Below the pieces are notes generated by a model. The model saw only the letters and a list, made by a program, of their open reading frames with translations, searched no databases and was not told the origin of the DNA. 64,000 nucleotides of DNA, from NCBI RefSeq assembly GCF_004339595.1, contig NZ_SMFU01000007.1, positions 62,001-126,000 of the forward strand. The letters are read 5' to 3'. Within the stretch, counting starts at the first letter, position 1, and each line of letters opens with the position of its first letter. Made by a program: the position numbers and the translations under genes. The DNA is from Marinobacterium mangrovicola (lineage in GTDB: Bacteria; Pseudomonadota; Gammaproteobacteria; Pseudomonadales; Balneatricaceae). Positions 1 to 64,000 of the stretch are shown here, piece by piece.

Positions 1-1
1 T

Positions 2-94
2 GCGGTGCGTAAGATTGAGCAGAGCACTCAAGAGCGGATGTCTCAGGTCACCTCCGGCATGGGTATGCCGCCGGGCTTTAAGATGCCGTTCTGA
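2..94 (+). CDS. ybaB: YbaB/EbfC nucleoid-associated protein, 3' end only
   Basis: This is the last 30 codons of a gene that begins before the window. The peptide ends in [10 protein letters not shown], the characteristic C-terminus of YbaB/EbfC, a small dimeric DNA-binding protein. Its stop codon lies two bases before the recR start, and ybaB-recR (usually after dnaX) is a conserved gammaproteobacterial gene order. Only the C-terminal tail is visible, so the call rests on that motif and on synteny. Confidence 0.88.
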
Positions 95-96
95 TT

Positions 97-696
97 ATGG
101 CGTTCAGTCCTCTTCTGCAAAATCTGGTCGATGCCCTGCGCTGTTTGCCGGGCGTCGGCCCTAAATCGGCCCAGCGCATGGCGTTGCACCTGCTGGAGCG
201 GGATCGCAGTGCAGCGCTGACGCTGTCTGGCGCGCTGGTGGAAGCGGTCGAGAAGATCGGCGAGTGCACTGAGTGCCGTACCCTGTCTGAAGACCCGGTC
301 TGCGAGATCTGCAGCAGCGAAGCGCGCGATAGAGGCCTGCTTTGTGTGCTTGAATCGCCGGTCGATATGATGGCGATCGAGCAGACCGGCGGCTACAACG
401 GGCTCTATTTTGTGCTCAAGGGGCGGCTTTCTCCGATAGACGGTATCGGCCCGGATGCACTGGGGATCGACAAGCTGTTGAGCAAGGTGATCGACGGCGG
501 TGTTCAGGAGTTGATCCTGGCCACTAACCCGACCGTAGAGGGGGAGGCGACCTCTCATTACATTGCCGAACAGCTCAGCGACCATCCGGTGAAGATCAGT
601 CGCATTGCGCATGGTGTGCCGGTGGGTGGCGAGTTGGAGTACGTTGACGGCGGTACCCTGGCGCATGCGCTGGCAGGCCGTCGTTTACTGCGTTAA
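97..696 (+). CDS. recR: Recombination mediator protein RecR
   Basis: RecR works with RecF and RecO to load RecA on gapped DNA. The 199-residue product has the family length and layout. An N-terminal helix-hairpin-helix contains [12 protein letters not shown] four-cysteine zinc finger uses C57, C60, C69 and C72. A Toprim domain follows from about residue 80, and the C-terminus carries [13 protein letters not shown]. The ATG is two bases after the ybaB stop, so the two genes are translationally close and probably co-transcribed. No anomaly was seen. Confidence 0.97.
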
Positions 697-705
697 GGAT
701 ATGAG

Positions 706-1890
706 ATGACGGAAAAATCCAGGGCATGGGATTGGCAGGAACTGGAACGCTCGGCTGCGGCCCCCTGTTGGATCAGGGATAGCGAGACGCTGGCGCAGCA
801 TTGTGAGCGTTGGCGGCAGTTGCCGATGGTGGCGCTCGATACCGAGTTTATGCGGGTGGACACCTTCTACCCACGTCCGGGGCTGATCCAGTTGGCGGAC
901 GAGCACAACTGCTACCTGATCGATCCGCTCTGTATTGAGGACTTTTCCGCGTTTGTCGAGCTGATGGCCGATGGTTCGGTGCTCAAACTGATCCATGCTG
1001 GCAGTGAGGATCTGGAACTGCTGCTTAACAGCTACGGTGTGCTGCCCGAGCCGCTGTTTGATACTCAGGTGGCGGCGGCGTTTGCCGGCTGGGGCTTCAG
1101 CATGGGGCTGCAGCGCCTGGTTGATCATGCGCTGGGCGTGCAGTTGGGTAAGGGCGAGACCACGTCCGACTGGATGCAGCGTCCGCTGACGCGAGAGCAG
1201 GAACACTATGCGGCACTGGATGTGGCCTATCTGCCGGCCATTGCCACCGAGCTGCAGAATCAGCTCCGGGAGCAGGGGCGGCTAGACTGGGTCATGGAGG
1301 AGTGCTCCACGCTGCGGTTATCGGTGATCGATACCGATCCGCAGGGCTTAAGCTATTATCAGCGGTTCAGCCAGGTCTGGAACATTTCCGAGGTGAAGCG
1401 GGCCGGGCTGAGAGATCTTACCGCCTGGCGCGAGCAGGCCTGCCGTGCCCAGGATATTCCGCGTAACCGACTGCTGCGTAATCAGCACCTGCTCAGCATT
1501 ATTGAGCGCTGGCCGCAGACGCCGGAAGCACTGAGCCGGGTACCCGAGCTGCGGCGGAAGGTGGTTAAGGATCATGGCGAAACGATACTAAACTGTATTC
1601 GTAACGCTCAGCATTCTGCTGCTGAAGTGCCGCCGGAGCCGATCCAGCGACCGTTGCACTATGCGTGGAACAAGCGCATCAAGGTGCTCAAGGCGATTGG
1701 TCGCCAGGTAGCGGATGAGCAGGGACTGGCGGTCGAAGTGTTGCTGAGAAAGCGTGATATTGACGCGCTGATCCAGTCGCGCTCGTCTGTGGGTGGGTAC
1801 ACACTACCGCCCACGCTCCAGGGATGGCGTAAACCCCTGGTGGGAGAGGCGCTGCTTGAGCAGCTGCAACAATTCGAACAAGAGAATTAG
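706..1890 (+). CDS. rnd: Ribonuclease D
   Basis: This is a 3'-to-5' exoribonuclease of the DEDD family that trims tRNA and other stable RNA precursors. The 394-residue product carries the exonuclease motifs: ALDTEF with D45 and E47, HAGSEDLE with D102, and YAALDVAYL with Y168 and D172 (the DEDDy type). An HRDC-like helical region follows around residues 225-305. Compared with E. coli RNase D there is an N-terminal extension of roughly 20 residues. It starts nine bases after recR and is followed by ycgL with one base between, so it lies in the same operon. Confidence 0.95.
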   Translation: MTEKSRAWDWQELERSAAAPCWIRDSETLAQHCERWRQLPMVALDTEFMRVDTFYPRPGLIQLADEHNCYLIDPLCIEDFSAFVELMADGSVLKLIHAGSEDLELLLNSYGVLPEPLFDTQVAAAFAGWGFSMGLQRLVDHALGVQLGKGETTSDWMQRPLTREQEHYAALDVAYLPAIATELQNQLREQGRLDWVMEECSTLRLSVIDTDPQGLSYYQRFSQVWNISEVKRAGLRDLTAWREQACRAQDIPRNRLLRNQHLLSIIERWPQTPEALSRVPELRRKVVKDHGETILNCIRNAQHSAAEVPPEPIQRPLHYAWNKRIKVLKAIGRQVADEQGLAVEVLLRKRDIDALIQSRSSVGGYTLPPTLQGWRKPLVGEALLEQLQQFEQEN

Positions 1891-1891
1891 T

Positions 1892-2179
1892 ATGAAAATC
1901 TGCAGTATCTATAAGAGTCCGCGTAAGGACGAAATGTACCTGTACGTGGATAAGCGTGATGCGCTGACGCGCGTGCCTGAAGCGCTGCTGGAGATGTTCG
2001 GCCCGCCGCTGCACGTTATGGATATGCCGATGAAGGCGGATCGTAAACTCGCCCGTGCCGATGCGGACAAGGTGCTGGATGGTATTACCGAGAAGGGTTA
2101 CTACCTGCAGATGCCGCCGCCGAAAGAGGAATATCTGCTGGATCTGCATGCCAACCGCCCTGTCACCGGAGTGCGCTGA
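1892..2179 (+). CDS. ycgL: YcgL-domain protein
   Basis: This 95-residue protein belongs to the YcgL family, a small alpha/beta fold of unknown biochemical role. It opens MKICSIYKSPRKDEMYLYV, the usual N-terminus of the family, which fixes the start at this ATG; the reading frame is open further upstream, but only inside rnd. It sits one base after rnd and two bases before ycgN. The same rnd-ycgL-ycgN trio is seen in Pseudomonas-type genomes, which suggests a shared but unknown context in RNA processing. Confidence 0.92.
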   Translation: MKICSIYKSPRKDEMYLYVDKRDALTRVPEALLEMFGPPLHVMDMPMKADRKLARADADKVLDGITEKGYYLQMPPPKEEYLLDLHANRPVTGVR

Positions 2180-2181
2180 GC

Positions 2182-2628
2182 ATGGTGGCTCAGGAGGTGT
2201 TCTGGCGCCGTAAAACCCTGCGCGAGATGAATCGTGAGGAGTGGGAATCACTCTGCGACGGTTGTGCGCTCTGCTGCCTGCACAAAATCGAGGATGAGGA
2301 TACCGAGGAAATTTTCTATACCACGGTGGTTTGCCACCTGATGGATACCTCGGATTGCAGCTGCACCCAGTATGAAAAGCGCACGGAGCTGGTGCCCACC
2401 TGTATCCAGCTGACTCCGGACGATGTGGAACAGCTGAACTGGCTGCCCCCCACCTGTGCTTATCGGTTGCTGAATGAAGGTCAAGACCTGCCGGAATGGC
2501 ATCCGCTGGTTACCGGTGACCGTCGCAGTCCGATCAAGGCTCACGCTTCGGTGATCGATATCTACGATATCACCGATGACCAGATCGATGAGGATGATCT
2601 GGTCGACTATGTGATCGATCCCGGGTAA
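2182..2628 (+). CDS. ycgN: YcgN family cysteine-cluster protein (UPF0260)
   Basis: This 148-residue protein has the Cys-rich signature of the YcgN/UPF0260 family. An N-terminal LCDGCALCCLHK is followed by further cysteines (VVCHL, DCSCTQY, VPTC) likely to bind a metal or iron-sulfur cluster. The function of the family is not established. It closes the recR-rnd-ycgL-ycgN run; its stop codon lies inside the loop of a small GC-rich hairpin. Confidence 0.93.
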   Translation: MVAQEVFWRRKTLREMNREEWESLCDGCALCCLHKIEDEDTEEIFYTTVVCHLMDTSDCSCTQYEKRTELVPTCIQLTPDDVEQLNWLPPTCAYRLLNEGQDLPEWHPLVTGDRRSPIKAHASVIDIYDITDDQIDEDDLVDYVIDPG

Positions 2629-2637
2629 TTGCCCGGG
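2620..2637 (+). terminator. Weak terminator-like hairpin after ycgN
   Basis: CCCGGG (2620-2625) and CCCGGG (2632-2637) form a 6-bp stem around a 6-base loop that includes the ycgN stop codon. The next 30 bases are pyrimidine-rich, but the stem is short. The rest of the gap up to the convergent gene at 2815 shows nothing else recognisable. Confidence 0.4.
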
Positions 2638-2814
2638 TCGTCCCGCCTTTCTATTTCCCTTTCTTTTCTGATTCAGCGCCGATAATCGCTGCGGTCTGAC
2701 GATCTCGCTTCTGCCCGGCCATAACTTTGTTTGGTTAAAGCAGGGCAGCGTTTGGCTGGAACAGAGCGGCGGCCTTTGAGTCCCTATGTTGGTAGAGCGA
2801 CCGCCGCTGACCTG

Positions 2815-3879
2815 TTAGCGCTTAATCTGTATCTTGTCGCTGCTTAGCAGCTGCAGCATTGGGTAGCGGGCCAGCACCCATTTATGCAGGGCAGCGCCCA
2901 ATCCAAGCCCGGCTGCGAAGCCGCCGATATGTGCCATGTAGGCTACCCCCTGTTCGCCGCTGGCCATGCCGAGGAGGTTGAAGCCGAGCCAAACCAGGAA
3001 AAATACCCAGGGGGCGACTTTCTTCTGAAAGAAGAAGATCATCAGTGTCAGGCTGGCTTTGCGGAACCAGAGCAAATAGAGGCCGAAGAGTCCGGCTATG
3101 GCTCCGGATGCGCCGATTACCGGAATGGTCGATGAGGGGTCCACCATCGCCTGTGCGAAGGCGGCGACGGTACCGCAGAGCAGGTAGATAAGCAGGAAGC
3201 GGACATGGCCCAGTGCGTCTTCCAGGTTATCCCCGGTCAGCCAGAGGAAGTACATATTACTGATCAGGTGCAGCCAGCTGCCATGCAGAAATTGGCTGCT
3301 GATCAGTGTGCCCAGGTTGCTGCCGTGGCTGATGTGATCGGGAATCATCGCCCAGTCATACATCGCCATTTCAATCCCGGGTTCAAGCATCATGGCGGCG
3401 AAAATCAGCGTATTCACCAGCAGTAGCGTCCAGGTCACCCAAGGGCGCTTGTGCGGCTTGATGTTGTACTCCACCGGCATCTGGGTGATCGACTGGAACA
3501 GCCAGGTGCGCCAGTTGATGCCTGCGTTCATCGCTTCCAGTGGCTCATGCAGTGCTTTGGCAGCCTTGGCCTCCTCCAACTCGCTGCGCTCTATCCAGCT
3601 GCCGTGACCTTTGGGGCAGCACTCGATCTCTATGGTGTAGCCCGGTAGCAGGTGGTGACGGTCCATCGCAGTGCCGCAGTCCGGGCAGGGGAGGTTGGTT
3701 TGCGTATGGGCGTCGCGCCGTTTTTGTTCGATGGAGCTCTCTTCTTCCAGGTCAAGCACGGCGTCGAATTCGCCGGCCTCAAACCAGAGTCCTGCGCAGC
3801 GTGGGCAGACATCGATCTCCTGACCGTCGTAATCGGTTTCCCGAAGTGCATGCTGGTGGCATTGGGGGCAGTATTTCAT
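2815..3879 (-). CDS. Rhomboid intramembrane serine protease with N-terminal zinc ribbons
   Basis: The 354-residue protein combines two TFIIB-type zinc-ribbon modules with a rhomboid protease core. The first ribbon uses C4/C7 and C25/C28. The second has C65/C68 and C87/C88, with GHGSW after it. The rhomboid part starts near residue 147 with several membrane helices. It carries the oxyanion residues H199 and N208 (FLHGSWLHLISNMY), the catalytic S258 in GASGAIAG and H317 in AHIGG. An active inner-membrane protease with a cytosolic zinc domain is therefore likely; its substrate is unknown. The start has an AGGA ribosome site. It is followed after 32 bases upstream on the same strand by a small membrane protein. 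Confidence 0.9.
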   Translation of the reverse strand: MKYCPQCHQHALRETDYDGQEIDVCPRCAGLWFEAGEFDAVLDLEEESSIEQKRRDAHTQTNLPCPDCGTAMDRHHLLPGYTIEIECCPKGHGSWIERSELEEAKAAKALHEPLEAMNAGINWRTWLFQSITQMPVEYNIKPHKRPWVTWTLLLVNTLIFAAMMLEPGIEMAMYDWAMIPDHISHGSNLGTLISSQFLHGSWLHLISNMYFLWLTGDNLEDALGHVRFLLIYLLCGTVAAFAQAMVDPSSTIPVIGASGAIAGLFGLYLLWFRKASLTLMIFFFQKKVAPWVFFLVWLGFNLLGMASGEQGVAYMAHIGGFAAGLGLGAALHKWVLARYPMLQLLSSDKIQIKR

Positions 3880-3911
3880 GGTGAATCCTTTCGCTGTCCG
3901 TTGTCAGCCGG

Positions 3912-4490
3912 CTATTCCACGGCGACTTCGTTCTTCGCCAGTTCGGCTTTCATTGTTTCCAGGTTTTGATCCAGTGCGACCAGGGTTTCCTGTTCCATTT
4001 TGTCAGCGGCTTCCAGCAGTTTGGGCATGAAGTAGGAGCGGCCATAGGTACGCTCCTCGCCCTTGCGTACCAGGTCGTTGACCTCGGCATAGAAGCGGCG
4101 GATATCGGAAAGAAAGCGGGAAGGTGTCTGCAGGGTGTTCTTGGAATAACGCATGGTATCCCAGATGTAGGTCTGCAGCTCCGGGTGGAATTTTGTCAGG
4201 TCATAGGGGTTGTTCTCTTTGACCAGCTCGACATAGTCGCGGACCAGTTCCACGTTGTCACTGACTTCATCGTAAAGCGAGCGCTGCAGGTAATAGTTGT
4301 TCTGCATATCGTCGATCTCGTTGAAGCGGATCGCCTGGGATAAACCCTCCTGCGATGCGAGGTAGACGCCGAGCACGGTGGCGATCAGCATGAAGACCTG
4401 ACCTACCCAGAAGCCGGTTTTAACCAGTTCCGAGTTATCCAGCTTATCGCGAAGCTTGGTGTTTGTGCGGGTATTTTCCATATCTTCCAT
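3912..4490 (-). CDS. Hypothetical single-pass membrane protein
   Basis: I do not recognise this 192-residue protein. It has a hydrophilic N-terminus, one membrane helix around residues 28-46 (GFWVGQVFMLIATVLGVYLA), and then a long helical soluble region rich in charged residues with possible coiled coil. It lies between rpsA and the rhomboid protease on the same strand. The start is uncertain by three codons because a second ATG lies at 4481. Confidence 0.75.
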   Translation of the reverse strand: MEDMENTRTNTKLRDKLDNSELVKTGFWVGQVFMLIATVLGVYLASQEGLSQAIRFNEIDDMQNNYYLQRSLYDEVSDNVELVRDYVELVKENNPYDLTKFHPELQTYIWDTMRYSKNTLQTPSRFLSDIRRFYAEVNDLVRKGEERTYGRSYFMPKLLEAADKMEQETLVALDQNLETMKAELAKNEVAVE

Positions 4491-4572
4491 GAACGCTCTT
4501 CCTTGTTCACTGTGTTGAAGCGGGGGATGGTAACTGTATGAAGGAGTTGGGAAAAGAGGGGGTATAGAAACA

Positions 4573-4599
4573 AAAATGGCCCGCTAGGCGGGCCATTTT
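4573..4599 (-). terminator. Intrinsic terminator of rpsA
   Basis: A perfect 12-bp stem (4573-4584 with 4588-4599) encloses a 3-base loop. The stem core is GGCCCGC and is flanked by A and T tracts on both sides, so it can act in either direction. It lies 18 bases past the rpsA stop. Confidence 0.9.
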
Positions 4600-4616
4600 A
4601 GGAGTTCAGATGCTAA

Positions 4617-6299
4617 TCAGTCTTTCTGGTTAGCGATCTGCTGCTTGATCAGGTCACCGATGGTGGTCGGACCAGCAGTTTCAACTTCCTGGTTGCGAAC
4701 GGCGCTCAGAGCTTCTTTCTCTTCAGCCTGGTCTTTAGCACGAACAGACAGGTTGATCGCGCGGTTGCGACGGTCAACACCGGTGATCTTAGCTTCGACG
4801 TTTTCGCCTACAGACAGAGCAGTGCTGGCATCTTCGATACGCTCAGCAGAGATCTCGGAGACTTTCAGGTAGCCTTCGATGCCTTCTGCCAGATCGATTA
4901 CAGCGCCCTTAGCGTCAACGCTCTTAACCGGAGCGGTAACGATGGAGCCTTTCGGGTGAGCTGCCAGGTACTCGCTGAACGGATCGGTAGCGAGCTGCTT
5001 GATGCCCAGGGAGATGCGCTCTTTCTCGGCGTCGATAGACAGGATAACTGCGTCGACTTCTTCGCCTTTCTTGAACTGGCGCAGAGCGGTTTCAGGCTCG
5101 GCATCCCAAGAGATGTCGGACATGTGAACCAGGCCGTCCAGGTCGTTATCCAGACCAACGAAGATACCGAAATCGGTGATGGTCTTGATAGTGCCGCTGA
5201 CACGGTCGCCGGCAGCGAACTGCTCGGAGAAAGATACCCACGGGTTAGCAGTGCACTGCTTGATACCCAGGGAGATACGACGACGCTCTTCGTCGACGTC
5301 CAGGATCATCACTTCCACTTCGTCGCCGATGTTTACAATCTTGGACGGGTGGATGTTCTTGTTGGTCCAGGACATTTCGGAAACGTGTACCAGGCCTTCA
5401 ACGCCGTCTTCGATAGAAGCGAAGCAGCCGTAGTCGGTCAGGTTGGTAACACGTGCAGCAACCTTGGAGCCAGCCGGGTAGCGAGCTTTGATGTCATCCC
5501 ACGGATCAGCAGACAGCTGCTTGAGACCCAGGGAGATACGGCCGCTTTCCTTGTCGAACTTGATGATCTTGACAGTGATCTCGTCGCCCGGAGTGAGCAT
5601 TTCGCTCGGGTGAGAGATGCGCTTCCAAGCCATGTCGGTGATGTGCAGCAGGCCATCAACGCCGCCCAGGTCGATGAACGCACCGTAGTTGGTGAGGTTC
5701 TTAACGTAACCCTTGGCGATCTGACCCTCTTCCAGAGTGGCCAGCAGCTCTTCGCGCTGAGCGCTGTTAGCTTCCTGGAGAACGGCACGGCGGGAAACAA
5801 CGATGTTGTTACGCTTCGGATCCAGCTTGATCAGCTTGAATTCCAGCTCTTTGCCTTCCAGGTGGTCAATATCACGGATCGGACGAACATCAACCAGAGA
5901 GCCCGGCAGGAAGCCCTGGATGTTGTTGATGCTGACAGTGAAGCCGCCTTTGACCTTGCCAGAGATGTAACCTTTGACAGTTTCTTCGGCTTCGAACTTG
6001 GTCTGAAGAACTTCCCAAGCTTCAGCACGCTTAGCTTTCTCGCGGGACAGACGGGTTTCACCGAAGCCATCTTCAACCGCTTCCAGCGCTACCTTAACGG
6101 TATCGCCGACAGAGATTTCGAGTTCGTTGGCATCGTTGATGAACTGTGAACGCGGGATAACGGCTTCAGATTTGAGGCCTGCGTTCACGGTAACCCAGTC
6201 GCTGTCGATGTCGACAACTTCACCCATGACCAGGGTGCCCGGAGTCATCTGTACGTTCTGGAGAGATTCTTCAAACAGTTCAGCAAAGCTTTCGCTCAT
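4617..6299 (-). CDS. rpsA: 30S ribosomal protein S1
   Basis: S1 brings structured mRNAs to the 30S subunit. The 560-residue product matches the usual gammaproteobacterial size (557 in E. coli) and contains six S1 repeats. These are recognisable from recurring LVHVSEMSW-, [10 protein letters not shown]- and RISLGIKQ-type strands at roughly 70-90 residue spacing. The start ATG is preceded by a long structured leader (6331-6410). The location is odd: cmk upstream and ihfB downstream, the usual neighbours, are absent. The gene upstream on the same strand is the prc-linked membrane protein. It is a complete, highly typical S1, so I take it as the housekeeping copy. Confidence 0.97.
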
Positions 6300-6330
6300 G
6301 AAAATGTCCTATATTGCGCTGCTTCGGCGG

Positions 6331-6410
6331 GGTTGGAATGAACGCCTTAGACAGCTTGCCAGCCTGTATCGTCAGCTATACAGGGTCGGTTATCGATAGT
6401 CATTCCGACC
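6331..6410 (-). promoter_or_regulatory. Structured rpsA 5' leader
   Basis: On the transcript strand, GGTCGGAATGA (6410-6400) can pair over a distance with TCATTCCAACC (6341-6331), enclosing an inner hairpin with CCTGTAT/ATACAGG arms (6384-6378 and 6369-6363). The folded element ends about 30 bases before the rpsA ATG. S1 is known to repress its own translation through a folded leader in enterobacteria. This structure is a plausible equivalent, but the match is by position and pairing only. Confidence 0.6.
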
Positions 6411-6456
6411 CGCGCCGCGCTGACGTAGGCGAGGGTAGAATGATTAAAGTTGCAAA

Positions 6457-6485
6457 ATTATACAGAGGTGATCTGGCGATTAACA
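6457..6485 (-). promoter_or_regulatory. Probable sigma-70 promoter of rpsA
   Basis: The minus strand carries a perfect TATAAT (6462-6457) with a poor -35 (TGTTAA) at 17-base spacing. It would start transcripts near 6450, giving a leader of about 150 bases that includes the folded element at 6331-6410. Confidence 0.55.
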
Positions 6486-6522
6486 GCGCAGTCTCATGAA
6501 AAATTATCCGGCGGGCACATGT

Positions 6523-7317
6523 TCACAGGGCGCCCACATTGCCTGCCAGATAGGTATCGAGCTTCTTGCGCAGCGGTATGCGACAGGGGGGGATAACGAC
6601 CTTGAGATCTTCCTGCAGCGCGCTGCCCAGGCGAGCGCTTTGCGGATCTTTCAGCCAGCGCGCCACGCTGCGTGCTTCATCGACGGAGTTGGCGGCCAGC
6701 TCTACGGCCTTGCCGATACAGAAACCGAAGTCGACCAGATCCTTGCCGACCAGCTGTTCGCGGCGGGCCTCATCGAGCATCATCCGGTTGGCGTTGATGA
6801 ACTGACGATATTCGTACATTGATGCGTCGGTCATCATATTGACCCAGAAATCGGTGAATCGCTGGGCTTCGGGCAGGGCGCGGAGCTTATCGCGCAGCTC
6901 TGCGCGGGTACGAGTCAGCTCCTGGGCCAGGTTTTCCGGTGCGAACTGCTCGTTGCTGGTTTTGTACTGCTCCAGATTGTCGACGCGGGCCTGGAGGATA
7001 TCGATCTGGTTCTGCAGCTCGGCGTTTTCTTCGATCAACTGCTCCTTGTCATACATCAGGCCGCGGATCACTTTTTCCACCGGCGACAGGTCGTCTTCGG
7101 CAAAAGTGGCGGGCACCTGCTTGGCACCGAGCTCACCGGTGGTTTCGGTGTAGGGACTGTTGGGAACAATTTGAAAACCGAACTTGTGCAGAATCTCTTC
7201 GTTGGCTTCCTGGGAGGCTTGCATTGAATCCCAGAAGAAGTAGACCGCGGCCCCCAGGGAGGCAATTATCAGGGGAACCGCGATGATCAGGCCTAGCTTT
7301 GCCGCGTTGAGCTTCAT
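6523..7317 (-). CDS. Hypothetical inner-membrane coiled-coil protein linked to prc
   Basis: The 264-residue protein has an N-terminal membrane anchor (residues about 9-30, LGLIIAVPLIIASLGAAVYF). A linker, a coiled coil around residues 85-150 (KEQLIEENAELQNQIDILQA) and a soluble helical domain containing three cysteines follow. I do not recognise a family. Its ATG overlaps the prc stop as ATGA, so the two are translationally coupled. A periplasmic accessory or adaptor for the Prc protease is a reasonable inference (Prc uses the lipoprotein NlpI in E. coli), but nothing in the sequence proves it. Confidence 0.75.
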   Translation of the reverse strand: MKLNAAKLGLIIAVPLIIASLGAAVYFFWDSMQASQEANEEILHKFGFQIVPNSPYTETTGELGAKQVPATFAEDDLSPVEKVIRGLMYDKEQLIEENAELQNQIDILQARVDNLEQYKTSNEQFAPENLAQELTRTRAELRDKLRALPEAQRFTDFWVNMMTDASMYEYRQFINANRMMLDEARREQLVGKDLVDFGFCIGKAVELAANSVDEARSVARWLKDPQSARLGSALQEDLKVVIPPCRIPLRKKLDTYLAGNVGAL

Positions 7318-9413
7318 TCAGCCCTCTTGAGCAGGGGGGGAGTCTGTTGCGCTGTGGCGAGTCGTTCTGACAGATCGATCATATCCAGAGTGATTGCCGC
7401 ACCTTCCTTGAGAATCGCTTCCGCTTCCTGATTGATCGGCATGCCCTGGTCGTCCTTGGGCAGCTCATCATCCAGGTCGGTCAGGTTTTCCAGCGGCGTT
7501 TCACCCTTGGCGGTGCGGCGACGGTTTTCAGCGCTTAACAACCAGGTTTCAGCCTCGTCGCGCTCCCGCTTTAATTTCTCTTCGTTCAGCGTTACTCGAG
7601 TGCTGGCCTTCTTCTCTTTCAGGTGAGCGATCTGCTCTTCCATGAAATTGAAGTCCGGATCTTCGACGGTACGCTGCTGGTGGCGGTTTTTCAGCTCCGG
7701 CAGCATGCTGTCAAACGATGGGAAATGGCCATAGCGAACCGGGCGCACCTTGTCCCAGGGCAGGGCGGAATCCAGTGCACTTTCGCCGATCTCGTTTTCG
7801 TCGTACAGGGTCGGCAGCTCGATATCGGGTACCACGCCCTTGTCCTGGGTGCTCTCGCCGGAGATACGGTAGAACTTGGAGTGGGTCAGCTTGATCTGGC
7901 CGTGATCGATCGGTTCAACCACCTGTACAGTACCCTTGCCGAAGCTGCGGCTACCGACGATCAAGCCACGGTTATAGTCCTGGATTGCGCCGGCGAAGAT
8001 CTCGGAAGCGGAGGCGCTAAGGCGGTTGATCAGCACGGTCATCGGGCCGTTCCAGGCTACATCCGGATCGAAGTCACCCAGAATATCGATGCGGTCTTCC
8101 GGATCGCGGATCTGTACGGTGGGGCCGCGGCTGATAAACAGGCCAACCAGCTCATTGGCTTCGCGCAGGGAGCCGCCGCCGTTGTTGCGCAGATCGATCA
8201 CCAGGCCTTCGACCTGCTGCTGCTTGAGCTCGTCGATCAGCTTGTGAACGTCGCGGGTGGTGCTTTTGTAGTTGGGATCGCCGCTCTGAAGAGCCGCGAA
8301 ATCGATGTAGAAGGTCGGAATAGTGATGACGCCTACGCGGTGAGTTTCACCGCCGTGTTCCAGCTCAATCACGCGGCTTTTCGCTGCCTGCTCTTCCAGT
8401 TTGACCTTGGAACGCACCAGACGGACCGTTTTGCGGGTGGACTGATCCACCGCATCGGACGGAATAACCTGCAGACGCACCACGGTGTCTTTCGGACCAC
8501 GGATCAGCTGCACCACGTCATCGAGACGCCAGCCGACGATATCTTCAAAGTCGCCATCCTCACCCTGAGCGACGCCAACGATTTTGTCCGCAGCCTTCAG
8601 CTGGCCGCTTTTCTCAGCCGGGCCGGCGGGAACCAGGCGGACGATCTTGGTCATCTCATCTTCGCTGGAGAGCACCGCACCTATGCCTTCCAGCGACAGG
8701 CTCATATTGATCTTGAAACTTTCAGCGGTGACCGGTGAGAAGTACTGGGTGTGGGGGTCCAGTTCAGCGGTCAGTGCATTGACGTAGGTCTGGAAGACGT
8801 CTTCGCTCTTGGCCTGTTCGGCACGCTGTTTCTGTGAGCGGTAGCGCTTGAGCAGCACTTCGCGGGCGTCATCGACAGTCTTGTCGGCGAGCTTCAGGCT
8901 GAGCAGGGCGTTTTTCACGCGGCGGCGCCAGAAATCGTCCATCTCCGCTTCGGACTCGATCCAGGGAGCCTCTTCCCGTGCCAGATCGATCGATTCATCC
9001 GCGTTGAAGTCGTAGTCAACGGAATCGTCTTCAAGTCGGCTGATGACATAGTCCAGACGCTCAAGCTGGCGCTTCTCGAAACGGTTGAAGATGTTGTATG
9101 CGGCGGAAAGATCGCCGGCGAGAAGCTGGTCGTCGAGCTGGTCGCGAAGCGGCTCAAACTCGGCGATATCGGATGCGTAGAAATAGCTGCGACCGGGATC
9201 AAGGCGCTCCAGATACCGATCGAACAGCTCGCTGGACAGCTCGTTGTCGATAGCCACCTTGTTGTAGTGGCCCCGCTGCAGGGTGTCGACCACTTCGGTC
9301 AGCGTCTGATTGTGGATCGGTTCAGGACTCAAACGGGCCTGGGCCGGCAGGCTGATCACCAGGGCGCCAACTAGCGCCGGAACAAGTGTGAGGGCCTTGA
9401 AATGTTTCTTCAT
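7314..9413 (-). CDS. prc: Carboxy-terminal (tail-specific) processing protease Prc
   Basis: This periplasmic S41 serine protease cleaves proteins from non-polar C-termini and trims cell-wall hydrolases and lipoproteins. The 699-residue protein (E. coli Prc has 682) begins with a signal peptide ending LPAQA. A PDZ domain lies in the 240-330 region (SLEGIGAVLSSEDEMTKIV and following). The catalytic core contains SASASEIFAG and, 25 residues on, SFGKGTVQ, supplying the Ser-Lys dyad. The long C-terminal region is typical of Prc rather than of the short CtpA type. Upstream is a divergent promoter region shared with the FKBP gene; downstream it overlaps a membrane protein by four bases. Confidence 0.95.
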   Translation of the reverse strand: MKKHFKALTLVPALVGALVISLPAQARLSPEPIHNQTLTEVVDTLQRGHYNKVAIDNELSSELFDRYLERLDPGRSYFYASDIAEFEPLRDQLDDQLLAGDLSAAYNIFNRFEKRQLERLDYVISRLEDDSVDYDFNADESIDLAREEAPWIESEAEMDDFWRRRVKNALLSLKLADKTVDDAREVLLKRYRSQKQRAEQAKSEDVFQTYVNALTAELDPHTQYFSPVTAESFKINMSLSLEGIGAVLSSEDEMTKIVRLVPAGPAEKSGQLKAADKIVGVAQGEDGDFEDIVGWRLDDVVQLIRGPKDTVVRLQVIPSDAVDQSTRKTVRLVRSKVKLEEQAAKSRVIELEHGGETHRVGVITIPTFYIDFAALQSGDPNYKSTTRDVHKLIDELKQQQVEGLVIDLRNNGGGSLREANELVGLFISRGPTVQIRDPEDRIDILGDFDPDVAWNGPMTVLINRLSASASEIFAGAIQDYNRGLIVGSRSFGKGTVQVVEPIDHGQIKLTHSKFYRISGESTQDKGVVPDIELPTLYDENEIGESALDSALPWDKVRPVRYGHFPSFDSMLPELKNRHQQRTVEDPDFNFMEEQIAHLKEKKASTRVTLNEEKLKRERDEAETWLLSAENRRRTAKGETPLENLTDLDDELPKDDQGMPINQEAEAILKEGAAITLDMIDLSERLATAQQTPPLLKRAE

Positions 9414-9553
9414 CGGGAAGGAGGGCTCCAGATCGTTCGTTTATAACTCGGACCCGTTCCATTAGTTCCGAGTTCCGCTGGCCGGACTTTCGAGTGTAGT
9501 CAGGCATCTAAGTAATGTAAAATCAGTATTTTGTACCTGTTATGGGGCTTGCG

Positions 9554-10096
9554 ATGAGATATTCCAGGCGTTGGCTGCGAAGTGGTGCAGTTTTGTGCCT
9601 TAGTGCGGCGGTTTTGATGCTGAACGGCTGCGGTGAAGATCCGGAAGAAGAGCGTTTTCGCCAGGAACTGCTGGATAAAGCGCTGAATGACGACACCCGC
9701 CGTGCCGGCGACGCGTTTCTTGCAGAAAACGCCAAAGCATCGGGCGTAGAGGTGAAACCGTCCGGTTTGCAATACAAAGTGTTGCGTGAAGGCGAAGGCG
9801 CAAGCCCCGGTCCGCAGGATGTGGTTGTGGTTCACTACGAGGGCACCAACATCGATGGCGAAGTATTCGACAGCTCCTACAAACGAGGTGAGCCGGCGCG
9901 TTTCCCGCTGAACCAGGTGATCCGGGGCTGGAGCGAGGGGCTGATGGATATGAAACCTGGCGGTGAGCGTATGCTCTATCTGCCGGCTGATTTGGCCTAT
10001 GGCGCCCGCAGTCCTTCACCGGCGATACCGGCCAACTCGGCGCTGATCTTCAAAGTCGAGCTGCTGGAAGTCCAGAACGCTGCAACAGGAGAGTGA
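9554..10096 (+). CDS. FKBP-type peptidyl-prolyl isomerase, lipoprotein
   Basis: The product has a basic N-terminus, a hydrophobic stretch and a lipobox ending LMLNGC, so it is probably a lipoprotein facing the periplasm. An N-terminal helical segment precedes an FKBP domain with [19 protein letters not shown], a GW (IRGWSEGL) and a C-terminal [12 protein letters not shown], all family hallmarks. An earlier ATG at 9542 is in frame; I prefer 9554 because a GGGG lies six bases upstream and because it gives a normal signal. Its stop lies one base before the aminopeptidase start, suggesting one operon. Confidence 0.9.
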
Positions 10097-10097
10097 T

Positions 10098-11387
10098 ATG
10101 TCGAGCACCCCATTCAATGCTGAACTGATCAAATTTCTCGATGCATCGCCAACCCCCTGGCACGCGGTGCGCTCCATGCAGGAAAGGCTCAGTGCGGCAG
10201 GTTTTACCGAACTGGTTGAGCAGGAGAGCTGGTCGCTGGAGCCCGGTGCCGGTTATTTCATCTGTCGTAACGGCTCTTCGATCATTGCCTGGCGTCAGCC
10301 GCAGGGCACAGAGCCCGAGAAGAGTGGCTGGCGCCTGGTGGGCGCTCATACCGATTCGCCCTGCCTTAAGGTAAAACCGCAGCCGGAGCTGTTGCGCAAG
10401 GGCTATTTCCAGCTCGGTGTCGAGGTCTACGGCGGTGCGCTGCTGAACCCCTGGTTTGACCGTGACCTGTCACTGGCGGGCCGCGTCAGCTGGCGTGATG
10501 AGGCCGGTGAGCTGCACAGCTCGCTGATCGATTTCGAACGTGCGGTGGCGACCATTCCCAGTCTGGCGATCCACCTGGACCGGGAGGCTAACTCCAGCCG
10601 TGCCATCAACGCCCAGACCTATCTGCCGGCACTGCTGTGCCAGGCAGAGGAAAAGCCCGACTTCCGCAAGTTGCTGGCTGAGCGGCTCAGCGCTGAGGGT
10701 GAAAAAGAGGTGGCCAAGGTTCTCGATTACGAACTTTGTTTCTACGATACCCAGGGCGCTGCGGAAGTGGGCCTTGAGGGTGATTTCATCGCTTCAGCGC
10801 GGCTGGATAACCTGCTCAGCTGCTTTATCGGCCTCAAGGCGCTGATCGATGCCAAGCCGGGTGTCGGCCAGGTGCTGGTGTGTAACGATCATGAAGAAGT
10901 AGGCAGTCTCAGTGCCTCCGGAGCCCAGGGGCCGATGCTGAAGCAGTGGCTGGAGCGTGTGATGCCTGATGCCGAAAAGCGTAACCGGGCGCTGTCGGTT
11001 TCCATGCTGATTTCCGCGGATAACGCCCATGGCGTACATCCGAACTTCAGCGACAAACATGATGAAAACCACGGCCCGCTGCTTAACCAGGGGCCGGTGA
11101 TCAAGATCAACGCCAACCAGCGCTACGCCAGCAACAGCGAAACCAGCGCCGTATTCCGTCATCTGGCAGAAGAGCAGGGCGTGGCGGTGCAGAGCTTTGT
11201 GGTGCGCTCCGATATGGGCTGTGGCAGCACTATCGGGCCGATCACGGCGGCGGAGCTGGGCGTGCCGACCCTGGATATCGGCGTGCCTCAGTTCGCTATG
11301 CACTCCATCCGCGAGATCTGCGGCAGTCGTGATGCTGAGGCGCTGAGCAAGGTGCTGACACCGTTCTTCGAACGCGTGAAAATCTGA
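10098..11387 (+). CDS. apeB: M18 family (aspartyl) aminopeptidase
   Basis: This is a cytosolic zinc aminopeptidase that removes N-terminal acidic residues. The 429-residue protein has the M18 signatures: [14 protein letters not shown] (first zinc histidine), CNDHEEVGS (catalytic and zinc acidic residues), [10 protein letters not shown] and a C-terminal [12 protein letters not shown] with the last zinc histidine. Length and order fit the family. It starts one base after the FKBP gene and is followed by a GC hairpin. Confidence 0.95.
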
Positions 11388-11393
11388 TCCCCA

Positions 11394-11414
11394 CGGCGGG
11401 CGTTCTGCCCGCCG
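11394..11414 (+). terminator. Hairpin terminator after apeB
   Basis: An 8-bp stem CGGCGGGC (11394-11401) with GCCCGCCG (11407-11414) around a 5-base loop sits seven bases after the apeB stop. The following tract is TCTTCCTGAGTTTT, which is only moderately T-rich. Confidence 0.65.
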
Positions 11415-11531
11415 TCTTCCTGAGTTTTACCCTGTGCAGTCAATGTCTGACCCCGGTCATCCCGCCTGACGCTTAAGTTGAGAACTCGCTGTGATGTGCC
11501 ATTCTGAAGTTAAAATCTTCAGGGGTTTGCT

Positions 11532-11624
11532 ATGCGACAAGAGCAGCAATACCGTCGATTCTTTCTGCACCGCGCTGCCGTTTCCGGACTGCGTTCCCTG
11601 ACCCTCAATTCACGGTTGAGCTGA
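11532..11624 (+). other. Possible 30-residue leader ORF before the ligase gene
   Basis: An ATG with an AGGGG seven bases upstream opens a 30-codon frame. The product is basic (MRQEQQYRRFFLHRAAVSG and so on) and ends seven bases before the ligase start. It has no recognisable family. It could be a real small gene, a translation leader or chance. The rest of the 11415-11631 gap shows nothing else. Confidence 0.22.
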
Positions 11625-11631
11625 GGCGCGT

Positions 11632-13119
11632 ATGGGACAGGCGATCAGCAATGCCAGCTATTCCGACCGTTCCCTGCAGCGCTTCCAGAAGCGCCTCCTG
11701 ACCGATCTCGATGTGCTGGCTCAGGTGCTGGCACGACCAAGATTTGGCCAGGGTGCACGCACCTTTGGCGCTGAGCTGGAGCTATATATCGTTAATGACC
11801 AGGGGCGTCCGGTGGACGCTAATGCGGAGATCCAGAAGGCGCTGGATGATCCACTCGTGACCCTGGAGCTGAACCGCTACAACCTGGAATACAACCTGGC
11901 ACCTACCCGCATTAAAGGTCAGCCGTTCTCCGCCATGGAGGCGCAGATCAGTGACGCGCTGCGACGGCTGAACGAGACGGCGACGGATTTCAACGCCCGC
12001 ATCATACCCGTCGGTATCCTGCCGACATTAAAGCGACGCGATTTCGGCCCGGCTCATATGACCGATCTGAAACGCTACCACTGTCTGACCCAGCGCCTGG
12101 CGGATCTGCGCGGCAAGCTGTTTTCGGTGAAGATCAACGGCGCTGAACCGGTGGAACTGCGCTCCCGGGATCTAACCCTGGAGGGCGCCAACACCTCGCT
12201 GCAGCTGCACTACCGGGTGGAGCCCAAAGCCTACGCACGTATTTTTAACGCCATTCAATTGGCCACGCCGATAGCGCTGGGGGTCGCCTGCAATTCGCCG
12301 TTTATGCTTGGGCGAAGGCTGTGGCACGAAACCCGGATACCGCTGTTCAAACACGCCATCGACGGATATACCCGCGATCTGCGCGATGCTCATCTGCCAT
12401 CCCGTGTGGATCTGGGCAACGGTTGGGTACGCGAGGGCATTCATGAGCTTTTCGCCGAGAATGTTTACCTGCACCCGCCGTTGCTGCCGATCTGCAGCAA
12501 GGAAAACCCGCAGGCGGTGTTCGATGCCGGCGAGGTGCCAGAGCTCTATCAGCTCCAGCTGCACCAGGGCACGGTCTGGCCCTGGAACCGCGCTATCTAC
12601 GATTCTTCGGGTAAGGGGCATGTGCGTATCGAACTGCGGGCATTGCCAGCGGGACCGAGTGCCTGCGATATGATGGCGAATGCCGCGTTTCTACTGGGGC
12701 TGGCGGAAGGTCTGGCGCCGGAGATGGAGCGCTATACCGCGGCGATGCCCTATCAGACCCTGGTCTACAATTTTTACCGTGCTGCACAGCAGGGGATGGA
12801 GGCCGAGTTGCTCTGGCCCAGGGAAAAGGGTGGCGGGTTCCACACAACCACACCCTGCGATCTGGCGCTGAAACTGCTGCCTCTGGCTGCCCAGGGGCTG
12901 AACGGCATCGGCATCGACAAAGCAGACGTTGATTACTACCTGGGCCTGATCGAAGAGCGCCTTAAAGCCAGAGTGAGCGGTGCCAGCTGGCAGCTGCGTC
13001 AGTTTGAGCGTTTGCATAAATCACACAAACGGCACCTGGCCATGTCACGCTTGATGCAGAACTACATGGCGAGCAGTCATGACAATCTGCCGGTTGCCCG
13101 CTGGAAAAATATCGATTGA
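11632..13119 (+). CDS. Glutamate-cysteine ligase-like (GCS2-type) carboxylate-amine ligase
   Basis: The 495-residue protein belongs to the glutamate-cysteine ligase superfamily. It has TFGAELELYIV near residue 45, the acidic ATP/metal motif LELNRYNLEYNLAP, TLEGANTSLQLHYRV, and the later VRIELRALPAGPSACDM. The family joins an amino acid to another amine through an acyl phosphate. It is not the enteric gshA type, and whether glutathione or another peptide is made cannot be told from sequence. A GAGG ribosome site precedes the ATG. The next gene, 42 bases on, is an aspartoacylase-like hydrolase, suggesting that the pair makes and breaks, or otherwise works on, the same amide. Confidence 0.82.
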   Translation: MGQAISNASYSDRSLQRFQKRLLTDLDVLAQVLARPRFGQGARTFGAELELYIVNDQGRPVDANAEIQKALDDPLVTLELNRYNLEYNLAPTRIKGQPFSAMEAQISDALRRLNETATDFNARIIPVGILPTLKRRDFGPAHMTDLKRYHCLTQRLADLRGKLFSVKINGAEPVELRSRDLTLEGANTSLQLHYRVEPKAYARIFNAIQLATPIALGVACNSPFMLGRRLWHETRIPLFKHAIDGYTRDLRDAHLPSRVDLGNGWVREGIHELFAENVYLHPPLLPICSKENPQAVFDAGEVPELYQLQLHQGTVWPWNRAIYDSSGKGHVRIELRALPAGPSACDMMANAAFLLGLAEGLAPEMERYTAAMPYQTLVYNFYRAAQQGMEAELLWPREKGGGFHTTTPCDLALKLLPLAAQGLNGIGIDKADVDYYLGLIEERLKARVSGASWQLRQFERLHKSHKRHLAMSRLMQNYMASSHDNLPVARWKNID

Positions 13120-13161
13120 AGCGTTGCACATTTCAGGTTTTGTAGCGGAAAAAGAGGGAGC

Positions 13162-14202
13162 ATGACCAACGATCCGATCCGTGTGCTGGAAGCGTCTCCC
13201 CGGTGTAATTGGGGAGAGACCTCGGGTGATTTTCTGCAACGCCTGGGTGGCACCACGCTGATACTGATTCCGGGGCGGGACCGCAGTCGCTGCCGAGCGG
13301 TGGCGACCCTGCTGCACGGTAACGAGCCGTCCGGCACCCACGCACTGCATCGCTATCTGCGCACTGGCCAGGAGCCAGCGGTGGACCTGCTCTGCTTTGT
13401 GGTGTCGGTGGAGACCGCGCTGCATGAGCGGTTGTTTCTTTACCGGCATCTACCGGGGCTGCGCGATATGAACCGCTGCTTTCAGCCACCCTTTAACGAT
13501 CTACCGGGCCAGGTGGCGCAGCGGATGATGCAGTTGCTGGACCAGTACCAGCCGGAATGCGTGATCGATATTCATAATACCTCCGGTGCGGGCCCGGCGT
13601 TTGGCGTGGTCTCCCATGAAGACGCCTTGCACGAAGCGCTGGTCTGTCTGTTTACCCACCACCTGGTGGTCACCGATCTGCGCCTGGGGGCGTTGATGGA
13701 ACTGAGCAGGCCTGGTCGTCCGGTCGTGACCATTGAATGCGGCGGAGCGGGGGATGCCCGTGCCGACCGGGTCGCCTACGAAGGGCTGGTGCGCTATGCG
13801 GAGAAAGATCGGGTATTGAAGCTCGAGAGCGGGCAGAGGATGGAGCTCTATCACAGCCCGGTGCGGCTGGAATTGGCCAGTGGTGCGACCCTGGCGTTTG
13901 ATACCCGCCCGGTGGCCGGGATGGATCTGACGGTGCCGCCGGATCTGGAGAGATTCAACTTTGGTACGGCGCCAGAAGGGACCTTTATCGGTTGGGTTGG
14001 ACCGAACAGCCGACAGCGCTTCAGTGCCCGTAACGGCAACGGCATAGACCGCTTTGATGAATGGTTCAGAGTGGATGATCAGCGGCTGCTGACCGCTCAG
14101 CCGCTGAGGTTGTTCATGGTAACCCACCGCCAGGACATCGCGCTGAGCGACTGCCTGTTCTATGCGGCACCTGAAGCGGGACACAGTCGGCTGGATAGCT
14201 GA
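13162..14202 (+). CDS. Succinylglutamate desuccinylase/aspartoacylase-family amidohydrolase
   Basis: The 346-residue protein has the zinc-carboxypeptidase-like layout of AstE/AspA enzymes. LLHGNEPSGTHAL provides the first zinc His and Glu, CVIDIHNTSGAGPAF the second His, and VVTIECGGAG the catalytic glutamate region. A beta-rich C-terminal domain follows. Members hydrolyse N-acyl amino acids. There is no arginine-succinyltransferase (ast) gene nearby, so it is unlikely to be astE itself. Its partner appears to be the ligase-like gene upstream. It converges with the nemA-like gene. Confidence 0.85.
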   Translation: MTNDPIRVLEASPRCNWGETSGDFLQRLGGTTLILIPGRDRSRCRAVATLLHGNEPSGTHALHRYLRTGQEPAVDLLCFVVSVETALHERLFLYRHLPGLRDMNRCFQPPFNDLPGQVAQRMMQLLDQYQPECVIDIHNTSGAGPAFGVVSHEDALHEALVCLFTHHLVVTDLRLGALMELSRPGRPVVTIECGGAGDARADRVAYEGLVRYAEKDRVLKLESGQRMELYHSPVRLELASGATLAFDTRPVAGMDLTVPPDLERFNFGTAPEGTFIGWVGPNSRQRFSARNGNGIDRFDEWFRVDDQRLLTAQPLRLFMVTHRQDIALSDCLFYAAPEAGHSRLDS

Positions 14203-14210
14203 CTCTGTCC
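14179..14210. terminator. Hairpin between convergent genes
   Basis: GGACACAGTC (14179-14188) pairs with GACTCTGTCC (14201-14210), with one mismatch and further pairing inward. It overlaps the end of the hydrolase gene and sits 21 bases past the end of the oppositely directed reductase gene. Confidence 0.5.
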
Positions 14211-14234
14211 GCTCAGGCTCAGGCTCAGGCTCAG
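14211..14234. repeat. (GCTCAG)4 microsatellite
   Basis: There are four perfect tandem copies of a 6-base unit. The stop codon of the old-yellow-enzyme gene (TGA on the minus strand) lies in the last copy, so a slipped copy would leave the protein unchanged. Confidence 0.9.
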
Positions 14235-15283
14235 GCCAGCGCCGGGTAGCTGGTATAGCCTTCCGGAGAGGAGGCGTAGAAAGTGCTCGGATCCGGTGTG
14301 TTCAGCTCGGCACCCTGGGCAAAGCGTGTTTCCAGGTCCGGGTTGGCGATGTAGGGCACACCGAACGCCACTGCATCTGCATTGCCGGCGTCGATCCAGG
14401 CGTTGGCGCTGTCAAAACCGAAACCTTCGTTGGCGATATAAACGCCGCCAAACAGCTTTTTCAGTTCAGGGCCCAGGCTGTCTTCACCGGCTTTTTCACG
14501 GGCGCAGATAAACGCGATGTTGCGCTTACCCAGCTCGCTGGCCACGTAGGAGTAGGTGGTCTTGCGATCGGAGTCGGACATATCATGGGCATCGGCGCGC
14601 GGCGACAGATGCACGCCGACACGATCAGCACCCCAGACACCGATCGCCGCATCGGTCACTTCCAGCAGCAGGCGGGCACGGTTTTCCAGAGAGCCGCCGT
14701 AGGCATCGGTACGCTTGTTGGTGCCATCGAGCAGGAACTGTTCCAGCAGGTAGCCGTTGGCGCCGTGGATCTCAACACCGTCAAAACCGGCGGCCTTGGC
14801 GTTGGCGGCACCCTGACGGTACGCCTCGACAATGCCGGGAATCTCATCGGTCTCCAGTGCGCGTGGTGTCTCATAGCCTTTCTGCGGACGCACCAGGCTG
14901 ACATGGCCTGCAGGCTGGATGGCGCTGGGTGCCACCGGCAGTTCACCGTCCAGGTAGATCGGGTCGGAGATACGGCCCACATGCCAGAGCTGCAGCACGA
15001 TCTTGCCGCCTTCGGCGTGAACCGCATCGGTGATCTTACGCCAGCCGGCGACCTGCTCATCGCTCCAGATTCCTGGAGTATCCGGGTAACCCACGCCCTG
15101 GGGCATGACCGAGGTGGCTTCACTGATGATCAGGCCTGCGCCAGCGCGCTGGCGGTAATATTCCAGCATCAGTTCGCCCGGAACCCGGCCTGCATCCGCG
15201 CGGCAGCGAGTCAGCGGCGCCATGATGATACGGTTGCGCAGTTCCAGTGCGCCGGCTTTAAGAGGTTGGTGAAGAGTGCTCAT
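14231..15283 (-). CDS. nemA: Alkene reductase, old yellow enzyme family (NemA-like)
   Basis: This is an FMN-dependent NAD(P)H oxidoreductase that reduces activated C=C bonds, N-ethylmaleimide or nitro-esters. The 350-residue protein shows the family's order. It begins with MAPLTRCRADAGRVP, then LQLWHVGRIS. The FMN/substrate region is GFDGVEIHGANGYLLEQFL with the paired His-Asn, followed by RTDAYGGSLENRARL, and the C-terminus is FGVPYIANPDL. Upstream on the same strand, beyond a palindromic element, lies an ArsR-type regulator, as in other nemA loci where a repressor senses electrophiles. Confidence 0.92.
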   Translation of the reverse strand: MSTLHQPLKAGALELRNRIIMAPLTRCRADAGRVPGELMLEYYRQRAGAGLIISEATSVMPQGVGYPDTPGIWSDEQVAGWRKITDAVHAEGGKIVLQLWHVGRISDPIYLDGELPVAPSAIQPAGHVSLVRPQKGYETPRALETDEIPGIVEAYRQGAANAKAAGFDGVEIHGANGYLLEQFLLDGTNKRTDAYGGSLENRARLLLEVTDAAIGVWGADRVGVHLSPRADAHDMSDSDRKTTYSYVASELGKRNIAFICAREKAGEDSLGPELKKLFGGVYIANEGFGFDSANAWIDAGNADAVAFGVPYIANPDLETRFAQGAELNTPDPSTFYASSPEGYTSYPALA

Positions 15284-15309
15284 AGCGAGGATTGCCTCCT
15301 TGGGTTGAA

Positions 15310-15448
15310 CAGGCTGTTGAAAATCTATCTGCGTTGCCGGTAGGTCGTTAAAAACAGGCTCAAAGTGCTCATTTAGTTCACTAAACTGCGCTTTTTCGCT
15401 TGTTTTTGCCTAGTTCCGGCTGCCTCGATAACGTTTTTCAACACCCTG
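15310..15448. repeat. 139-bp imperfect palindromic intergenic element
   Basis: The left arm starts CAGGCTGTTGAAAA and the right arm ends TTTTTCAACACCCTG. The arms pair with mismatches along their length (for example AAAAACAGGC with GCTTGTTTTT) and converge on a central 14-base palindrome, TTTAGTTCACTAAA (15372-15385). The centre of that palindrome coincides with the centre of the whole element. It lies between the ArsR gene and nemA and could fold into one long RNA or DNA hairpin. It resembles a MITE or REP-like intergenic repeat. No transposase is present and I found no second copy in the window. Confidence 0.75.
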
Positions 15449-15484
15449 CTAAAGCTGTTTGTTTCAGGAGGCGTAGAAAGTCAC

Positions 15485-15793
15485 TTAAAGACTTTCCCCG
15501 ATCGCCTCCAGAAAGGCCTGGATATTGGCTTCATTACGTTTGTAATAGATCCACTGACCGATCCGCTGAGTTTCCACCAGGCCCGCTTTCTGTAGTGTGG
15601 ACAGGTGAGCGGAGGTAGTGGACTGCGACAGGCCGGTCCGTTTATCGATCATGCCGGCACAGACACCGTAATCCAGCGGATGGGCCTGTTCCGCAAACCA
15701 CTCCTCAGGGTCTTTGAGCCAGGCCAGTATTTGCCGGCGAACCGGATGAGCCAGTGCCTTGATAATGGCATCGATTTCGGACGAGTCGGTCAT
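15485..15793 (-). CDS. ArsR-family transcriptional regulator
   Basis: This is a small winged-helix repressor of about 102 residues, starting MTDSSEIDAIIKALAHPVRR. It has the ArsR helix-turn-helix GLSQSTTSAHLSTLQKAGLV and the wing region TQRIGQWIYYKRNE. I chose this ATG over an in-frame start at 15841 because the family begins just before the ALAHPVRR helix and because the longer start would translate the operator-like region. No paired-cysteine metal site is obvious; the cysteine in YGVCAGMI may be a reactive sensor. It probably represses itself and the nemA-like gene downstream. Confidence 0.88.
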   Translation of the reverse strand: MTDSSEIDAIIKALAHPVRRQILAWLKDPEEWFAEQAHPLDYGVCAGMIDKRTGLSQSTTSAHLSTLQKAGLVETQRIGQWIYYKRNEANIQAFLEAIGESL

Positions 15794-15798
15794 ATTTA

Positions 15799-15838
15799 TA
15801 TCGCTTTTTATCGAAATGTATATCGTAAAAAATCGATA
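15799..15838. promoter_or_regulatory. Candidate ArsR operator
   Basis: Four ATCG cores occur at 15800, 15810, 15822 and 15832, nearly one helical turn apart. The inner pair forms an inverted repeat TATCG-N8-CGATA (15821-15838). The site is directly upstream of the ArsR start and is AT-rich, as expected for self-regulation. Confidence 0.5.
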
Positions 15839-15968
15839 CACAAGTTACGGAACATGATTTTTTTTAATAGCAGCCAGGGCTGAAGCCTGCGCATTCTCTG
15901 CTGAGCAGGCTAAAGGTACAGCGAGCGGCGATGATCCGCAAAGTAACAGAATGATAAACTGGCCAGGT

Positions 15969-18098
15969 TCAGGAAGCTTTCGAGATTACGCCGGATGGTC
16001 GCTTTCTGCCGCGGCGTTCGTTGATCAGCGGCACGCATTGATGGTCATCGCGGTAGATCACCTCGCAGTCATAACACTGGATGCATTCGCGGTAGTTGAT
16101 CTTGCCTGAAGGCTCGATGGCGCGGATACCGCAGCGGTGGCTGCAAAGCTGGCAGGGGCTACCGCACTCGCTGCGTCTTGGCAGCCAGCGCAGCAGGTGG
16201 AAATGACCCATCACCGCGAAGAAGGCGCCCAGCGGGCAGAGGTAGCGGCAGAAGAATTTATGTACGAACAGGCCTGCAACCAGCAGCAGAATCGCGTAGA
16301 TCACAAAGGGCCACTCGCGCACAAACCCCAGGGTGATAGCCGTCTTGAACGGCTCGACCTCGGCGCCGCGTTCGGCGGAGCTCAGTGAGTAGAAGCTGAC
16401 GCCCACCAGCCCGGCGAGAATCAGGTATTTCAGCCCCCAGAGTTTCTGGTGCACGGACCAGGGGATCTTCTTCTGTTTGATCTTCAGTTTTGTGGCGAGG
16501 GCGGCGGCCATCTCCTGGAGTACACCGAAGGGGCAGAGCCAGCCGCAGAAATATCCGCGTCCCCAGAGTACCAGCGTCAAAATCACGTAGCACCAGAGGA
16601 TGAAGATCACCGGGTCGATCAACAGTATGGAGCTGTCGGCGGAACCGGTAACCACCTGCAAAATGGTAAAGACGTTGGTGATCGAGAGCTGACCCTGGGT
16701 GATGTAACCGATAAAGATCAGCGTGTAGAGCAGGTATCCCCAGCGAATAACCCGGAACAGGCGGGCGTTCTCGGTGACCTTTCGGTGCCAGAGAATAATC
16801 GCGGTCAGCAGCGTCAAACCGGCCAGCAGGCCCGCAATCAGACCGGCGCGCTGCTGCCAGATCTGCATCCATAGCGGGCGTGTTTCGGCGGCCTGGATCT
16901 CAACGGGTTCGAAGAAGCGTTCCGGCATCTGATACCGGGTGCTGAAGCTGCGAACCTCGTCGGGGCGCAGGTAGCCCTGTTCCTGGCTGACCACCAGCCT
17001 CAAGACCCAGGGGGAGGCCGGATCGAAGCCGGCTCCGCTATGTATGCTGAACAGTCGCATCTCTTCGAACTGCGGCAGGTCGGCGGGCAGTTGCGGATCG
17101 ACGAAGTTATAGAAGTCCATATCCCGCAGTTCGATCTGAATACCGTTCTGCTCCAGTGCCAGGCGATCCGGCGCGGTGCCGCGTACAAACTCCTCGCCCA
17201 TGATCGAGTAGGGCCCGCGGTTGATGACCGCAATGGCGTGATCGCCCGGTTCCAGTTTCTCCTGCATCAGCCGCTCATAATGGGCATCGCCCAGCAGGTA
17301 GCGTCCGGTAGTCGGCGTGTTCAGGTAAACAAAGTAAAGGTTGGCGAAGTCGATGTTGTCAGCGCCAGTAGAGCCGAACGCCTTTGCTACCTCGGCATCG
17401 CTCAATCGGATCTGGCCCGCCATCTGGTTGGCAGTCAGGCTTTGCCAGTCCGTATCCTCTTGCAGCTCCGTGCGAACCCTGGCGGGCGGGTTGCGATGCG
17501 GAATCAGCCCCGTGCCCTGGGCGGCCTGAATGGCGGAAATCATCACGGTTTCATTCAGCACTATGGCGGAGGCGGTGGCCTTGGTGATGCCGTCTATATA
17601 GACATTGCTGCCGGCGCCTTTGCTACGCACCGAAGCGCTGGTGATCTTGATCGGCTGGCGCAGATCCAGGCCCGGATACTGCTCGGTAAAGCGGTGCATC
17701 GGCTCGGGGCCGAGCCCATGCAGGAAGATCGGTTCGTGATGCTCAAGTACCTTAACGCCGCGATAGATCCCGTCGCGGTCGATACCGATCAGCAGTTGAT
17801 AGGGCGCACCGGAAAACCCGGGTAGTTCGATGTAATCGCCGGATAGAAAGGCGAAGCCGATTAGTTCGGTCACCTGGTAAACCGGCCATACCTTGGGGCT
17901 GGTCTGCTTTTCACCGATTTCGGTGGCCTCGGGAAAAAGCTCCTGAATCAGTGGTGGCAGGTTGTTTTCCAGCGCCTGCGTTTGAAGAGCATCGGCACGG
18001 GCCTGGCTTCCCAGCAGTGGCAGCCAGAGCAGCATGGCCAGGCATATGCGAGGCACCCAGCTTGGCATCACGCAGCTTTGCATCCTCCAGCTTTGCAC
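15969..18098 (-). CDS. NosR/NirI-family FMN and iron-sulfur membrane protein
   Basis: The 709-residue protein has the NosR/NirI architecture. It starts with a signal sequence, then a periplasmic FMN-binding domain (SVRSKGAGSNVYIDGITKA, with the FMN-attachment Thr region). Several membrane helices follow from about residue 412, with two quinol/iron-sulfur motifs, FCGWLCPFG and FCRYLCPLG. The C-terminus is a ferredoxin-like cysteine cluster (CGSPCQLCSHRCG and CIQCYDC). In denitrifiers such proteins deliver electrons to, or regulate, N2O or nitrite reductase. Here no nosZ, nirS or other partner is nearby, so the client is unknown. Related RnfD/ApbE-type flavoproteins are a less good fit. Confidence 0.87.
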   Translation of the reverse strand: MQSWRMQSCVMPSWVPRICLAMLLWLPLLGSQARADALQTQALENNLPPLIQELFPEATEIGEKQTSPKVWPVYQVTELIGFAFLSGDYIELPGFSGAPYQLLIGIDRDGIYRGVKVLEHHEPIFLHGLGPEPMHRFTEQYPGLDLRQPIKITSASVRSKGAGSNVYIDGITKATASAIVLNETVMISAIQAAQGTGLIPHRNPPARVRTELQEDTDWQSLTANQMAGQIRLSDAEVAKAFGSTGADNIDFANLYFVYLNTPTTGRYLLGDAHYERLMQEKLEPGDHAIAVINRGPYSIMGEEFVRGTAPDRLALEQNGIQIELRDMDFYNFVDPQLPADLPQFEEMRLFSIHSGAGFDPASPWVLRLVVSQEQGYLRPDEVRSFSTRYQMPERFFEPVEIQAAETRPLWMQIWQQRAGLIAGLLAGLTLLTAIILWHRKVTENARLFRVIRWGYLLYTLIFIGYITQGQLSITNVFTILQVVTGSADSSILLIDPVIFILWCYVILTLVLWGRGYFCGWLCPFGVLQEMAAALATKLKIKQKKIPWSVHQKLWGLKYLILAGLVGVSFYSLSSAERGAEVEPFKTAITLGFVREWPFVIYAILLLVAGLFVHKFFCRYLCPLGAFFAVMGHFHLLRWLPRRSECGSPCQLCSHRCGIRAIEPSGKINYRECIQCYDCEVIYRDDHQCVPLINERRGRKRPSGVISKAS

Positions 18099-18333
18099 GA
18101 TAGTCCCTCTATTATTGTTGTTATCCGGCTTATATATCTGACTCGCTAATCGGGAAAGCGTGGCAGATCAACATCGGTGTGGCTAAGGGTCAAAGGAAGT
18201 AAATCGGCTACTACTTTTGGTGGGAAAATGACCAGTTCGGGACCGTGCAAAACCCGGTAGCAATACTCGGCCTACAGAAAAGAGGATGGCTGGGGTATGC
18301 TGCAACGAACTGTTTTACTGGGGTTTATCGACC

Positions 18334-19248
18334 GTGATTGTGCGTGAAAAGCCGGGATTTCTGGCGCTGTTTTTTGTTTTTCAGGGCTCCATCGCACCCA
18401 GGGTGATGCCCCAGATTATCCTGGTGTCGCTGCTGGCGGCGCTGACGGTGGTGCTGCATGACCATTTCCCTGACTTTTTCCCGGAGCTGACCACCACCTC
18501 GTTCGGCTTTATCGGTGTGGCGCTGTCGCTCTATCTGGGTTTTCGCAATAACGCCTGCTACGAGCGCTGGTGGGAAGGTCGCAAGCTTTGGGGGCAGCTG
18601 TTGGTGGAGGGGCGCAGCCTGCTGCGTCTGAGCCTTAGCTACCGCGGCCAGGACAGCGAGCGTCATCAGCGCATGGTGCGGCGCCTGATCGGATTTACCC
18701 AGTGCCTGCGTGATCAGCTGCGCGGTACCGATCCGATGCCAGGACTTGCCAACTGGTTGAGTTTTGCTGAGCTGGCCCAGATCGAGTCATCGGTGAACCG
18801 ACCCGAGGCGATTCTTGGTCTGCTCGGCGAGCAGCTGGCGACCGAGGTGAAAAGCGGCGGCCTGGACCCGGTCACCGTGCGTAACTTCGAGCAGCGGCTG
18901 GTGTCGCTCAGTGAAGTGGTCGCTGGCTGTGAACGTCTGGGCAACACACCGCTGCCTTTCGCCTATATGCTGCTGGTGCACCGGATCTGCTACATCTACT
19001 GCCTGCTGCTGCCGTTTGGCCTGGTGGCCAGCAGCGGCATCCTGACGCCTCTGCTGACAGCGATCGTCGCCTATGCTTTTTTCGGCCTGGATGAGCTGAG
19101 TCAGGAGCTGGAGAACCCCTTCGGTCAGACCGACAACGGCCTGGCGCTAGATTCGATGACCCGCACCTTTGAGCGCGAATGCCTGCAGGCGCTGGGTACA
19201 CCGGCCCTGCCAGAGCCCCATGCCAGTGAGAACTACCGCTTAAGTTAA
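18334..19248 (+). CDS. Bestrophin-family ion channel (UPF0187)
   Basis: This integral membrane anion or cation channel homologue shows the bestrophin signatures LGFRNNACYERWWEGRKLWG, NTPLPFAYMLLVHR and ELSQELENPFG, with four hydrophobic segments. I place the start at a GTG giving MIVREKPGF, which matches the short N-terminus of the E. coli YneE group. An ATG at 18286 is in frame and would add 16 residues without homology. It is divergent from the NosR-like gene and is followed by cysQ. Confidence 0.87.
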   Translation: MIVREKPGFLALFFVFQGSIAPRVMPQIILVSLLAALTVVLHDHFPDFFPELTTTSFGFIGVALSLYLGFRNNACYERWWEGRKLWGQLLVEGRSLLRLSLSYRGQDSERHQRMVRRLIGFTQCLRDQLRGTDPMPGLANWLSFAELAQIESSVNRPEAILGLLGEQLATEVKSGGLDPVTVRNFEQRLVSLSEVVAGCERLGNTPLPFAYMLLVHRICYIYCLLLPFGLVASSGILTPLLTAIVAYAFFGLDELSQELENPFGQTDNGLALDSMTRTFERECLQALGTPALPEPHASENYRLS

Positions 19249-19272
19249 CCTGAGTCTATAAGGACAGACAGC

Positions 19273-20076
19273 ATGACCGACTGGATTAACAGAGCGCTGC
19301 TCGATGATGTGGCTCAGCTTGCGAGGGATGCGGGTGCAGCGATCATGCAGGTGTACGCGCGTGACTTCGAGGTCAACTTCAAGGCGGATGAGTCGCCATT
19401 GACCGAGGCAGATCAGGCGGCGCACCGGATCATCGCGGCGGGGCTTGTCGCGCTGACGCCAAAACTGCCGATCCTCTCTGAAGAGGATATAGAAGGTTTT
19501 AGTGGCGCTGACGAGCAGGGCCGTTACTGGCTGGTGGATCCTTTGGACGGCACCAAGGAGTTTATCAAGCGCAACGGCGACTTCAGCGTTAATATCGCGC
19601 TGATCGAGAAGGGTGAGCCGGTGCTCGGCGTGGTCTATGCGCCGGTGGATGCGGTGCTCTGGATGGCGGCGCGAGGTATAGGCGCTGTGAGAATCGACGC
19701 CGAGGGCGAGAAGCCTCTGCAGGTGCGTGAGCACCACTCGGGCCAGACCTGGCACTTGTTGCGCAGCCGTTCTCATCCCAGTCCCGATATGCAGGCCTGG
19801 ATCGACAAGCTGGAACAGCATGATCAGGTCAGGTTGGAATCGGTGGGCAGCTCGCTGAAGTTCTGTCGCATCGCCGAAGGCACGGCCGATATCTATCCGC
19901 GCCTGGGCCCAACATCCCTGTGGGATACCGCCGCCGCTCACGCCGTGTTGAACCAGGCGGGCGGGGCGGTGATCCGCTTCGATGGTTCACCGCTGGGCTA
20001 TGGCGATACCTCTGAGCTGTTAAACCCCTGGTTTATCGCCCATGGCCGCGGCGAGATCGACTGGAGTCGGTTCTAG
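19273..20076 (+). CDS. cysQ: 3'(2'),5'-bisphosphate nucleotidase
   Basis: CysQ hydrolyses adenosine 3',5'-bisphosphate, the by-product of sulfate assimilation, to AMP. The 267-residue protein has the lithium-sensitive phosphatase motifs: ILSEEDIEGF (metal-binding Glu), WLVDPLDGTKEFIKRNGDFS (DPLDGT) and, near the end, GPTSLWDTAAAHAVL (WDTAA). An AAGGA site precedes the ATG. It stands alone before the nirB control region, which begins about 60 bases on. Confidence 0.94.
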   Translation: MTDWINRALLDDVAQLARDAGAAIMQVYARDFEVNFKADESPLTEADQAAHRIIAAGLVALTPKLPILSEEDIEGFSGADEQGRYWLVDPLDGTKEFIKRNGDFSVNIALIEKGEPVLGVVYAPVDAVLWMAARGIGAVRIDAEGEKPLQVREHHSGQTWHLLRSRSHPSPDMQAWIDKLEQHDQVRLESVGSSLKFCRIAEGTADIYPRLGPTSLWDTAAAHAVLNQAGGAVIRFDGSPLGYGDTSELLNPWFIAHGRGEIDWSRF

Positions 20077-20182
20077 CCCTTAGGCCGTCTTTTTCGATCT
20101 GCTCCGGCAGCCGCGACTGCAGTACAGCCACGTCAGTGGTGCGCCCCCACATACACAAAAAGAGCATTATTTTGGTGCCCCG

Positions 20183-20197
20183 TCACCAAACTGGTGC
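20183..20197. promoter_or_regulatory. Candidate NtrC-binding site upstream of nirB
   Basis: TCACCAAACTGGTGC closely matches the dyad TGCACCA-N3-TGGTGCA bound by NtrC. A further half-site, TTTGGTGCC, lies at 20171, and a weaker GTGGTGCG near 20136. They are about 70-130 bases upstream of the sigma-54 promoter, the usual enhancer distance. Confidence 0.6.
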
Positions 20198-20262
20198 GAT
20201 TTTAATAGGGCGTTCGGTTGTTCTTAATTACTAACTATCTGTTATCTAAAAGAAGTGCGCTG

Positions 20263-20278
20263 TTGGCACGGCTTCTGC
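20263..20278 (+). promoter_or_regulatory. Sigma-54 promoter of nirBD
   Basis: TTGGCACGGCTTCTGC has the -24 GG and -12 GC exactly ten bases apart and keeps the TGGCACG block of the consensus. It points to nitrogen-limited activation of nirBD by an NtrC-type protein. Transcripts would start about 20290, giving a leader of about 155 bases. Confidence 0.8.
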
Positions 20279-20295
20279 TTTAAAGATTCCAACAG

Positions 20296-20341
20296 CCGGG
20301 CATATCCCGGACAACATATTTGATGAACAAAGGCGTTCATC
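20296..20341 (+). promoter_or_regulatory. ANTAR (NasT/NasR-type) antiterminator hairpins in the nirB leader
   Basis: Two small stem-loops lie in the transcribed leader. P1 is CCGGG-CATAT-CCCGG (20296-20310). P2 is GATGAAC-AAAGGC-GTTCATC (20322-20341), with a hexaloop that has A at position 1 and G at position 4, as in known ANTAR-protein RNA targets. The whole 3' half of P2 (20329-20341) is also part of the 5' arm of the terminator that follows, so P2 and the terminator exclude each other. This is the arrangement used by NasR/NasT to allow nitrate- or nitrite-induced read-through. P1 has a 5-base loop rather than six. Confidence 0.72.
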
Positions 20342-20385
20342 GATCAGCTTCCTTTTCAGGGTGCTGATCGGTGAGCGCCTTTTTT
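20329..20385 (+). terminator. Leader terminator (attenuator) before nirB
   Basis: A 20-bp stem pairs 20329-20348 with 20363-20382, with only two G-T wobbles. It encloses a 14-base loop and is followed by a T run (20380-20385). It lies between the sigma-54 promoter and the nirB ATG, with no gene ending there, so it can only be an attenuator. Confidence 0.85.
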
Positions 20386-20447
20386 CGTTTCTGGGGTTTG
20401 CAAAAGCGCAGCAAGCAGGCCCAAAACAGATAAGCAGGAGCAGCACA

Positions 20448-22991
20448 ATGAGTAAAACCGCCCTGGTCGTCGTTGGTAACGGTATGGTGGGTCACCAGTT
20501 TCTTCAGAGCCTGGCAGATTCCGGTCGTCTGAATGAGTTCGAGGTGACTGTGTTCTGTGAGGAGCCGCGTCTGGCCTATGACCGTGTCTACCTCAGCTCA
20601 TACTTCACGGGCGCGACCGCCGAAGATCTCGCCATGGGCAAGATCGATCAGTACCGCGAATGGGGTCTGAACGTGCTGCTCAACGAGCGCGTGGTGGAGA
20701 TCAACAAGAACGACCGCCTGGTTGTTTCCGACAAGGGCACCACGCTGAGCTACGACAAGCTGGTGATGGCCACCGGTTCATACCCGTTCGTACCGCCGGT
20801 GCCGGGTCATGACCGCGACCACTGCCTGGTTTATCGCACCATCGAAGATCTGGAGGCGATCAAGGCCAGCGCGGCGCAGGGCAAGGTCGGAGTCGTCGTA
20901 GGTGGCGGTTTGCTGGGCCTGGAAGCGGCCAAGGCGCTGCGTGACCTGGGGCTGGAAACCCACGTGGTCGAGTTTGCTCCGCGCCTGATGGCGGTGCAGC
21001 TGGATGAGATGGGCGGCGGTCTGCTGCGTTCCAAGATCGAAGCGCTGGGCGTGCAGGTTCATACCGGCAAGAACACCCAGCAGATCGTCGATGGCGAGCA
21101 TCATGTGCATCGTATGGAGTTTGCCGACGGTGAAGTGCTGGAGACCGACCTGATCCTGTTCTCCGCCGGTATCCGCCCCCGCGATCAGCTGGCGCGGGAA
21201 TCTGGCCTGGCGGTGGGCGAGCGTGGCGGTATCCACATTAACAACCGGTGCCAGACCTCCGACGAAAACATCTACGCCATCGGCGAATGTGCCCTCTGGG
21301 ATGGCAAAATCTTCGGTCTGGTCGCGCCGGGTTACGCCATGGCCAAGGTCGCGGTGGCGCAGCTTAACGGCGGCGAAGCGGAGTTCGCCGGTGCCGATAT
21401 GAGCACCAAGCTGAAACTGATGGGTGTCGATGTCTGCTCCATCGGCGATGCCCAGGGCCGTACACCGGGTGCCAAGAACTTCACCTGGCTCAACGAAGCT
21501 GAAGGTACCTACAAGAAACTGGTGATCAGCAGCGATAACAAGAAACTGCTGGGTGCCATCCTGGTGGGCGATGCCGAAAGCTACGGCACCCTGCTGCAGT
21601 ACATGCTCAACGAGATCGACCTGCCGGCTAACCCTGAATCGATGATTCTGCCGAGCGTTGATGGCGCTGCCTCCGCCGGGCTTGGCGTGGCGGCTTTGCC
21701 GGAAACTGCGCAGATCTGCTCCTGCCACGATGTCAGCAAGGGCGACGTGCAGGGCGCGGTGGCCGGAGGTTGCTGCTCCCTGGGCGATGTTAAAGGCGCT
21801 ACCAAGGCCGGCACCGGTTGCGGCGGATGCGTCCCGTTGCTGACCAGCCTGGTCAACCACGAGCTGGAAGCTCTGGGCGTCGAAGTCAGCCACGATCTTT
21901 GCGAGCATTTCGCGTTCACCCGTCAGGACCTCTACAACCTGATTCGCGTCGAAGGCATTCACAGCTTCGATGAACTGATGGCCAAGCACGGCAAGGGCGG
22001 TAAGGGCTGCCATATCTGCAAGCCGGCGGTAGGTTCTATCCTGGCGTCCTGCTGGAACAACTATGTGCTCGATCCCAAACACGTGATTCTGCAGGACACC
22101 AACGACACCTTCCTGGCCAATATGCAGAAGGATGGCACCTATTCCATCGTACCGCGTATCGCCGGCGGTGAGATCACCCCTGATAAGCTGATCGTGCTCG
22201 GCGAGGTGGCGCGGGATTACAACCTCTACACCAAGATCACCGGCGGCCAGCGTGTTGACCTCTTTGGTGCACGTCTTGAGCAGCTGCCGGAGATCTGGGG
22301 CCGCCTGATCGATGCTGGCTTCGAGACCGGCCATGCATACGGCAAATCGGTGCGTACCGTGAAATCCTGCGTCGGCAGCACCTGGTGCCGCTTCGGTGTC
22401 GACGACAGCGTCGGCCTCGCCATCGACATCGAGAACCGCTACAAGGGGCTGCGCGCGCCGCACAAGATCAAGTTCGCCGTCTCCGGCTGCACCCGTGAGT
22501 GCGCCGAAGCCCAATCCAAGGATATCGGCGTGATCGCCACCGAAAACGGCTGGAACCTCTATGTCTGCGGTAACGGCGGGATGAAGCCGCGTCACGCGGA
22601 TCTGTTCGCAACAGATCTGGATAAAGAGACGCTGATCAAATACATCGACCGGGTGCTGATGTTCTATATCCGCACGGCGGATCGTCTGCAGCGCACCTCC
22701 GTCTGGATGGACAACCTGGAAGGCGGGCTCGATTACCTGCGCGACGTGGTGATCAACGACAGCCTCGCTCTGGGTGACGAGCTGGAATCTCAGATGCAGC
22801 ACGTGGTGGAAACCTACGAGTGCGAGTGGAAGAAAACCGTCAACGACGAGCAGGCGCTCAAGCGCTTCCGCCAGTTCGTAAACAGTGACAAGTCAGACAG
22901 CAACGTGGTGTTCGTGCAGGAGCGTGGCCAGATCCGTCCCGCCCGCCCTGAAGAGAAAGAGATCGAAGCCCAGCCCATCGTGATGGCCTAA
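20448..22991 (+). CDS. nirB: NADH-dependent assimilatory nitrite reductase, large subunit
   Basis: NirB reduces nitrite to ammonium in the cytoplasm with NADH. The 847-residue protein has the full layout. An FAD/NAD-binding module occupies residues 1-300 (VVVGNGMVGHQF, VVVGGGLLGLEAAKAL). A BFD-like [2Fe-2S] domain with ICSCHDVSKG and GTGCGGCVPL follows at about 420-470. The sirohaem/[4Fe-4S] region has VGSTWCRFG and FAVSGCTRECAEAQ. The start at MSKTALVVVGNG is set by family alignment and a GGAG upstream. Transcription depends on the sigma-54 promoter and attenuator described above. No nitrate reductase gene follows in the window. Confidence 0.96.
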   Translation: MSKTALVVVGNGMVGHQFLQSLADSGRLNEFEVTVFCEEPRLAYDRVYLSSYFTGATAEDLAMGKIDQYREWGLNVLLNERVVEINKNDRLVVSDKGTTLSYDKLVMATGSYPFVPPVPGHDRDHCLVYRTIEDLEAIKASAAQGKVGVVVGGGLLGLEAAKALRDLGLETHVVEFAPRLMAVQLDEMGGGLLRSKIEALGVQVHTGKNTQQIVDGEHHVHRMEFADGEVLETDLILFSAGIRPRDQLARESGLAVGERGGIHINNRCQTSDENIYAIGECALWDGKIFGLVAPGYAMAKVAVAQLNGGEAEFAGADMSTKLKLMGVDVCSIGDAQGRTPGAKNFTWLNEAEGTYKKLVISSDNKKLLGAILVGDAESYGTLLQYMLNEIDLPANPESMILPSVDGAASAGLGVAALPETAQICSCHDVSKGDVQGAVAGGCCSLGDVKGATKAGTGCGGCVPLLTSLVNHELEALGVEVSHDLCEHFAFTRQDLYNLIRVEGIHSFDELMAKHGKGGKGCHICKPAVGSILASCWNNYVLDPKHVILQDTNDTFLANMQKDGTYSIVPRIAGGEITPDKLIVLGEVARDYNLYTKITGGQRVDLFGARLEQLPEIWGRLIDAGFETGHAYGKSVRTVKSCVGSTWCRFGVDDSVGLAIDIENRYKGLRAPHKIKFAVSGCTRECAEAQSKDIGVIATENGWNLYVCGNGGMKPRHADLFATDLDKETLIKYIDRVLMFYIRTADRLQRTSVWMDNLEGGLDYLRDVVINDSLALGDELESQMQHVVETYECEWKKTVNDEQALKRFRQFVNSDKSDSNVVFVQERGQIRPARPEEKEIEAQPIVMA

Positions 22992-23007
22992 GCCGGAGGA
23001 GAGAATC

Positions 23008-23394
23008 ATGTCTGTAGAAATGAAAGCTATAGAAACACAGGGCATCCCGGTCTGCACCGTTGATGACCTGGTCGCCGAATCCGGCGTCTGTGCCCTGATC
23101 AACGGCCGTCAGGTTGCCCTGTTTTACTTCCCGGCCAGGGCGCGGGTCTACGCCATCGATAATTTCGATCCGGTAGGGCAGGCCAACGTGCTCTCCCGCG
23201 GGCTGGTGGGCAGCAGTGAAGGCGGCCTGTTCCTGGCTTCGCCGCTGTACAAGGAGCGTTACTGCCTGGAGACCGGGCGCTGCCTGGATAATCCGGAGGT
23301 GGTGTTGGATACCTGGAATACCTGGCTGGAGGGGGATCAGTTGCTGGTGGATCCGCAGGCGGTTAACCAGGGGGTATTGCGCGAGAGTGCTTGA
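23008..23394 (+). CDS. nirD: Nitrite reductase small subunit
   Basis: NirD has a Rieske-like fold without the cluster ligands and supports NirB. The 128-residue product shows the family's VCALINGRQVALFYFP, VYAIDNFDPVGQANVLSRG and ASPLYKERYCLETGRCLD. It is about 20 residues longer than the E. coli protein (108) because of a C-terminal tail. A GGAGGAG site precedes the ATG, 16 bases after nirB, so the two are one operon. Confidence 0.94.
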   Translation: MSVEMKAIETQGIPVCTVDDLVAESGVCALINGRQVALFYFPARARVYAIDNFDPVGQANVLSRGLVGSSEGGLFLASPLYKERYCLETGRCLDNPEVVLDTWNTWLEGDQLLVDPQAVNQGVLRESA

Positions 23395-23436
23395 TCCCGC
23401 TGACTCCGCTTTGAAACGATCCTTTCTTTGGTTATG

Positions 23437-23470
23437 ACCTGATATTTCAGCTGCTTTAGCTGAGTCAGGT
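23437..23470 (+). terminator. Cruciform hairpin downstream of nirD
   Basis: Nested inverted repeats, ACCTGA (23437-23442) with TCAGGT (23465-23470) and TCAGCT (23447-23452) with AGCTGA (23458-23463), form one interrupted hairpin about 40 bases past nirD. There is no strong T tract, so it may be a terminator or simply a folded repeat. Confidence 0.45.
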
Positions 23471-23863
23471 TTCGCCTTGCTGGCGAATTAGGGGCCTTGC
23501 GCGCTTACATTGATGAAAAAGGGGCCCCTAATAACTCCAAGCCGCCCCGACAGTTTGATCGGCTGCGCCGATTCCCCTGTGCTTCTCGCCTGAAAGAGCA
23601 GTACGGCTTCCCACCTTAAAGTAAGTCGCTGCTTCGCTGCTTCGCGGCTCAAGCAGCCTTTCCCTTATTTCTCTTTCAGCCTGTGATGCTCGGCTGCACT
23701 GAAGGGGGATGGTTATGGCTGCGAGTAGTTGGTTTATCCTCAGGCTTTCTGGGTTACTTGTTTTACCGAACGCTCGATTTATATCCTGGTTAAATGTTTG
23801 AATTAAATCTTTATTTAGAGAGTCAGTGATTGCTATGCTGATTCAAAATATCTGAGAGTTTTT
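23471..23863. other. Gene-free stretch rich in inverted repeats
   Basis: About 390 bases hold no supported gene. They contain several complementary segments: CTGAAAGAG near 23591 with CTCTTTCAG near 23671, AGGGGCC near 23489 with GGGGCCCCT near 23531, and a tandem GCTGCTTC run near 23630. It looks like a decayed mobile or repeat element bordering the low-GC gene that follows, but no transposase remnant was recognised. Confidence 0.45.
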
Positions 23864-24487
23864 ATGCATCCATTTTTAATTTCCTTATTGTTGATTAGCG
23901 CTGGGGTTGTTATATCCCCGCTTTTTCTCCCATCAATTGCGCTTTTTGAAATTGACGGGAGTAGCTTCTGGTATGACCTTTCACTTTCTGTAGGCGGAGC
24001 TATTCTTGGTGCCTTCATTGGGGTTCGAATCTCTCTTTTTTACCAGAGGCGGGACGAATTTTTTGCGCTGCGGGATGGCATAGCTGGAATCGTATCTCTT
24101 GGGAATACGTCTCTACCGTATGAAGAATGGATAGAATATAGGGTATATCCTGCTGGCGGAAAGCAATACAAACTAACAAGAAGAGGCTCGATTGCGTTGT
24201 TCGTAATACGAGAAGAGCTTTCGCAAGCAAAAGGGCAGCTAGAGAAGAATGGCTATTCTAATCTGGCCAAAATACTTCTAGATGCTCTTAATACTTATGA
24301 GCGGCTTTCGGATGCTGGCTTGGGTTATGAGCAAGAAATATTTGAAAAAGGGTTGGAATTTCGTGCTTTGGTGAAAGATGCAAAACCAGATTTTAAGGCG
24401 CTACTTTTCTGGAGGCCAGCAATGATGCTGCGTATCAAAACTCATATCAATATCGACGATTGGGACAGTCGTGTGTCTAGAAAATAA
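23864..24487 (+). CDS. Hypothetical membrane protein, lower-GC
   Basis: I do not recognise this 207-residue protein. It has two N-terminal hydrophobic segments (residues about 4-27 and 38-57), then a cytosolic region of mixed helices containing DEFFALRDGIAGIV, and no known catalytic motif. Base composition and codon use are visibly more AT-rich than every neighbour, with many AAA, AAT, ATA and AGA codons. Together with the repeat-rich flanks, this points to recent acquisition. Confidence 0.65.
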   Translation: MHPFLISLLLISAGVVISPLFLPSIALFEIDGSSFWYDLSLSVGGAILGAFIGVRISLFYQRRDEFFALRDGIAGIVSLGNTSLPYEEWIEYRVYPAGGKQYKLTRRGSIALFVIREELSQAKGQLEKNGYSNLAKILLDALNTYERLSDAGLGYEQEIFEKGLEFRALVKDAKPDFKALLFWRPAMMLRIKTHINIDDWDSRVSRK

Positions 24488-24575
24488 TGGAATCTTTATG
24501 GTTTGCGAGTTATAGCGAATCGCAGCAAGAATCCCCCTTCAGCGCAGCCGATCAAGCTGTGGGGCGGCTCAGGAT

Positions 24576-24609
24576 TATCAAGGATCTTGGCCGTCCAAGA
24601 TCCTTGATA
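24576..24609. repeat. Perfect 15-bp inverted repeat with 4-base loop
   Basis: TATCAAGGATCTTGG (24576-24590) is exactly complementary to CCAAGATCCTTGATA (24595-24609), separated by CCGT. No T tract follows, so it is not a standard terminator. It sits in the 24488-24750 gap, where I see no supported gene. Confidence 0.9.
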
Positions 24610-24669
24610 CGCCAGCAGGCGGAACCTGCACCATCTACAAGCTCCGAAATAAGAACCGTCCCACCAAAC

Positions 24670-24693
24670 AAAAAAACCGGGCACAGGGCCCGG
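24670..24693 (-). terminator. Intrinsic terminator of hupE
   Basis: On the minus strand, CCGGGC-CCTGT-GCCCGG is followed by a run of seven Ts. It lies about 60 bases beyond the hupE stop, in the correct orientation. Confidence 0.85.
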
Positions 24694-24750
24694 CAAACTT
24701 ACGCGGAGTGTCGGTAAAACACTACCTGGGGGTGAAAAGGGTGGAGACCC

Positions 24751-25305
24751 TCAGCTAAGCATCCATACACCGCTGGCCGCGATGGCAGCGCCTGCGCTGC
24801 GAACGGCCGCTGGCAGCGCTTTCAGCTTGTCGGTTACGGCGATACCGCTCAGGTGCAGCAGGGCGCTGGTGGCGGAGAAACCGATAGCGAACAGGGCCAG
24901 TGAACCTGTGGCTTCGGCGCCGTGGGCATAGCCGTGGAACAGTGCGAAAACAGAGGTCAGCGCCAGGGCGGCAGACGCGGGCAGGCGGGCGGCGATGGTG
25001 ATGATCAGGCCCAGCAGCAGTACCGAGAGTGCGATGCCGCTTTCAACCATCGGCAGGCCGACGCCGGCAACGCCCAGGGCGAAACCTGCGATCAGTACGC
25101 CAACGAAGGTGATTGGCATGGCCAGTTTCATTTTGCCCTGCTGCAGTGCGGCCCAGATCCCGATGGCCAGCATTGCCAGCAGATGGTCCAGGCCCATCAG
25201 GGGGTGAGTCAGGCCGGCAATCAGGCCACCGGCTTCATGGCCGGGATGGGCGAATGCCAGGCTCGGGCTCAGCAGCAGTGCAGCGGTGAAAAGCTGTTTC
25301 TTCAT
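24751..25305 (-). CDS. hupE: HupE/UreJ family nickel permease
   Basis: This is a membrane protein thought to bring nickel into the cell for NiFe-hydrogenase or urease. The 184-residue product has a signal-like N-terminus ending AFAHPGHEAGG, which supplies the conserved histidine motif HPGHE after cleavage. THPLMGLDHLLAMLAIG (the HX5DH motif) follows in the first helix, then about five more helices, including FALFHGYAHG. No urease genes are present, and hydrogenase genes flank it, so hydrogenase is the likely client. A strong sigma-54 promoter lies 50 bases upstream. Confidence 0.93.
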   Translation of the reverse strand: MKKQLFTAALLLSPSLAFAHPGHEAGGLIAGLTHPLMGLDHLLAMLAIGIWAALQQGKMKLAMPITFVGVLIAGFALGVAGVGLPMVESGIALSVLLLGLIITIAARLPASAALALTSVFALFHGYAHGAEATGSLALFAIGFSATSALLHLSGIAVTDKLKALPAAVRSAGAAIAASGVWMLS

Positions 25306-25355
25306 TGTTGTTTCCTACTCTTAATTTTCTTTCCACACTTTCTTCCCCGTCATGG

Positions 25356-25371
25356 AGCAAAAGCGATGCCA
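25356..25371 (-). promoter_or_regulatory. Sigma-54 promoter of hupE
   Basis: The minus strand reads TGGCATCGCTTTTGCT, with GG and GC separated by ten bases and both TGGCA and TTTGC blocks intact. The start point would be about 25345, 40 bases before hupE. The rest of the 25306-25655 divergent gap shows no clear promoter for hupT. Confidence 0.8.
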
Positions 25372-25655
25372 TTGCCGCCGTTGCGGAGAAATTAAGGGGC
25401 GATATTGCCTGGGAAGAGCGGAAAATCGAGGCTTGGCGTTGGCGGCGACCGGGGCGGCACGTTCAATGCGTAGGCATACAGAATCTACGGTTTTAGCTGT
25501 TTAAGTGGATATTTGGTTGCCGCCCTGGGTGTTAAATGGAAACTCGCTCGTACATTCAATGTGCTGAGCTTCAAAGTGACGAGTTTCCGTGCGCCGAGGT
25601 TGGCCTGACCGCGGTCTGGCGGTAGTCTGGAATCTTCCAAACGGGTAAGTAAACG

Positions 25656-27008
25656 ATGGTGCAGCAGCAACACCCCAACAGCCACAAAGAATCGGGCACG
25701 GCCGACGAAGCCTGGGTCAGCGTTATACGCAAGATGGACGAGGCCTATGCCGACCTGGTGCGCTACCAGGTTCAGGTGGAAGAGCAGAACGAAGCGCTGG
25801 AGGAAGCCCATAACTTCTTCGACAGCGTGCAGTCCGCCATGAGCGATGTGCTGATCGCCTGCGATCATGAGGGGCGGATTCAGCAGGTGAACCGCGCCTT
25901 TGAGGAGCTTACCGGCCGCACCATGGAATCGTTGCTGGACCAGCCGATGGAAAGCCTCTGCAGTGGTGAAAGCCGTGACAAGCTGGTGCAGTGCCTGCAA
26001 AGGGTACGTAAGGAGGCGGTGCGAGATCAGGAGATCAGCATCGATGGCGTCAATGGCCCGGAGCCACTGGCGCTGAACTGTTCCCCCCGTTTTAATCAAC
26101 GCGGCCGTCTGGCCGGGATCGTCGTGGCGGGTCGTCCGCTGGGTGAGCTGCAGTGTGCCTTTAATGAGCTGCACCAGGCCCACGCCGAGCTGAAGCTGGC
26201 GCAGGAGCGGCTGATCCAGGCAGAAAAGATGGCCTCCCTCGGCCGTCTTGTGGCCGGCGTGGCCCACGAACTCAACAACCCGATCAGCTTCGTTTATGGC
26301 AATATGCACGCCCTGCGGCGCTACACCGGACGACTGGTGGAGTATTTCGACCTGGTACAGTCCGGCGCGAGCCGTGATGAGCTGCGCGAGCTGCGCCAAA
26401 AGCTGCGTCTGGATCGGGCGATCTCCGATCTGGATTCGCTGGTCGAAGGCACCATGGAGGGGGCGGACCGGGTGCGGGAGATCGTTAATGACCTGCGCCA
26501 GTTTTCCTCCACCCAGAGCAGCGAGAAGGCGCCTTTCGATCTGGTCCACGTGGTGCGCTCGGCACTGCACTGGATCACCAAGGAGAGCAAGGTGGCGATC
26601 CATGTGGATCTGGAGCTGCCGGATAAACTCGAGGTGGTGGGACACTCCGGCCAGATTCATCAGGTGGTCGTAAACCTGATCCAGAATGCCGCCGATGCCG
26701 TCGCTGATCAGCCCAAACCAGCGCTGAAAATAGAGGCGGGCAGTGATCAGGGGCTGGCCTGGCTCAGCGTGGCCGACAACGGACAGGGGATCGCGCCGGA
26801 GAATCTGCCGCGTCTGTTTGATCCCTTCTTTACCACCAAACCCACCGGGCAGGGCACCGGGCTTGGGCTTTCGATCAGCTACGGAATCGTCAACGAACAT
26901 GGTGGCACCTTGAAGATTATCAACGGCGCGGAAGGCGGAGCTGTCGCACAGTTGACCCTGCCGGCCAGCCAGCCGGCGCCAGGTCTGGATGAAAGTACTG
27001 ATGGCTAA
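25656..27008 (+). CDS. hupT: H2-signalling sensor histidine kinase HupT/HoxJ
   Basis: The 450-residue soluble kinase lacks membrane helices. It begins with a coiled segment (VQVEEQNEALEEAHNFF) and then a PAS domain (about residues 55-165, DVLIACDHEGRIQQVNRAF). The histidine box is GVAHELNNPISF with H204. The catalytic domain has NLIQNAADAV, DNGQGI and TGLGLSIS. In Rhodobacter and Ralstonia, HupT/HoxJ binds the regulatory hydrogenase and controls the HupR/HoxA activator according to H2. Its stop lies 20 bases inside hupU, showing coupled translation. No response regulator is in the window. Confidence 0.93.
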   Translation: MVQQQHPNSHKESGTADEAWVSVIRKMDEAYADLVRYQVQVEEQNEALEEAHNFFDSVQSAMSDVLIACDHEGRIQQVNRAFEELTGRTMESLLDQPMESLCSGESRDKLVQCLQRVRKEAVRDQEISIDGVNGPEPLALNCSPRFNQRGRLAGIVVAGRPLGELQCAFNELHQAHAELKLAQERLIQAEKMASLGRLVAGVAHELNNPISFVYGNMHALRRYTGRLVEYFDLVQSGASRDELRELRQKLRLDRAISDLDSLVEGTMEGADRVREIVNDLRQFSSTQSSEKAPFDLVHVVRSALHWITKESKVAIHVDLELPDKLEVVGHSGQIHQVVVNLIQNAADAVADQPKPALKIEAGSDQGLAWLSVADNGQGIAPENLPRLFDPFFTTKPTGQGTGLGLSISYGIVNEHGGTLKIINGAEGGAVAQLTLPASQPAPGLDESTDG

Positions 27009-28014
27009 CCTGCTCTGGCTGCAGTCCGGCGGTTGCGGTGGTTGTTCCATGTCCCTGCTTGGGGCGGAGGCGCCCGACCTGATCACCACACTGGAAAGCG
27101 CGGGTATCAACCTGCTCTGGCATCCTTCCCTGAGTGAGCAGACCGGTGCGGAAGTTCGCCAGCTGCTGGACGATATCGTCGAAGGACGCACCGAGCTGGA
27201 TCTGCTCTGCATCGAAGGCTCGATGATGCGCGGCCCCATGGGTACAGGTCGCTTTCATCTCCTCGGTGGCACTGGTATCCCGATGATCCACTGGGTTGAG
27301 CAACTGGCCGCCAAGGCGCGTTATACGCTGGCGATCGGCTCCTGCGCTGCCTTTGGCGGTATCAGCACGGCGGGCGATAACCCTACCGATGCTACCGGGC
27401 TGCAGTTTGAGGGTGAACTGCGTGGGGGGCTGCTGGGCAGCGATTACCGCTCCGTGGGTGAGCTACCCGTGGTGAATGTATCCGGCTGCCCGGTGCATCC
27501 TAACTGGGTGACCGAGTCGCTGATCGAGCTGGCGCTGGGCGAGGGCGACCCGGAACGGCTGGATGCCCTGGCGCGGCCCAGGCTGTATGCCGACCAGCTG
27601 GTGCATCACGGCTGTACCCGTAACGAATACTACGAATACAAGGCTAGTGCAGAGGCGCTGGGACATCAGGGCTGCATGATGGAGCATCTCGGGTGCCTGG
27701 GCACCCAGGCCCATGGCGACTGCAACACCCGGCCCTGGAATGGCGAAGGCTCCTGTACGCGGGGCGGCTATCCCTGCATCAACTGCACGGCGCCAGAGTT
27801 TGAAGAGCCGCGCCACCGCTTTACCGAAACACCGAAAATCGCCGGTATTCCGGTGGGGTTGCCCACCGATATGCCCAAGGCCTGGTTTGTCGCGCTGGCG
27901 TCCCTGTCGAAAGCGGCCACGCCGGAGCGCCTGAAGGAAAACGCCCGCTCAGAGCAGCTGATTTATCCGCCTTCTGCCAAGAAGACTTCCGGTAATAAGG
28001 CTTCTTCTAAATAA
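26989..28014 (+). CDS. hupU: Regulatory [NiFe]-hydrogenase small subunit HupU/HoxB
   Basis: This is the electron-transfer subunit of the H2-sensing hydrogenase. It carries the proximal cluster ligands in LQSGGCGGCS (C16, C19), GSCAAFGG and VSGCPVHPNW, and further clusters in HHGCTRNEYYE, MMEHLGCLG and GYPCINCTAP. Unlike HupS it has no Tat signal, as expected of a cytosolic sensor. A start four codons later, at 27001, is equally possible. A charged, Lys/Ser-rich tail ends the 341-residue protein. It overlaps hupT and precedes hupV by 31 bases. Confidence 0.94.
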   Translation: MKVLMANLLWLQSGGCGGCSMSLLGAEAPDLITTLESAGINLLWHPSLSEQTGAEVRQLLDDIVEGRTELDLLCIEGSMMRGPMGTGRFHLLGGTGIPMIHWVEQLAAKARYTLAIGSCAAFGGISTAGDNPTDATGLQFEGELRGGLLGSDYRSVGELPVVNVSGCPVHPNWVTESLIELALGEGDPERLDALARPRLYADQLVHHGCTRNEYYEYKASAEALGHQGCMMEHLGCLGTQAHGDCNTRPWNGEGSCTRGGYPCINCTAPEFEEPRHRFTETPKIAGIPVGLPTDMPKAWFVALASLSKAATPERLKENARSEQLIYPPSAKKTSGNKASSK

Positions 28015-28045
28015 TTTCGATAAATGAAGAGTTGAGAACGCGTTA

Positions 28046-29497
28046 ATGAGCAGAGTTGTAGTCGGCCCTTTCAATCGGGTGGAGGGTGATCTGGATATCG
28101 CCCTGGACACCGATAACGGCCAGGTGACCGAAGCACGTGTGAACTCCACGCTCTATCGCGGTTTCGAACAGATACTGGTGGGCAAGCCGGCGCTGGATGC
28201 GCTGGTCTACGTGCCGCGTATCTGCGGGATCTGCTCGGTAAGCCAGTCGGTGGCGGCGGCTCAGGCGCTGTCTCAGGCGCTCGGCATCAAGCCTACCCGC
28301 AACGGTGAACTGTGCCGTAACCTGGTGCTGGCGAACGAATCCCTTACCGATCTGCTGACTCACTTTTACCTGTTCTTTATGCCGGACCTGGCGCGGGAAA
28401 CCTATGCCGCCGAGCCCTGGTATAACGAGGTTGCAACTCGATTCCGTGCGGTGAAAGGCGATGCCACCCGCGATGTGTTGCCGGCTCGCGCCGAGTTTCT
28501 GCATCTGATGGGCCTGCTGGCGGGTAAGTGGCCACATACGCTGAGTATCCAGCCTGGCGGCAGTACCAAGCCGGTGCAGCGACAGGAGCGGCTGCGGCTG
28601 ATGGCGATCCTCAGTGGGTTTCGCCGCTTTCTGGAAAAGGCCCTGTTTGGTGATGATCTCGAGCGGATACAGGCGATCCAGACGCCTGAGCAGCTGGAAA
28701 ACTGGCGCCATGAAAAGCCCTGGCAACATGACGATCTGCGTACCTTTCTGCATCTCTCCGAGCAGCTAGGCTTTGCAGGGCTTGGCCGCAGCGTTGATCG
28801 TTTTATGAGCTTTGGTAATTACTCGCTGGAAGGGGTAAATGCCGTTGGCCAGGGGATCTGGACGCCGGACCAGGGCCTCTCCGGTTTTGATGCCGGTGGG
28901 ATTGTGGAGGATGTCAGCCACGCCTGGATGCGCCCGTCGGAGGCTTTGCATCCGCAACAGGGTGAGACCGAACCAGTAGCTGAGAAAGAGGGCGCTTACA
29001 GCTGGTGCAAAGCGCCGCGATACGCAGGTCAGGTGATGGAAACCGGTGCTCTGGCGAGGGCGCTGGTGGATGGCGATCCCCTGCTGACCGCAATGGTCAG
29101 GCAAGAGGGTGCCAATGTGCAGACACGAATGCTGGCGCGGTTGCTGGAGTTGGCGAAAATGCTGCCCAAACTGCAGCAGTGGGCCCAGATGATCGAGCCG
29201 GAAGAACCTTTCTGTAACCATCCTGCGTCGATCACCGATGGCGAGGGCGTCGGCCTGATGGAAGCAGCCCGCGGAAGCCTCGGTCACTGGATCGAGGTTC
29301 GCAAGGGACGGATCAGCCAGTACCAAATTATCGCGCCCACCACCTGGAATTTCTCTCCTCGGGACGCCTCAGGTCAGCCGGGCGCGCTGGAACAGGCGTT
29401 GGAAGGCGCACCGGTGCGTGAAGGCGAAACCGATCCGGTGGCAGTTCAGCATATCGTACGCAGCTTCGATCCCTGTATGGTGTGTACGGTTCATTAG
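28046..29497 (+). CDS. hupV: Regulatory [NiFe]-hydrogenase large subunit HupV/HoxC
   Basis: This subunit binds the NiFe site of the H2 sensor. The N-terminal ligand motif is RICGICS (C60, C63) and the C-terminal one is DPCMVCTVH. The 483-residue protein stops exactly at the final histidine. It therefore lacks the cleavable C-terminal extension found on energy-conserving hydrogenases (compare hupL here), which is diagnostic of the regulatory type. It completes the hupT-hupU-hupV operon. The next gene, a diguanylate cyclase, is about 260 bases on. Confidence 0.95.
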   Translation: MSRVVVGPFNRVEGDLDIALDTDNGQVTEARVNSTLYRGFEQILVGKPALDALVYVPRICGICSVSQSVAAAQALSQALGIKPTRNGELCRNLVLANESLTDLLTHFYLFFMPDLARETYAAEPWYNEVATRFRAVKGDATRDVLPARAEFLHLMGLLAGKWPHTLSIQPGGSTKPVQRQERLRLMAILSGFRRFLEKALFGDDLERIQAIQTPEQLENWRHEKPWQHDDLRTFLHLSEQLGFAGLGRSVDRFMSFGNYSLEGVNAVGQGIWTPDQGLSGFDAGGIVEDVSHAWMRPSEALHPQQGETEPVAEKEGAYSWCKAPRYAGQVMETGALARALVDGDPLLTAMVRQEGANVQTRMLARLLELAKMLPKLQQWAQMIEPEEPFCNHPASITDGEGVGLMEAARGSLGHWIEVRKGRISQYQIIAPTTWNFSPRDASGQPGALEQALEGAPVREGETDPVAVQHIVRSFDPCMVCTVH

Positions 29498-29758
29498 TTA
29501 TAAGTAATTGATTTTATAGGGGATGGTTTCTTTGCCCCCAAAACTCTGCCCTAAATCTCCTCTGGCTTAAGTGGGCGAACGTGAAGCGATAAAAAATCAC
29601 TGTATCGATTGGGGAAGGCCGTAAATAAATACCGATCATTAGCAAGTGTTTATGTATTGCCCGATCGGTTAGTATGTTTTCGACTTCCAGGGAGGCAGGT
29701 CAGTCAGGTTTACCGCGAGTCTCCTCTGCTTCAAAAACCTGCAGTCTTGGGAAAAACT

Positions 29759-31402
29759 TTGACGATCGGCCTCAACCGCAAACTCCTCTTCGCAATTGTC
29801 TCCCTGCTGCTGTTGCTGGCGGATGCCCTCTTTGTACTTATCAACTACCGCACCGATCGTGCAGCGCTGGATGCGGCGCTGGCTGACGACGGTGAGCAGC
29901 TGAAAGAAGCCTATGAGCTGGGTTACTCCATGACGCTGGCGAACATGGAGCAGCTGGCAACCTTTGTCGCCGGTGATCCCCGGGTGCGTGAAACGTTTAG
30001 CGATGCGGTCGATGCCGTTGCCGCAGAGGGCGGTGGCGGTGGCGGCAAGCAGGCGGCGGAACTGCGCCAGGAGCTTTACCAGAGCGTTGCGTCCGGCTGG
30101 CAGCAGATGACCAGAGAGTACGGCGTGCGTCAGCTGCACTTCCACCTGGGGCCCGGCTCAACCAGCTTTTTACGCGTTCACCGCCCGGACAAGTTCGGTG
30201 ACAACATGGACGATCTGCGGCATATGGTCGTAGACGTAAATAGCGACCATAAGCCCAGGCAGGGGCTTGAACTGGGTCGTATCTATTCCGGTTTACGCGG
30301 CATAGTGCCGGTGTTTGATCTGCATGAGCCGCCACGTCAGGTCGGCGCCCTGGAGGTGGGAACCTCTTTTAGTCTGCTGGTCGATACCCTGAAACAGTCG
30401 GTCGATGCAGATGTCGCGGTACTGATGAATCAGGCACGAGTAGATCATGCGACCTGGCAGCGGCCCGATGATGCTGTTCTGGCTGATTGTGGCTGTTTTG
30501 TGGAAGCAAGCACATCGCCTGCGCTGTCGCAGCTGCTGTCGGCAGAAGGGTATATCCAGGCGCCGCTGAAACTGAGTGATCCTGTCCGCAGTCACCTGGT
30601 CTGGATCGATGGTGCGCCGCTGTCGGTGGCCGAGTTCGCCATACAGGATTATCTGGGTATTCGCGATGGCAGCGATCTCCCGGTTGGCAGAGTGGTGTTC
30701 TGGCGTTCGGCAGAGGATCTGGTTACCGCACTGAAACAGGCAACCTGGCAGAACATTTTATATGCCGTGATCGGCTTTATATTGATCGAGGCGGCGCTGT
30801 TTATCGGGCTCAGGTTTGTCTTCCGTCAGCTTGAGCTGGAGGTGGATCACCGAACCGAAGAGATCCGGCAGCTGAACTCCCGGCTTGAAGTGATCGCGCA
30901 CGAGGATTATCTGACCGGGGTCTGTACCCGACGTTATTTCACTGAACGGCTGGGGCAGGAGTGTAACCGGGCGGAGCGTGGCAGCTCTCCGCTGGCCCTG
31001 CTGATGCTGGATGTGGATCATTTCAAACGTATCAACGATACCTATGGGCACCCGGCGGGAGATGTTGTGCTCTCGTCCTTGGGGGAGTTGTTGCGCGCCA
31101 ACTGTCGCAACTATGATCTTGCCGGACGCTTTGGCGGAGAGGAGTTTTGTCTGCTGATGCCGGGGGTGATGCCCGGTGACGCCTTCAACTTTGCGGAAAA
31201 GCTGAGGCAACGCATCAACCGGTCGATTCAGATACCGGGGCAGGAAGGCGAGTATATAAGCGTCAGCATAGGTGTCGCTCTGTTCCAGCCGGGGATCGGT
31301 TACCAGGAGCTGATCAGGGCTGCTGACGAAGCTCTCTACGAAGCCAAAGGTCAGGGGCGCAACCGGGTGATACTGGCCGCATCGTCAGCCATCGCGGTTT
31401 AA
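29759..31402 (+). CDS. Membrane-bound diguanylate cyclase with periplasmic sensor domain
   Basis: It makes c-di-GMP from GTP. A first membrane helix (LLFAIVSLLLLLADALFVLI) and a second near residue 330 (ILYAVIGFILIEAALFIGL) bracket a periplasmic double-Cache-like domain of about 290 residues. A short coil then leads to a GGDEF domain with an intact GGEEF (residues 459-463). The inhibitory I-site RNYD lies five residues before it, so product feedback is expected. I favour the TTG at 29759, giving MTIGLNRKL. The frame is open to an ATG at 29609, but those 50 residues look non-coding. The gap after hupV shows no clear regulatory signal. Confidence 0.87.
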   Translation: MTIGLNRKLLFAIVSLLLLLADALFVLINYRTDRAALDAALADDGEQLKEAYELGYSMTLANMEQLATFVAGDPRVRETFSDAVDAVAAEGGGGGGKQAAELRQELYQSVASGWQQMTREYGVRQLHFHLGPGSTSFLRVHRPDKFGDNMDDLRHMVVDVNSDHKPRQGLELGRIYSGLRGIVPVFDLHEPPRQVGALEVGTSFSLLVDTLKQSVDADVAVLMNQARVDHATWQRPDDAVLADCGCFVEASTSPALSQLLSAEGYIQAPLKLSDPVRSHLVWIDGAPLSVAEFAIQDYLGIRDGSDLPVGRVVFWRSAEDLVTALKQATWQNILYAVIGFILIEAALFIGLRFVFRQLELEVDHRTEEIRQLNSRLEVIAHEDYLTGVCTRRYFTERLGQECNRAERGSSPLALLMLDVDHFKRINDTYGHPAGDVVLSSLGELLRANCRNYDLAGRFGGEEFCLLMPGVMPGDAFNFAEKLRQRINRSIQIPGQEGEYISVSIGVALFQPGIGYQELIRAADEALYEAKGQGRNRVILAASSAIAV

Positions 31403-31762
31403 GATTAGGCCCCGCAACGGGGCTCACGCAAAGATCTGCTCCGACTTCCATAGCCTTCATCTGCCCTATCTCCAGGCGAGCGCGGCACCGCTTAACCTTG
31501 GTATTCAGCGATGCACGCAACGCTGTTGTTACCCGGTTGAAACCTGAATCCCCCACCCTAATGAACTATTTTGAACTGTATCGGTAAGCGGCTTGTCCGA
31601 AATGAGAGACGCTGAAGTGCTGTTAGCGTGCACAACAATAATTCCGTATTAGGCTCTTCGCGCTGCCCTGTATCCAGAACATCTCAAGCCCGTGAACATT
31701 CAAACAGAACGCCCGGAGCCCGGTTTGGGCACCTGACGCAGAATATGGCCAAGGAGAAATCG
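31403..31762. other. Intergenic region before acnA
   Basis: The 360-base gap begins with a compact hairpin, GCCCCG-CAA-CGGGGC (31409-31423), that may end the cyclase transcript, although no T tract follows. Beyond it, apart from an AAGGAG ribosome site (31751-31756) for acnA, I see nothing definite; no gene is supported. Confidence 0.4.
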
Positions 31763-34438
<2,676 letters not shown>

Positions 34439-34480
34439 CCCCGCTGCCGTTGCAGACTGGTGCGGGGCAAGGAGGTATAG

Positions 34481-34912
34481 ATGGAACCTCGTATCAGTCT
34501 TATCACGCTTGGGGTCGATGACCTCGAGCGTGCCTACCGTTTCTATGCCGAAGGACTCGGCTTCCCCGCCCACCGCACCGAGGGGCAGGATATCGTCTTT
34601 TTCAGCACCGCCGGCACCCGGCTGGCGCTCTATCCCCGCGAAAAACTGGCCGAGGATGCAGGCTCGCGACTGATCGGCCGGGATCGAGGTTTCCCCGGTA
34701 TCACCCTGGCGCATAACACTCGTGAAAAGACAGAGGTGGACGAGATACTCCAGCGGGCGGAAGCCGCCGGTGGCGCGATCGTTAAACCTGCCCAGGACGC
34801 ATTTTGGGGTGGATACAGCGGTTACTTCGCCGATCCTGACGGTTATTTGTGGGAAGTGGCCTGGGCGGAATTCTGGCAGTTCGATGCCAATGGGGCGCTG
34901 GTTCTCGATTAA
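34481..34912 (+). CDS. VOC (glyoxalase/bleomycin-resistance) family protein
   Basis: The 143-residue protein has the paired beta-alpha-beta-beta-beta modules of the vicinal-oxygen-chelate fold. The opening strand is RISLITLGVDDLERAYRFYAE and the closing ones are YSGYFADPDGYLWEVAWAE, with a probable metal glutamate. Activity cannot be assigned; members include dioxygenases, lyases and resistance proteins. It follows acnA by 42 bases and has its own AAGGAGG site. Confidence 0.85.
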   Translation: MEPRISLITLGVDDLERAYRFYAEGLGFPAHRTEGQDIVFFSTAGTRLALYPREKLAEDAGSRLIGRDRGFPGITLAHNTREKTEVDEILQRAEAAGGAIVKPAQDAFWGGYSGYFADPDGYLWEVAWAEFWQFDANGALVLD

Positions 34913-34996
34913 AATCCTGATGCAGCGTTTTGCACTGCGCCCGCATTCTGCGGCTGCAGAAGAGGGGGAGAGCAAACCATCTTCCCTTTGCTGGCG

Positions 34997-35039
34997 TATC
35001 AGCTAGGTACTAGCTGCTGTGTACTATCAGCTGGGTACT
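34997..35039 (+). repeat. Short direct repeat between the VOC and phosphatase genes
   Basis: TATCAGCTAGGTACT (34997-35011) recurs as TATCAGCTGGGTACT (35025-35039), 28 bases apart with one difference. A third partial copy lies between them. It is probably a small local duplication; no function is evident. Confidence 0.6.
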
Positions 35040-35067
35040 CAAAGCTCTCAGCAAACGGGGACCGATC

Positions 35068-35649
35068 ATGACTCGCCTTATTGCCTGCTTCCGTCATCGC
35101 CTTGCTCTAATCACACTGACACTAGCCGCTGCTTTCGTGCCCTTGGGGCTGAGCGCCCAGACCCTGTCAGAGGCGGTTCAAGAGGGTGGTGGCATCATCG
35201 TTATCCGCCACGCGCTGGCGCCGGGTGTCGGTGATCCTGCCAACTTTCAGTTGGGCGACTGTTCCACCCAGCGAAATCTGAATGAGGAGGGGCGCGATCA
35301 GGCTCGCACGATTGGCCAGCGGCTGCAGCAACTGGGCTTTGGTGAGGCCGAAGTCTATTCCAGCCAGTGGTGCCGCTGCATGGATACCGCGAAGCTTTTA
35401 GGAATCGTCGAGGTTCAACCCCAGCCTCTGCTAAACTCCTTCTTTCATAATGCGTCGGCGGGGGTTGATCAGACCAGGGAACTGAAAAACTGGCTGCTAG
35501 AGCGGGGTGCCGACCAACCCGCGGTGCTGATCACGCATCAGGTCAATATCACCGCTCTGCTGGATATCTATCCCTCTTCCGGCGAGATGATCCTGATCCG
35601 CATGGAGGAGGGGAAGCCGGTGGTGATCGCCCGGGAGCAGACCCGCTGA
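35068..35649 (+). CDS. Secreted histidine phosphatase family protein
   Basis: The 193-residue product has a signal peptide (ALITLTLAAAFVPLGLSAQ). The phosphoglycerate-mutase-like fold follows, with IVIRHALAPG (the catalytic RH motif, with an alanine in place of the usual glycine), LNEEGRDQARTIGQRL, YSSQWCRCMDTAKLL, and a C-terminal LITHQVNITALL carrying the second histidine. It is probably a periplasmic phosphohydrolase of unknown substrate. Confidence 0.87.
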   Translation: MTRLIACFRHRLALITLTLAAAFVPLGLSAQTLSEAVQEGGGIIVIRHALAPGVGDPANFQLGDCSTQRNLNEEGRDQARTIGQRLQQLGFGEAEVYSSQWCRCMDTAKLLGIVEVQPQPLLNSFFHNASAGVDQTRELKNWLLERGADQPAVLITHQVNITALLDIYPSSGEMILIRMEEGKPVVIAREQTR

Positions 35650-35708
35650 TAGCCTCAGTCCAGCAGCTGGCATAAGCGGATCAGGCGCCAACTAAAGCGG
35701 AGCTCAGC

Positions 35709-36629
35709 ATGTTGGAAGAAAGGATGTCAGCCCCTCTGTTCGATAGCCGTTTTACCTGCGCCGAGGTCAGTCGGGGCGATGTGAGTATCAATCTGGTTCA
35801 CGGCGGTAGCGGCCCGCCGCTGTTGCTGATTCACGGTTACCCGCAGACCCACGTTATCTGGCACCGCATCGCTCCACTGCTGGCGGATCATTTTCACCTT
35901 ATCTGTCCGGACCTGAGGGGCTACGGCGATAGCGCCAAGCCCGCAGGGCTGCCCGATCACAGTAACTACTCCAAGCGAGAAATGGCTGCGGATATGATCG
36001 CCGTGATGGACCATTTCGGCTATCAGCGCTTCGCGGTGGGCGGCCATGATCGTGGTGCCCGGGTCACTCACCGGCTGGCGCTGGATTATCCCGAACGGGT
36101 TGAGCGTGCCTGCGTCATGGATATCGCGCCGACGCTGCATATGTTCGACCACACCGATCAGGCGTTTGCCACCGGTTACTACCACTGGTTTTTCCTGATT
36201 CAGCCGGATGGTTTGCCCGAGCATCTGATCGGCCAGGACCCGGATTACTACCTCAATGAAAAACTGAAACGCTGGGCGGCGCCAGGCGCTGACTTTGCGC
36301 CCGCGGCCAGAGCCGAGTATCTTCGCTGTTTCCGTAATCCAAAGGCGATTCACGGCTCCTGCGAGGATTACCGCGCCGCCGCCGGCATCGACCTGGAGCA
36401 CGACCGCGCCGATCGCGGACGATCTGTCGACTGTCCACTGCTGGTGCTCTGGGGCGCCAGGGGCTTTGTACATCGCACCTATGATCTGTTGTCTGTCTGG
36501 CGGAATTACGCCAGGGATGTCAGCGGATATCCGCTTGAATGTGGGCACTTCCTGCCGGAAGAACAGCCGGATGAGCTGGCCGCGGCGCTGAAGACGTTCT
36601 GCCAGGTCGAGAATAACGCCAAACAATAA
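35709..36629 (+). CDS. Alpha/beta hydrolase, fluoroacetate/haloacetate dehalogenase-like
   Basis: The 306-residue enzyme has the alpha/beta-hydrolase core LLLIHGYPQTHVIWHRIAP. The nucleophile elbow is VGGHDRGARVTHRLALDYP, with Asp rather than Ser. A later acid is present, and the catalytic histidine is in CGHFLPEE. The Asp-Arg-x-x-Arg pattern, the YYHWFFLIQP cap segment and RGYGDS are all features of fluoroacetate dehalogenases. Epoxide hydrolase is the main alternative, since it shares the Asp nucleophile. A later in-frame ATG (35724) also has a ribosome site. The next gene, a carrier, follows by 15 bases. Confidence 0.83.
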   Translation: MLEERMSAPLFDSRFTCAEVSRGDVSINLVHGGSGPPLLLIHGYPQTHVIWHRIAPLLADHFHLICPDLRGYGDSAKPAGLPDHSNYSKREMAADMIAVMDHFGYQRFAVGGHDRGARVTHRLALDYPERVERACVMDIAPTLHMFDHTDQAFATGYYHWFFLIQPDGLPEHLIGQDPDYYLNEKLKRWAAPGADFAPAARAEYLRCFRNPKAIHGSCEDYRAAAGIDLEHDRADRGRSVDCPLLVLWGARGFVHRTYDLLSVWRNYARDVSGYPLECGHFLPEEQPDELAAALKTFCQVENNAKQ

Positions 36630-36644
36630 TAAGGAATGTTATCG

Positions 36645-38036
36645 ATGTCGTGGATTCGCCGCCCGGCCAATCTGATCATGCTGCTGTTGCTGCCCCTGGC
36701 TCTCTGGGTCGCTATCGCGCCGATCGCGCCTTTGACACCGCTGCAGGGGCGCAGTCTTGCGATTGTTATCCTTACTCTTGGGCTGCTGGTCACCAACGCG
36801 CTGCCTGGTTATATGACCGCGCTGCTGTTCTTTCTGGCAGCGCTGCTCAGTGGCATCGCACCGCCGGACGAGGTGTTCTCCGGCTTCTCTTCCGGTGCGC
36901 TCTGGCTGATCTTCTCCGGCATGGTGATCGGGCTTGCTATCAAATCAACAGGACTCGGTGCACGTATCGCCGGGTTGCTCGGCCATCACCTCGATGGCAG
37001 CTACGCGCGGCTGGTGTTTGGTCTCATAGCGGCCTGCACGCTGCTGGGCTTTCTGATGCCGTCCTCCATGGGCCGAGCGGTGATGATGATTCCTATCGGA
37101 CTGGCGATCGCCGATCGCTGCGGCTTTATGTCTGGCTCCCGCGGTCGTACCGGTGTGGTGCTGGCGGTGGCTTTTGGTTGCCATATGCCTACCTTTGCCA
37201 TTCTCCCCGCCAATATCCCCAATATGGTGATGATCGGCTCCGCCGAGACCGTGCTGGATATGACCTTTAGCTACACCCACTACCTGCTGCTGCATTTTCC
37301 CGTGCTTGGTGTGCTTAAAGCCCTGGTGATCGGCGGATTGATTGTCTGGTTTTTCCGCGAGCAATCCGATGCGGAGGCGGCGGTGGGGCCTGCTGAGACA
37401 GCAAGCGATGCAGGGCAGGGCCAGTTGCGCCTGCTGGTGGTACTGGCGTTGGCACTGGGGTTCTGGATGACCGACAGCCTGCACGGTATCAGTCCCGCCT
37501 GGGTGGGGTTGGCGGCGGCCTGCATCCTGCTTTTACCGGGTATAGGGCTGGTGGGCGGCAAGCAGCTTTCCGAGGGTGTGGACTTCACCCTGCTGCTGTT
37601 TATCACCGGTATTCTCGGTCTGGGACAACTGGTGGCCAGCACCGGCCTCGGCGATCTGCTGGCGGTCTGGCTGGAACAGCTGCTGCCGCTGCAGCAGGGG
37701 GCCGACTTCCTGAACTATATGTCTCTGAGCCTGATGTCCTTTGTGGTCAGCCTGGTGGCAACGCTGCCCGGCGTACCCGTGGTATTAACGCCGGTGGCGT
37801 CGGAGCTGGCGGCGCAGACCGGCTGGAGTACCGAAGCGGTGGTGATGACCCAGGTGCTGGGTTTCTCCACCGTGCTTTTCCCCTATCAATCCGGCCCGCT
37901 GTTGGTGTCGATGCAGCTGGCCAAGGAGCCGCTGGGGCATCTGCTGAAGATTACCGTGCCGCTGACCCTGATCACCCTGTTTGTGCTGCTGCCGCTGGAT
38001 TACCTCTGGTGGCTATTGATCGGCGAGATCGGCTAG
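36645..38036 (+). CDS. SLC13 family (DASS) anion permease
   Basis: The 463-residue protein has about 11 hydrophobic helices and the SLC13/DASS signatures: LMPSSMGRAVMMIPIGLAIA in the first half and LVATLPGVPVVLTPVASELA plus QVLGFSTVLFPYQSGPLL in the second. These carriers move dicarboxylates, sulfate or sulfonates with sodium. The start at 36645 is preceded by AAGGA at nine bases; an ATG at 36636 is too close to that site. Closeness to the dehalogenase-like gene (15 bases) suggests that it may import that enzyme's substrate, which is an inference. Confidence 0.85.
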   Translation: MSWIRRPANLIMLLLLPLALWVAIAPIAPLTPLQGRSLAIVILTLGLLVTNALPGYMTALLFFLAALLSGIAPPDEVFSGFSSGALWLIFSGMVIGLAIKSTGLGARIAGLLGHHLDGSYARLVFGLIAACTLLGFLMPSSMGRAVMMIPIGLAIADRCGFMSGSRGRTGVVLAVAFGCHMPTFAILPANIPNMVMIGSAETVLDMTFSYTHYLLLHFPVLGVLKALVIGGLIVWFFREQSDAEAAVGPAETASDAGQGQLRLLVVLALALGFWMTDSLHGISPAWVGLAAACILLLPGIGLVGGKQLSEGVDFTLLLFITGILGLGQLVASTGLGDLLAVWLEQLLPLQQGADFLNYMSLSLMSFVVSLVATLPGVPVVLTPVASELAAQTGWSTEAVVMTQVLGFSTVLFPYQSGPLLVSMQLAKEPLGHLLKITVPLTLITLFVLLPLDYLWWLLIGEIG

Positions 38037-38049
38037 ACGCCTAACCGGC

Positions 38050-38952
38050 TTATTTCGCTTTGCGCGAGGTCTGTGCGATCAGCAGTTCGCGCAGGGTGCG
38101 GATAAACGGCTCGCGGCTGCGGCCGCGGCGGCAGATCATCGAGAAGGGCGCCTGGTAGCCGAATTCGGCGGGTACCAGCGGCCTTAGCCGACCCTGTTTC
38201 ACAAATGGCTGGGCGTAGTGCTCCGGCAGATAGCCGACAAAGCGGCCGGACAGGATCAGTGCCAGCTGTGCCTCCATGCTCTCCACGGTGGCGGTACTGT
38301 GGCCGAAGCCGCGCTTGCGCAGGTCCGCCATGTTCCAGTAGCTGCGGGTGACCAAACCATACTGGGTGATGGTTTCCGGCGGGATGCGGCGCTGGGTAAA
38401 CAGCGGATGCAGGTCACTGCAGTAGAGCCAGTGCTGCTCGCGGTAAAGCTTCTCCTCGATCACGTTATTGGTGCTCGAGGGGTAGTTACCGATCGCCAGG
38501 TCCAGCTGATTGTTCAGAATTCCCTGTACCTGTTCGTAGGGGCTGCGGATCTGCAGATTGAAATGCACCGCCGGAAAGCGGTCGTTGAACTGGCGCAGAA
38601 TCTCCGGCAGTGAAAGCGCTTCGTCCATCACCGTGGCATCCAGTACCGCCAGGGTGAAAGTCCCACCCTTATCGCCTTTCAGCGCTTCCGCCTGGCGCTC
38701 CATTGATTCGTACTCGTCGAGCAGTTTCACCGACTGATGCAGAAACTGCTGTCCCTTCTCGGTTAGCGAAAAGCCGGAACGGCCGCGCTGGCAGAGCACG
38801 AAACCAAGGTGGCTCTCCAGTTCGCTCATGTAGTTGCTGATCGCGGAAGCGGTGAGCTTCAGCTCCTGCTGAGCCCCTGAGTAGCCCTGGTGCTGGACCA
38901 CGGTTACAAATACTTCCAGCAGCCTGATGTTAAGACGCTTGTCCGGTCTCAT
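38050..38952 (-). CDS. LysR-family transcriptional regulator
   Basis: The 300-residue protein has an N-terminal winged helix (LNIRLLEVFVTVVQHQGYSGAQQELKLTASAISNYM) and a periplasmic-binding-like effector domain (GTFTLAVLDATVMDEAL, LDLAIGNYP). It is divergent from the ureohydrolase/dioxygenase/ABC operon that begins at 39103, with a 150-base shared control region. By the usual LysR logic, it should control that operon and respond to the compound the operon handles. It converges with the SLC13 gene, whose last codon is 13 bases away. Confidence 0.92.
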   Translation of the reverse strand: MRPDKRLNIRLLEVFVTVVQHQGYSGAQQELKLTASAISNYMSELESHLGFVLCQRGRSGFSLTEKGQQFLHQSVKLLDEYESMERQAEALKGDKGGTFTLAVLDATVMDEALSLPEILRQFNDRFPAVHFNLQIRSPYEQVQGILNNQLDLAIGNYPSSTNNVIEEKLYREQHWLYCSDLHPLFTQRRIPPETITQYGLVTRSYWNMADLRKRGFGHSTATVESMEAQLALILSGRFVGYLPEHYAQPFVKQGRLRPLVPAEFGYQAPFSMICRRGRSREPFIRTLRELLIAQTSRKAK

Positions 38953-38978
38953 GCGCGATTTCTATCCCGTTTTTTACT

Positions 38979-38997
38979 TCAGTAATTTGTGAACTGA
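38979..38997. promoter_or_regulatory. Candidate LysR-type operator
   Basis: TCAGT (38979-38983) and ACTGA (38993-38997) form an inverted repeat with a 9-base spacer, fitting the T-N11-A rule for LysR sites. It lies in the intergenic region 26 bases upstream of the regulator and about 105 bases before the ureohydrolase. Confidence 0.5.
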
Positions 38998-39102
38998 TTA
39001 TTTTTGATTTGCTATTTAACCGTCAAGTTGCCGTTCCTAAGATGGATCTAGATTCATTCATTTGGGCCTCAGGCAGGACCTGGAAACAGAGGGTTAAGAG
39101 TT

Positions 39103-40053
39103 ATGGAAAAGCAACTTCATCAGCCGCAGAGTGGAAACGACATGCCCCGCTTCGGCGGCCGCGCGACGATGATGCGACTGCCGTTTGTGGAGGAGCTTGA
39201 GGGACTGGATGCAGCATTCGTTGGTATCCCGTTGGATGTGGGTACCTCCCAGCGTGCAGGAACCCGTTACGGACCGCGCCAGATACGTGCCGAGTCGGTG
39301 ATGATCCGTCCGTACAACATGGCGACCGGCGCTGCGCCTTTCGATGCCCTGTCCGTGGCCGATATCGGCGATGTACCGATCAACACCTACAGTCTGCTGA
39401 AGTCGGTCGACATCATCGAAGACTACTACACCCGTCTGAACGATTACCCGCTGATCCCGCTGACGCTGGGCGGTGATCATACCCTGACCCTGCCGATTCT
39501 GCGCGCCATCGCCAAGAAACACGGCCCGGTGGGCCTGATCCATGTGGACGCCCACACCGACACCAACGACAACATGTTCGGTGAGAAAATCGCCCACGGC
39601 ACCACCTTCCGCCGCGCAGTGGAAGAGGGGCTGCTGGACCTGAACCGTGTTGTACAGATCGGTCAGCGCGCCCAGGGGTATTCTGCCGATGACTTCAAGT
39701 GGGGCGAGCGCCAGGGATTCCGCCTGGTGACCGCCGAGCAGTGCTGGCACAAGTCGCTGGAACCGCTGATGGCGGAAGTTCGCGAGCAGATCGGCGATGG
39801 CCCTGTCTATCTCTCCTTCGATATCGACGGTATCGACCCCGCCTGGGCGCCGGGTACCGGCACGCCGGAAGTGGGTGGCCTGACTTCGATCCAGGGGCTG
39901 GAGATCGTACGTGGCTGCAAGGGCCTGAACCTGATCGGTGCCGACCTGGTTGAAGTGGCACCGGCTTATGACATCAGCGGTAACACCTCGCAGCTGGCGG
40001 CCAACCTGCTTTACGAAATGCTGTGTGTCTTGCCGGGCGTGAACTACCGCTAA
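39103..40053 (+). CDS. Guanidinobutyrase/agmatinase-family ureohydrolase
   Basis: These Mn- or Ni-dependent enzymes split urea from a guanidino group. The 316-residue protein has all metal motifs: LTLGGDHTLTLP, IHVDAHTDTND and YLSFDIDGIDPAWAPGTGTPE. Its N-terminus (MPRFGGRATMMRLP) and the GTRYGPRQIRAESVMIRPYN loop resemble Pseudomonas GbuA/GpuA (guanidinobutyrase/guanidinopropionase) more than arginine-decarboxylase-linked agmatinases. Guanidinobutyrate, guanidinopropionate or a related acid is the best guess; guanidine itself is possible, because this superfamily includes guanidine hydrolases. It is the first gene of the LysR-controlled operon. Confidence 0.9.
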   Translation: MEKQLHQPQSGNDMPRFGGRATMMRLPFVEELEGLDAAFVGIPLDVGTSQRAGTRYGPRQIRAESVMIRPYNMATGAAPFDALSVADIGDVPINTYSLLKSVDIIEDYYTRLNDYPLIPLTLGGDHTLTLPILRAIAKKHGPVGLIHVDAHTDTNDNMFGEKIAHGTTFRRAVEEGLLDLNRVVQIGQRAQGYSADDFKWGERQGFRLVTAEQCWHKSLEPLMAEVREQIGDGPVYLSFDIDGIDPAWAPGTGTPEVGGLTSIQGLEIVRGCKGLNLIGADLVEVAPAYDISGNTSQLAANLLYEMLCVLPGVNYR

Positions 40054-40078
40054 GCCGGGACGGATTGAGGAGTACCGC

Positions 40079-40924
40079 ATGGAACTGGATATTTTTCGCA
40101 CCCTCTGGGGGGTGACGGCGCCGCTGGAAAGCTATGCCGAACAGCTGAAAAGCGTTGGTTTTACCGGTGTCGAGGCCCGCATAGCGGCGACCTCTGAAGA
40201 GCGTAAAGCGTTTCGTCAGGCACTGGATAATACCGGCATGGAGCATATCGCCATCCTGTTCACTGGCGGCGATGTAATCCCGGACCAGTTCGAGACCAGC
40301 GCCGATCATCTGGCGCGTATGGACCGGCTACTCGATGCGGCGGGCGAGCTGTCGCCGCGCTTTATCAACGTGTTGCCGGGTAATGACCGCTGGGCGATGT
40401 CGGAGCAGGTGGAGTTTTTTGGCAGGGCGCAGGAGCTGGCCGACAAGCACGGCATCCTCTGCAGCTTTGAAACCCATCGCGGCACGTCGCTGTACAGCCC
40501 CTGGGTGACGCTGGATCTGATCCGTCAGCTGCCGCAGCTGCAGTTCACCACCGATATCAGCCACTGGGTGCTGGTCTGCGAGCGTTTGCTGAACCATTCC
40601 AAGGATGACCTCAGCGCCTTTATCGACCGGGTTCACCACGTTCAGGCCCGTGTCGGTTATGACCAGGGGCCGCAGGTACCGCACCCGGATGCACCGGAGT
40701 ACCGGAGCCAGCTCGAATTTCACCAGTCGATCTGGGAAGCGGTGTGGCGCAAGCATATCGAGAAAGGCTATGAGCGCAGCACGCTGACCACCGAGTTTGG
40801 CCCTGACGGTTACCTGCATCACCTGCCGTTTACCAACGTGCCGGTGGCCGATCTCTGGTCGCTGAACGAGCGCATGGCGATCGAAGAGCGCCGTCATTTC
40901 AACCAATTCATCCAGTCTGTTTAG
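40079..40924 (+). CDS. Sugar-phosphate isomerase/epimerase-like TIM-barrel protein
   Basis: The 281-residue protein belongs to the xylose-isomerase-like TIM-barrel superfamily. It has GFTGVEARIA near residue 24, the middle strand ILCSFETHRGTSLYSPW with Glu and His suited to metal binding, QFTTDISHWVLVCERLL, and VHHVQARVGYDQGPQVPHP. Members are isomerases, epimerases, dehydratases or endonucleases, so the reaction is open. It sits 25 bases after the ureohydrolase and 10 before the dioxygenase, tightly within the operon, implying that it acts on the same small molecule. Confidence 0.82.
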   Translation: MELDIFRTLWGVTAPLESYAEQLKSVGFTGVEARIAATSEERKAFRQALDNTGMEHIAILFTGGDVIPDQFETSADHLARMDRLLDAAGELSPRFINVLPGNDRWAMSEQVEFFGRAQELADKHGILCSFETHRGTSLYSPWVTLDLIRQLPQLQFTTDISHWVLVCERLLNHSKDDLSAFIDRVHHVQARVGYDQGPQVPHPDAPEYRSQLEFHQSIWEAVWRKHIEKGYERSTLTTEFGPDGYLHHLPFTNVPVADLWSLNERMAIEERRHFNQFIQSV

Positions 40925-40934
40925 GAAGTAGATA

Positions 40935-42023
40935 ATGAGCAGTCAGACAAGCAGCGTCACTGAAGCAAAAGGTCAGGAAACCAGCGCTTTTCAGTCGATT
41001 CCGCTGGTGAACGTATCAGGTCTGTTCAGCGATAACCTGGACGATCGCAAACAGGTTGCCGCAGAGATGGGCAAGGCAGCCCGTGAGGTGGGTTTCCTCT
41101 ATGTGACCGGTCACGGCATTCCCAAGCAGAAGATCGCCAAGCTGCGTGAAGCGGCCAAGTGGTTCTTCGCCCAGTCGATCGATACCAAGATGGATTACTA
41201 CATCGGTGCTTCCAAAAGCCACAAGGGCTTCGTGCCGGAGGGTGAAGAGATCTACGGCACCGGCAAGCCGGACCGCAAGGAAGCTTATGACGTGGGCTTC
41301 CCGGCGCCGGCCGATCATCCGCTGGTGCTGGCGAAAACCCCGCTGATCGGTGAGAACGAGTGGCCGGTGGATGAGAACTTCCGCGCCTGGGTGCTGGATT
41401 ACTACGAAACCGTTTTCGCCCTGGGCCGCAAGCTGTTCTCCGGATTCGCGCTGGCGCTGGATTTATCTGAGGATTATTTCGAATCTCTGGTAACCTGCCC
41501 GCCCTCAAAATTGCGCCTGATCCATTATCCCTATGATGCCGACGCTGAAGACCGCCCGGGTATTGGCGCCCATACCGATTACGAGTGCTTCACCATGCTG
41601 CTGTCCGACAAGGCTGGGCTTGAGGTGATGAACGAGGATGGCGAATGGATCGATGCTCCGCCGCTGACTGTTAAAGGGGAAAAGGGAGAGGAGGAAGCAT
41701 TGGTGATCAATATCGGCGATATGCTGGAAGTACTCACCGCCGGCCAGTTCATAGCTACCTCTCACCGGGTGCGCAAGGTGGCCGAGGAACGTTACTCCTT
41801 CCCGCTGTTCTTCGCCTGCGACTACCACACCCTGATCAAGCCGCTACCGCAGTTCAGTGAAGGGGCCGGAGAATACCGGGAGCTGAGCATTGGCGAGCAT
41901 ATGTACAGCCAGGCTCTGCAGACCTACAGCTACCTGCGCGACAAGGTCGCCAAGGGCGAACTGTCGATGCCGGAGCGGGCCACCGCGGTGAAGACCTTCG
42001 GCCATATGAAAACCACTCAATGA
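40935..42023 (+). CDS. 2-oxoglutarate/Fe(II)-dependent dioxygenase (isopenicillin N synthase family)
   Basis: The 362-residue enzyme has the DIOX_N segment ([22 protein letters not shown]) and the catalytic jelly roll. Iron ligands are in [13 protein letters not shown] (HxD) and SHRVRKV (second His), and the 2-oxoglutarate contact R-x-S is in ERYSFPLFF. It should hydroxylate or oxidatively cut an amino or guanidino substrate. Plant members of this family release guanidine from homoarginine. The operon context, with a ureohydrolase before it and an amino-acid-type ABC transporter after it, suggests a guanidino or polyamine-like substrate. The substrate cannot be read from sequence. Confidence 0.9.
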
Positions 42024-42085
42024 AACCGGCTAAACGAAAGCTAGAACAAACCAAATAACTGATAATCCCTTTGAGGAGATTGACC

Positions 42086-42883
42086 GTGAAGATGACCAAA
42101 GCGCTTGTAAAAACCGGGCTTTCCGTACTGTCTGCGGGCATCCTGAGCCAGGCTGTCAGTGCAGCACCCCTGATGACAGAGGGTGATCTGAAAGTGGGTA
42201 TGGAGATCAGCTATCCGCCGTTCGAATCTTACGACGGTGACAAAGTGGTCGGTTTTGACCCGGAAATTTCCGCTCTGCTGGCAGAGAAAATGGGAGCCAC
42301 CGCCAGCTTCCACGACACCAAGTTCACCGGCCTGATCCTGGGCCTGGGCGCCAACAAGTTTGATGCCGTTATCTCCGGTATGTACATCACCGAAGAGCGC
42401 CTGAAAAAGGCCGATGCGATTCCTTACGGCCTGACCGGCGCCTCCATCCTGGTGATGAAGGACAGCGAGGTTAAACCTCAGACCGCTGAAGATCTGTGTG
42501 GCGTTAACGTTGGTTTGCAGCAGGGTACCGCCTGGGTCAGCCAGTTGCAGAGCCTGTCTACTGATTACTGCGAAGCCAACGGCAAAGAGCCGGTAGAAAT
42601 TCAGGAATTCCCCACCGCTCCTGAAGTTTCCCAGGCGCTGATGTCCCGCAATGTGGAAGCGCAGCTGGAGATTGCCGGCGCTGCCAAGATGTTTGTTGAG
42701 CGTACCCGTGGTCGTCTCGAGATCAGCTCTCCGGAACTGGTGTATCCGCAGACCTTGGGTATGTACGTGAAACAGGGCAACACCGAAATGAAAGAGGCGC
42801 TGGAAAAGGCGCTGGAAGAGATCAAGGCTGACGGTTCTTACGCTGCTCTGATCGAGAAGTACGAGCTGACGCCGGTCGAATAA
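42086..42883 (+). CDS. ABC transporter substrate-binding protein (polar/basic amino-acid type)
   Basis: This is a periplasmic binding protein of the HisJ/GlnH family. The signal peptide ends QAVSAAP. The mature part opens GDLKVGMEISYPPFESYDG, followed by FDAVISGMYITEERLKKAD, GVNVGLQQGTAW and LVYPQTLGMYVKQGNTEMKEAL, all typical strands. I choose the GTG at 42086 because GAGGAG lies seven bases upstream; an ATG at 42092 is the alternative. The ligand is probably a cationic or guanidino amino acid or acid, judging from family and operon. Confidence 0.9.
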   Translation: MKMTKALVKTGLSVLSAGILSQAVSAAPLMTEGDLKVGMEISYPPFESYDGDKVVGFDPEISALLAEKMGATASFHDTKFTGLILGLGANKFDAVISGMYITEERLKKADAIPYGLTGASILVMKDSEVKPQTAEDLCGVNVGLQQGTAWVSQLQSLSTDYCEANGKEPVEIQEFPTAPEVSQALMSRNVEAQLEIAGAAKMFVERTRGRLEISSPELVYPQTLGMYVKQGNTEMKEALEKALEEIKADGSYAALIEKYELTPVE

Positions 42884-42917
42884 GAACGGCAGTTAATGTA
42901 AAAAACAGGAGCGAAAA

Positions 42918-44453
42918 ATGAGCCTGGATTGGGAATATTTCTTCTCGTTGTTCACCCTGGCCGCGTTTTGGAAAGCGTGTGTCACGGTGGTGGTTCTCAG
43001 TACGCTGTCGTGGGGAATTGGACTCGCTCTGGGCTTCCTCGTAGCTTCTGCAAAAATGTCCAGCCATCGTTGGCTGAATATACCTGCCAAGGTGTACGTG
43101 TGGTTCTTCCGCAGCGTACCCCTGCTGGTGGTACTGGTCTTTGTATTCAACCTGCCGCAGCTGTTTCCTTCCACCGGCTCATTCCTCGGCGTGCCGTTTA
43201 TCGCCGGCCTGGTGAGTCTGGTAGTGACTGAAGCGGCCTACATGGCAGAGATTCATCGCAGCGGCCTGCTGTCGGTGGCCAAGGGCCAGCGCGAAGCGGG
43301 CCATGCCCTGAATATCGGATTCCTCGGCGTGCAGCGGATGATCGTGATCCCCCAGGCGATCCGTATCTCCATGCCGTCGCTGATCAATGAATATGTCACC
43401 ATCATCAAGCTGAGCTCGCTGGTATCGGCGATCTCCCTGCCGGAGCTGCTACAGACCGGCCAGCGCCTCTATGCCCAGAACTTCCTGGTGCTGGAGACCC
43501 TGCTGGCAGTGGCGGTGTACTACGTGATGATCGTGACCGTGTTTGGCTCGGTGCTGCAGTGGGCCGAGAGAAAGCTCGATGTGCCTTCACGCCGCCCCGG
43601 TACGCTCAGCGATGCCGAGTGCGAACGTTTGCGTAAAGAGGCGCAGCCGTTACCGACCCGCCAGCCGGCGCCGTCCCATGGTGCGCCCAAGGCGCTGCAG
43701 CTGCGCGGCATTCAGAAATCCTACGGTGAGCACCAGGTACTCAAAAGCGTTGATATGAACGTGGGCATCGGTGAGGTGATCAGCGTGATTGGGCCGTCGG
43801 GCTCGGGTAAAACTACCCTGATCCGCACCGTGAACATGCTGGAAGAGCTCAACGGCGGCGAGATCGTGCTGTTCGGAGAGGATTTCATCAAGGGTGGCGC
43901 TACGCCGGATCGAAATCGAGTCCGTGCCGGTATGCTGCGCATCGGCATGGTGTTTCAGAGCTTCAACCTGTTCCCGCACAAAACCGCGCTGGAAAATATC
44001 ATGATGGCGCCGCGCTACCACGGTAAATCGGCCGATACAGAGGTGGGTCGCAAGCAGGCGCTGCATCTGCTGGATCGGGTCGGGCTGCTGATGCATGCGG
44101 ATAAATACCCGCATCAGCTTTCCGGCGGTCAGCAGCAGCGTGTGGCGATCGCCCGCACCCTTGCGCTCTCTCCTGATATCATCCTCTTCGATGAGCCGAC
44201 CTCGGCGCTGGATCCGGAGATGGTGGGCGAAGTGCTCAAGGTGATCCAGGATCTGGCGAAAGAGGGGATGACGCTGATCATCGTGACCCATGAGATGGAC
44301 TTTGCACTGAACGTCTCCGATCGTGTGGTGATGATGGAGCATGGCGTGATCCAGGCGGATGCGTCACCGACGCAAATCATCAACGCGGATAGCAGCACAC
44401 CGAATCTGCTGCGTGCAAGAGAGTTTATGGGTAAAGCGGAGGCAACAGCATGA
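42918..44453 (+). CDS. Fused ABC permease-ATPase of amino-acid type
   Basis: The 511-residue protein joins a HisM-type permease to a HisP/GlnQ-type ATPase. The permease half (about residues 1-225) has five helices and the EAA loop ([21 protein letters not shown]). The ATPase half starts at about 255. It has the Walker [14 protein letters not shown], the signature [17 protein letters not shown], the Walker [15 protein letters not shown] and the H-loop IVTHEMDF. A 25-30 residue Pro/Ala-rich linker joins them. Two copies would make a homodimeric importer, which explains why no second permease or ATPase gene is present. Its stop overlaps the aldolase start. Confidence 0.93.
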
Positions 44454-45181
44454 TGGCAACAGAAGCGGAACTACGACGCGATCTGGCTGCTTCATACCGC
44501 CTGGCAGCGATGCTGGGCTGGGAAGACACAATCTACACTCACTTTTCCGTGCGTTTGCCGGGTGAAGGTGAACCACGCTTCCTGATCAACCCGTTCGGTT
44601 ATATGTTCGATGAGATCCGCGCCAGCGATCTTATCGTGGTCGATGTAAACGGCAAGGTGGTCGATGGCGACGCCAAATACAACCCGGCCGGCTTCACCAT
44701 CCACAGCGCTGTGCATATGGCGCGTGAAGATGCACACTGTGTCATCCACACCCATACCCTGCCGGGCATGGCGGTGGCGGCCTGTGACAAGGGGCTGCTG
44801 ACACTGAACCAGATCAGTGCCGAGTTCCATAACCGGGTCGGCTATCATCCCTACGAGGGGGTGGCGTTCAACCTGGAGGAGCGGGAGCGGATCCAGCGGT
44901 CACTGGGCGACAACATCGCGCTGATTCTGCAGAGCCACGGGCTGCTTAGTGTCGGTGAAACCATCGCGGATGCGTTCCAGGTGATGTATTACCTGAACAA
45001 GGCGTGCGAGATCCAGCTGGCGGCCGCGCAGATGGCGGCGCTGACACCGGTCTCGGAGATTCCCGAGTCGCTGGCGCAGTACGTCTGCGGCCAGTTCAAG
45101 GCGACCGAATCCGAGCGCCAGATGGTGTGGCAGGCCTGGCTGCGTAAGCTGGATCGTCTCGATCCTTCTTATAAGGACTGA
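44450..45181 (+). CDS. Class II aldolase/adducin family protein
   Basis: The 243-residue protein has the zinc-dependent aldolase fold seen in fuculose-phosphate aldolase. Metal ligands are in [14 protein letters not shown] (two His) and LQSHGLLSV (third His), with the strand [13 protein letters not shown] near the start. Activity could be aldol cleavage, epimerisation or decarboxylation. It overlaps the transporter by four bases and is the last gene before a strong terminator. It may cleave the hydroxylated product of the upstream dioxygenase, which is an inference from position only. Confidence 0.88.
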
Positions 45182-45204
45182 GTAGCGGAAATTGCATAGC
45201 AACG

Positions 45205-45234
45205 AAAAAGCCTGGGCGTATCCCAGGCTTTTTT
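45205..45234. terminator. Bidirectional intrinsic terminator
   Basis: A perfect 12-bp stem (45205-45216 with 45222-45233) has core GCCTGGG, a CGTAT loop, and an A run on one side and a T run on the other. It ends the LysR-controlled operon and the oppositely oriented PA2778-type gene. Confidence 0.93.
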
Positions 45235-45258
45235 ATGCGCGAAATGCTTTGCTGAGAC

Positions 45259-46263
45259 TTAATCCGCCAGTGCGTCTTCAGCCTGCTCCAGCGTCTGACG
45301 ATATACCTGCGCCTGCTGGTCATTACCGAGCGATACCGCCCTGCGGGCATAGACCAACGCTTCGTTGGGCTTGCCGGTATCGATCAGCGTCTGCGCCAGG
45401 TTATTGAATGCCGGCGCATAGTCAGCGTATAGCTCGGTCACCCTCAGATACTGCTCCCCGGCCTGGGCCGGCAGACCCGCGTTATACAGGTGGTTGCCAT
45501 ACCCCATCAGCAGGGAGCGATCTTCTGGCCAGTATTGCAGGCCGGTTTGCCAGGCGGTTCTGGCCTCAGTCTCTGGCGCTGGGCGCTCAAAGGCGGCAAC
45601 TGCCTGGAAATAGTCCCGGGCATCCGCATCCGGCGGCATATCACCGGGTTTAACCGCCACCATGGCCCAGTAGTCGCCGCGCTGCCAGGTGCGCTCGAAC
45701 ACCTTCATATCGGCTGCATAACGTTCGGTGACGCCGGTGCGCAGGATGATGGTTTCATCCTCCAGGTCATAGCCGATCGCCACTGCGTAGTGCCAGCGCG
45801 GGTACCACTCCATCGCCAGGTTTTGCAGTACAAGTACCGGATAACCGGCATCGATGGCGCTGATCAGTGCTTCCAGCTGTGGCTCTATGGGGTAGGCGAT
45901 ACGCTGATACTGGCGTGTGGCGCCGAGCATCTCGACCTGAAAGCTACCCTCGCGCTCCGGCACATAGACCTTGGGTACCAGTTCGTCCGGTGTCACCTGC
46001 TGACCGCTGTACTCCAGCAGTGTTGCCAGGGCAGCGGGGCCGCACTGGTACTGCTCCTGCGGGTAGAAGGGAACCTCGGTCAACTCCGCACTCAGCGGCT
46101 CCTGCTCTGGCAGTGGGCTGCTCAGCAGGGCGTTGGTCTGGGGTGTGGCGCTGCAGCCACCGAGAATGAGCAGGGTGGCGCACAGGGCGAAGATGGAGCG
46201 GAAACGAGAGCGCCCGGGCGATTGCCCGGGCGCGGCTGAGCGCTTAGATATTGGGGAATACAT
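45259..46263 (-). CDS. PA2778-family cysteine peptidase lipoprotein with TPR repeats
   Basis: The protein starts with a lipoprotein signal (ATLLILGGC). It contains a C39-like papain-fold peptidase domain with the active cysteine in QYQCGPAALATLLEY and the histidine in RWHYAVAIGYD. Two or more TPR-like helical pairs follow (MGYGNHLYNAGLPAQAGEQ and YAPAFNNLAQTLIDTGKPNE). An in-frame ATG at 46293 would add ten residues; I prefer 46263. It overlaps the PA2779-type gene by 20 bases, and the pair is conserved in pseudomonads. Substrate and role are unknown. Confidence 0.88.
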   Translation of the reverse strand: MYSPISKRSAAPGQSPGRSRFRSIFALCATLLILGGCSATPQTNALLSSPLPEQEPLSAELTEVPFYPQEQYQCGPAALATLLEYSGQQVTPDELVPKVYVPEREGSFQVEMLGATRQYQRIAYPIEPQLEALISAIDAGYPVLVLQNLAMEWYPRWHYAVAIGYDLEDETIILRTGVTERYAADMKVFERTWQRGDYWAMVAVKPGDMPPDADARDYFQAVAAFERPAPETEARTAWQTGLQYWPEDRSLLMGYGNHLYNAGLPAQAGEQYLRVTELYADYAPAFNNLAQTLIDTGKPNEALVYARRAVSLGNDQQAQVYRQTLEQAEDALAD

Positions 46264-46627
46264 CGGTGGCGCCGAGCAGATCCAGAAGAACAAGAATCAG
46301 GATAACGGCCAGAACGGCACCGAGAATACCGCCGGCGGGAAGATCATCCATCTTACCGTCAAGCTGGGCCAGTTCACTGGCGGTCATGCTATCGACACGG
46401 TCCTGTACCTGGTTTACATCCACGCCCAGGTCCACCAGCTGCTGCTTGACGTCGTCACGCATCAGCATCTGCTGAATTTCGGAGCGGCGATCCTCCAGGT
46501 GGGAGTCAGCGGAGATCTGATCTGTGGTCACGATGGCGGCTGAGGCGGGTACCTGAACGCCGGCGAAGGTGAACAACGCCATGAGAATCCAGGCAAGAAA
46601 ACGGCTACGTGTCGGTTGGTTTGTCAT
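46244..46627 (-). CDS. PA2779-family small membrane protein
   Basis: The 127-residue protein has a signal peptide ending VPASAA. A helical region with RRSEIQQMLMRDDVKQQLVD follows, then a C-terminal membrane helix (GGILGAVLAVILILVLLDLL). This is the PA2779 layout; the family always pairs with the PA2778 peptidase, here overlapping downstream. It may be the substrate, inhibitor or partner of that peptidase, but function is not known. Confidence 0.88.
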   Translation of the reverse strand: MTNQPTRSRFLAWILMALFTFAGVQVPASAAIVTTDQISADSHLEDRRSEIQQMLMRDDVKQQLVDLGVDVNQVQDRVDSMTASELAQLDGKMDDLPAGGILGAVLAVILILVLLDLLGATDVFPNI

Positions 46628-46789
46628 GGTCTCTCCCAGGCCCTGCTCATCGGGCCTTGTTGGTTAAATGGAACGTTTTGTCCGATAACCAGTATTAGCG
46701 AAAGTTCATTTTTACGCCTAATTTAGCGCGAACGAATAGCGTCGCTTTTGGGCTGGGTGGGAGTGACGGGGATTAAAGACAGGAAGTGA

Positions 46790-46822
46790 AACTGCGGCAA
46801 CCCGCTGACGGACCCCGCAGTT
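46790..46822 (-). terminator. Terminator-like hairpin after the SulP-rhodanese gene
   Basis: AACTGCGG (46790-46797) pairs with CCGCAGTT (46815-46822) around a 17-base loop, 22 bases past the stop at 46845. The loop is long and the T tract poor, so efficiency is doubtful. The remaining gap to 46628 shows nothing. Confidence 0.5.
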
Positions 46823-46844
46823 CTTTGGTGCTATCGGCAGCCGT

Positions 46845-47225
46845 TCAGTTGAAGTCCGGCAGCTGGGGTTTGACCACTGTTTTTCCGGCGCTCTGCCAGG
46901 CGTCGAAGCCGCCGATAATCGAGCTGACATGCAGGTAGCCCATCTCTTTCATCGCCAGCGCAGCCAGTGCCGCCCGGCCACTGGTTTTGCAGTAGAGCAG
47001 GATATTCAGATCCCGGGTCGACAGCGCCTCATCGCCGCTCAATTTGAATTCGAGCAGACCGCGCGGAATATTGATCGCGCCAGGAAGATGGCCGGCTGAA
47101 AATTCATCGGGCTCACGCACATCGATAATCACATCGGCGGATTTTATCTGTATCTCGGCGGCATCTGCGTCGATCTCCTGAATCTGCGCCTTGGCAGCGC
47201 CGACAAGGTCCATGGCCGTTTTCAT
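46845..47225 (-). CDS. Rhodanese-domain sulfurtransferase (start inside the fused frame)
   Basis: This is the 126-residue rhodanese part of the preceding frame, listed separately because its own ATG at 47225 has a GGAGG site upstream and can still initiate. It begins MKTAMDLVGAAKAQIQEI. It has the CH2A motif VREPDEFSAGHLPGAINIPRG and the active-site cysteine in YCKTSGRAALA. Sulfur transfer to or from persulfide is expected, which fits the SulP transporter on one side and the persulfide-dioxygenase-like gene further upstream. Confidence 0.72.
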   Translation of the reverse strand: MKTAMDLVGAAKAQIQEIDADAAEIQIKSADVIIDVREPDEFSAGHLPGAINIPRGLLEFKLSGDEALSTRDLNILLYCKTSGRAALAALAMKEMGYLHVSSIIGGFDAWQSAGKTVVKPQLPDFN

Positions 47226-49154
47226 GATTGCTGTACCTCCATTGGCTGTTTTTTCGCGCAGGCTTCCGCTTTGGCTGCCAGCGTGCGTTGTGTTGTTTCC
47301 GGGTCCAGGGTTGCCATCGCCTCGTACTGGCTCAGGTACACGTTGCCGGTCAGCTGTTGCAGCAGGTGGCTGTTGCGCAACTGGTTTCGCGCAGGCTTCC
47401 GCTTTGGCTGCCAGCGTGCGTTGTGTTGTTTCCGGGTCCAGGGTTGCCATCGCCTCGTACTGGCTCAGGTACACGTTGCCGGTCAGCTGTTGCAGCAGGT
47501 GGCTGTTGCGCAACTGGTCCATCACCGGGCCTTTTACCTCCGACAGGTGCAGGGTGATCCCGGCGATGCCAAGGCGCTCATTGATCGCTTCAAGGCTTTC
47601 CAGGGCGCTGGCATCGATCAGGTTCACGCCAGGGCACATCAGTACCAGGGAATCGATACCCGGATGGGATTCCACCAACGCCGCGATGCGGTCTTCCAGA
47701 TAGCGGGCGTTGGGAAAATAGAGGCTTTCATCCACCCGTACCGTCAGTACGTGGGGGCTTTGCACCACGTGAAAGCGCTCCTCATTACGAAAGTGCTGGC
47801 TGCCAGGTAACTGGCCCACCACCGCCATATGCGGTTTGCTGGTGCGCCAGAGAAAAAGCACCAGAGACAGCGCGAGTCCGAGCATAATGCCGGTTTCCAC
47901 ACCGACGATCAGTACGCCGATCAGCGTGGCCAACAGGGCGATACCGTCCTGTCGTGAGTACTTCCAGGTACGGGTGATGGCGCGCAGATCCACCAGGGTC
48001 AGCACGGCAACGATGATGGTGGCCGCCAGTACGGCGCGGGGCAGGCTTTCAAACAGCGGGGTGAAGAACATCACCGTCACCCCAATTCCCAGGGCTGAAA
48101 GGGCACCGGCCAGCGGTGTCTGGGCACCGGCTTCAAAGCTGACCACGGAGCGGGAGAAACCGCCGGTCACCGGCATGCCGCCGCTGATCGCCGAGGCGAT
48201 ATTGGCGCTGCCCAGGGCGCTGAGTTCCTGGTTGGGGTGGATGCGCTGGCGCCGCCGCGCGGCAAAGGTCTGCGCCACGGAGACCGATTCCATAAAGCCC
48301 ACCAGGCTGATCAGCACGGCACCGGGCAGTAGCTGGTAGATCAATGCCAGATCGAAGGTCGGCAACTGCAGCGAGGGGAGCCCGGTTGGTACCTGGCCAA
48401 CCACGGGAACGCCTGCTTCTGCCAGGTTCAGCCAGGCCACCAGTGCCGCGGTGACGACCAGCGCCAGCACCGGCGCGGCGCGGCTCAGATTGGCGGCGGC
48501 GCCGGTTGAAAGGCCGATCGCCATCAGGGTGTTTTTGCCCTGTTTGCGCGCCAGGTAAAGAAAGGCGATGCTGCCGAGGCCGATCAGCAGGGTCGGCAGG
48601 TTAGTGGAGCCCAGCCCCTCCAGCGTGGAGGTCAGCAGCTCAAAAGCGGTATCGCCACCGGCCTTGATGCCGAGGATATGACGCAGCTGGCCCAGCGTGA
48701 TCAGAATGCCGGAGGCGGTAACAAAGCCGGAGACCACCGGGTGGCTGAGAAAGTTGACCAGGAAGCCGAGTCGCAGCAGCGACATGCCGATCAGAATCAG
48801 ACCGGAGAGCATCGCCATCAGCATGGCAGCCTGCACATACTCCGCGCTGCCCGCAGGGAACAGCGGCATCAGGATGGCGCCGGTCATTAGTGAAACTACC
48901 GCCACGGGGCCCACCGCCAGCGCCCGGCTGGTGCCGAACAGCGCATAGGCGATCAGCGGCAGGATGCTGGCGTAGAGACCGATCACCGGAGGCAGTCCGG
49001 CCAACATGGCATAGGCCAGGCTCTGGGGGATCAGCATCAGCGTGACGATGACGGCGGCGAGGCCATCCTTGAACGCCATATCGCGATTGTATTCGCGCGC
49101 CCAGCTCAGGCAGGGCAAAAGGCTTGCGGCTTTGATCTTGGGGAAGCGGCTCAT
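46845..49154 (-). CDS. SulP anion transporter fused to a rhodanese by a tandem duplication
   Basis: The 769-residue frame begins with a complete SulP/SLC26 transporter. About 12 helices run to residue 420, with FKDGLAAVIVTLMLIPQSLAYA and GGMPVTGGFSRSVV, and a STAS domain follows (about 455-560, LVLMCPGVNLIDASALESL). It ends with a rhodanese domain (VIIDVREPDEFSAGHLPGAI, active LLYCKTSGRA). Between them lies about 50 residues of Pro/Gly/Thr-rich peptide that is the translation, in a shifted frame, of a 133-bp DNA segment already read once (see the repeat). Removing one copy restores two genes: SulP ending in ...EACAKKQPMEVQQS, and a rhodanese whose ATG overlaps the SulP stop as ATGA. I therefore regard the fusion as recent, or possibly an assembly artefact. 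Confidence 0.88.
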   Translation of the reverse strand: MSRFPKIKAASLLPCLSWAREYNRDMAFKDGLAAVIVTLMLIPQSLAYAMLAGLPPVIGLYASILPLIAYALFGTSRALAVGPVAVVSLMTGAILMPLFPAGSAEYVQAAMLMAMLSGLILIGMSLLRLGFLVNFLSHPVVSGFVTASGILITLGQLRHILGIKAGGDTAFELLTSTLEGLGSTNLPTLLIGLGSIAFLYLARKQGKNTLMAIGLSTGAAANLSRAAPVLALVVTAALVAWLNLAEAGVPVVGQVPTGLPSLQLPTFDLALIYQLLPGAVLISLVGFMESVSVAQTFAARRRQRIHPNQELSALGSANIASAISGGMPVTGGFSRSVVSFEAGAQTPLAGALSALGIGVTVMFFTPLFESLPRAVLAATIIVAVLTLVDLRAITRTWKYSRQDGIALLATLIGVLIVGVETGIMLGLALSLVLFLWRTSKPHMAVVGQLPGSQHFRNEERFHVVQSPHVLTVRVDESLYFPNARYLEDRIAALVESHPGIDSLVLMCPGVNLIDASALESLEAINERLGIAGITLHLSEVKGPVMDQLRNSHLLQQLTGNVYLSQYEAMATLDPETTQRTLAAKAEACAKPVAQQPPAATADRQRVPEPVRGDGNPGPGNNTTHAGSQSGSLREKTANGGTAIMKTAMDLVGAAKAQIQEIDADAAEIQIKSADVIIDVREPDEFSAGHLPGAINIPRGLLEFKLSGDEALSTRDLNILLYCKTSGRAALAALAMKEMGYLHVSSIIGGFDAWQSAGKTVVKPQLPDFN
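47252..47518. repeat. 133-bp perfect tandem duplication
   Basis: Bases 47252-47385 recur at 47385-47518 with a constant 133-base offset and no mismatch that I can see. The unit covers the end of the SulP STAS region up to its last codons. Because 133 is not a multiple of three, the second copy is read in another frame, which removes the SulP stop and joins it to the rhodanese. Confidence 0.95.
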
Positions 49155-49162
49155 GGTTCGCC

Positions 49163-50020
49163 TCAGAGCTGGTTCAGCGGGATCTTCAGATATCGGGTGC
49201 CGTTATCTTCCGCTGGCGGCAGCTCTCCGGCGCGCATGTTGATCTGGACCGAGGGCAGGATCAGTGTCGGCATACCCAGTGTCGCGTCGCGCTCGGTACG
49301 CATCTTTACGAAGCTCTCTTCGGTATGCCCTTCGCCCACATGGATATTGCGCTGGCGCTCCTCGCCCACGGTGGTCTCGCAGAGATACTCGTCGCGACCT
49401 TCCGCCTTGTAGTCGTGGCACATGAACAGCCGGGTTTCGTCTGGCAGAGCCAGCAGTTTCTGGATGGAGCGGAACAGGGTGCGGGCGTCACCACCGGGGA
49501 AGTCACAGCGGGCGGTGCCGTAATCCGGCATAAACAGGGTATCGCCGACAAAGCCGGCATCTTCGATCAGGTAGGTCATACACGCCGGGGTATGTCCCGG
49601 TGTGTGCAGTGCCCTTGCTCGCAGAGTGCCGACCTTGAAGCTTTCTTCATCCTGGAAAAGATGATCGAACTGGCTGCCATCGGTGGCGAACTCGCTACCG
49701 GCGTTGAACAGCTTGCCGAAAGTGTTCTGGACTGTACGTATCTGCTCGCCGATGCCCAGCTTCCCGCCGAGGGCCTGTTTCAAATAAGGCGCGGCGCTGA
49801 GGTGATCGGCGTGAACATGGGTTTCCAGAATCCACTCCACGGTCAGCTGGTGTTCGCGCACATAGCTGATCAGGCTGTCGGCACCGGCGCTGGAGGTACG
49901 GCCAGATGCGGCGTCGTAATCCAGTACCGAGTCGATAAGGGCGCAGTGGTGAGTCGCTTCATCGATAACGATGTAGCTGAAGGTAAAGGTGGCCTTGTCG
50001 AAAAAAGGAATAATCTGCAT
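49163..50020 (-). CDS. MBL-fold hydrolase, persulfide dioxygenase (ETHE1/Blh)-like
   Basis: The 285-residue enzyme starts MQIIPFFDKATFTFSYIV. It has the metallo-beta-lactamase motif ETHVHADHLSAAPYL, then HTPGHTPACMTYL, VGDTLFMPDYGTARCDFPGG and the late FMCHDYKAEGRDE. The DxGxARCDFPGG signature belongs to ETHE1/BigR-linked persulfide dioxygenases, which oxidise glutathione persulfide to sulfite. An earlier in-frame ATG (50068) would read through an AT-rich operator-like region and is rejected. It is eight bases upstream of the SulP gene on the same strand, giving a sulfide-detoxification unit with the transporter and rhodanese. Confidence 0.9.
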   Translation of the reverse strand: MQIIPFFDKATFTFSYIVIDEATHHCALIDSVLDYDAASGRTSSAGADSLISYVREHQLTVEWILETHVHADHLSAAPYLKQALGGKLGIGEQIRTVQNTFGKLFNAGSEFATDGSQFDHLFQDEESFKVGTLRARALHTPGHTPACMTYLIEDAGFVGDTLFMPDYGTARCDFPGGDARTLFRSIQKLLALPDETRLFMCHDYKAEGRDEYLCETTVGEERQRNIHVGEGHTEESFVKMRTERDATLGMPTLILPSVQINMRAGELPPAEDNGTRYLKIPLNQL

Positions 50021-50067
50021 GTAAGCTCCCACGGTTGATGAGGTGTTGGTGGGGATCTGATTGTTCA

Positions 50068-50095
50068 AATATTAGAATATAATTATATAGAATAA
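50068..50095. promoter_or_regulatory. AT-rich BigR/SqrR-like operator candidate
   Basis: ATTAGAATATAATTATATAGAAT with flanking AT bases lies about 50 bases upstream of the persulfide-dioxygenase start. Its core TATAATTATA is a 10-base palindrome. ArsR-family persulfide sensors (BigR, SqrR, YgaV) bind AT-rich palindromes in front of such operons. No bigR gene is adjacent here. Confidence 0.45.
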
Positions 50096-50317
50096 GCAAA
50101 TAATTAAATGGAATATAAGGTTAAAGGCCAAGCATGTTGGTTCATAAGAGTCTGGTCGAGCCGATGTGTAACAAGCTTTGAGCGACGATGAGGGGTCGTA
50201 TGTGGGGAAAGCTTAGCCCGTTTTCAGCCTTATTTACCGCTTGCGAGGAGTCTAAAGAAGGCTCTTAACGTTTTCGTGTTGAGGCATTCTTGTCGCTGAA
50301 TTCCAAACAGCGGGAAC

Positions 50318-50347
50318 TGAAAAAGCCTCCGTGCAGGAGGCTCTTTC
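50318..50347 (-). terminator. Intrinsic terminator of the di-haem peroxidase gene
   Basis: On the minus strand AGCCTCC-TGCAC-GGAGGCT is flanked by GAAAG and followed by a T run (TTTTTCAG). It is 14-44 bases beyond the peroxidase stop. The gap 50096-50317 shows no gene or other signal. Confidence 0.85.
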
Positions 50348-50361
50348 AAGTGTACTGCAGG

Positions 50362-51369
50362 TTATTCGAACGGTTGCGGCGGTGGAGTGTTCTCGGAGGA
50401 GGGTGGCAGGATAGGCAGCTGGAAGCTCGGCTGCTCGCCGGTTAGTGACTTCAGGAAAGCCACAATCTGCGCGTTCTCGCCATCGGAGAACTGACGGCCC
50501 AGCTGCAGCCGGCCCATGATATCCACCGCTTCGGTCAGAGTCTGGGCTTCACCGTCGTGGAAGTACGGATAGGTCAGTTCCACGTTACGCAGGGTTGGCA
50601 CTTTGAACATGAAGCGGTCGGCATCCACACCAGTGACGGCGACCCGGCCCTCTACCTCGTTGTTGGTCTGGTAAGGCTCAACAACACCCATTTTCTGGAA
50701 CGAGCTGCCACCCACGGCCTCGCCGTTGTGGCAGGCAACGCAGCCGCTGTCTTTGAACAGTTTATAGCCGGCCAGCTCATCCGCAGTCAGTGCGTCTTCG
50801 TCCCCAAGAAGCCACTGGTCGAACGGCGAGTCCGGTGTCACCAGGGTTTTTTCGAATTCGGCGATGGCATCGGTGACCTGGTCGATGTTGATCTCGTCGT
50901 TGCCGAAGGTGAGGCGGAATTCATGCACGTAGCCGGGAATCGACTTCAGCAGATCCACCGCCAGTGTATGAGTGAACGCCATCTCGCCGGGGTTGGCGAT
51001 CGGCCCGCCAGCCTGTTCTTTCAGATCCGCCGCGCGGCCATCCCAGAACTGCGCCAGGTTCAGGCTTGAGTTGAGTACCGTCGGTGAGTTGATCGGCCCC
51101 TGCTGCCAGTTATGGCCGATGGAGGTTTTCAGGTTATCGGTACCGCCCATGCTGAGGTTGTGGCAGGAGTTGCAGGAGATAAAACCGGATTTGGACAGGC
51201 GGGGATCGAAGTAGAGCTTTTTGCCCAGTTCGGCCAGGGCGACATTGACCTCTTTGACCGGCTCTATGGGTTGAATCGGTTCATTCGCCTGGCTGAGGCT
51301 GGAGATCGCCCCGACAGAGATTGCTGTCGCGGCATAAAGCAAACGGCGTTTGATCGACATGACAGGCAT
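50362..51369 (-). CDS. ccpA: Di-haem cytochrome c peroxidase
   Basis: This periplasmic enzyme reduces H2O2 with electrons from cytochrome c. The 335-residue protein has a signal peptide ending SSLSQA and two haem-attachment motifs, SCNSCHNLS and CVACHNGEA. The family strands GRAADLKEQAGGPIANPGEM and FKVPTLRNVELTYPYFHDGEAQTL lie between and after them. The C-terminal Pro-rich tail is unusual but short. An FNR/ANR-like site 55 bases upstream suggests expression at low oxygen, as in other proteobacteria. Confidence 0.94.
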   Translation of the reverse strand: MPVMSIKRRLLYAATAISVGAISSLSQANEPIQPIEPVKEVNVALAELGKKLYFDPRLSKSGFISCNSCHNLSMGGTDNLKTSIGHNWQQGPINSPTVLNSSLNLAQFWDGRAADLKEQAGGPIANPGEMAFTHTLAVDLLKSIPGYVHEFRLTFGNDEINIDQVTDAIAEFEKTLVTPDSPFDQWLLGDEDALTADELAGYKLFKDSGCVACHNGEAVGGSSFQKMGVVEPYQTNNEVEGRVAVTGVDADRFMFKVPTLRNVELTYPYFHDGEAQTLTEAVDIMGRLQLGRQFSDGENAQIVAFLKSLTGEQPSFQLPILPPSSENTPPPQPFE

Positions 51370-51423
51370 CCTTGTTTGTTATGTATTCAGCGGCCATGCT
51401 GGGCTGACTGACCGGTCAAGTCG

Positions 51424-51437
51424 TTGACATGTGTCAG
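51424..51437. promoter_or_regulatory. FNR/ANR-like box upstream of ccpA
   Basis: TTGACATGTGTCAG matches the dyad TTGAY-N4-RTCAR. A second palindrome, TGACCGGTCA, lies at 51409-51418. Placement fits activation of the minus-strand peroxidase gene, although no good -10 is visible. Confidence 0.5.
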
Positions 51438-51811
51438 GCGACGAGGCTGGGCGATGAATTAGTCGAGTTTATCTGTCCGGGAGCAGGAAAAAGGTCCTCA
51501 AATTTGCGCCTTGATACGGCGAATTTTTATATGCAGCTCCCCTGAACCTTGTTTTTGGTCAAAACTGCAGCTGTAAATATACAAATCACATCTATTAATT
51601 ATTGAATTGCCGCCCGCCTGGTTCTAAGTTGGGTAGGCGCAACCTCTGCGCGGGGCAGTGTTTCCGGTGTGTTTTTCTGAAGGGATCGGGCAGGCGAGCG
51701 TTGTCTGTCAGCGTTAGAGTTGCCGGCTCTCAACAATCAGTATTTTCTCAGGTGGGCTTGCAGATGGAACCGGGCGCCCACTGCAGCCTGTTGTCTTTGG
51801 AGATGTTGTTT
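51438..51811. other. Intergenic region before the PAS protein
   Basis: The 374 bases contain an AT-rich stretch (51540-51605) and no supported gene. An open frame from 51602 reads into the PAS gene, but its first 70 residues look non-coding (Arg/Ser/Cys-rich, no family resemblance). No clear promoter was identified. Confidence 0.4.
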
Positions 51812-52333
51812 GTGGCTACGTCCAATCAGGAAGTGACCTTTGATAATGACGAACTGATCGTCAGCAAAACCGACCTCAAGGGTAAAATCACCTACGCCAA
51901 CCGCGTTTTCATGCGCGTCTCCAACTTTTCCGAACCTGCGTTGCTGGGCCAGCCTCATAACATTATCCGCCACGAGGATATGCCGCGCGGTGTCTTCTAC
52001 GGCCTGTGGAAATCGGTGAATGCGGGCCGGGAGTTTTTCGGTTTTGTGAAGAACCGAACCGCTGACGATAACTACTACTGGGTCTTCGCTAATATCACGC
52101 CCGATTACCACGACAACAAGCTGATCGGCTTCTACTCGGTGCGACGTTGCGCTCCGGCGGCCGCGAAAGAGGCTGCCATGGGCCTTTACCGGCAGATGCT
52201 GGCGATTGAAAAGTCCAAGGGTAAAGCAGAAGGCCCCAGGGCAAGCTGGGATTGGCTGATGGAGCAGTGCCGGGCAGCGGGCTACCCCAGCTATGAAGAA
52301 TTTATTATTTCTCTTTATCAGAAGTATCTATAA
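51812..52333 (+). CDS. Aer-like PAS-domain redox sensor protein
   Basis: The 173-residue soluble protein starts at a GTG (MATSNQEVTFDNDELIVSKT) with GGAG nine bases upstream. It contains one Aer-type PAS domain: TDLKGKITYANRVFMRVSNF, GQPHNIIRHEDMPRGVFYGLW, and YYWVFANITPDYH. This is the FAD-binding PAS class of energy-taxis receptors. Here it has no membrane or signalling domain; those are on the next gene, nine bases away. It is therefore probably the sensor half of a two-protein receptor, like CetB of Campylobacter. The C-terminal 60 residues are helical. Confidence 0.85.
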   Translation: MATSNQEVTFDNDELIVSKTDLKGKITYANRVFMRVSNFSEPALLGQPHNIIRHEDMPRGVFYGLWKSVNAGREFFGFVKNRTADDNYYWVFANITPDYHDNKLIGFYSVRRCAPAAAKEAAMGLYRQMLAIEKSKGKAEGPRASWDWLMEQCRAAGYPSYEEFIISLYQKYL

Positions 52334-52342
52334 GGATTGCTG

Positions 52343-53827
52343 ATGAAAACCAAAACCAGCGGTATCAGTCAGTCCATCCCGTTTATCGAACAGAAATACG
52401 CGATCACCTGTGTCGTATTCGTGCTGTTCACGGTGATCGTCAGCGCGGTCAATGCCTACAACTACGGCATCAGCTTTATCAACCTGGCGTTTCCGCTGCT
52501 GACGATCGGTTTTGCCTGGTATTCCTGGCGTGACCACTGCAAACCGATCGCTGCGCTGATTCGCATCAAAGACACCCTGGATGAGGCGCGCAAGGGCAAT
52601 ACCCATGTGCGCATCACCCATACCAAGGGCCTGGGCGAGATCGGCAAGGTCGCCTGGTCGCTGAACGATTTTCTCGACATTGTTGAAACCAATTTCAAGG
52701 AGCTCTCCAACAGCTTTCAGGCATCCAGCCGCCGGGAGTTTTACCGCAAGGGCCTGGTCAATGGCCTGCCCGGCGAATTTGGCAAGATGATGAGCAACGT
52801 GAACGTGGCGATCAAAGGGATGGAGGATGCGGACAACTTCGCCCGCCAGAACCGCCTGATGAGTGAGCTGCATCACCTGAACACTTCCAACCTGCTGACC
52901 AATCTGAAAAACAGCCAGACCGAGCTGGGTGTGCTATCCAGCCGTATGGATGATGTGCTCAATATCGCAGCCGAGAGCCGGGACGGCGCGCAGACCAGCC
53001 AGGCGACCGTGGCGGATCTGAAGAAAGCGGTGGAGGACGTCAACAACCGCATGGAAAGGGTGGAACAGGCGGCCAAGCGTCTGGAGAGCCAGAGCTCAAC
53101 CATCGCCGAAACAGTGAAGCTGATCACCGGGATCGCCGAGCAGACCAACCTGCTGGCGCTGAATGCTGCGATCGAAGCAGCACGGGCCGGTGAGGTGGGT
53201 CGCGGCTTTGCGGTGGTGGCCGATGAGGTGCGCAATCTGGCCACTCGCACCCGTTCCTCCACTGGTGAGATCAGCACCATTATCACCGATCTGCAGGAGC
53301 AAATTGTCGATGTGGTGTCCCAGACCTTTGCAGTGGGTGAGCAGACCAAGGCGATCGGTACCGAGGTCGATAACTTCTACGCCAACTTTGACAGCGTGGC
53401 TTCGGCAGCGCAGAAGACCATCACTCTGATGTCGCGAACCAAGGAACGCGCGTTCGCTTCGTTGGTGCAGCTCGATCATGTGATCTACATGCAGAACGGC
53501 TACATCGCGCTGGAGAATAATGGCGAAGGCAGCGAGGCCGATGCCGTTGCGGTCGACCACTTCTCCTGCCGCCTGGGCAATTGGTACTACCAGGGCGGTG
53601 GTAAGGATGCCTACGGTACATCCTCGGCCTATCGCAAACTGGAGGGTTACCATGCCGATGTACATAACAACGTGCAGGAAGCGCTGACGCTGGTTAAGAA
53701 AGACTGGGTGAGGGACGACAGCGTGCTCAATGATCTGGTGGGCTGCGTCAGCGATGCGGAACTGGCCAGCAAGGGCGTTATCAGCTGCATCAGCGATATG
53801 GTGGAAGAGAAAGAGCGCCGCAGCTGA
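52343..53827 (+). CDS. Methyl-accepting chemotaxis protein with C-terminal CZB zinc domain
   Basis: The 494-residue receptor begins at an ATG after AAGGA. It has two N-terminal membrane helices ([18 protein letters not shown] and [19 protein letters not shown]) with only a few residues outside, so it has no periplasmic sensor. A HAMP-like linker leads to the signalling hairpin ([29 protein letters not shown]). The C-terminus carries a chemoreceptor zinc-binding domain: [26 protein letters not shown] and YHADVHNNV supply the 3-His/1-Cys site. With the PAS protein upstream, it forms a CetAB-like energy-taxis pair. Confidence 0.92.
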
Positions 53828-53854
53828 ACCCTGGTTTACACTAAAGCTTCTTTT

Positions 53855-53890
53855 AAAGCCGGGTAGACTGCCAGTCGATCCGGCTTTTTT
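53855..53890 (+). terminator. Intrinsic terminator after the chemoreceptor gene
   Basis: AAAGCCGG (53855-53862) pairs with CCGGCTTT (53880-53887), followed by Ts to 53890. The 17-base loop can form a small inner hairpin. It lies 28 bases past the receptor stop. Confidence 0.85.
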
Positions 53891-53991
53891 ACGCCTGCCT
53901 GAAGTGTCGGAAAGCGTCTGAATACTCGGTTTACCGCTTGATGCGATGCGTCTCTTTTCTCCAGTGCCTCAAGTAGTTCAGGGTTTAAGGA

Positions 53992-54372
53992 TTAAGGTTT
54001 AAGGTCGATTTTGACCTGCCTGCGCTCGTCACCTTTCAGGGCGCAAAACTCCTGTGTTCTGCCGCCCGCGTATTTCACGCGTACATTAAATCCCATGCCA
54101 GGTTCCTGGTTCAGTAGCAGAGCGCGTTGATCGCCAGGCGCAATGCGCAGCGCGAGCAGTGAGGACTGGCCATCGGCGTTGCCAAAGTCCAGCCTGATCG
54201 ACTCGATCGGCGTGTCGCTGACGTTGCTAAAGTCGACTCTCATCCCTTCAGGCTCGGCAAATGTGCGCTCAAGCACCAGGGTACTCAGGCCTCCCAGCAG
54301 AAAGCATCCTGCCAATAGCGCCTTGTTGATAGGCTTGCCGGATGGCTGGCGATCGTTCGCTGCGTCGCTCAT
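53992..54372 (-). CDS. Hypothetical single-pass membrane protein
   Basis: I do not recognise this 126-residue protein. It has a short cytosolic start, one helix (ALLAGCFLLGGLSTLVL) and a beta-rich outer part (MRVDFSNVSDTPIESIRLDFG, FNVRVKYAGGRTQEFCALKG) that resembles a small immunoglobulin-like fold. It begins 11 bases after the lipoamide-dehydrogenase-like gene and is probably in the same transcript. Confidence 0.7.
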   Translation of the reverse strand: MSDAANDRQPSGKPINKALLAGCFLLGGLSTLVLERTFAEPEGMRVDFSNVSDTPIESIRLDFGNADGQSSLLALRIAPGDQRALLLNQEPGMGFNVRVKYAGGRTQEFCALKGDERRQVKIDLKP

Positions 54373-54383
54373 GCCCAGCTCCT

Positions 54384-55769
54384 TCAGAGTGCGGCCTTGA
54401 GTTCACGTAGCAGGGATCTAAGCCCCTCTTCCAGCACCGGGTGGTAGTAGGGCATGGCGAGCATCTCATCCAGAGTCTGGCCCCGTTCCATGGCCCAGGC
54501 CAGCAGGTGGGCAAGATGTTCCACATCCGGGCCGAGCAGCTCGGCGCCAAGCAGCCTGCCGGTTTTGCGGTCAGCCCAGACCTTCATCATCCCTTCGGTT
54601 CTGTTCAGCACTTTCGCCCGCGCCACATCGGCGAAAGCGAGCGAGGCACTGGCAATAATATCGGTGTTGTACTGGGCGATCTTGGCGGCGCTCATGCCGA
54701 CCGTAGCGATCTGCGGATCGCTGAACACCACCGCCAGAGGCTGAGTGCGGTGGCTTGCGCGAACGTCCGGGTAGCGGCCGGCGTTGTCCCCGGCGATATG
54801 CCCCTCATCCGAGGCTTCGTGCAGCAGTGGTAGGTAGTTGTTGGCATCGCCGGCGATAAACACGGAGCTGCTGCCGCATTGCAGGGTTTCGGTATCGAAC
54901 AGAGGGATGCCGTGCTCGTCCAGTTCCAGCGAAGTGTTTTCCAGCCCCAGCTTGTCCACGTTGGGGCGGCGGCCGGTGGCGGCGAGCAGATAATCGAAGG
55001 TCTCGCTCTGTTCCTGGCCCTGCGCGTCGGTAAAGCTCACACGCACGCCGGCATCGGTACGTTCAACCTGAGATACCTCGGCATCGGCATCCAGTGGATA
55101 TTCGGCACCGAAGGTCTTCGCGGCGCAGGCGAGCAACTCTGCATCGCCCAGCGGACCGATGGCGCCGCCGACGCCAAACATGCGAATCCGTACACCGAGA
55201 CGGTGCAATGCCTGACCGAGCTCCAGGCCGATCACGCCAGGGCCAAACACCACGACTGATTCAGGCAGATCGGTGAGTTCGAACAGGTCGTCGTTGACCA
55301 GCAGCCGGTCATCGGCGTTGTAAAGAAACTTAGGGATTGCAGGGCTGGAGCCGGTGGCAATCACGATCCGTTCCGCTTCGATCTGCTCGCCATCGGCGGT
55401 TTCCAGCAGGTGATCCGCCACAAAGCGGACTGATTGGTGCAGCTGATGCTCTTCGGGGATTCCGGACATCCCGGCAAGCACCTTGGCGACAAAACGGTCG
55501 CGCATCTCCTGCACCCGTTGCATCACCGCTTTGCCATCGATATGGATCTCGCCAGTATGGATGCCCAGAGAAGCGGCCTGGCGTGCACTCCAGGCTGCAT
55601 CGGCGGCTGCGATCAGTAGTTTGCTGGGCATGCAGCCGACCCGGGCACAGGTGGTGCCGAGTGGACCGGGATCGACCAGCAATATCGAATCGGTATGTTT
55701 TCGGGCTTGACGATAAGCGTTGAGCCCGGCGCTTCCGGCGCCGATAACCGCTACATGAGTGCTGCGCAT
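54384..55769 (-). CDS. Dihydrolipoyl dehydrogenase-like pyridine nucleotide-disulfide oxidoreductase
   Basis: The 461-residue flavoprotein has VAVIGAGSAGLNAYRQA (FAD), the redox disulfide TTCARVGCMPSKLLI, and a second Rossmann motif VVVFGPGVIGLELGQAL (here GPGVIG). SSSVFIAGDANNYLPLLHEA binds FAD, and the C-terminal dimer-interface motif is PYYHPVLEEGLRSLL with the catalytic His-Glu. It is not beside any 2-oxoacid dehydrogenase genes, so it is a stand-alone member; soluble transhydrogenase or a resistance-type reductase are alternatives. Confidence 0.88.
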   Translation of the reverse strand: MRSTHVAVIGAGSAGLNAYRQARKHTDSILLVDPGPLGTTCARVGCMPSKLLIAAADAAWSARQAASLGIHTGEIHIDGKAVMQRVQEMRDRFVAKVLAGMSGIPEEHQLHQSVRFVADHLLETADGEQIEAERIVIATGSSPAIPKFLYNADDRLLVNDDLFELTDLPESVVVFGPGVIGLELGQALHRLGVRIRMFGVGGAIGPLGDAELLACAAKTFGAEYPLDADAEVSQVERTDAGVRVSFTDAQGQEQSETFDYLLAATGRRPNVDKLGLENTSLELDEHGIPLFDTETLQCGSSSVFIAGDANNYLPLLHEASDEGHIAGDNAGRYPDVRASHRTQPLAVVFSDPQIATVGMSAAKIAQYNTDIIASASLAFADVARAKVLNRTEGMMKVWADRKTGRLLGAELLGPDVEHLAHLLAWAMERGQTLDEMLAMPYYHPVLEEGLRSLLRELKAAL

Positions 55770-55979
55770 CCTTTTCTCTCCCGTTGAGCGACCTTAGCTT
55801 TAAATAAGAATAATCTAATTTATAGGTGTCTGAGAGAATAGTCCCAGATCAGGTTTTGCTCTTAAGGAGGATAGAAGCTCAAGTGGGGAAGTGTACTGGT
55901 GAAGGTAAGAGGCGCGCTTCGCGCCGATGGAAGCGGCACTTTCTGATGCTAAGAATACTTGCGTAAAGCCAAAACAAAA

Positions 55980-56005
55980 ATGGCCGGAACCTGGGTTCCA
56001 GCCAT
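55980..56005 (-). terminator. Intrinsic terminator of rhlE
   Basis: On the minus strand ATGGCTGGAAC-CCAG-GTTCCGGCCAT forms an 11-bp stem with one T-G pair, followed by TTTTTGTTTT. It lies 20 bases past the rhlE stop. Confidence 0.93.
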
Positions 56006-56024
56006 CCATGAAGCAGTGCGGATA

Positions 56025-57323
56025 TTAGCGCTGTTTCGGGCTACGCGGGGCGTTGTTATTGCCCTTGCTGCGCGGCTGATGACCGCGGTGGGTATCACCG
56101 GAGCGCTGGCCGTCGCGATGCTGCGGTTTCGGTTTCTTCGGACGACGACGGCGGGCCGGACGGGTATCAAGGGTGGTTTCCGGCAGCGGGTGCGTCGGGT
56201 CGAAGCCTTCGATCATCTCACGCTGCAGCAGTTTGCTGGTCAGCCGTTCGATGGCACGCAGCTGGTCAAGCTCATCGGCACAGACCAGAGACACCGCCTG
56301 GCCGGTAGCGCCGGCGCGGCCGGTACGACCGATACGGTGGACGTAATCCTCGGCCACGTTCGGCAGGTCATAGTTGACGACCTGGGGCAGGTGATCGATA
56401 TCCAGGCCACGGGCAGCGATATCGGTAGCCACCAGCACCTGCAGGCTGTTGTCCTTGAACTCTTTCAGCGCTTTGGTGCGGGCGTTCTGGCTCTTGTTGC
56501 CGTGAATCGCTGCGGCTTTGATGCCGGCTTTCTCGAGCTGGGTGCTCAGCTTGTTGGCGCCATGCTTGGTGCGGGTGAACACCAGCACCTGGTGCCAGCT
56601 GTTGTCTTTGATCAGTTTGATCAGCAGCGGTGATTTCTGCTTTTTGTCCACCGGCGCGATCCACTGTTTGACGGTATCAGCGGTGGAGTTGCGCGGCGTG
56701 ACGGAGACTTCAACCGGATCGTGTACCAGACCTTTCGCCAGGGCGCGGATCTCGCTGGAGAAGGTGGCGGAGAACAGCAGGTTCTGACGTTTGGCCGGCA
56801 GCAGCGCGAGGATACGTTTGATATCGTGAATGAAGCCCATATCGAGCATGCGGTCGGCTTCATCCAGCACTAGCACTTCGAGATTATCGAAACGCACGGC
56901 GTTCTGCTTGTACAGGTCGAGCAGACGACCCGGGGTGGCAATCAGAACGTCAGCGCCCTTGCGCAGGGCCATCATCTGCGGGTTGATCTTCACACCGCCA
57001 AATACGATAGCGGAACGCAGCGGCAGGTTCTTGCCGTAAGTGGCTACGCTCTCGCCTACCTGGGCCGCCAGTTCGCGGGTGGGCGTCAGGATCAGTACGC
57101 GGGCCTGGTTGGGCTTGGCGCGCTCACCGGGAATCAGTCTTTCCAGAATCGGCAGGGTAAAGCCTGCAGTCTTGCCGGTACCGGTCTGTGCTGCTGCCAT
57201 AACGTCCTTGCCTTCCAATACGGCAGGAATCGCCTGCTGCTGGATAGGTGAGGGGGTGTCGTACCCCTGTTCGGCAACGGCTTTAAGAATAGGATCGGAC
57301 AGGCCGAGACTGGCAAAACTCAT
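56025..57323 (-). CDS. rhlE: DEAD-box ATP-dependent RNA helicase RhlE
   Basis: The 432-residue helicase starts [16 protein letters not shown] with the Q-motif ([13 protein letters not shown]). It carries motif [33 protein letters not shown] in [16 protein letters not shown] in [20 protein letters not shown] and [10 protein letters not shown]. The C-terminal 60 residues are basic, with Arg/Pro/Lys-rich low complexity, as in RhlE rather than RhlB or SrmB. It acts in ribosome assembly and RNA decay. A strong terminator follows. Confidence 0.94.
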
Positions 57324-57460
57324 TAATTACTCTCTGTATCTATGGTGTGACGAGAACCGGGAAGGTGCAAAAGGCCGGGCTAGGAAGCCGGTGCTGGGGC
57401 GCTCTCGGAAAGAGGGCGAAGCTTACCTGAAAGCGCCCACGCTAGCTATGCAATTCGGTT

Positions 57461-58693
57461 CTATTTAATTTCACCGCCGATGTCACGCTCATCAAGACGG
57501 TCACGCTGGGTCAGGCGGGGGAACCAGAGCATCCACAACGCGGTAACCGCCAGGGTTCCAATGCCGCCGATAACGATGGTCGGCACGGCACCGATCAGCG
57601 CTGCCACGGCTCCGGCACGGAACTCACCCAGCTGGTTTGAGGTGCTGATGAAGATAGAGTTCACTGCGCTGACGCGGCCACGCATCTCGTCGGGCGTTTC
57701 CAGCTGCACCAGGGTGGAGCGGATCACCACACTGATCATATCGGCGGCGCCCAGCGCCACTAGCGCCGCTACTGACAGCCAGAGTGATTCAGACAGGCCA
57801 AAGAGTACGGTCATGGCACCAAACACCGCCACCGCCGCGAACATTTTCACACCCACTTTTCTTTCTATCGGCTTCCAGGCAAGCCAGACCGACATAACCA
57901 CAGCACCCACGGCAGGAGCGCTACGCAGCAGGCCCAGGGCTTCGGGGCCGGCGTTGAGAATATCCTTGGCAACGATGGGGAGCAGGGCGGTCACGCTGCC
58001 GATCAGCACGGCAAACATATCCAGCGAGATGGAGCCAAACACCACCTTGTTGCTCCAGGTGAACCTGAGTCCCCCAAACAGGGATTCCATGGTCACCGGG
58101 CGCTTTTCACGCTGATCGTGTTTGTATTCGAGGCCGAACAGGATGATCGCTGAGAGCACGGCGCAGGCGGTGCTACTGCCATAGAGCGCACCGGCGCCGA
58201 AAATATAGATCAACCCGCCCAGGGCCGGGCCGATGATGGTGGTGGCTTCGCGGCCGGAGGCGGTCCAGGTCATCGCCTTGGCTAGTAGCTCTGGCCCTAC
58301 GAGCTTTGGCACCATCGCCTGGGTGGCCGGCATCTCAAAGGCTCGGGCGGCGCCCATGGCGATGCAGCAGGCGTAGATGATGCCAGGGGTGATGATTGCC
58401 ATCACACTGGTTACGGCGAGCACCGCGATCGTCACGGCGATTACACTGCGGCTGACCAGCATGATGGTGCGGCGGTTCAAGTTATCGGCCACATGGCCGC
58501 CGTAGAGAGTTAGGGCCAGTTGCGGCAGGTAGCGGGCGAGGCCAACAAGACCGAGGCTCAGCGCGCTGTCGGTCAGGTTGTAGATCTGCCAGCCCATCCC
58601 CACCAGCAGCATCTGAAAGGCAAAGGACGCGGCCATCTGGCCGATCCAGAAACGCATAAAGGATTTGTGTTGTAACAGGGACGGGGATGCCAT
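57461..58693 (-). CDS. MFS transporter (enterobactin-exporter-like, MFS_3)
   Basis: The 410-residue carrier begins MASPSLLQHKSFMRFWIGQM and has about 12 helices. It has family strands MLLVGMGWQIYNLTDSALSLG and YLPQLALTLYGGHVADNLNRR (the MFS signature after helix 2), and GLLRSAPAVGAVVMSVWLA in the second half. MFS_3 members export siderophores or drugs. No siderophore genes are near, so the substrate is open. I prefer this ATG, with GGAG close upstream, to one six codons earlier. Confidence 0.87.
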   Translation of the reverse strand: MASPSLLQHKSFMRFWIGQMAASFAFQMLLVGMGWQIYNLTDSALSLGLVGLARYLPQLALTLYGGHVADNLNRRTIMLVSRSVIAVTIAVLAVTSVMAIITPGIIYACCIAMGAARAFEMPATQAMVPKLVGPELLAKAMTWTASGREATTIIGPALGGLIYIFGAGALYGSSTACAVLSAIILFGLEYKHDQREKRPVTMESLFGGLRFTWSNKVVFGSISLDMFAVLIGSVTALLPIVAKDILNAGPEALGLLRSAPAVGAVVMSVWLAWKPIERKVGVKMFAAVAVFGAMTVLFGLSESLWLSVAALVALGAADMISVVIRSTLVQLETPDEMRGRVSAVNSIFISTSNQLGEFRAGAVAALIGAVPTIVIGGIGTLAVTALWMLWFPRLTQRDRLDERDIGGEIK

Positions 58694-59014
58694 AGGACTC
58701 CTTGGCCGCACGAAATCAGATGGGATGGGGAAAACGCGAAAGTGTAACAGGTATTACATCAATATTCTCGTTGGTATTTTGGCGATGCAGGTGCTCGGCC
58801 GAGAGTGTTTCCGGCAGGCTTGTATCGAAAACATATTCGCGGGTGATCTCCAAAAAGGCGCGAGACGTATAAATTTGCCTTATTAAAATATGTTGCTTAA
58901 CTGCAGCTTTTATTTATATGTTGCGCGAAAGAGGCAACAACAAGTGTTTCATATACTTCGAGTCTGAGCCGGAAGGCGTCAGTTCGCTGGTAAGTACTAT
59001 GGGTGGTACTGCTA
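58694..59014. other. Intergenic region before the BdlA-like gene
   Basis: The gap is AT-rich around 58860-58920 and includes a small hairpin GTTGC...GCAAC (58920-58938). No gene is supported; an open frame of 73 codons at 58665-58886 lacks any family resemblance. No firm promoter was assigned. Confidence 0.35.
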
Positions 59015-60331
59015 ATGTTTTTCGCTGGCAAGAAAGTTCGTGAGCAACTCAAGACTCAGTCTGATGAGCTCAAAGCATTTCGCGACATTCAGGAAGACCT
59101 GAAAGCCGAGATGATCTATTTCAGGCTCGATCTGGAGGGGCGGTTTACCGAGGTAAGTCCCCAGTTTATGGAAGTGTCCGGCTATCCAGAGGGGGATCTG
59201 AATAATCTTGGTCTCAAGTCCCTGGTTGTGCCGGGTTCGCTGGATAAAGAGCATACCCGCCGCATGCTGGAGGCGATCAAGTCAGGTACGCACTGGCACG
59301 GCGCACTGCATATGCAGACCCGGCGGAATGGCGAGGCCTGGCTGCGTCTGATCATTCAGCCCGCGACCGATACCAAAACAGGCCAGGTGCAGTTGCTGTG
59401 TTATGGCACAGAGGTAACCCGCACGATCACTCGGTCTCGCGAGAAAGAGGATATGCTCGCGGCGCTGCACCGTTCTTCGGCCATTATCGAGTTTTCTCTT
59501 GATGGCATCGTCCTGGATGCGAATGAAAACTTTCTTAGGGCGATGAGTTACGACAAGCAGCAGATCCTGGGTAAGCACCATCGGATTTTCTGCTCCGAAG
59601 AGGAGGTCGCGTCCGATGAGTACGAGGCTTTCTGGCGTCGGTTAAGGTCCGGCGAGTTTTTCTCTGGCCGGTTCCAGCGTTTTGACCGAATGGGCCGCCC
59701 GGTATGGCTGGAGGCAACCTACAACCCGATTCACGATGAAAACGGTCGGTTGTACAAGGTTGCCAAGCTGGCCTCGGTGATTACCGAGCAGGTTGAACGG
59801 GAAGCGGCAATAACCGAAACCTCTGATATCGCTTACGAGATCTCCACGCAGACAGATGCCGGTGCCTCACGAGGCATGGATGTGATCAGCTCCACCCTGG
59901 CGTCCATGGAGCGGCTATCGAAGAAGATGGAAGAGGCCAACACAGGCATCCTTAATCTGAATGAGCAGTCATCGCGGGTATCTGAACTGGTAGAAAGTAT
60001 TCGCGGCATTGCCGATCAGACCAACCTTCTCGCACTCAACGCCGCCATCGAGGCGGCCCGTGCCGGCGATCATGGTCGTGGCTTTGCGGTGGTTGCCGAC
60101 GAGGTACGTCAGCTGGCATCCCGGACCAGCGGGGCGACCGAGCAGATCATTGAGGTGGTCAGCAAAAACCGCGAACTGACAAAGCAGGCCGTGGCCCTTA
60201 TCGAAGAGAGCCAGGCAGAAGCTCAGGTCGCACTCGAACACTCTCATGGTGCGGGGGCCGTTGTGGAAGAGATTCAGACGGGTGCCCGGCAAGTGGTGGA
60301 TGCGGTTCGTCAGTTCAAATCCAGGCTTTGA
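59015..60331 (+). CDS. PAS-PAS methyl-accepting protein, BdlA-like
   Basis: The 438-residue receptor has no membrane helix. Two PAS domains (about residues 28-150, [21 protein letters not shown]; and about 155-265, [21 protein letters not shown]) precede a short MCP signalling domain ([33 protein letters not shown]). This soluble architecture is that of Pseudomonas BdlA (biofilm dispersion) and of related aerotaxis-type receptors. An in-frame GTG lies four codons earlier. It ends 380 bases before the hydrogenase operon, and its stop codon is part of the 17-bp repeat that follows. Confidence 0.9.
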
Positions 60332-60394
60332 TGCTATTCGGTCTTTGATACTCACTACACTTTGATACTACCCATAGTTTGATGCGATCTCGGC
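60327..60394 (+). repeat. Four TTTGAT(A/G)C units at exact 17-bp spacing
   Basis: TTTGATGC at 60327, TTTGATAC at 60344, TTTGATAC at 60361 and TTTGATGC at 60378 recur every 17 bases with diverged spacers. The first contains the stop codon of the chemoreceptor gene. The array is iteron-like and lies about 210-280 bases upstream of the hupS sigma-54 promoter. The stretch 60395-60603 has further small hairpins (GCCAG-TCTG-CTGGC near 60500) and an AT-rich segment at 60571-60603, but no gene. Confidence 0.85.
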
Positions 60395-60603
60395 TGGCAG
60401 ACTTTTAATCAGTGGTAAGCCAGCCGAGGATCCAGATCCTTCTTTCCCTTCTTCCTGCCAAGTCTTTGTGCAGTCTTTGAAAAGACCACCACTCGCCAGT
60501 CTGCTGGCAAGCGTCTTTCCATTTTGGGCGTGCGGTGGTTTGTTTCTTCGGATTGCTGATCGCGTAAACATTTTAAGTTGTTGAAAAATATATAAATTTT
60601 AAG

Positions 60604-60620
60604 TTGGGCCGTTTTTTGCT
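60604..60620 (+). promoter_or_regulatory. Sigma-54 promoter of the uptake hydrogenase operon
   Basis: TTGGGCCGTTTTTTGCT has GG at 60606-60607 and GC at 60618-60619, ten bases apart, with the TTTTGCT -12 block perfect. An AT-rich stretch upstream (60571-60603) would suit IHF bending. The start point is near 60630, about 80 bases before hupS. HupR/HoxA-dependent sigma-54 promoters are known for this operon in other proteobacteria. Confidence 0.78.
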
Positions 60621-60713
60621 CTAGGCATGCCGAATCAGAACGATAAATAGCCGGTAACCAACCAGTAGCCCGTCAAAGCTGTAAGAGTGTTGGTACGCCG
60701 AAGGGAGTACGGC

Positions 60714-61799
60714 ATGTCCCAAGTAGAAACCTTCTATGATGTGATGCGACGTCAGGGCATAACACGTCGCAGCTTGTTGAAATACAGCAGCCTTACTGCT
60801 GCAGCCCTGGGCCTTGGCCCCAGCTTCGCCCCACAGATTGCTCACGCCATGGAGACCAAGCCGCGTACACCGGTGGTCTGGCTGCATGGTCTGGAATGCA
60901 CCTGCTGTTCCGAATCCTTTATCCGCTCCGCGCATCCGCTGGTGAAGGATGTGGTGTTGTCGATGATCTCCCTCGATTACGACGACACGCTAATGGCCGC
61001 TGCCGGTCACCAGGCGGAAGCCGCCCTCGAACATACGCTGGAAAAGTACAAGGGTGAGTACATTCTGGCGGTGGAAGGTAACCCGCCACTGAATGAAGAC
61101 GGCATGTTCTGCATCGTTGGTGGTAAGCCGTTCCTGGATCAGCTCAAGCGCGCCGCCAAGGATGCCAAGGCGATCATCGCCTGGGGCAGCTGCGCCAGCT
61201 GGGGCTGTGTTCAGGCTGCGCGCCCGAACCCGACCCAGGCGGTACCTATTCACAAGGTGATTACCGACAAACCGATTATCAAGGTGCCGGGCTGCCCGCC
61301 CATCGCCGAGGTGATGACCGGTGTTATTACCTACATGCTGACCTTCGGCAAGGTGCCCGAGCTGGACCGTCAGGGCCGGCCGAAGATGTTCTACGGCCAG
61401 CGTATCCACGACAAATGCTACCGCCGTCCGCACTTCGATGCCGGCCAGTTTGTCGAAGAGTGGGATGACGAAGGCGCCCGCAAGGGGTACTGCCTCTACA
61501 AGGTGGGCTGCAAGGGGCCAACCACTTACAACGCCTGTTCCACCGTACGCTGGAACGAGGGCACCTCCTTCCCGATCCAGGCCGGTCACGGCTGTATCGG
61601 CTGTTCCGAAGATGGCTTCTGGGACAAGGGTTCTTTCTACAACCGCCTCACCGACATTCATCAGTTCGGGATTGAGAAAAATGCCGACGAGATCGGCACC
61701 GCTGTGGCCGGTGGTGTAGGTGCAGCTATTGCCGCCCATGCCGCCGTCAGCGCTATCAAGCGAGCGACCAGCCGCAAAGACGACCAGGGAGATAACTGA
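60714..61799 (+). CDS. hupS: Uptake [NiFe]-hydrogenase small subunit
   Basis: This is the electron-transfer subunit of the membrane-bound H2-oxidising enzyme (also called HyaA/HoxK). The 361-residue protein has a Tat signal ([10 protein letters not shown], with cleavage expected near IAHA at about 45), which exports the folded heterodimer to the periplasm. Cluster ligands are in [10 protein letters not shown] (the extra cysteines suggest the O2-tolerant type with a 4Fe-3S proximal cluster), [42 protein letters not shown] and [11 protein letters not shown]-terminal helix can anchor to the membrane. The ATG follows AAGGGA and is chosen over an in-frame start nine codons earlier. Confidence 0.96.
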
Positions 61800-63607
61800 T
61801 GACCGACCTTAACTCCAGCAGTCTGGATAACTCCGGCCGTCGTATCGTTGTCGACCCGGTGACCCGTATCGAGGGTCACATGCGCTGCGAGGTCAACGTC
61901 GACGAGAACAACATCATCCGCAACGCGGTGTCCACCGGTACCATGTGGCGCGGCCTGGAAGTGATCCTGAAAGGGCGCGACCCGCGCGATGCCTGGGCCT
62001 TCGTAGAGCGTATCTGCGGTGTCTGCACCGGTACCCACGCGCTGACCTCGGTGCGTGCGGTGGAAGATGCCCTGGGCATCGATATTCCGCTCAACGCGCA
62101 CCTGATCCGTCACCTGATGGACAAAACGCTGCAGATTCACGACCACATCGTGCACTTCTATCACCTGCACGCGCTGGACTGGGTTAACCCGGTGAACGCC
62201 CTCAAGGCGGACCCGAAAGAGACCTCCGAGTTGCAGCAGATGGTGTCGCCGAACCATCCCAAATCCAGCCCCGGTTATTTCCGCGATGTGCAGACCCGTA
62301 TCCGCAAGTTTGTTGAAAGCGGCCAGCTGGGCCTGTTCTCCAACGGTTACTGGGACAACCCCGCCTACAAACTGCCGCCAGCGGCGGATCTGATGGCGGT
62401 GGCGCACTACCTGGAAGCGCTGGATCTGCAGAAAGAAGTGGTGAAGATCCACACCATCTTCGGCGGCAAGAACCCGCACCCGAACTACATGGTGGGCGGC
62501 GTGGCCTGCGCCATCAACCTGGATGACGTGGGCGCTGCCGGCGCACCGGTCAACATGGTTAGCCTCAACTTCGTGCTGGAGCGCATCCGCGAAGCCCAGG
62601 CGTTTACCAAGAACGTCTACCTGCCCGATGTGATGGCGATCGCCGGCATCTACAAGGACTGGCTCTACGGTGGCGGTCTGGCGGGGCAGAACGTGCTGTC
62701 CTACGGTACCTACACTCAGGTGCCGGGCGACAAGTCCACCGACCTGCTGCCGGCCGGCGCGATTATCGGCGGCAACTGGGACGAGGTGCATCCGGTGGAT
62801 GTGCGCGATCCTGAACAGATCAAGGAGTTCGTCAGCCACAGCTGGTACACCTACGGTGGCGATGAAACCCTCGGCCTGCACCCCTGGGAAGGAGTCACCG
62901 AGCCGAACTTCGAGCTGGGTCCGAACACCAAGGGTACCAAGACCGATATCAAGGAGCTGGACGAGTCCGCCAAGTACTCCTGGATCAAGTCACCGCGCTG
63001 GCGCGGGCACGCGATGGAGGTGGGGCCGCTGGCGCGCTACATCGTCGCTTACGCCTCCGGCAAGGAGTACATCCAGGAGCAGGTAGATCGCTCTCTATCC
63101 GCGTTCAACCAGAACACCGGCCTGGATCTGGGCCTGAAGCAGTTCCTGCCCTCCACCCTGGGCCGCACCCTGGCGCGGGCGCTGGAGTGTGAGCTCTGCA
63201 CCGATACCATGCTGGAAGACTGGCATGCGCTGGTGAACAACATCAAAAACGGTGACAGCTCCACCGCCAATGTGGAGAAGTGGGACCCGAGCACCTGGCC
63301 GAAAGAGGCGCAGGGCGTGGGTATCAACGAGGCACCGCGCGGCGCCCTGGGTCACTGGATCAAGATCAAGGATGGCAAGATCGATAACTACCAGGCGATT
63401 GTCCCGACTACCTGGAACGGATCTCCCCGCGACCATAACGGCAATATCGGCGCCTTTGAGGCATCGCTGTTGGATACGCCGATGGAGCGGCCGGACGAGC
63501 CGGTGGAGATTCTGCGCACCCTGCACAGTTTCGATCCCTGTCTGGCCTGTTCTACGCACGTCATGTCACCGGATGGTCAGGAACTGACCAAGGTGAAAAT
63601 CCGCTGA
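61799..63607 (+). CDS. hupL: Uptake [NiFe]-hydrogenase large subunit
   Basis: This subunit binds the NiFe(CN)2CO site that oxidises H2. The 602-residue protein has [10 protein letters not shown], the N-terminal ligands [12 protein letters not shown] and the C-terminal [20 protein letters not shown]. The residues after the histidine form the extension removed by a HupD-type protease during maturation, in contrast to hupV here. Its ATG overlaps the hupS stop. Processing, nickel insertion and cytochrome genes should follow outside the window. Confidence 0.97.
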
Positions 63608-63658
63608 TAAGGAGGGCGGGCCGCCGACACTGGTGGCCTGCCCGTGGAGGATTCCGCG

Positions 63659-64000
63659 ATGGCACTGGAAAAACACCTATCGGCCGGTGACAGTGGTGAG
63701 AAGGTTCGCAAGCAGACGGCGGTTTATGTGTATGAGGCGCCTGTGCGTCTCTGGCACTGGGTCACCGTGCTCTGCATCCTGACGCTCTGCATCTCCGGTT
63801 ACTTTATCGGCTCACCGCTACCGGCACAGCCGGGCGAGGCCAGCGACAACTACCTGATGGGGTATATCCGCTTTGCGCATTTTGCGGCGGGTTACATCCT
63901 GGCGATCGCCTTTGTGGGCCGCATCTACTGGGCTTTTGTCGGCAACAGCCACGCCCGCGAACTGTTTATCGTGCCTGTCTGGCGCAAACAGTGGTGGTCA
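63659..64000 (+). CDS. hupC: Hydrogenase b-type cytochrome subunit, 5' part
   Basis: The first 114 codons of a membrane di-haem cytochrome b that passes electrons from HupSL to quinone (HupC/HyaC/HoxZ). The visible part has YVYEAPVRLWHWVTVLCI, whose histidine is a haem ligand, a first helix to SGYFIGSP, and the second helix YIRFAHFAAGYILAIAFVGRIYW with a further histidine ligand. GGAGG precedes the ATG, 51 bases after hupL. The window ends inside the gene. Confidence 0.94.
   Translation, partial: MALEKHLSAGDSGEKVRKQTAVYVYEAPVRLWHWVTVLCILTLCISGYFIGSPLPAQPGEASDNYLMGYIRFAHFAAGYILAIAFVGRIYWAFVGNSHARELFIVPVWRKQWWS

Follow-up and report, generated by a model that had tools for sequence, protein, structure and literature searches.

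A 64,000-nucleotide stretch of DNA from Marinobacterium mangrovicola, referred to here as the window, carries a ureohydrolase gene within what appears to be a single operon together with genes for a dioxygenase, a TIM-barrel protein, an amino-acid importer and an aldolase, which raises the question of what compound such a set of proteins could degrade and in what order they would act. No publication on this gene set was found in a literature search conducted mostly through search-result entries. The gene content, as established from the sequence, is as follows.

38050..38952, minus strand: LysR-type regulator, divergent from the operon (Pfam HTH_1 and LysR_substrate)
39103..40053, plus strand: GbuA, 4-guanidinobutyrase-type ureohydrolase (Pfam Arginase, 1.5e-89)
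40079..40924, plus strand: TIM, xylose-isomerase-like TIM barrel, putative hemiaminal lyase (Pfam AP_endonuc_2)
40935..42023, plus strand: DIOX, MgdH-superclade dioxygenase of the Fe(II)/2OG type (Pfam DIOX_N and 2OG-FeII_Oxy)
42086..42883, plus strand: family-3 solute-binding protein of an amino-acid ABC importer (Pfam SBP_bac_3, 8.9e-33)
42918..44453, plus strand: importer permease fused to its ATPase (a single 511-aa ORF, BPD_transp_1 matching 35-220 and ABC_tran 275-429)
44450..45181, plus strand: member of the class II aldolase/adducin family (Aldolase_II in Pfam; subfamily PRK07044 in NCBIfam, scoring above cut-off)
about 45204..45234, plus strand: intrinsic-terminator-like hairpin (RNA fold z -4.91)

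From GbuA to the aldolase the ORFs are separated by 25, 10, 62 and 34 bases and then overlap by 4. The binding-protein ORF was listed as starting at a TTG at 42071, although the GTG at 42086, with AGGAGA six bases upstream, is the likelier start. The hairpin beyond the aldolase (13 bp, U-rich 3' arm, -22.5 kcal/mol) was absent from the output of a consensus terminator scan, probably because its T-run sits within the stem. An earlier sequence-only reading had described six co-directional genes, with gaps of 10-62 bases or an overlap, running from a divergent LysR gene to a terminator, and the ORFs, Pfam matches and RNA folding confirm this layout. Its fused ABC importer with a binding protein of the polar amino-acid class is likewise borne out by the domain matches, and the binding protein has distant matches to glutamine-, lysine/arginine/ornithine- and nopaline-binding proteins.

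The same seven-gene order is repeated in M. lutimaris at 96-100% identity and, at 55-89% identity, in Marinomonas, Oceanobacter, a Granulosicoccaceae genome and a further genome of Marinobacterium's family, so that the neighbourhood on which the sequence-only reading depended does recur in other genera. The conserved pairing it looked for around the dioxygenase is also found, as TIM adjoins DIOX in every one of the 80 GTDB loci kept for the survey, each read over about 10 kb on either side or up to the contig end. The importer is present in 77 of these loci and GbuA in 30, 28 of which have a LysR homologue divergent from GbuA and less than 600 bases away. An aldolase homologue (at least 38% identity) was found in 31 loci, leaving 49 without an aldolase of this family, and a GhrA-like dehydrogenase in 24; aldolase and GhrA-like genes occur together in 24 loci, 19 with GbuA and five with a DDAH-type deiminase and an M20 amidohydrolase. 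The constant core of the cluster is TIM-DIOX-importer.

All of the ureohydrolase metal motifs (GGDH, HxDAHxD and DxDxxDP) are present in the GbuA translation. Its closest solved structure in a PDB sequence search is the guanidinobutyrase 3nio (560 bits, E 1.2e-167), which we take to be the LysR-activated GbuA of P. aeruginosa, compared with 314 bits for the 3-guanidinopropionase GpuA (3nip) and at most 226 for others; NCBIfam labels the protein an agmatinase equivalog, above cut-off. On these matches it is nearer GbuA than GpuA, agmatinase or arginase, and guanidinobutyrase activity is predicted. The high similarity to the P. aeruginosa enzyme extends to the divergent LysR gene, which in the window would presumably regulate the operon, whereas the window GbuA, unlike that enzyme, lies within an operon with an oxygenase, TIM, importer and aldolase.

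Other guanidino enzymes occupy the place of GbuA elsewhere. A DDAH-type deiminase and M20 amidohydrolase substitute for it in five of the 80 loci. The deiminase stands in GbuA's place in at least two lineages, mostly alongside the M20 protein (the Kozakia locus has the deiminase and no M20 match), and requires at least two events on the tree, which was built after removal of 27 of its 101 rows, all of them TIM-only loci numbered between L082 and L133. Further arrangements of guanidino enzymes were also seen. Among solved structures the M20 protein is better matched by N-carbamoyl-beta-alanine amidohydrolase (2e-103) than by allantoate amidohydrolase (1e-59), the latter being its NCBIfam label, above cut-off; the better match fits an omega-ureido acid. 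AruI, the decarboxylase of 2-ketoarginine (5-guanidino-2-oxopentanoate), lies near TIM-DIOX in ten of the 80 loci, scoring 840 bits against a cut-off of 500, and no aminotransferase was recognised among its typed neighbours. The arginine transaminase pathway comprises AruI, an aldehyde dehydrogenase and GbuA; the first two are shared by P. viridiflava-type loci, where they lie within the TIM-DIOX cluster, whereas none of five genomes, that of the window included, has AruI above the NF005712 cut-off, and AruI was discarded as a candidate for the window organism. Within the surveyed flanks of about 10 kb, 45 of the 80 loci have neither GbuA nor the deiminase and M20 pair, and 44 also lack AruI. 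The sequence-only reading had placed a ureohydrolase at the urea-releasing step, and a GbuA-type enzyme is indeed indicated, but not as a universal component, since only 30 loci carry it. The broader claim of import and catabolism of a guanidino compound gains from both the closeness of GbuA to 3nio and the replacements, guanidino catabolism being well supported and its combination with an importer and GbuA-type urea release supported.

MgdH is a methylguanidine hydroxylase, published in 2025 from Vreelandella boliviensis, which works with the lyase MgdL and acts on the carbon bonded to a guanidino nitrogen; MgdL was modelled as a beta-barrel (PMC12508155). DIOX is 52% identical to the L169 protein, whose gene adjoins MgdL and guanidine carboxylase genes and which stands in here for the published MgdH, and residues H213, D215, H277, R286 and S288 are conserved. 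By sequence comparison, then, DIOX belongs to the MgdH superclade with a complete predicted Fe/2OG site, a membership that is new here, and both kinship and neighbours point to this superclade instead of the plant homoarginine hydroxylases previously put forward as nearest described relatives. The best PDB match of DIOX is 9ovh (1.9e-58), named an ethylene/succinate-forming enzyme and compared by name; other chains so named score 2.9e-17 (9eir) or about 3e-13 (5v2t, 5lun and others). Studied enzymes called ethylene/succinate-forming also hydroxylate arginine. Ten other superclade loci have genes of the guanidine carboxylase pathway, and seven of the nine among these that were scanned have guanidine riboswitches, in a scan that left out L235-L237, L244 and most of the 80 GTDB loci. 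No guanidine riboswitch was found in the window, L071, L058, L086, L065 (the cluster of the A. baylyi type strain), L054, L078 or L179, no guanidine carboxylase among the operon genes read, and no homologue of MgdL, the lyase characterised by D49 and R51, in the 64-kb window at E<1 with a five-sequence HMM. Residue 192 is K in 83 of 83 operon-type DIOX proteins and Q in 12 of 12 MgdL-linked ones, and is Q also in the TIM-linked L136 and L175; K192 could fit a carboxylate-bearing substrate.

TIM has no match among PDB sequences at E 0.01. Its AlphaFold model (pLDDT 87.3) is matched by Foldseek at 10-17% identity, best by sugar isomerases/epimerases and also by dehydratases and some lyases, and with only such low-identity matches a functional assignment from structure was abandoned. 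It is not matched by the MgdL HMM at E<1 and is an AP_endonuc_2 protein, not an MgdL homologue. Other searches supplied 36 superclade genes, of which 17 have TIM, 18 MgdL, none both and one neither; without three repeats of the 80 (L039=L054, L047=L060, L243=L059) the 33 divide into 14, 18, none and one. MgdL was never seen together with TIM, including in all 80 TIM-bearing GTDB loci, and 12 more distant dioxygenase homologues have neither. Four genomes (G031, G590, G757 and G1031) hold a TIM locus and an MgdL locus at separate places, and in the guanidine-carboxylase loci L050 and L053 TIM relatives are paired with an FA_desaturase-like gene unrelated to DIOX. TIM fills the place of MgdL beside an MgdH-superclade hydroxylase, and a lyase activity is proposed for it.

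These counts correspond to one or two independent contrasts on the tree, where a topology in which TIM linkage arose once stays acceptable (p-AU 0.371), so that the exclusivity may reflect lineage inheritance; three quarters of the GTDB loci L082-L133 and eight of the 12 distant genes had been dropped from that contrast tree. A single-sequence tblastn with MgdL overlooked several loci that the five-sequence HMM recovered, five loci in the count also contributed to the HMM that matches them, and the dioxygenase profile A5 was built from both TIM-linked and MgdL-linked kinds. L172, L235 and L237 represent one genus, and in the short loci L138 (4 kb), L083 (6 kb) and L057 (10 kb) the absence of MgdL is local only. 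The wide neighbourhoods left out most genome matches weaker than about 1e-71 together with L201, L215, L219, L224 and L230-L233, all of which score within the range of the distant group.

The reading we favour, tentatively and at somewhat short of an even chance, is N-omega-dealkylation within a LysR-linked guanidino operon. The importer would bring in an amino-acid-type compound with an alkyl group on a guanidino nitrogen, for example arginine or a guanidino acid that has been N-omega-methylated or N-omega-carboxyalkylated. Using O2 and 2-oxoglutarate, DIOX would hydroxylate the carbon on the substituted nitrogen to give a hemiaminal, and TIM, as a non-homologous counterpart of MgdL, would accelerate its breakdown, in which an aldehyde (or oxo-acid) is split off and the guanidino acid is left unsubstituted. 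This guanidino acid would be 4-guanidinobutyrate, directly or via 2-ketoarginine, which GbuA would hydrolyse to GABA and urea; in other lineages the deiminase and a carbamoylase would act in its stead. The aldolase and GhrA-like dehydrogenase have no place in simple demethylation. The aldolase is closer to TqaM and NovR than to FucA, with the class II aldolase/adducin domain protein 3ocr as best match, and one idea is that it might replace AruI and the aldehyde dehydrogenase through oxidative decarboxylation.

Those two enzymes would find a role if DIOX hydroxylated a chain carbon, TIM isomerised the product and the aldolase made a retro-aldol or decarboxylation cut, with GbuA or GhrA taking the fragments. 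The sugar isomerase/epimerase matches of the TIM model and the joint occurrence of aldolase and GhrA-like genes fit such a scheme, yet the 49 loci lacking this aldolase within the surveyed flanks do not, and in L050 and L053 a TIM relative stands with guanidine carboxylase and a different oxidative enzyme but with no such aldolase. We regard chain-splitting as improbable, and TIM, which the sequence-only reading had assigned to it, is better seen as the partner of the hydroxylase. DIOX and TIM might alternatively release guanidine from arginine or homoarginine, in the manner of plant 2-ODD-C23, leaving GbuA for a second imported compound. Plant arginine/homoarginine hydroxylases free guanidine (PMC12186494, PMC12508155); superclade members adjoin guanidine carboxylase genes, at one locus (L136) also with TIM, and the name of 9ovh points the same way. 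However, the operon lacks guanidine carboxylase, none of eight sources (the window and seven loci) yielded a riboswitch, and GbuA, the deiminase with M20 and AruI all require a chain-borne guanidino group, for which reasons this was dropped as first choice for the main function and is rated distinctly unlikely.

An opine-type route would start from an octopine-like arginine substituted at N2, which DIOX would hydroxylate on the carbon next to the alpha-nitrogen; an oxo-acid or amine would be released together with either 2-ketoarginine or arginine. Such a route would suit both the occurrence of AruI with no recognised transaminase gene alongside and the distant kinship of the binding protein to the nopaline-binding protein, but the superclade relative MgdH targets the carbon on a guanidino nitrogen (PMC12508155), and we give this route little credence. 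There is only a slim chance that an ordinary gbuR-gbuA pair happens to lie beside an unrelated amino-acid oxygenase operon: 50 of the 80 loci do lack GbuA in the surveyed flanks, but separate GbuA-less lineages carry other guanidino enzymes, and in the window GbuA points the same way as TIM, with 25 bases between the two genes.

N-omega-dealkylation would resemble the MgdH/MgdL system of V. boliviensis (PMC12508155) in joining a superclade 2OG dioxygenase, a dedicated adjoining gene, an importer and a guanidino target. The window operon differs from it in having a LysR gene and no riboswitch, an amino-acid-type importer, GbuA and not guanidine carboxylase, a TIM barrel and not a beta-barrel, and K192 in place of Q. 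Plant homoarginine-6-hydroxylase and the ethylene-forming enzyme (EFE) are 2OG dioxygenases reported to hydroxylate beside a guanidino nitrogen, as is proposed for DIOX, but their reactions liberate free guanidine, unlike the proposed route. The natural sources and fates of N-substituted guanidines are little known, as the discussion of PMC12508155 states for the methylated ones. A more specific and rather doubtful proposal is that TIM represents a new class of N-(1-hydroxyalkyl)guanidine lyase which, with DIOX, oxidatively removes the N-omega substituents of arginine derivatives or guanidino acids, methylarginines for example, across many Gammaproteobacteria, with Pseudomonas, Klebsiella, Acinetobacter and Vibrio among the genera concerned. 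If true, this would add a further hydroxylase-plus-partner branch in common genera, aimed at amino-acid-type guanidino compounds, would give an uncharacterised TIM-barrel family a new activity, and would provide candidate enzymes for degrading methylarginines or arginine glycation products.

The operon at 38050-45181, first noticed from sequence, comprises a divergent LysR regulator gene and genes for a 4-guanidinobutyrase-type ureohydrolase (GbuA), a xylose-isomerase-like barrel protein (TIM), an Fe(II)/2-oxoglutarate dioxygenase (DIOX), a family-3 binding protein, a fused permease-ATPase and a class II aldolase, and open reading frames, sequence and family searches bear this out for each gene. 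GbuA matches the solved guanidinobutyrase 3nio with 560 bits across 314 residues, and DIOX carries the conserved residues H213, D215, H277, R286 and S288, its PDB ranking being headed by 9ovh (deposited as an ethylene/succinate-forming enzyme) with 6jyv second. A PDB sequence search with TIM gave no match; its AlphaFold model (pLDDT 87.3) resembles many xylose-isomerase-like barrels at 10-17% identity, and among the 50 matches listed epimerases and isomerases predominate, with dehydratases and C-glycoside-cleaving enzymes also present. The terminator-like hairpin has a good predicted fold. Among the matches listed, from which the record of the window's own genome (4.98 Mb) is possibly omitted, the closest named relative at the locus is Marinobacterium lutimaris, with 96% over DIOX.

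Downstream, at 46845-49154, SulP-like transporter and rhodanese-like ORFs (named from sequence) are joined as one 769-aa frame at a perfect 133-bp tandem duplication (47252-47517), whose length is not divisible by three; in M. lutimaris (L054) the transporter and rhodanese parts have their matches in separate, overlapping frames.

The sequence-only reading had proposed a guanidino-catabolic operon, to be checked by comparing dioxygenase neighbourhoods across genomes. Scanning GTDB species contigs with a DIOX profile gave at least 557 relatives, of which the best 80 were analysed, and in HMM scans the pairing proved conserved, with TIM adjoining DIOX in 80 of these 80. Orthologues of both importer genes occur in 77 of the 80, the exceptions being a short contig (L083) and two Acetobacter loci (L086, L120) whose importer is less similar. 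The accessory genes, counted in the same best 80 at fixed match thresholds on which the numbers depend, comprise GbuA (30), a DDAH-type deiminase with an M20 amidohydrolase (5), the aldolase (31), a GhrA-like dehydrogenase (24), the 2-ketoarginine decarboxylase AruI (10) and an SDR (18); 23 of the 80 have the core with none of these. A LysR gene is divergent from, and adjoins, GbuA in 28 of the 30 GbuA-bearing loci within this set. Families with TIM-DIOX loci include Oceanospirillaceae, Vibrionaceae, Psychromonadaceae, Enterobacteriaceae, Moraxellaceae, Pseudomonadaceae, Burkholderiaceae and Acetobacteraceae.

Five Enterobacteriaceae loci (L064, L068, L069, L079, L081) have a second GbuA-like gene (47-49%) with a divergent LysR gene a few kb past the operon, accompanied in four of the five by a second binding-protein gene. 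Pseudomonas dryadis (L098:11080-11772) has an isochorismatase-family hydrolase gene flanked by transporter and aldolase genes. L134 (CP125156.1) is labelled a plasmid, yet is probably a chromosome, since it spans 5.37 Mb with 4315 features.

In Vibrio, Psychromonas and two Acetobacter loci the place of GbuA is taken by a protein of the DDAH/arginine-deiminase type together with an M20 amidohydrolase; a Kozakia plasmid locus has the deiminase gene, with no M20 match within the stretch examined. Against solved structures the Vibrio M20 protein is closer to hydantoinase/carbamoylase-family amidases and to N-carbamoyl-beta-alanine amidohydrolase than to allantoate amidohydrolase, although the last of these is its top NCBIfam label. 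On the DIOX tree the deiminase state requires two changes, each forced by well supported branches. Additional searches gave three further loci with the arrangement seen in Vibrio, one of which (L243) duplicates L059, and in L247 the deiminase-M20 pair follows the aldolase. Since a ureohydrolase (guanidine to amine and urea) and a deiminase with a carbamoylase (guanidine to amine by way of a ureido group) would have an equal net effect, the pathway probably handles a guanidino group that is borne on a chain. The cluster in P. viridiflava-type loci contains AruI (840 bits; cut-off 500) and an aldehyde dehydrogenase, enzymes that together convert 2-ketoarginine to 4-guanidinobutyrate.

Among relatives of DIOX that are more distant (about 41-57% identity), ten loci carry genes of the guanidine carboxylase pathway (L136, L167, L169-L171, L173, L174, L176, L202, L244), namely urea/guanidine carboxylase-like, UAAP1, UAAP2 and often allophanate hydrolase genes. 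Guanidine-I and/or -II riboswitches were found at the Rfam gathering level in seven of the nine scanned (L136, L167, L169, L170, L171, L174, L202) and not in L173 or L176; the scan was also negative in L041, L168, L172, L175 and L203, which are without these pathway genes. The L169 dioxygenase, 52% identical to that of the window, is followed by a gene for a 225-aa protein with D at residue 49 and R at 51, which are residues reported for MgdL, the partner lyase of the methylguanidine hydroxylase MgdH (PMC12508155). The paper also describes V. boliviensis, where, as in L169, dioxygenase and MgdL genes are flanked by guanidine carboxylase and allophanate hydrolase genes. Because of this residue pair and gene order in a relative, the window DIOX is taken, by sequence, to belong to the MgdH superclade. 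A section of the paper names the genera Salinisphaera and Vreelandella for MgdH/MgdL, and a figure legend includes NMMA and ADMA in the compound panel tested (PMC12508155). MgdH-type dioxygenases with an MgdL homologue extend past these two genera and occur in several families (L041, L167-L174, L176, L202, L235-L237, L244), with two dioxygenase genes in tandem in L172, L235 and L237.

The partner was sought with an MgdL HMM (five proteins) and a TIM HMM over DIOX loci in wide stretches, plus L138. The best 80 of at least 557 GTDB loci gave TIM 80 times and MgdL never. Among 36 other superclade genes (at least 410 bits, window included) 17 have TIM, 18 (in 15 loci) MgdL, none both and one (L042) neither; three of the 17 duplicate loci among the 80, leaving 14, 18, none and one of 33. 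Neither partner was found by HMM near 12 more distant dioxygenases (at most 325 bits). The partner lies within about 150 bases in most loci, 1.1-3.5 kb away in L172, L235, L236, L237 and L175, and about 0.2 kb off on the opposite strand in L173; the MgdL match in L041 is partial (48.7 bits). In four genomes (G031, G590, G757, G1031) a TIM locus and an MgdL locus occur at separate places, and each dioxygenase gene there is linked to its own partner. TIM linkage shows two changes on the tree, the one or two independent pairs being too few for sign-test significance, and a single origin was not rejected (p-AU 0.371).

TIM relatives (33-47% identity) also lie near an FA_desaturase-like gene in L049-L053, L205 and L206, and TIM therefore seems to act after an oxidative step regardless of the oxidising enzyme. 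As TIM was the search query, these loci are no test of TIM/MgdL exclusivity. L050 and L053 have guanidine carboxylase genes and riboswitches in addition, with a guanidine-II riboswitch immediately upstream of the pair in L053, and such loci are possibly a further guanidine-releasing system. Several also have metallo-beta-lactamase-fold, EamA or NMT1-type importer genes.

MgdH forms a hemiaminal that MgdL cleaves (PMC12508155). If TIM stands in for MgdL, DIOX and TIM would together dealkylate a guanidino compound oxidatively at nitrogen, the released guanidino acid would pass to GbuA or its substitutes, and the aldolase and GhrA might process the aldehyde or oxo-acid by-product. Position 192 holds K in all 83 operon-type DIOX proteins compared and Q in all 12 MgdL-linked ones, but Q also in TIM-linked L136 and L175. 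K192 lies two residues ahead of the conserved R194 and 21 ahead of the iron ligand H213, and our guess is that it faces the substrate. The importer of the window operon is of the amino-acid type, and a carboxylated, N-substituted guanidino compound would fit as substrate. Sequence comparison shows the gene content, its conservation, the replacements and the dioxygenase kinship; substrate, site of hydroxylation and TIM activity are inferred.

No earlier description of the operon, which the sequence-only reading had called undescribed, was found in the open full-text literature, a body that excludes most subscription papers and all preprints. The operon is best classed as a variant of guanidino catabolism of the MgdH and GbuA types already known.
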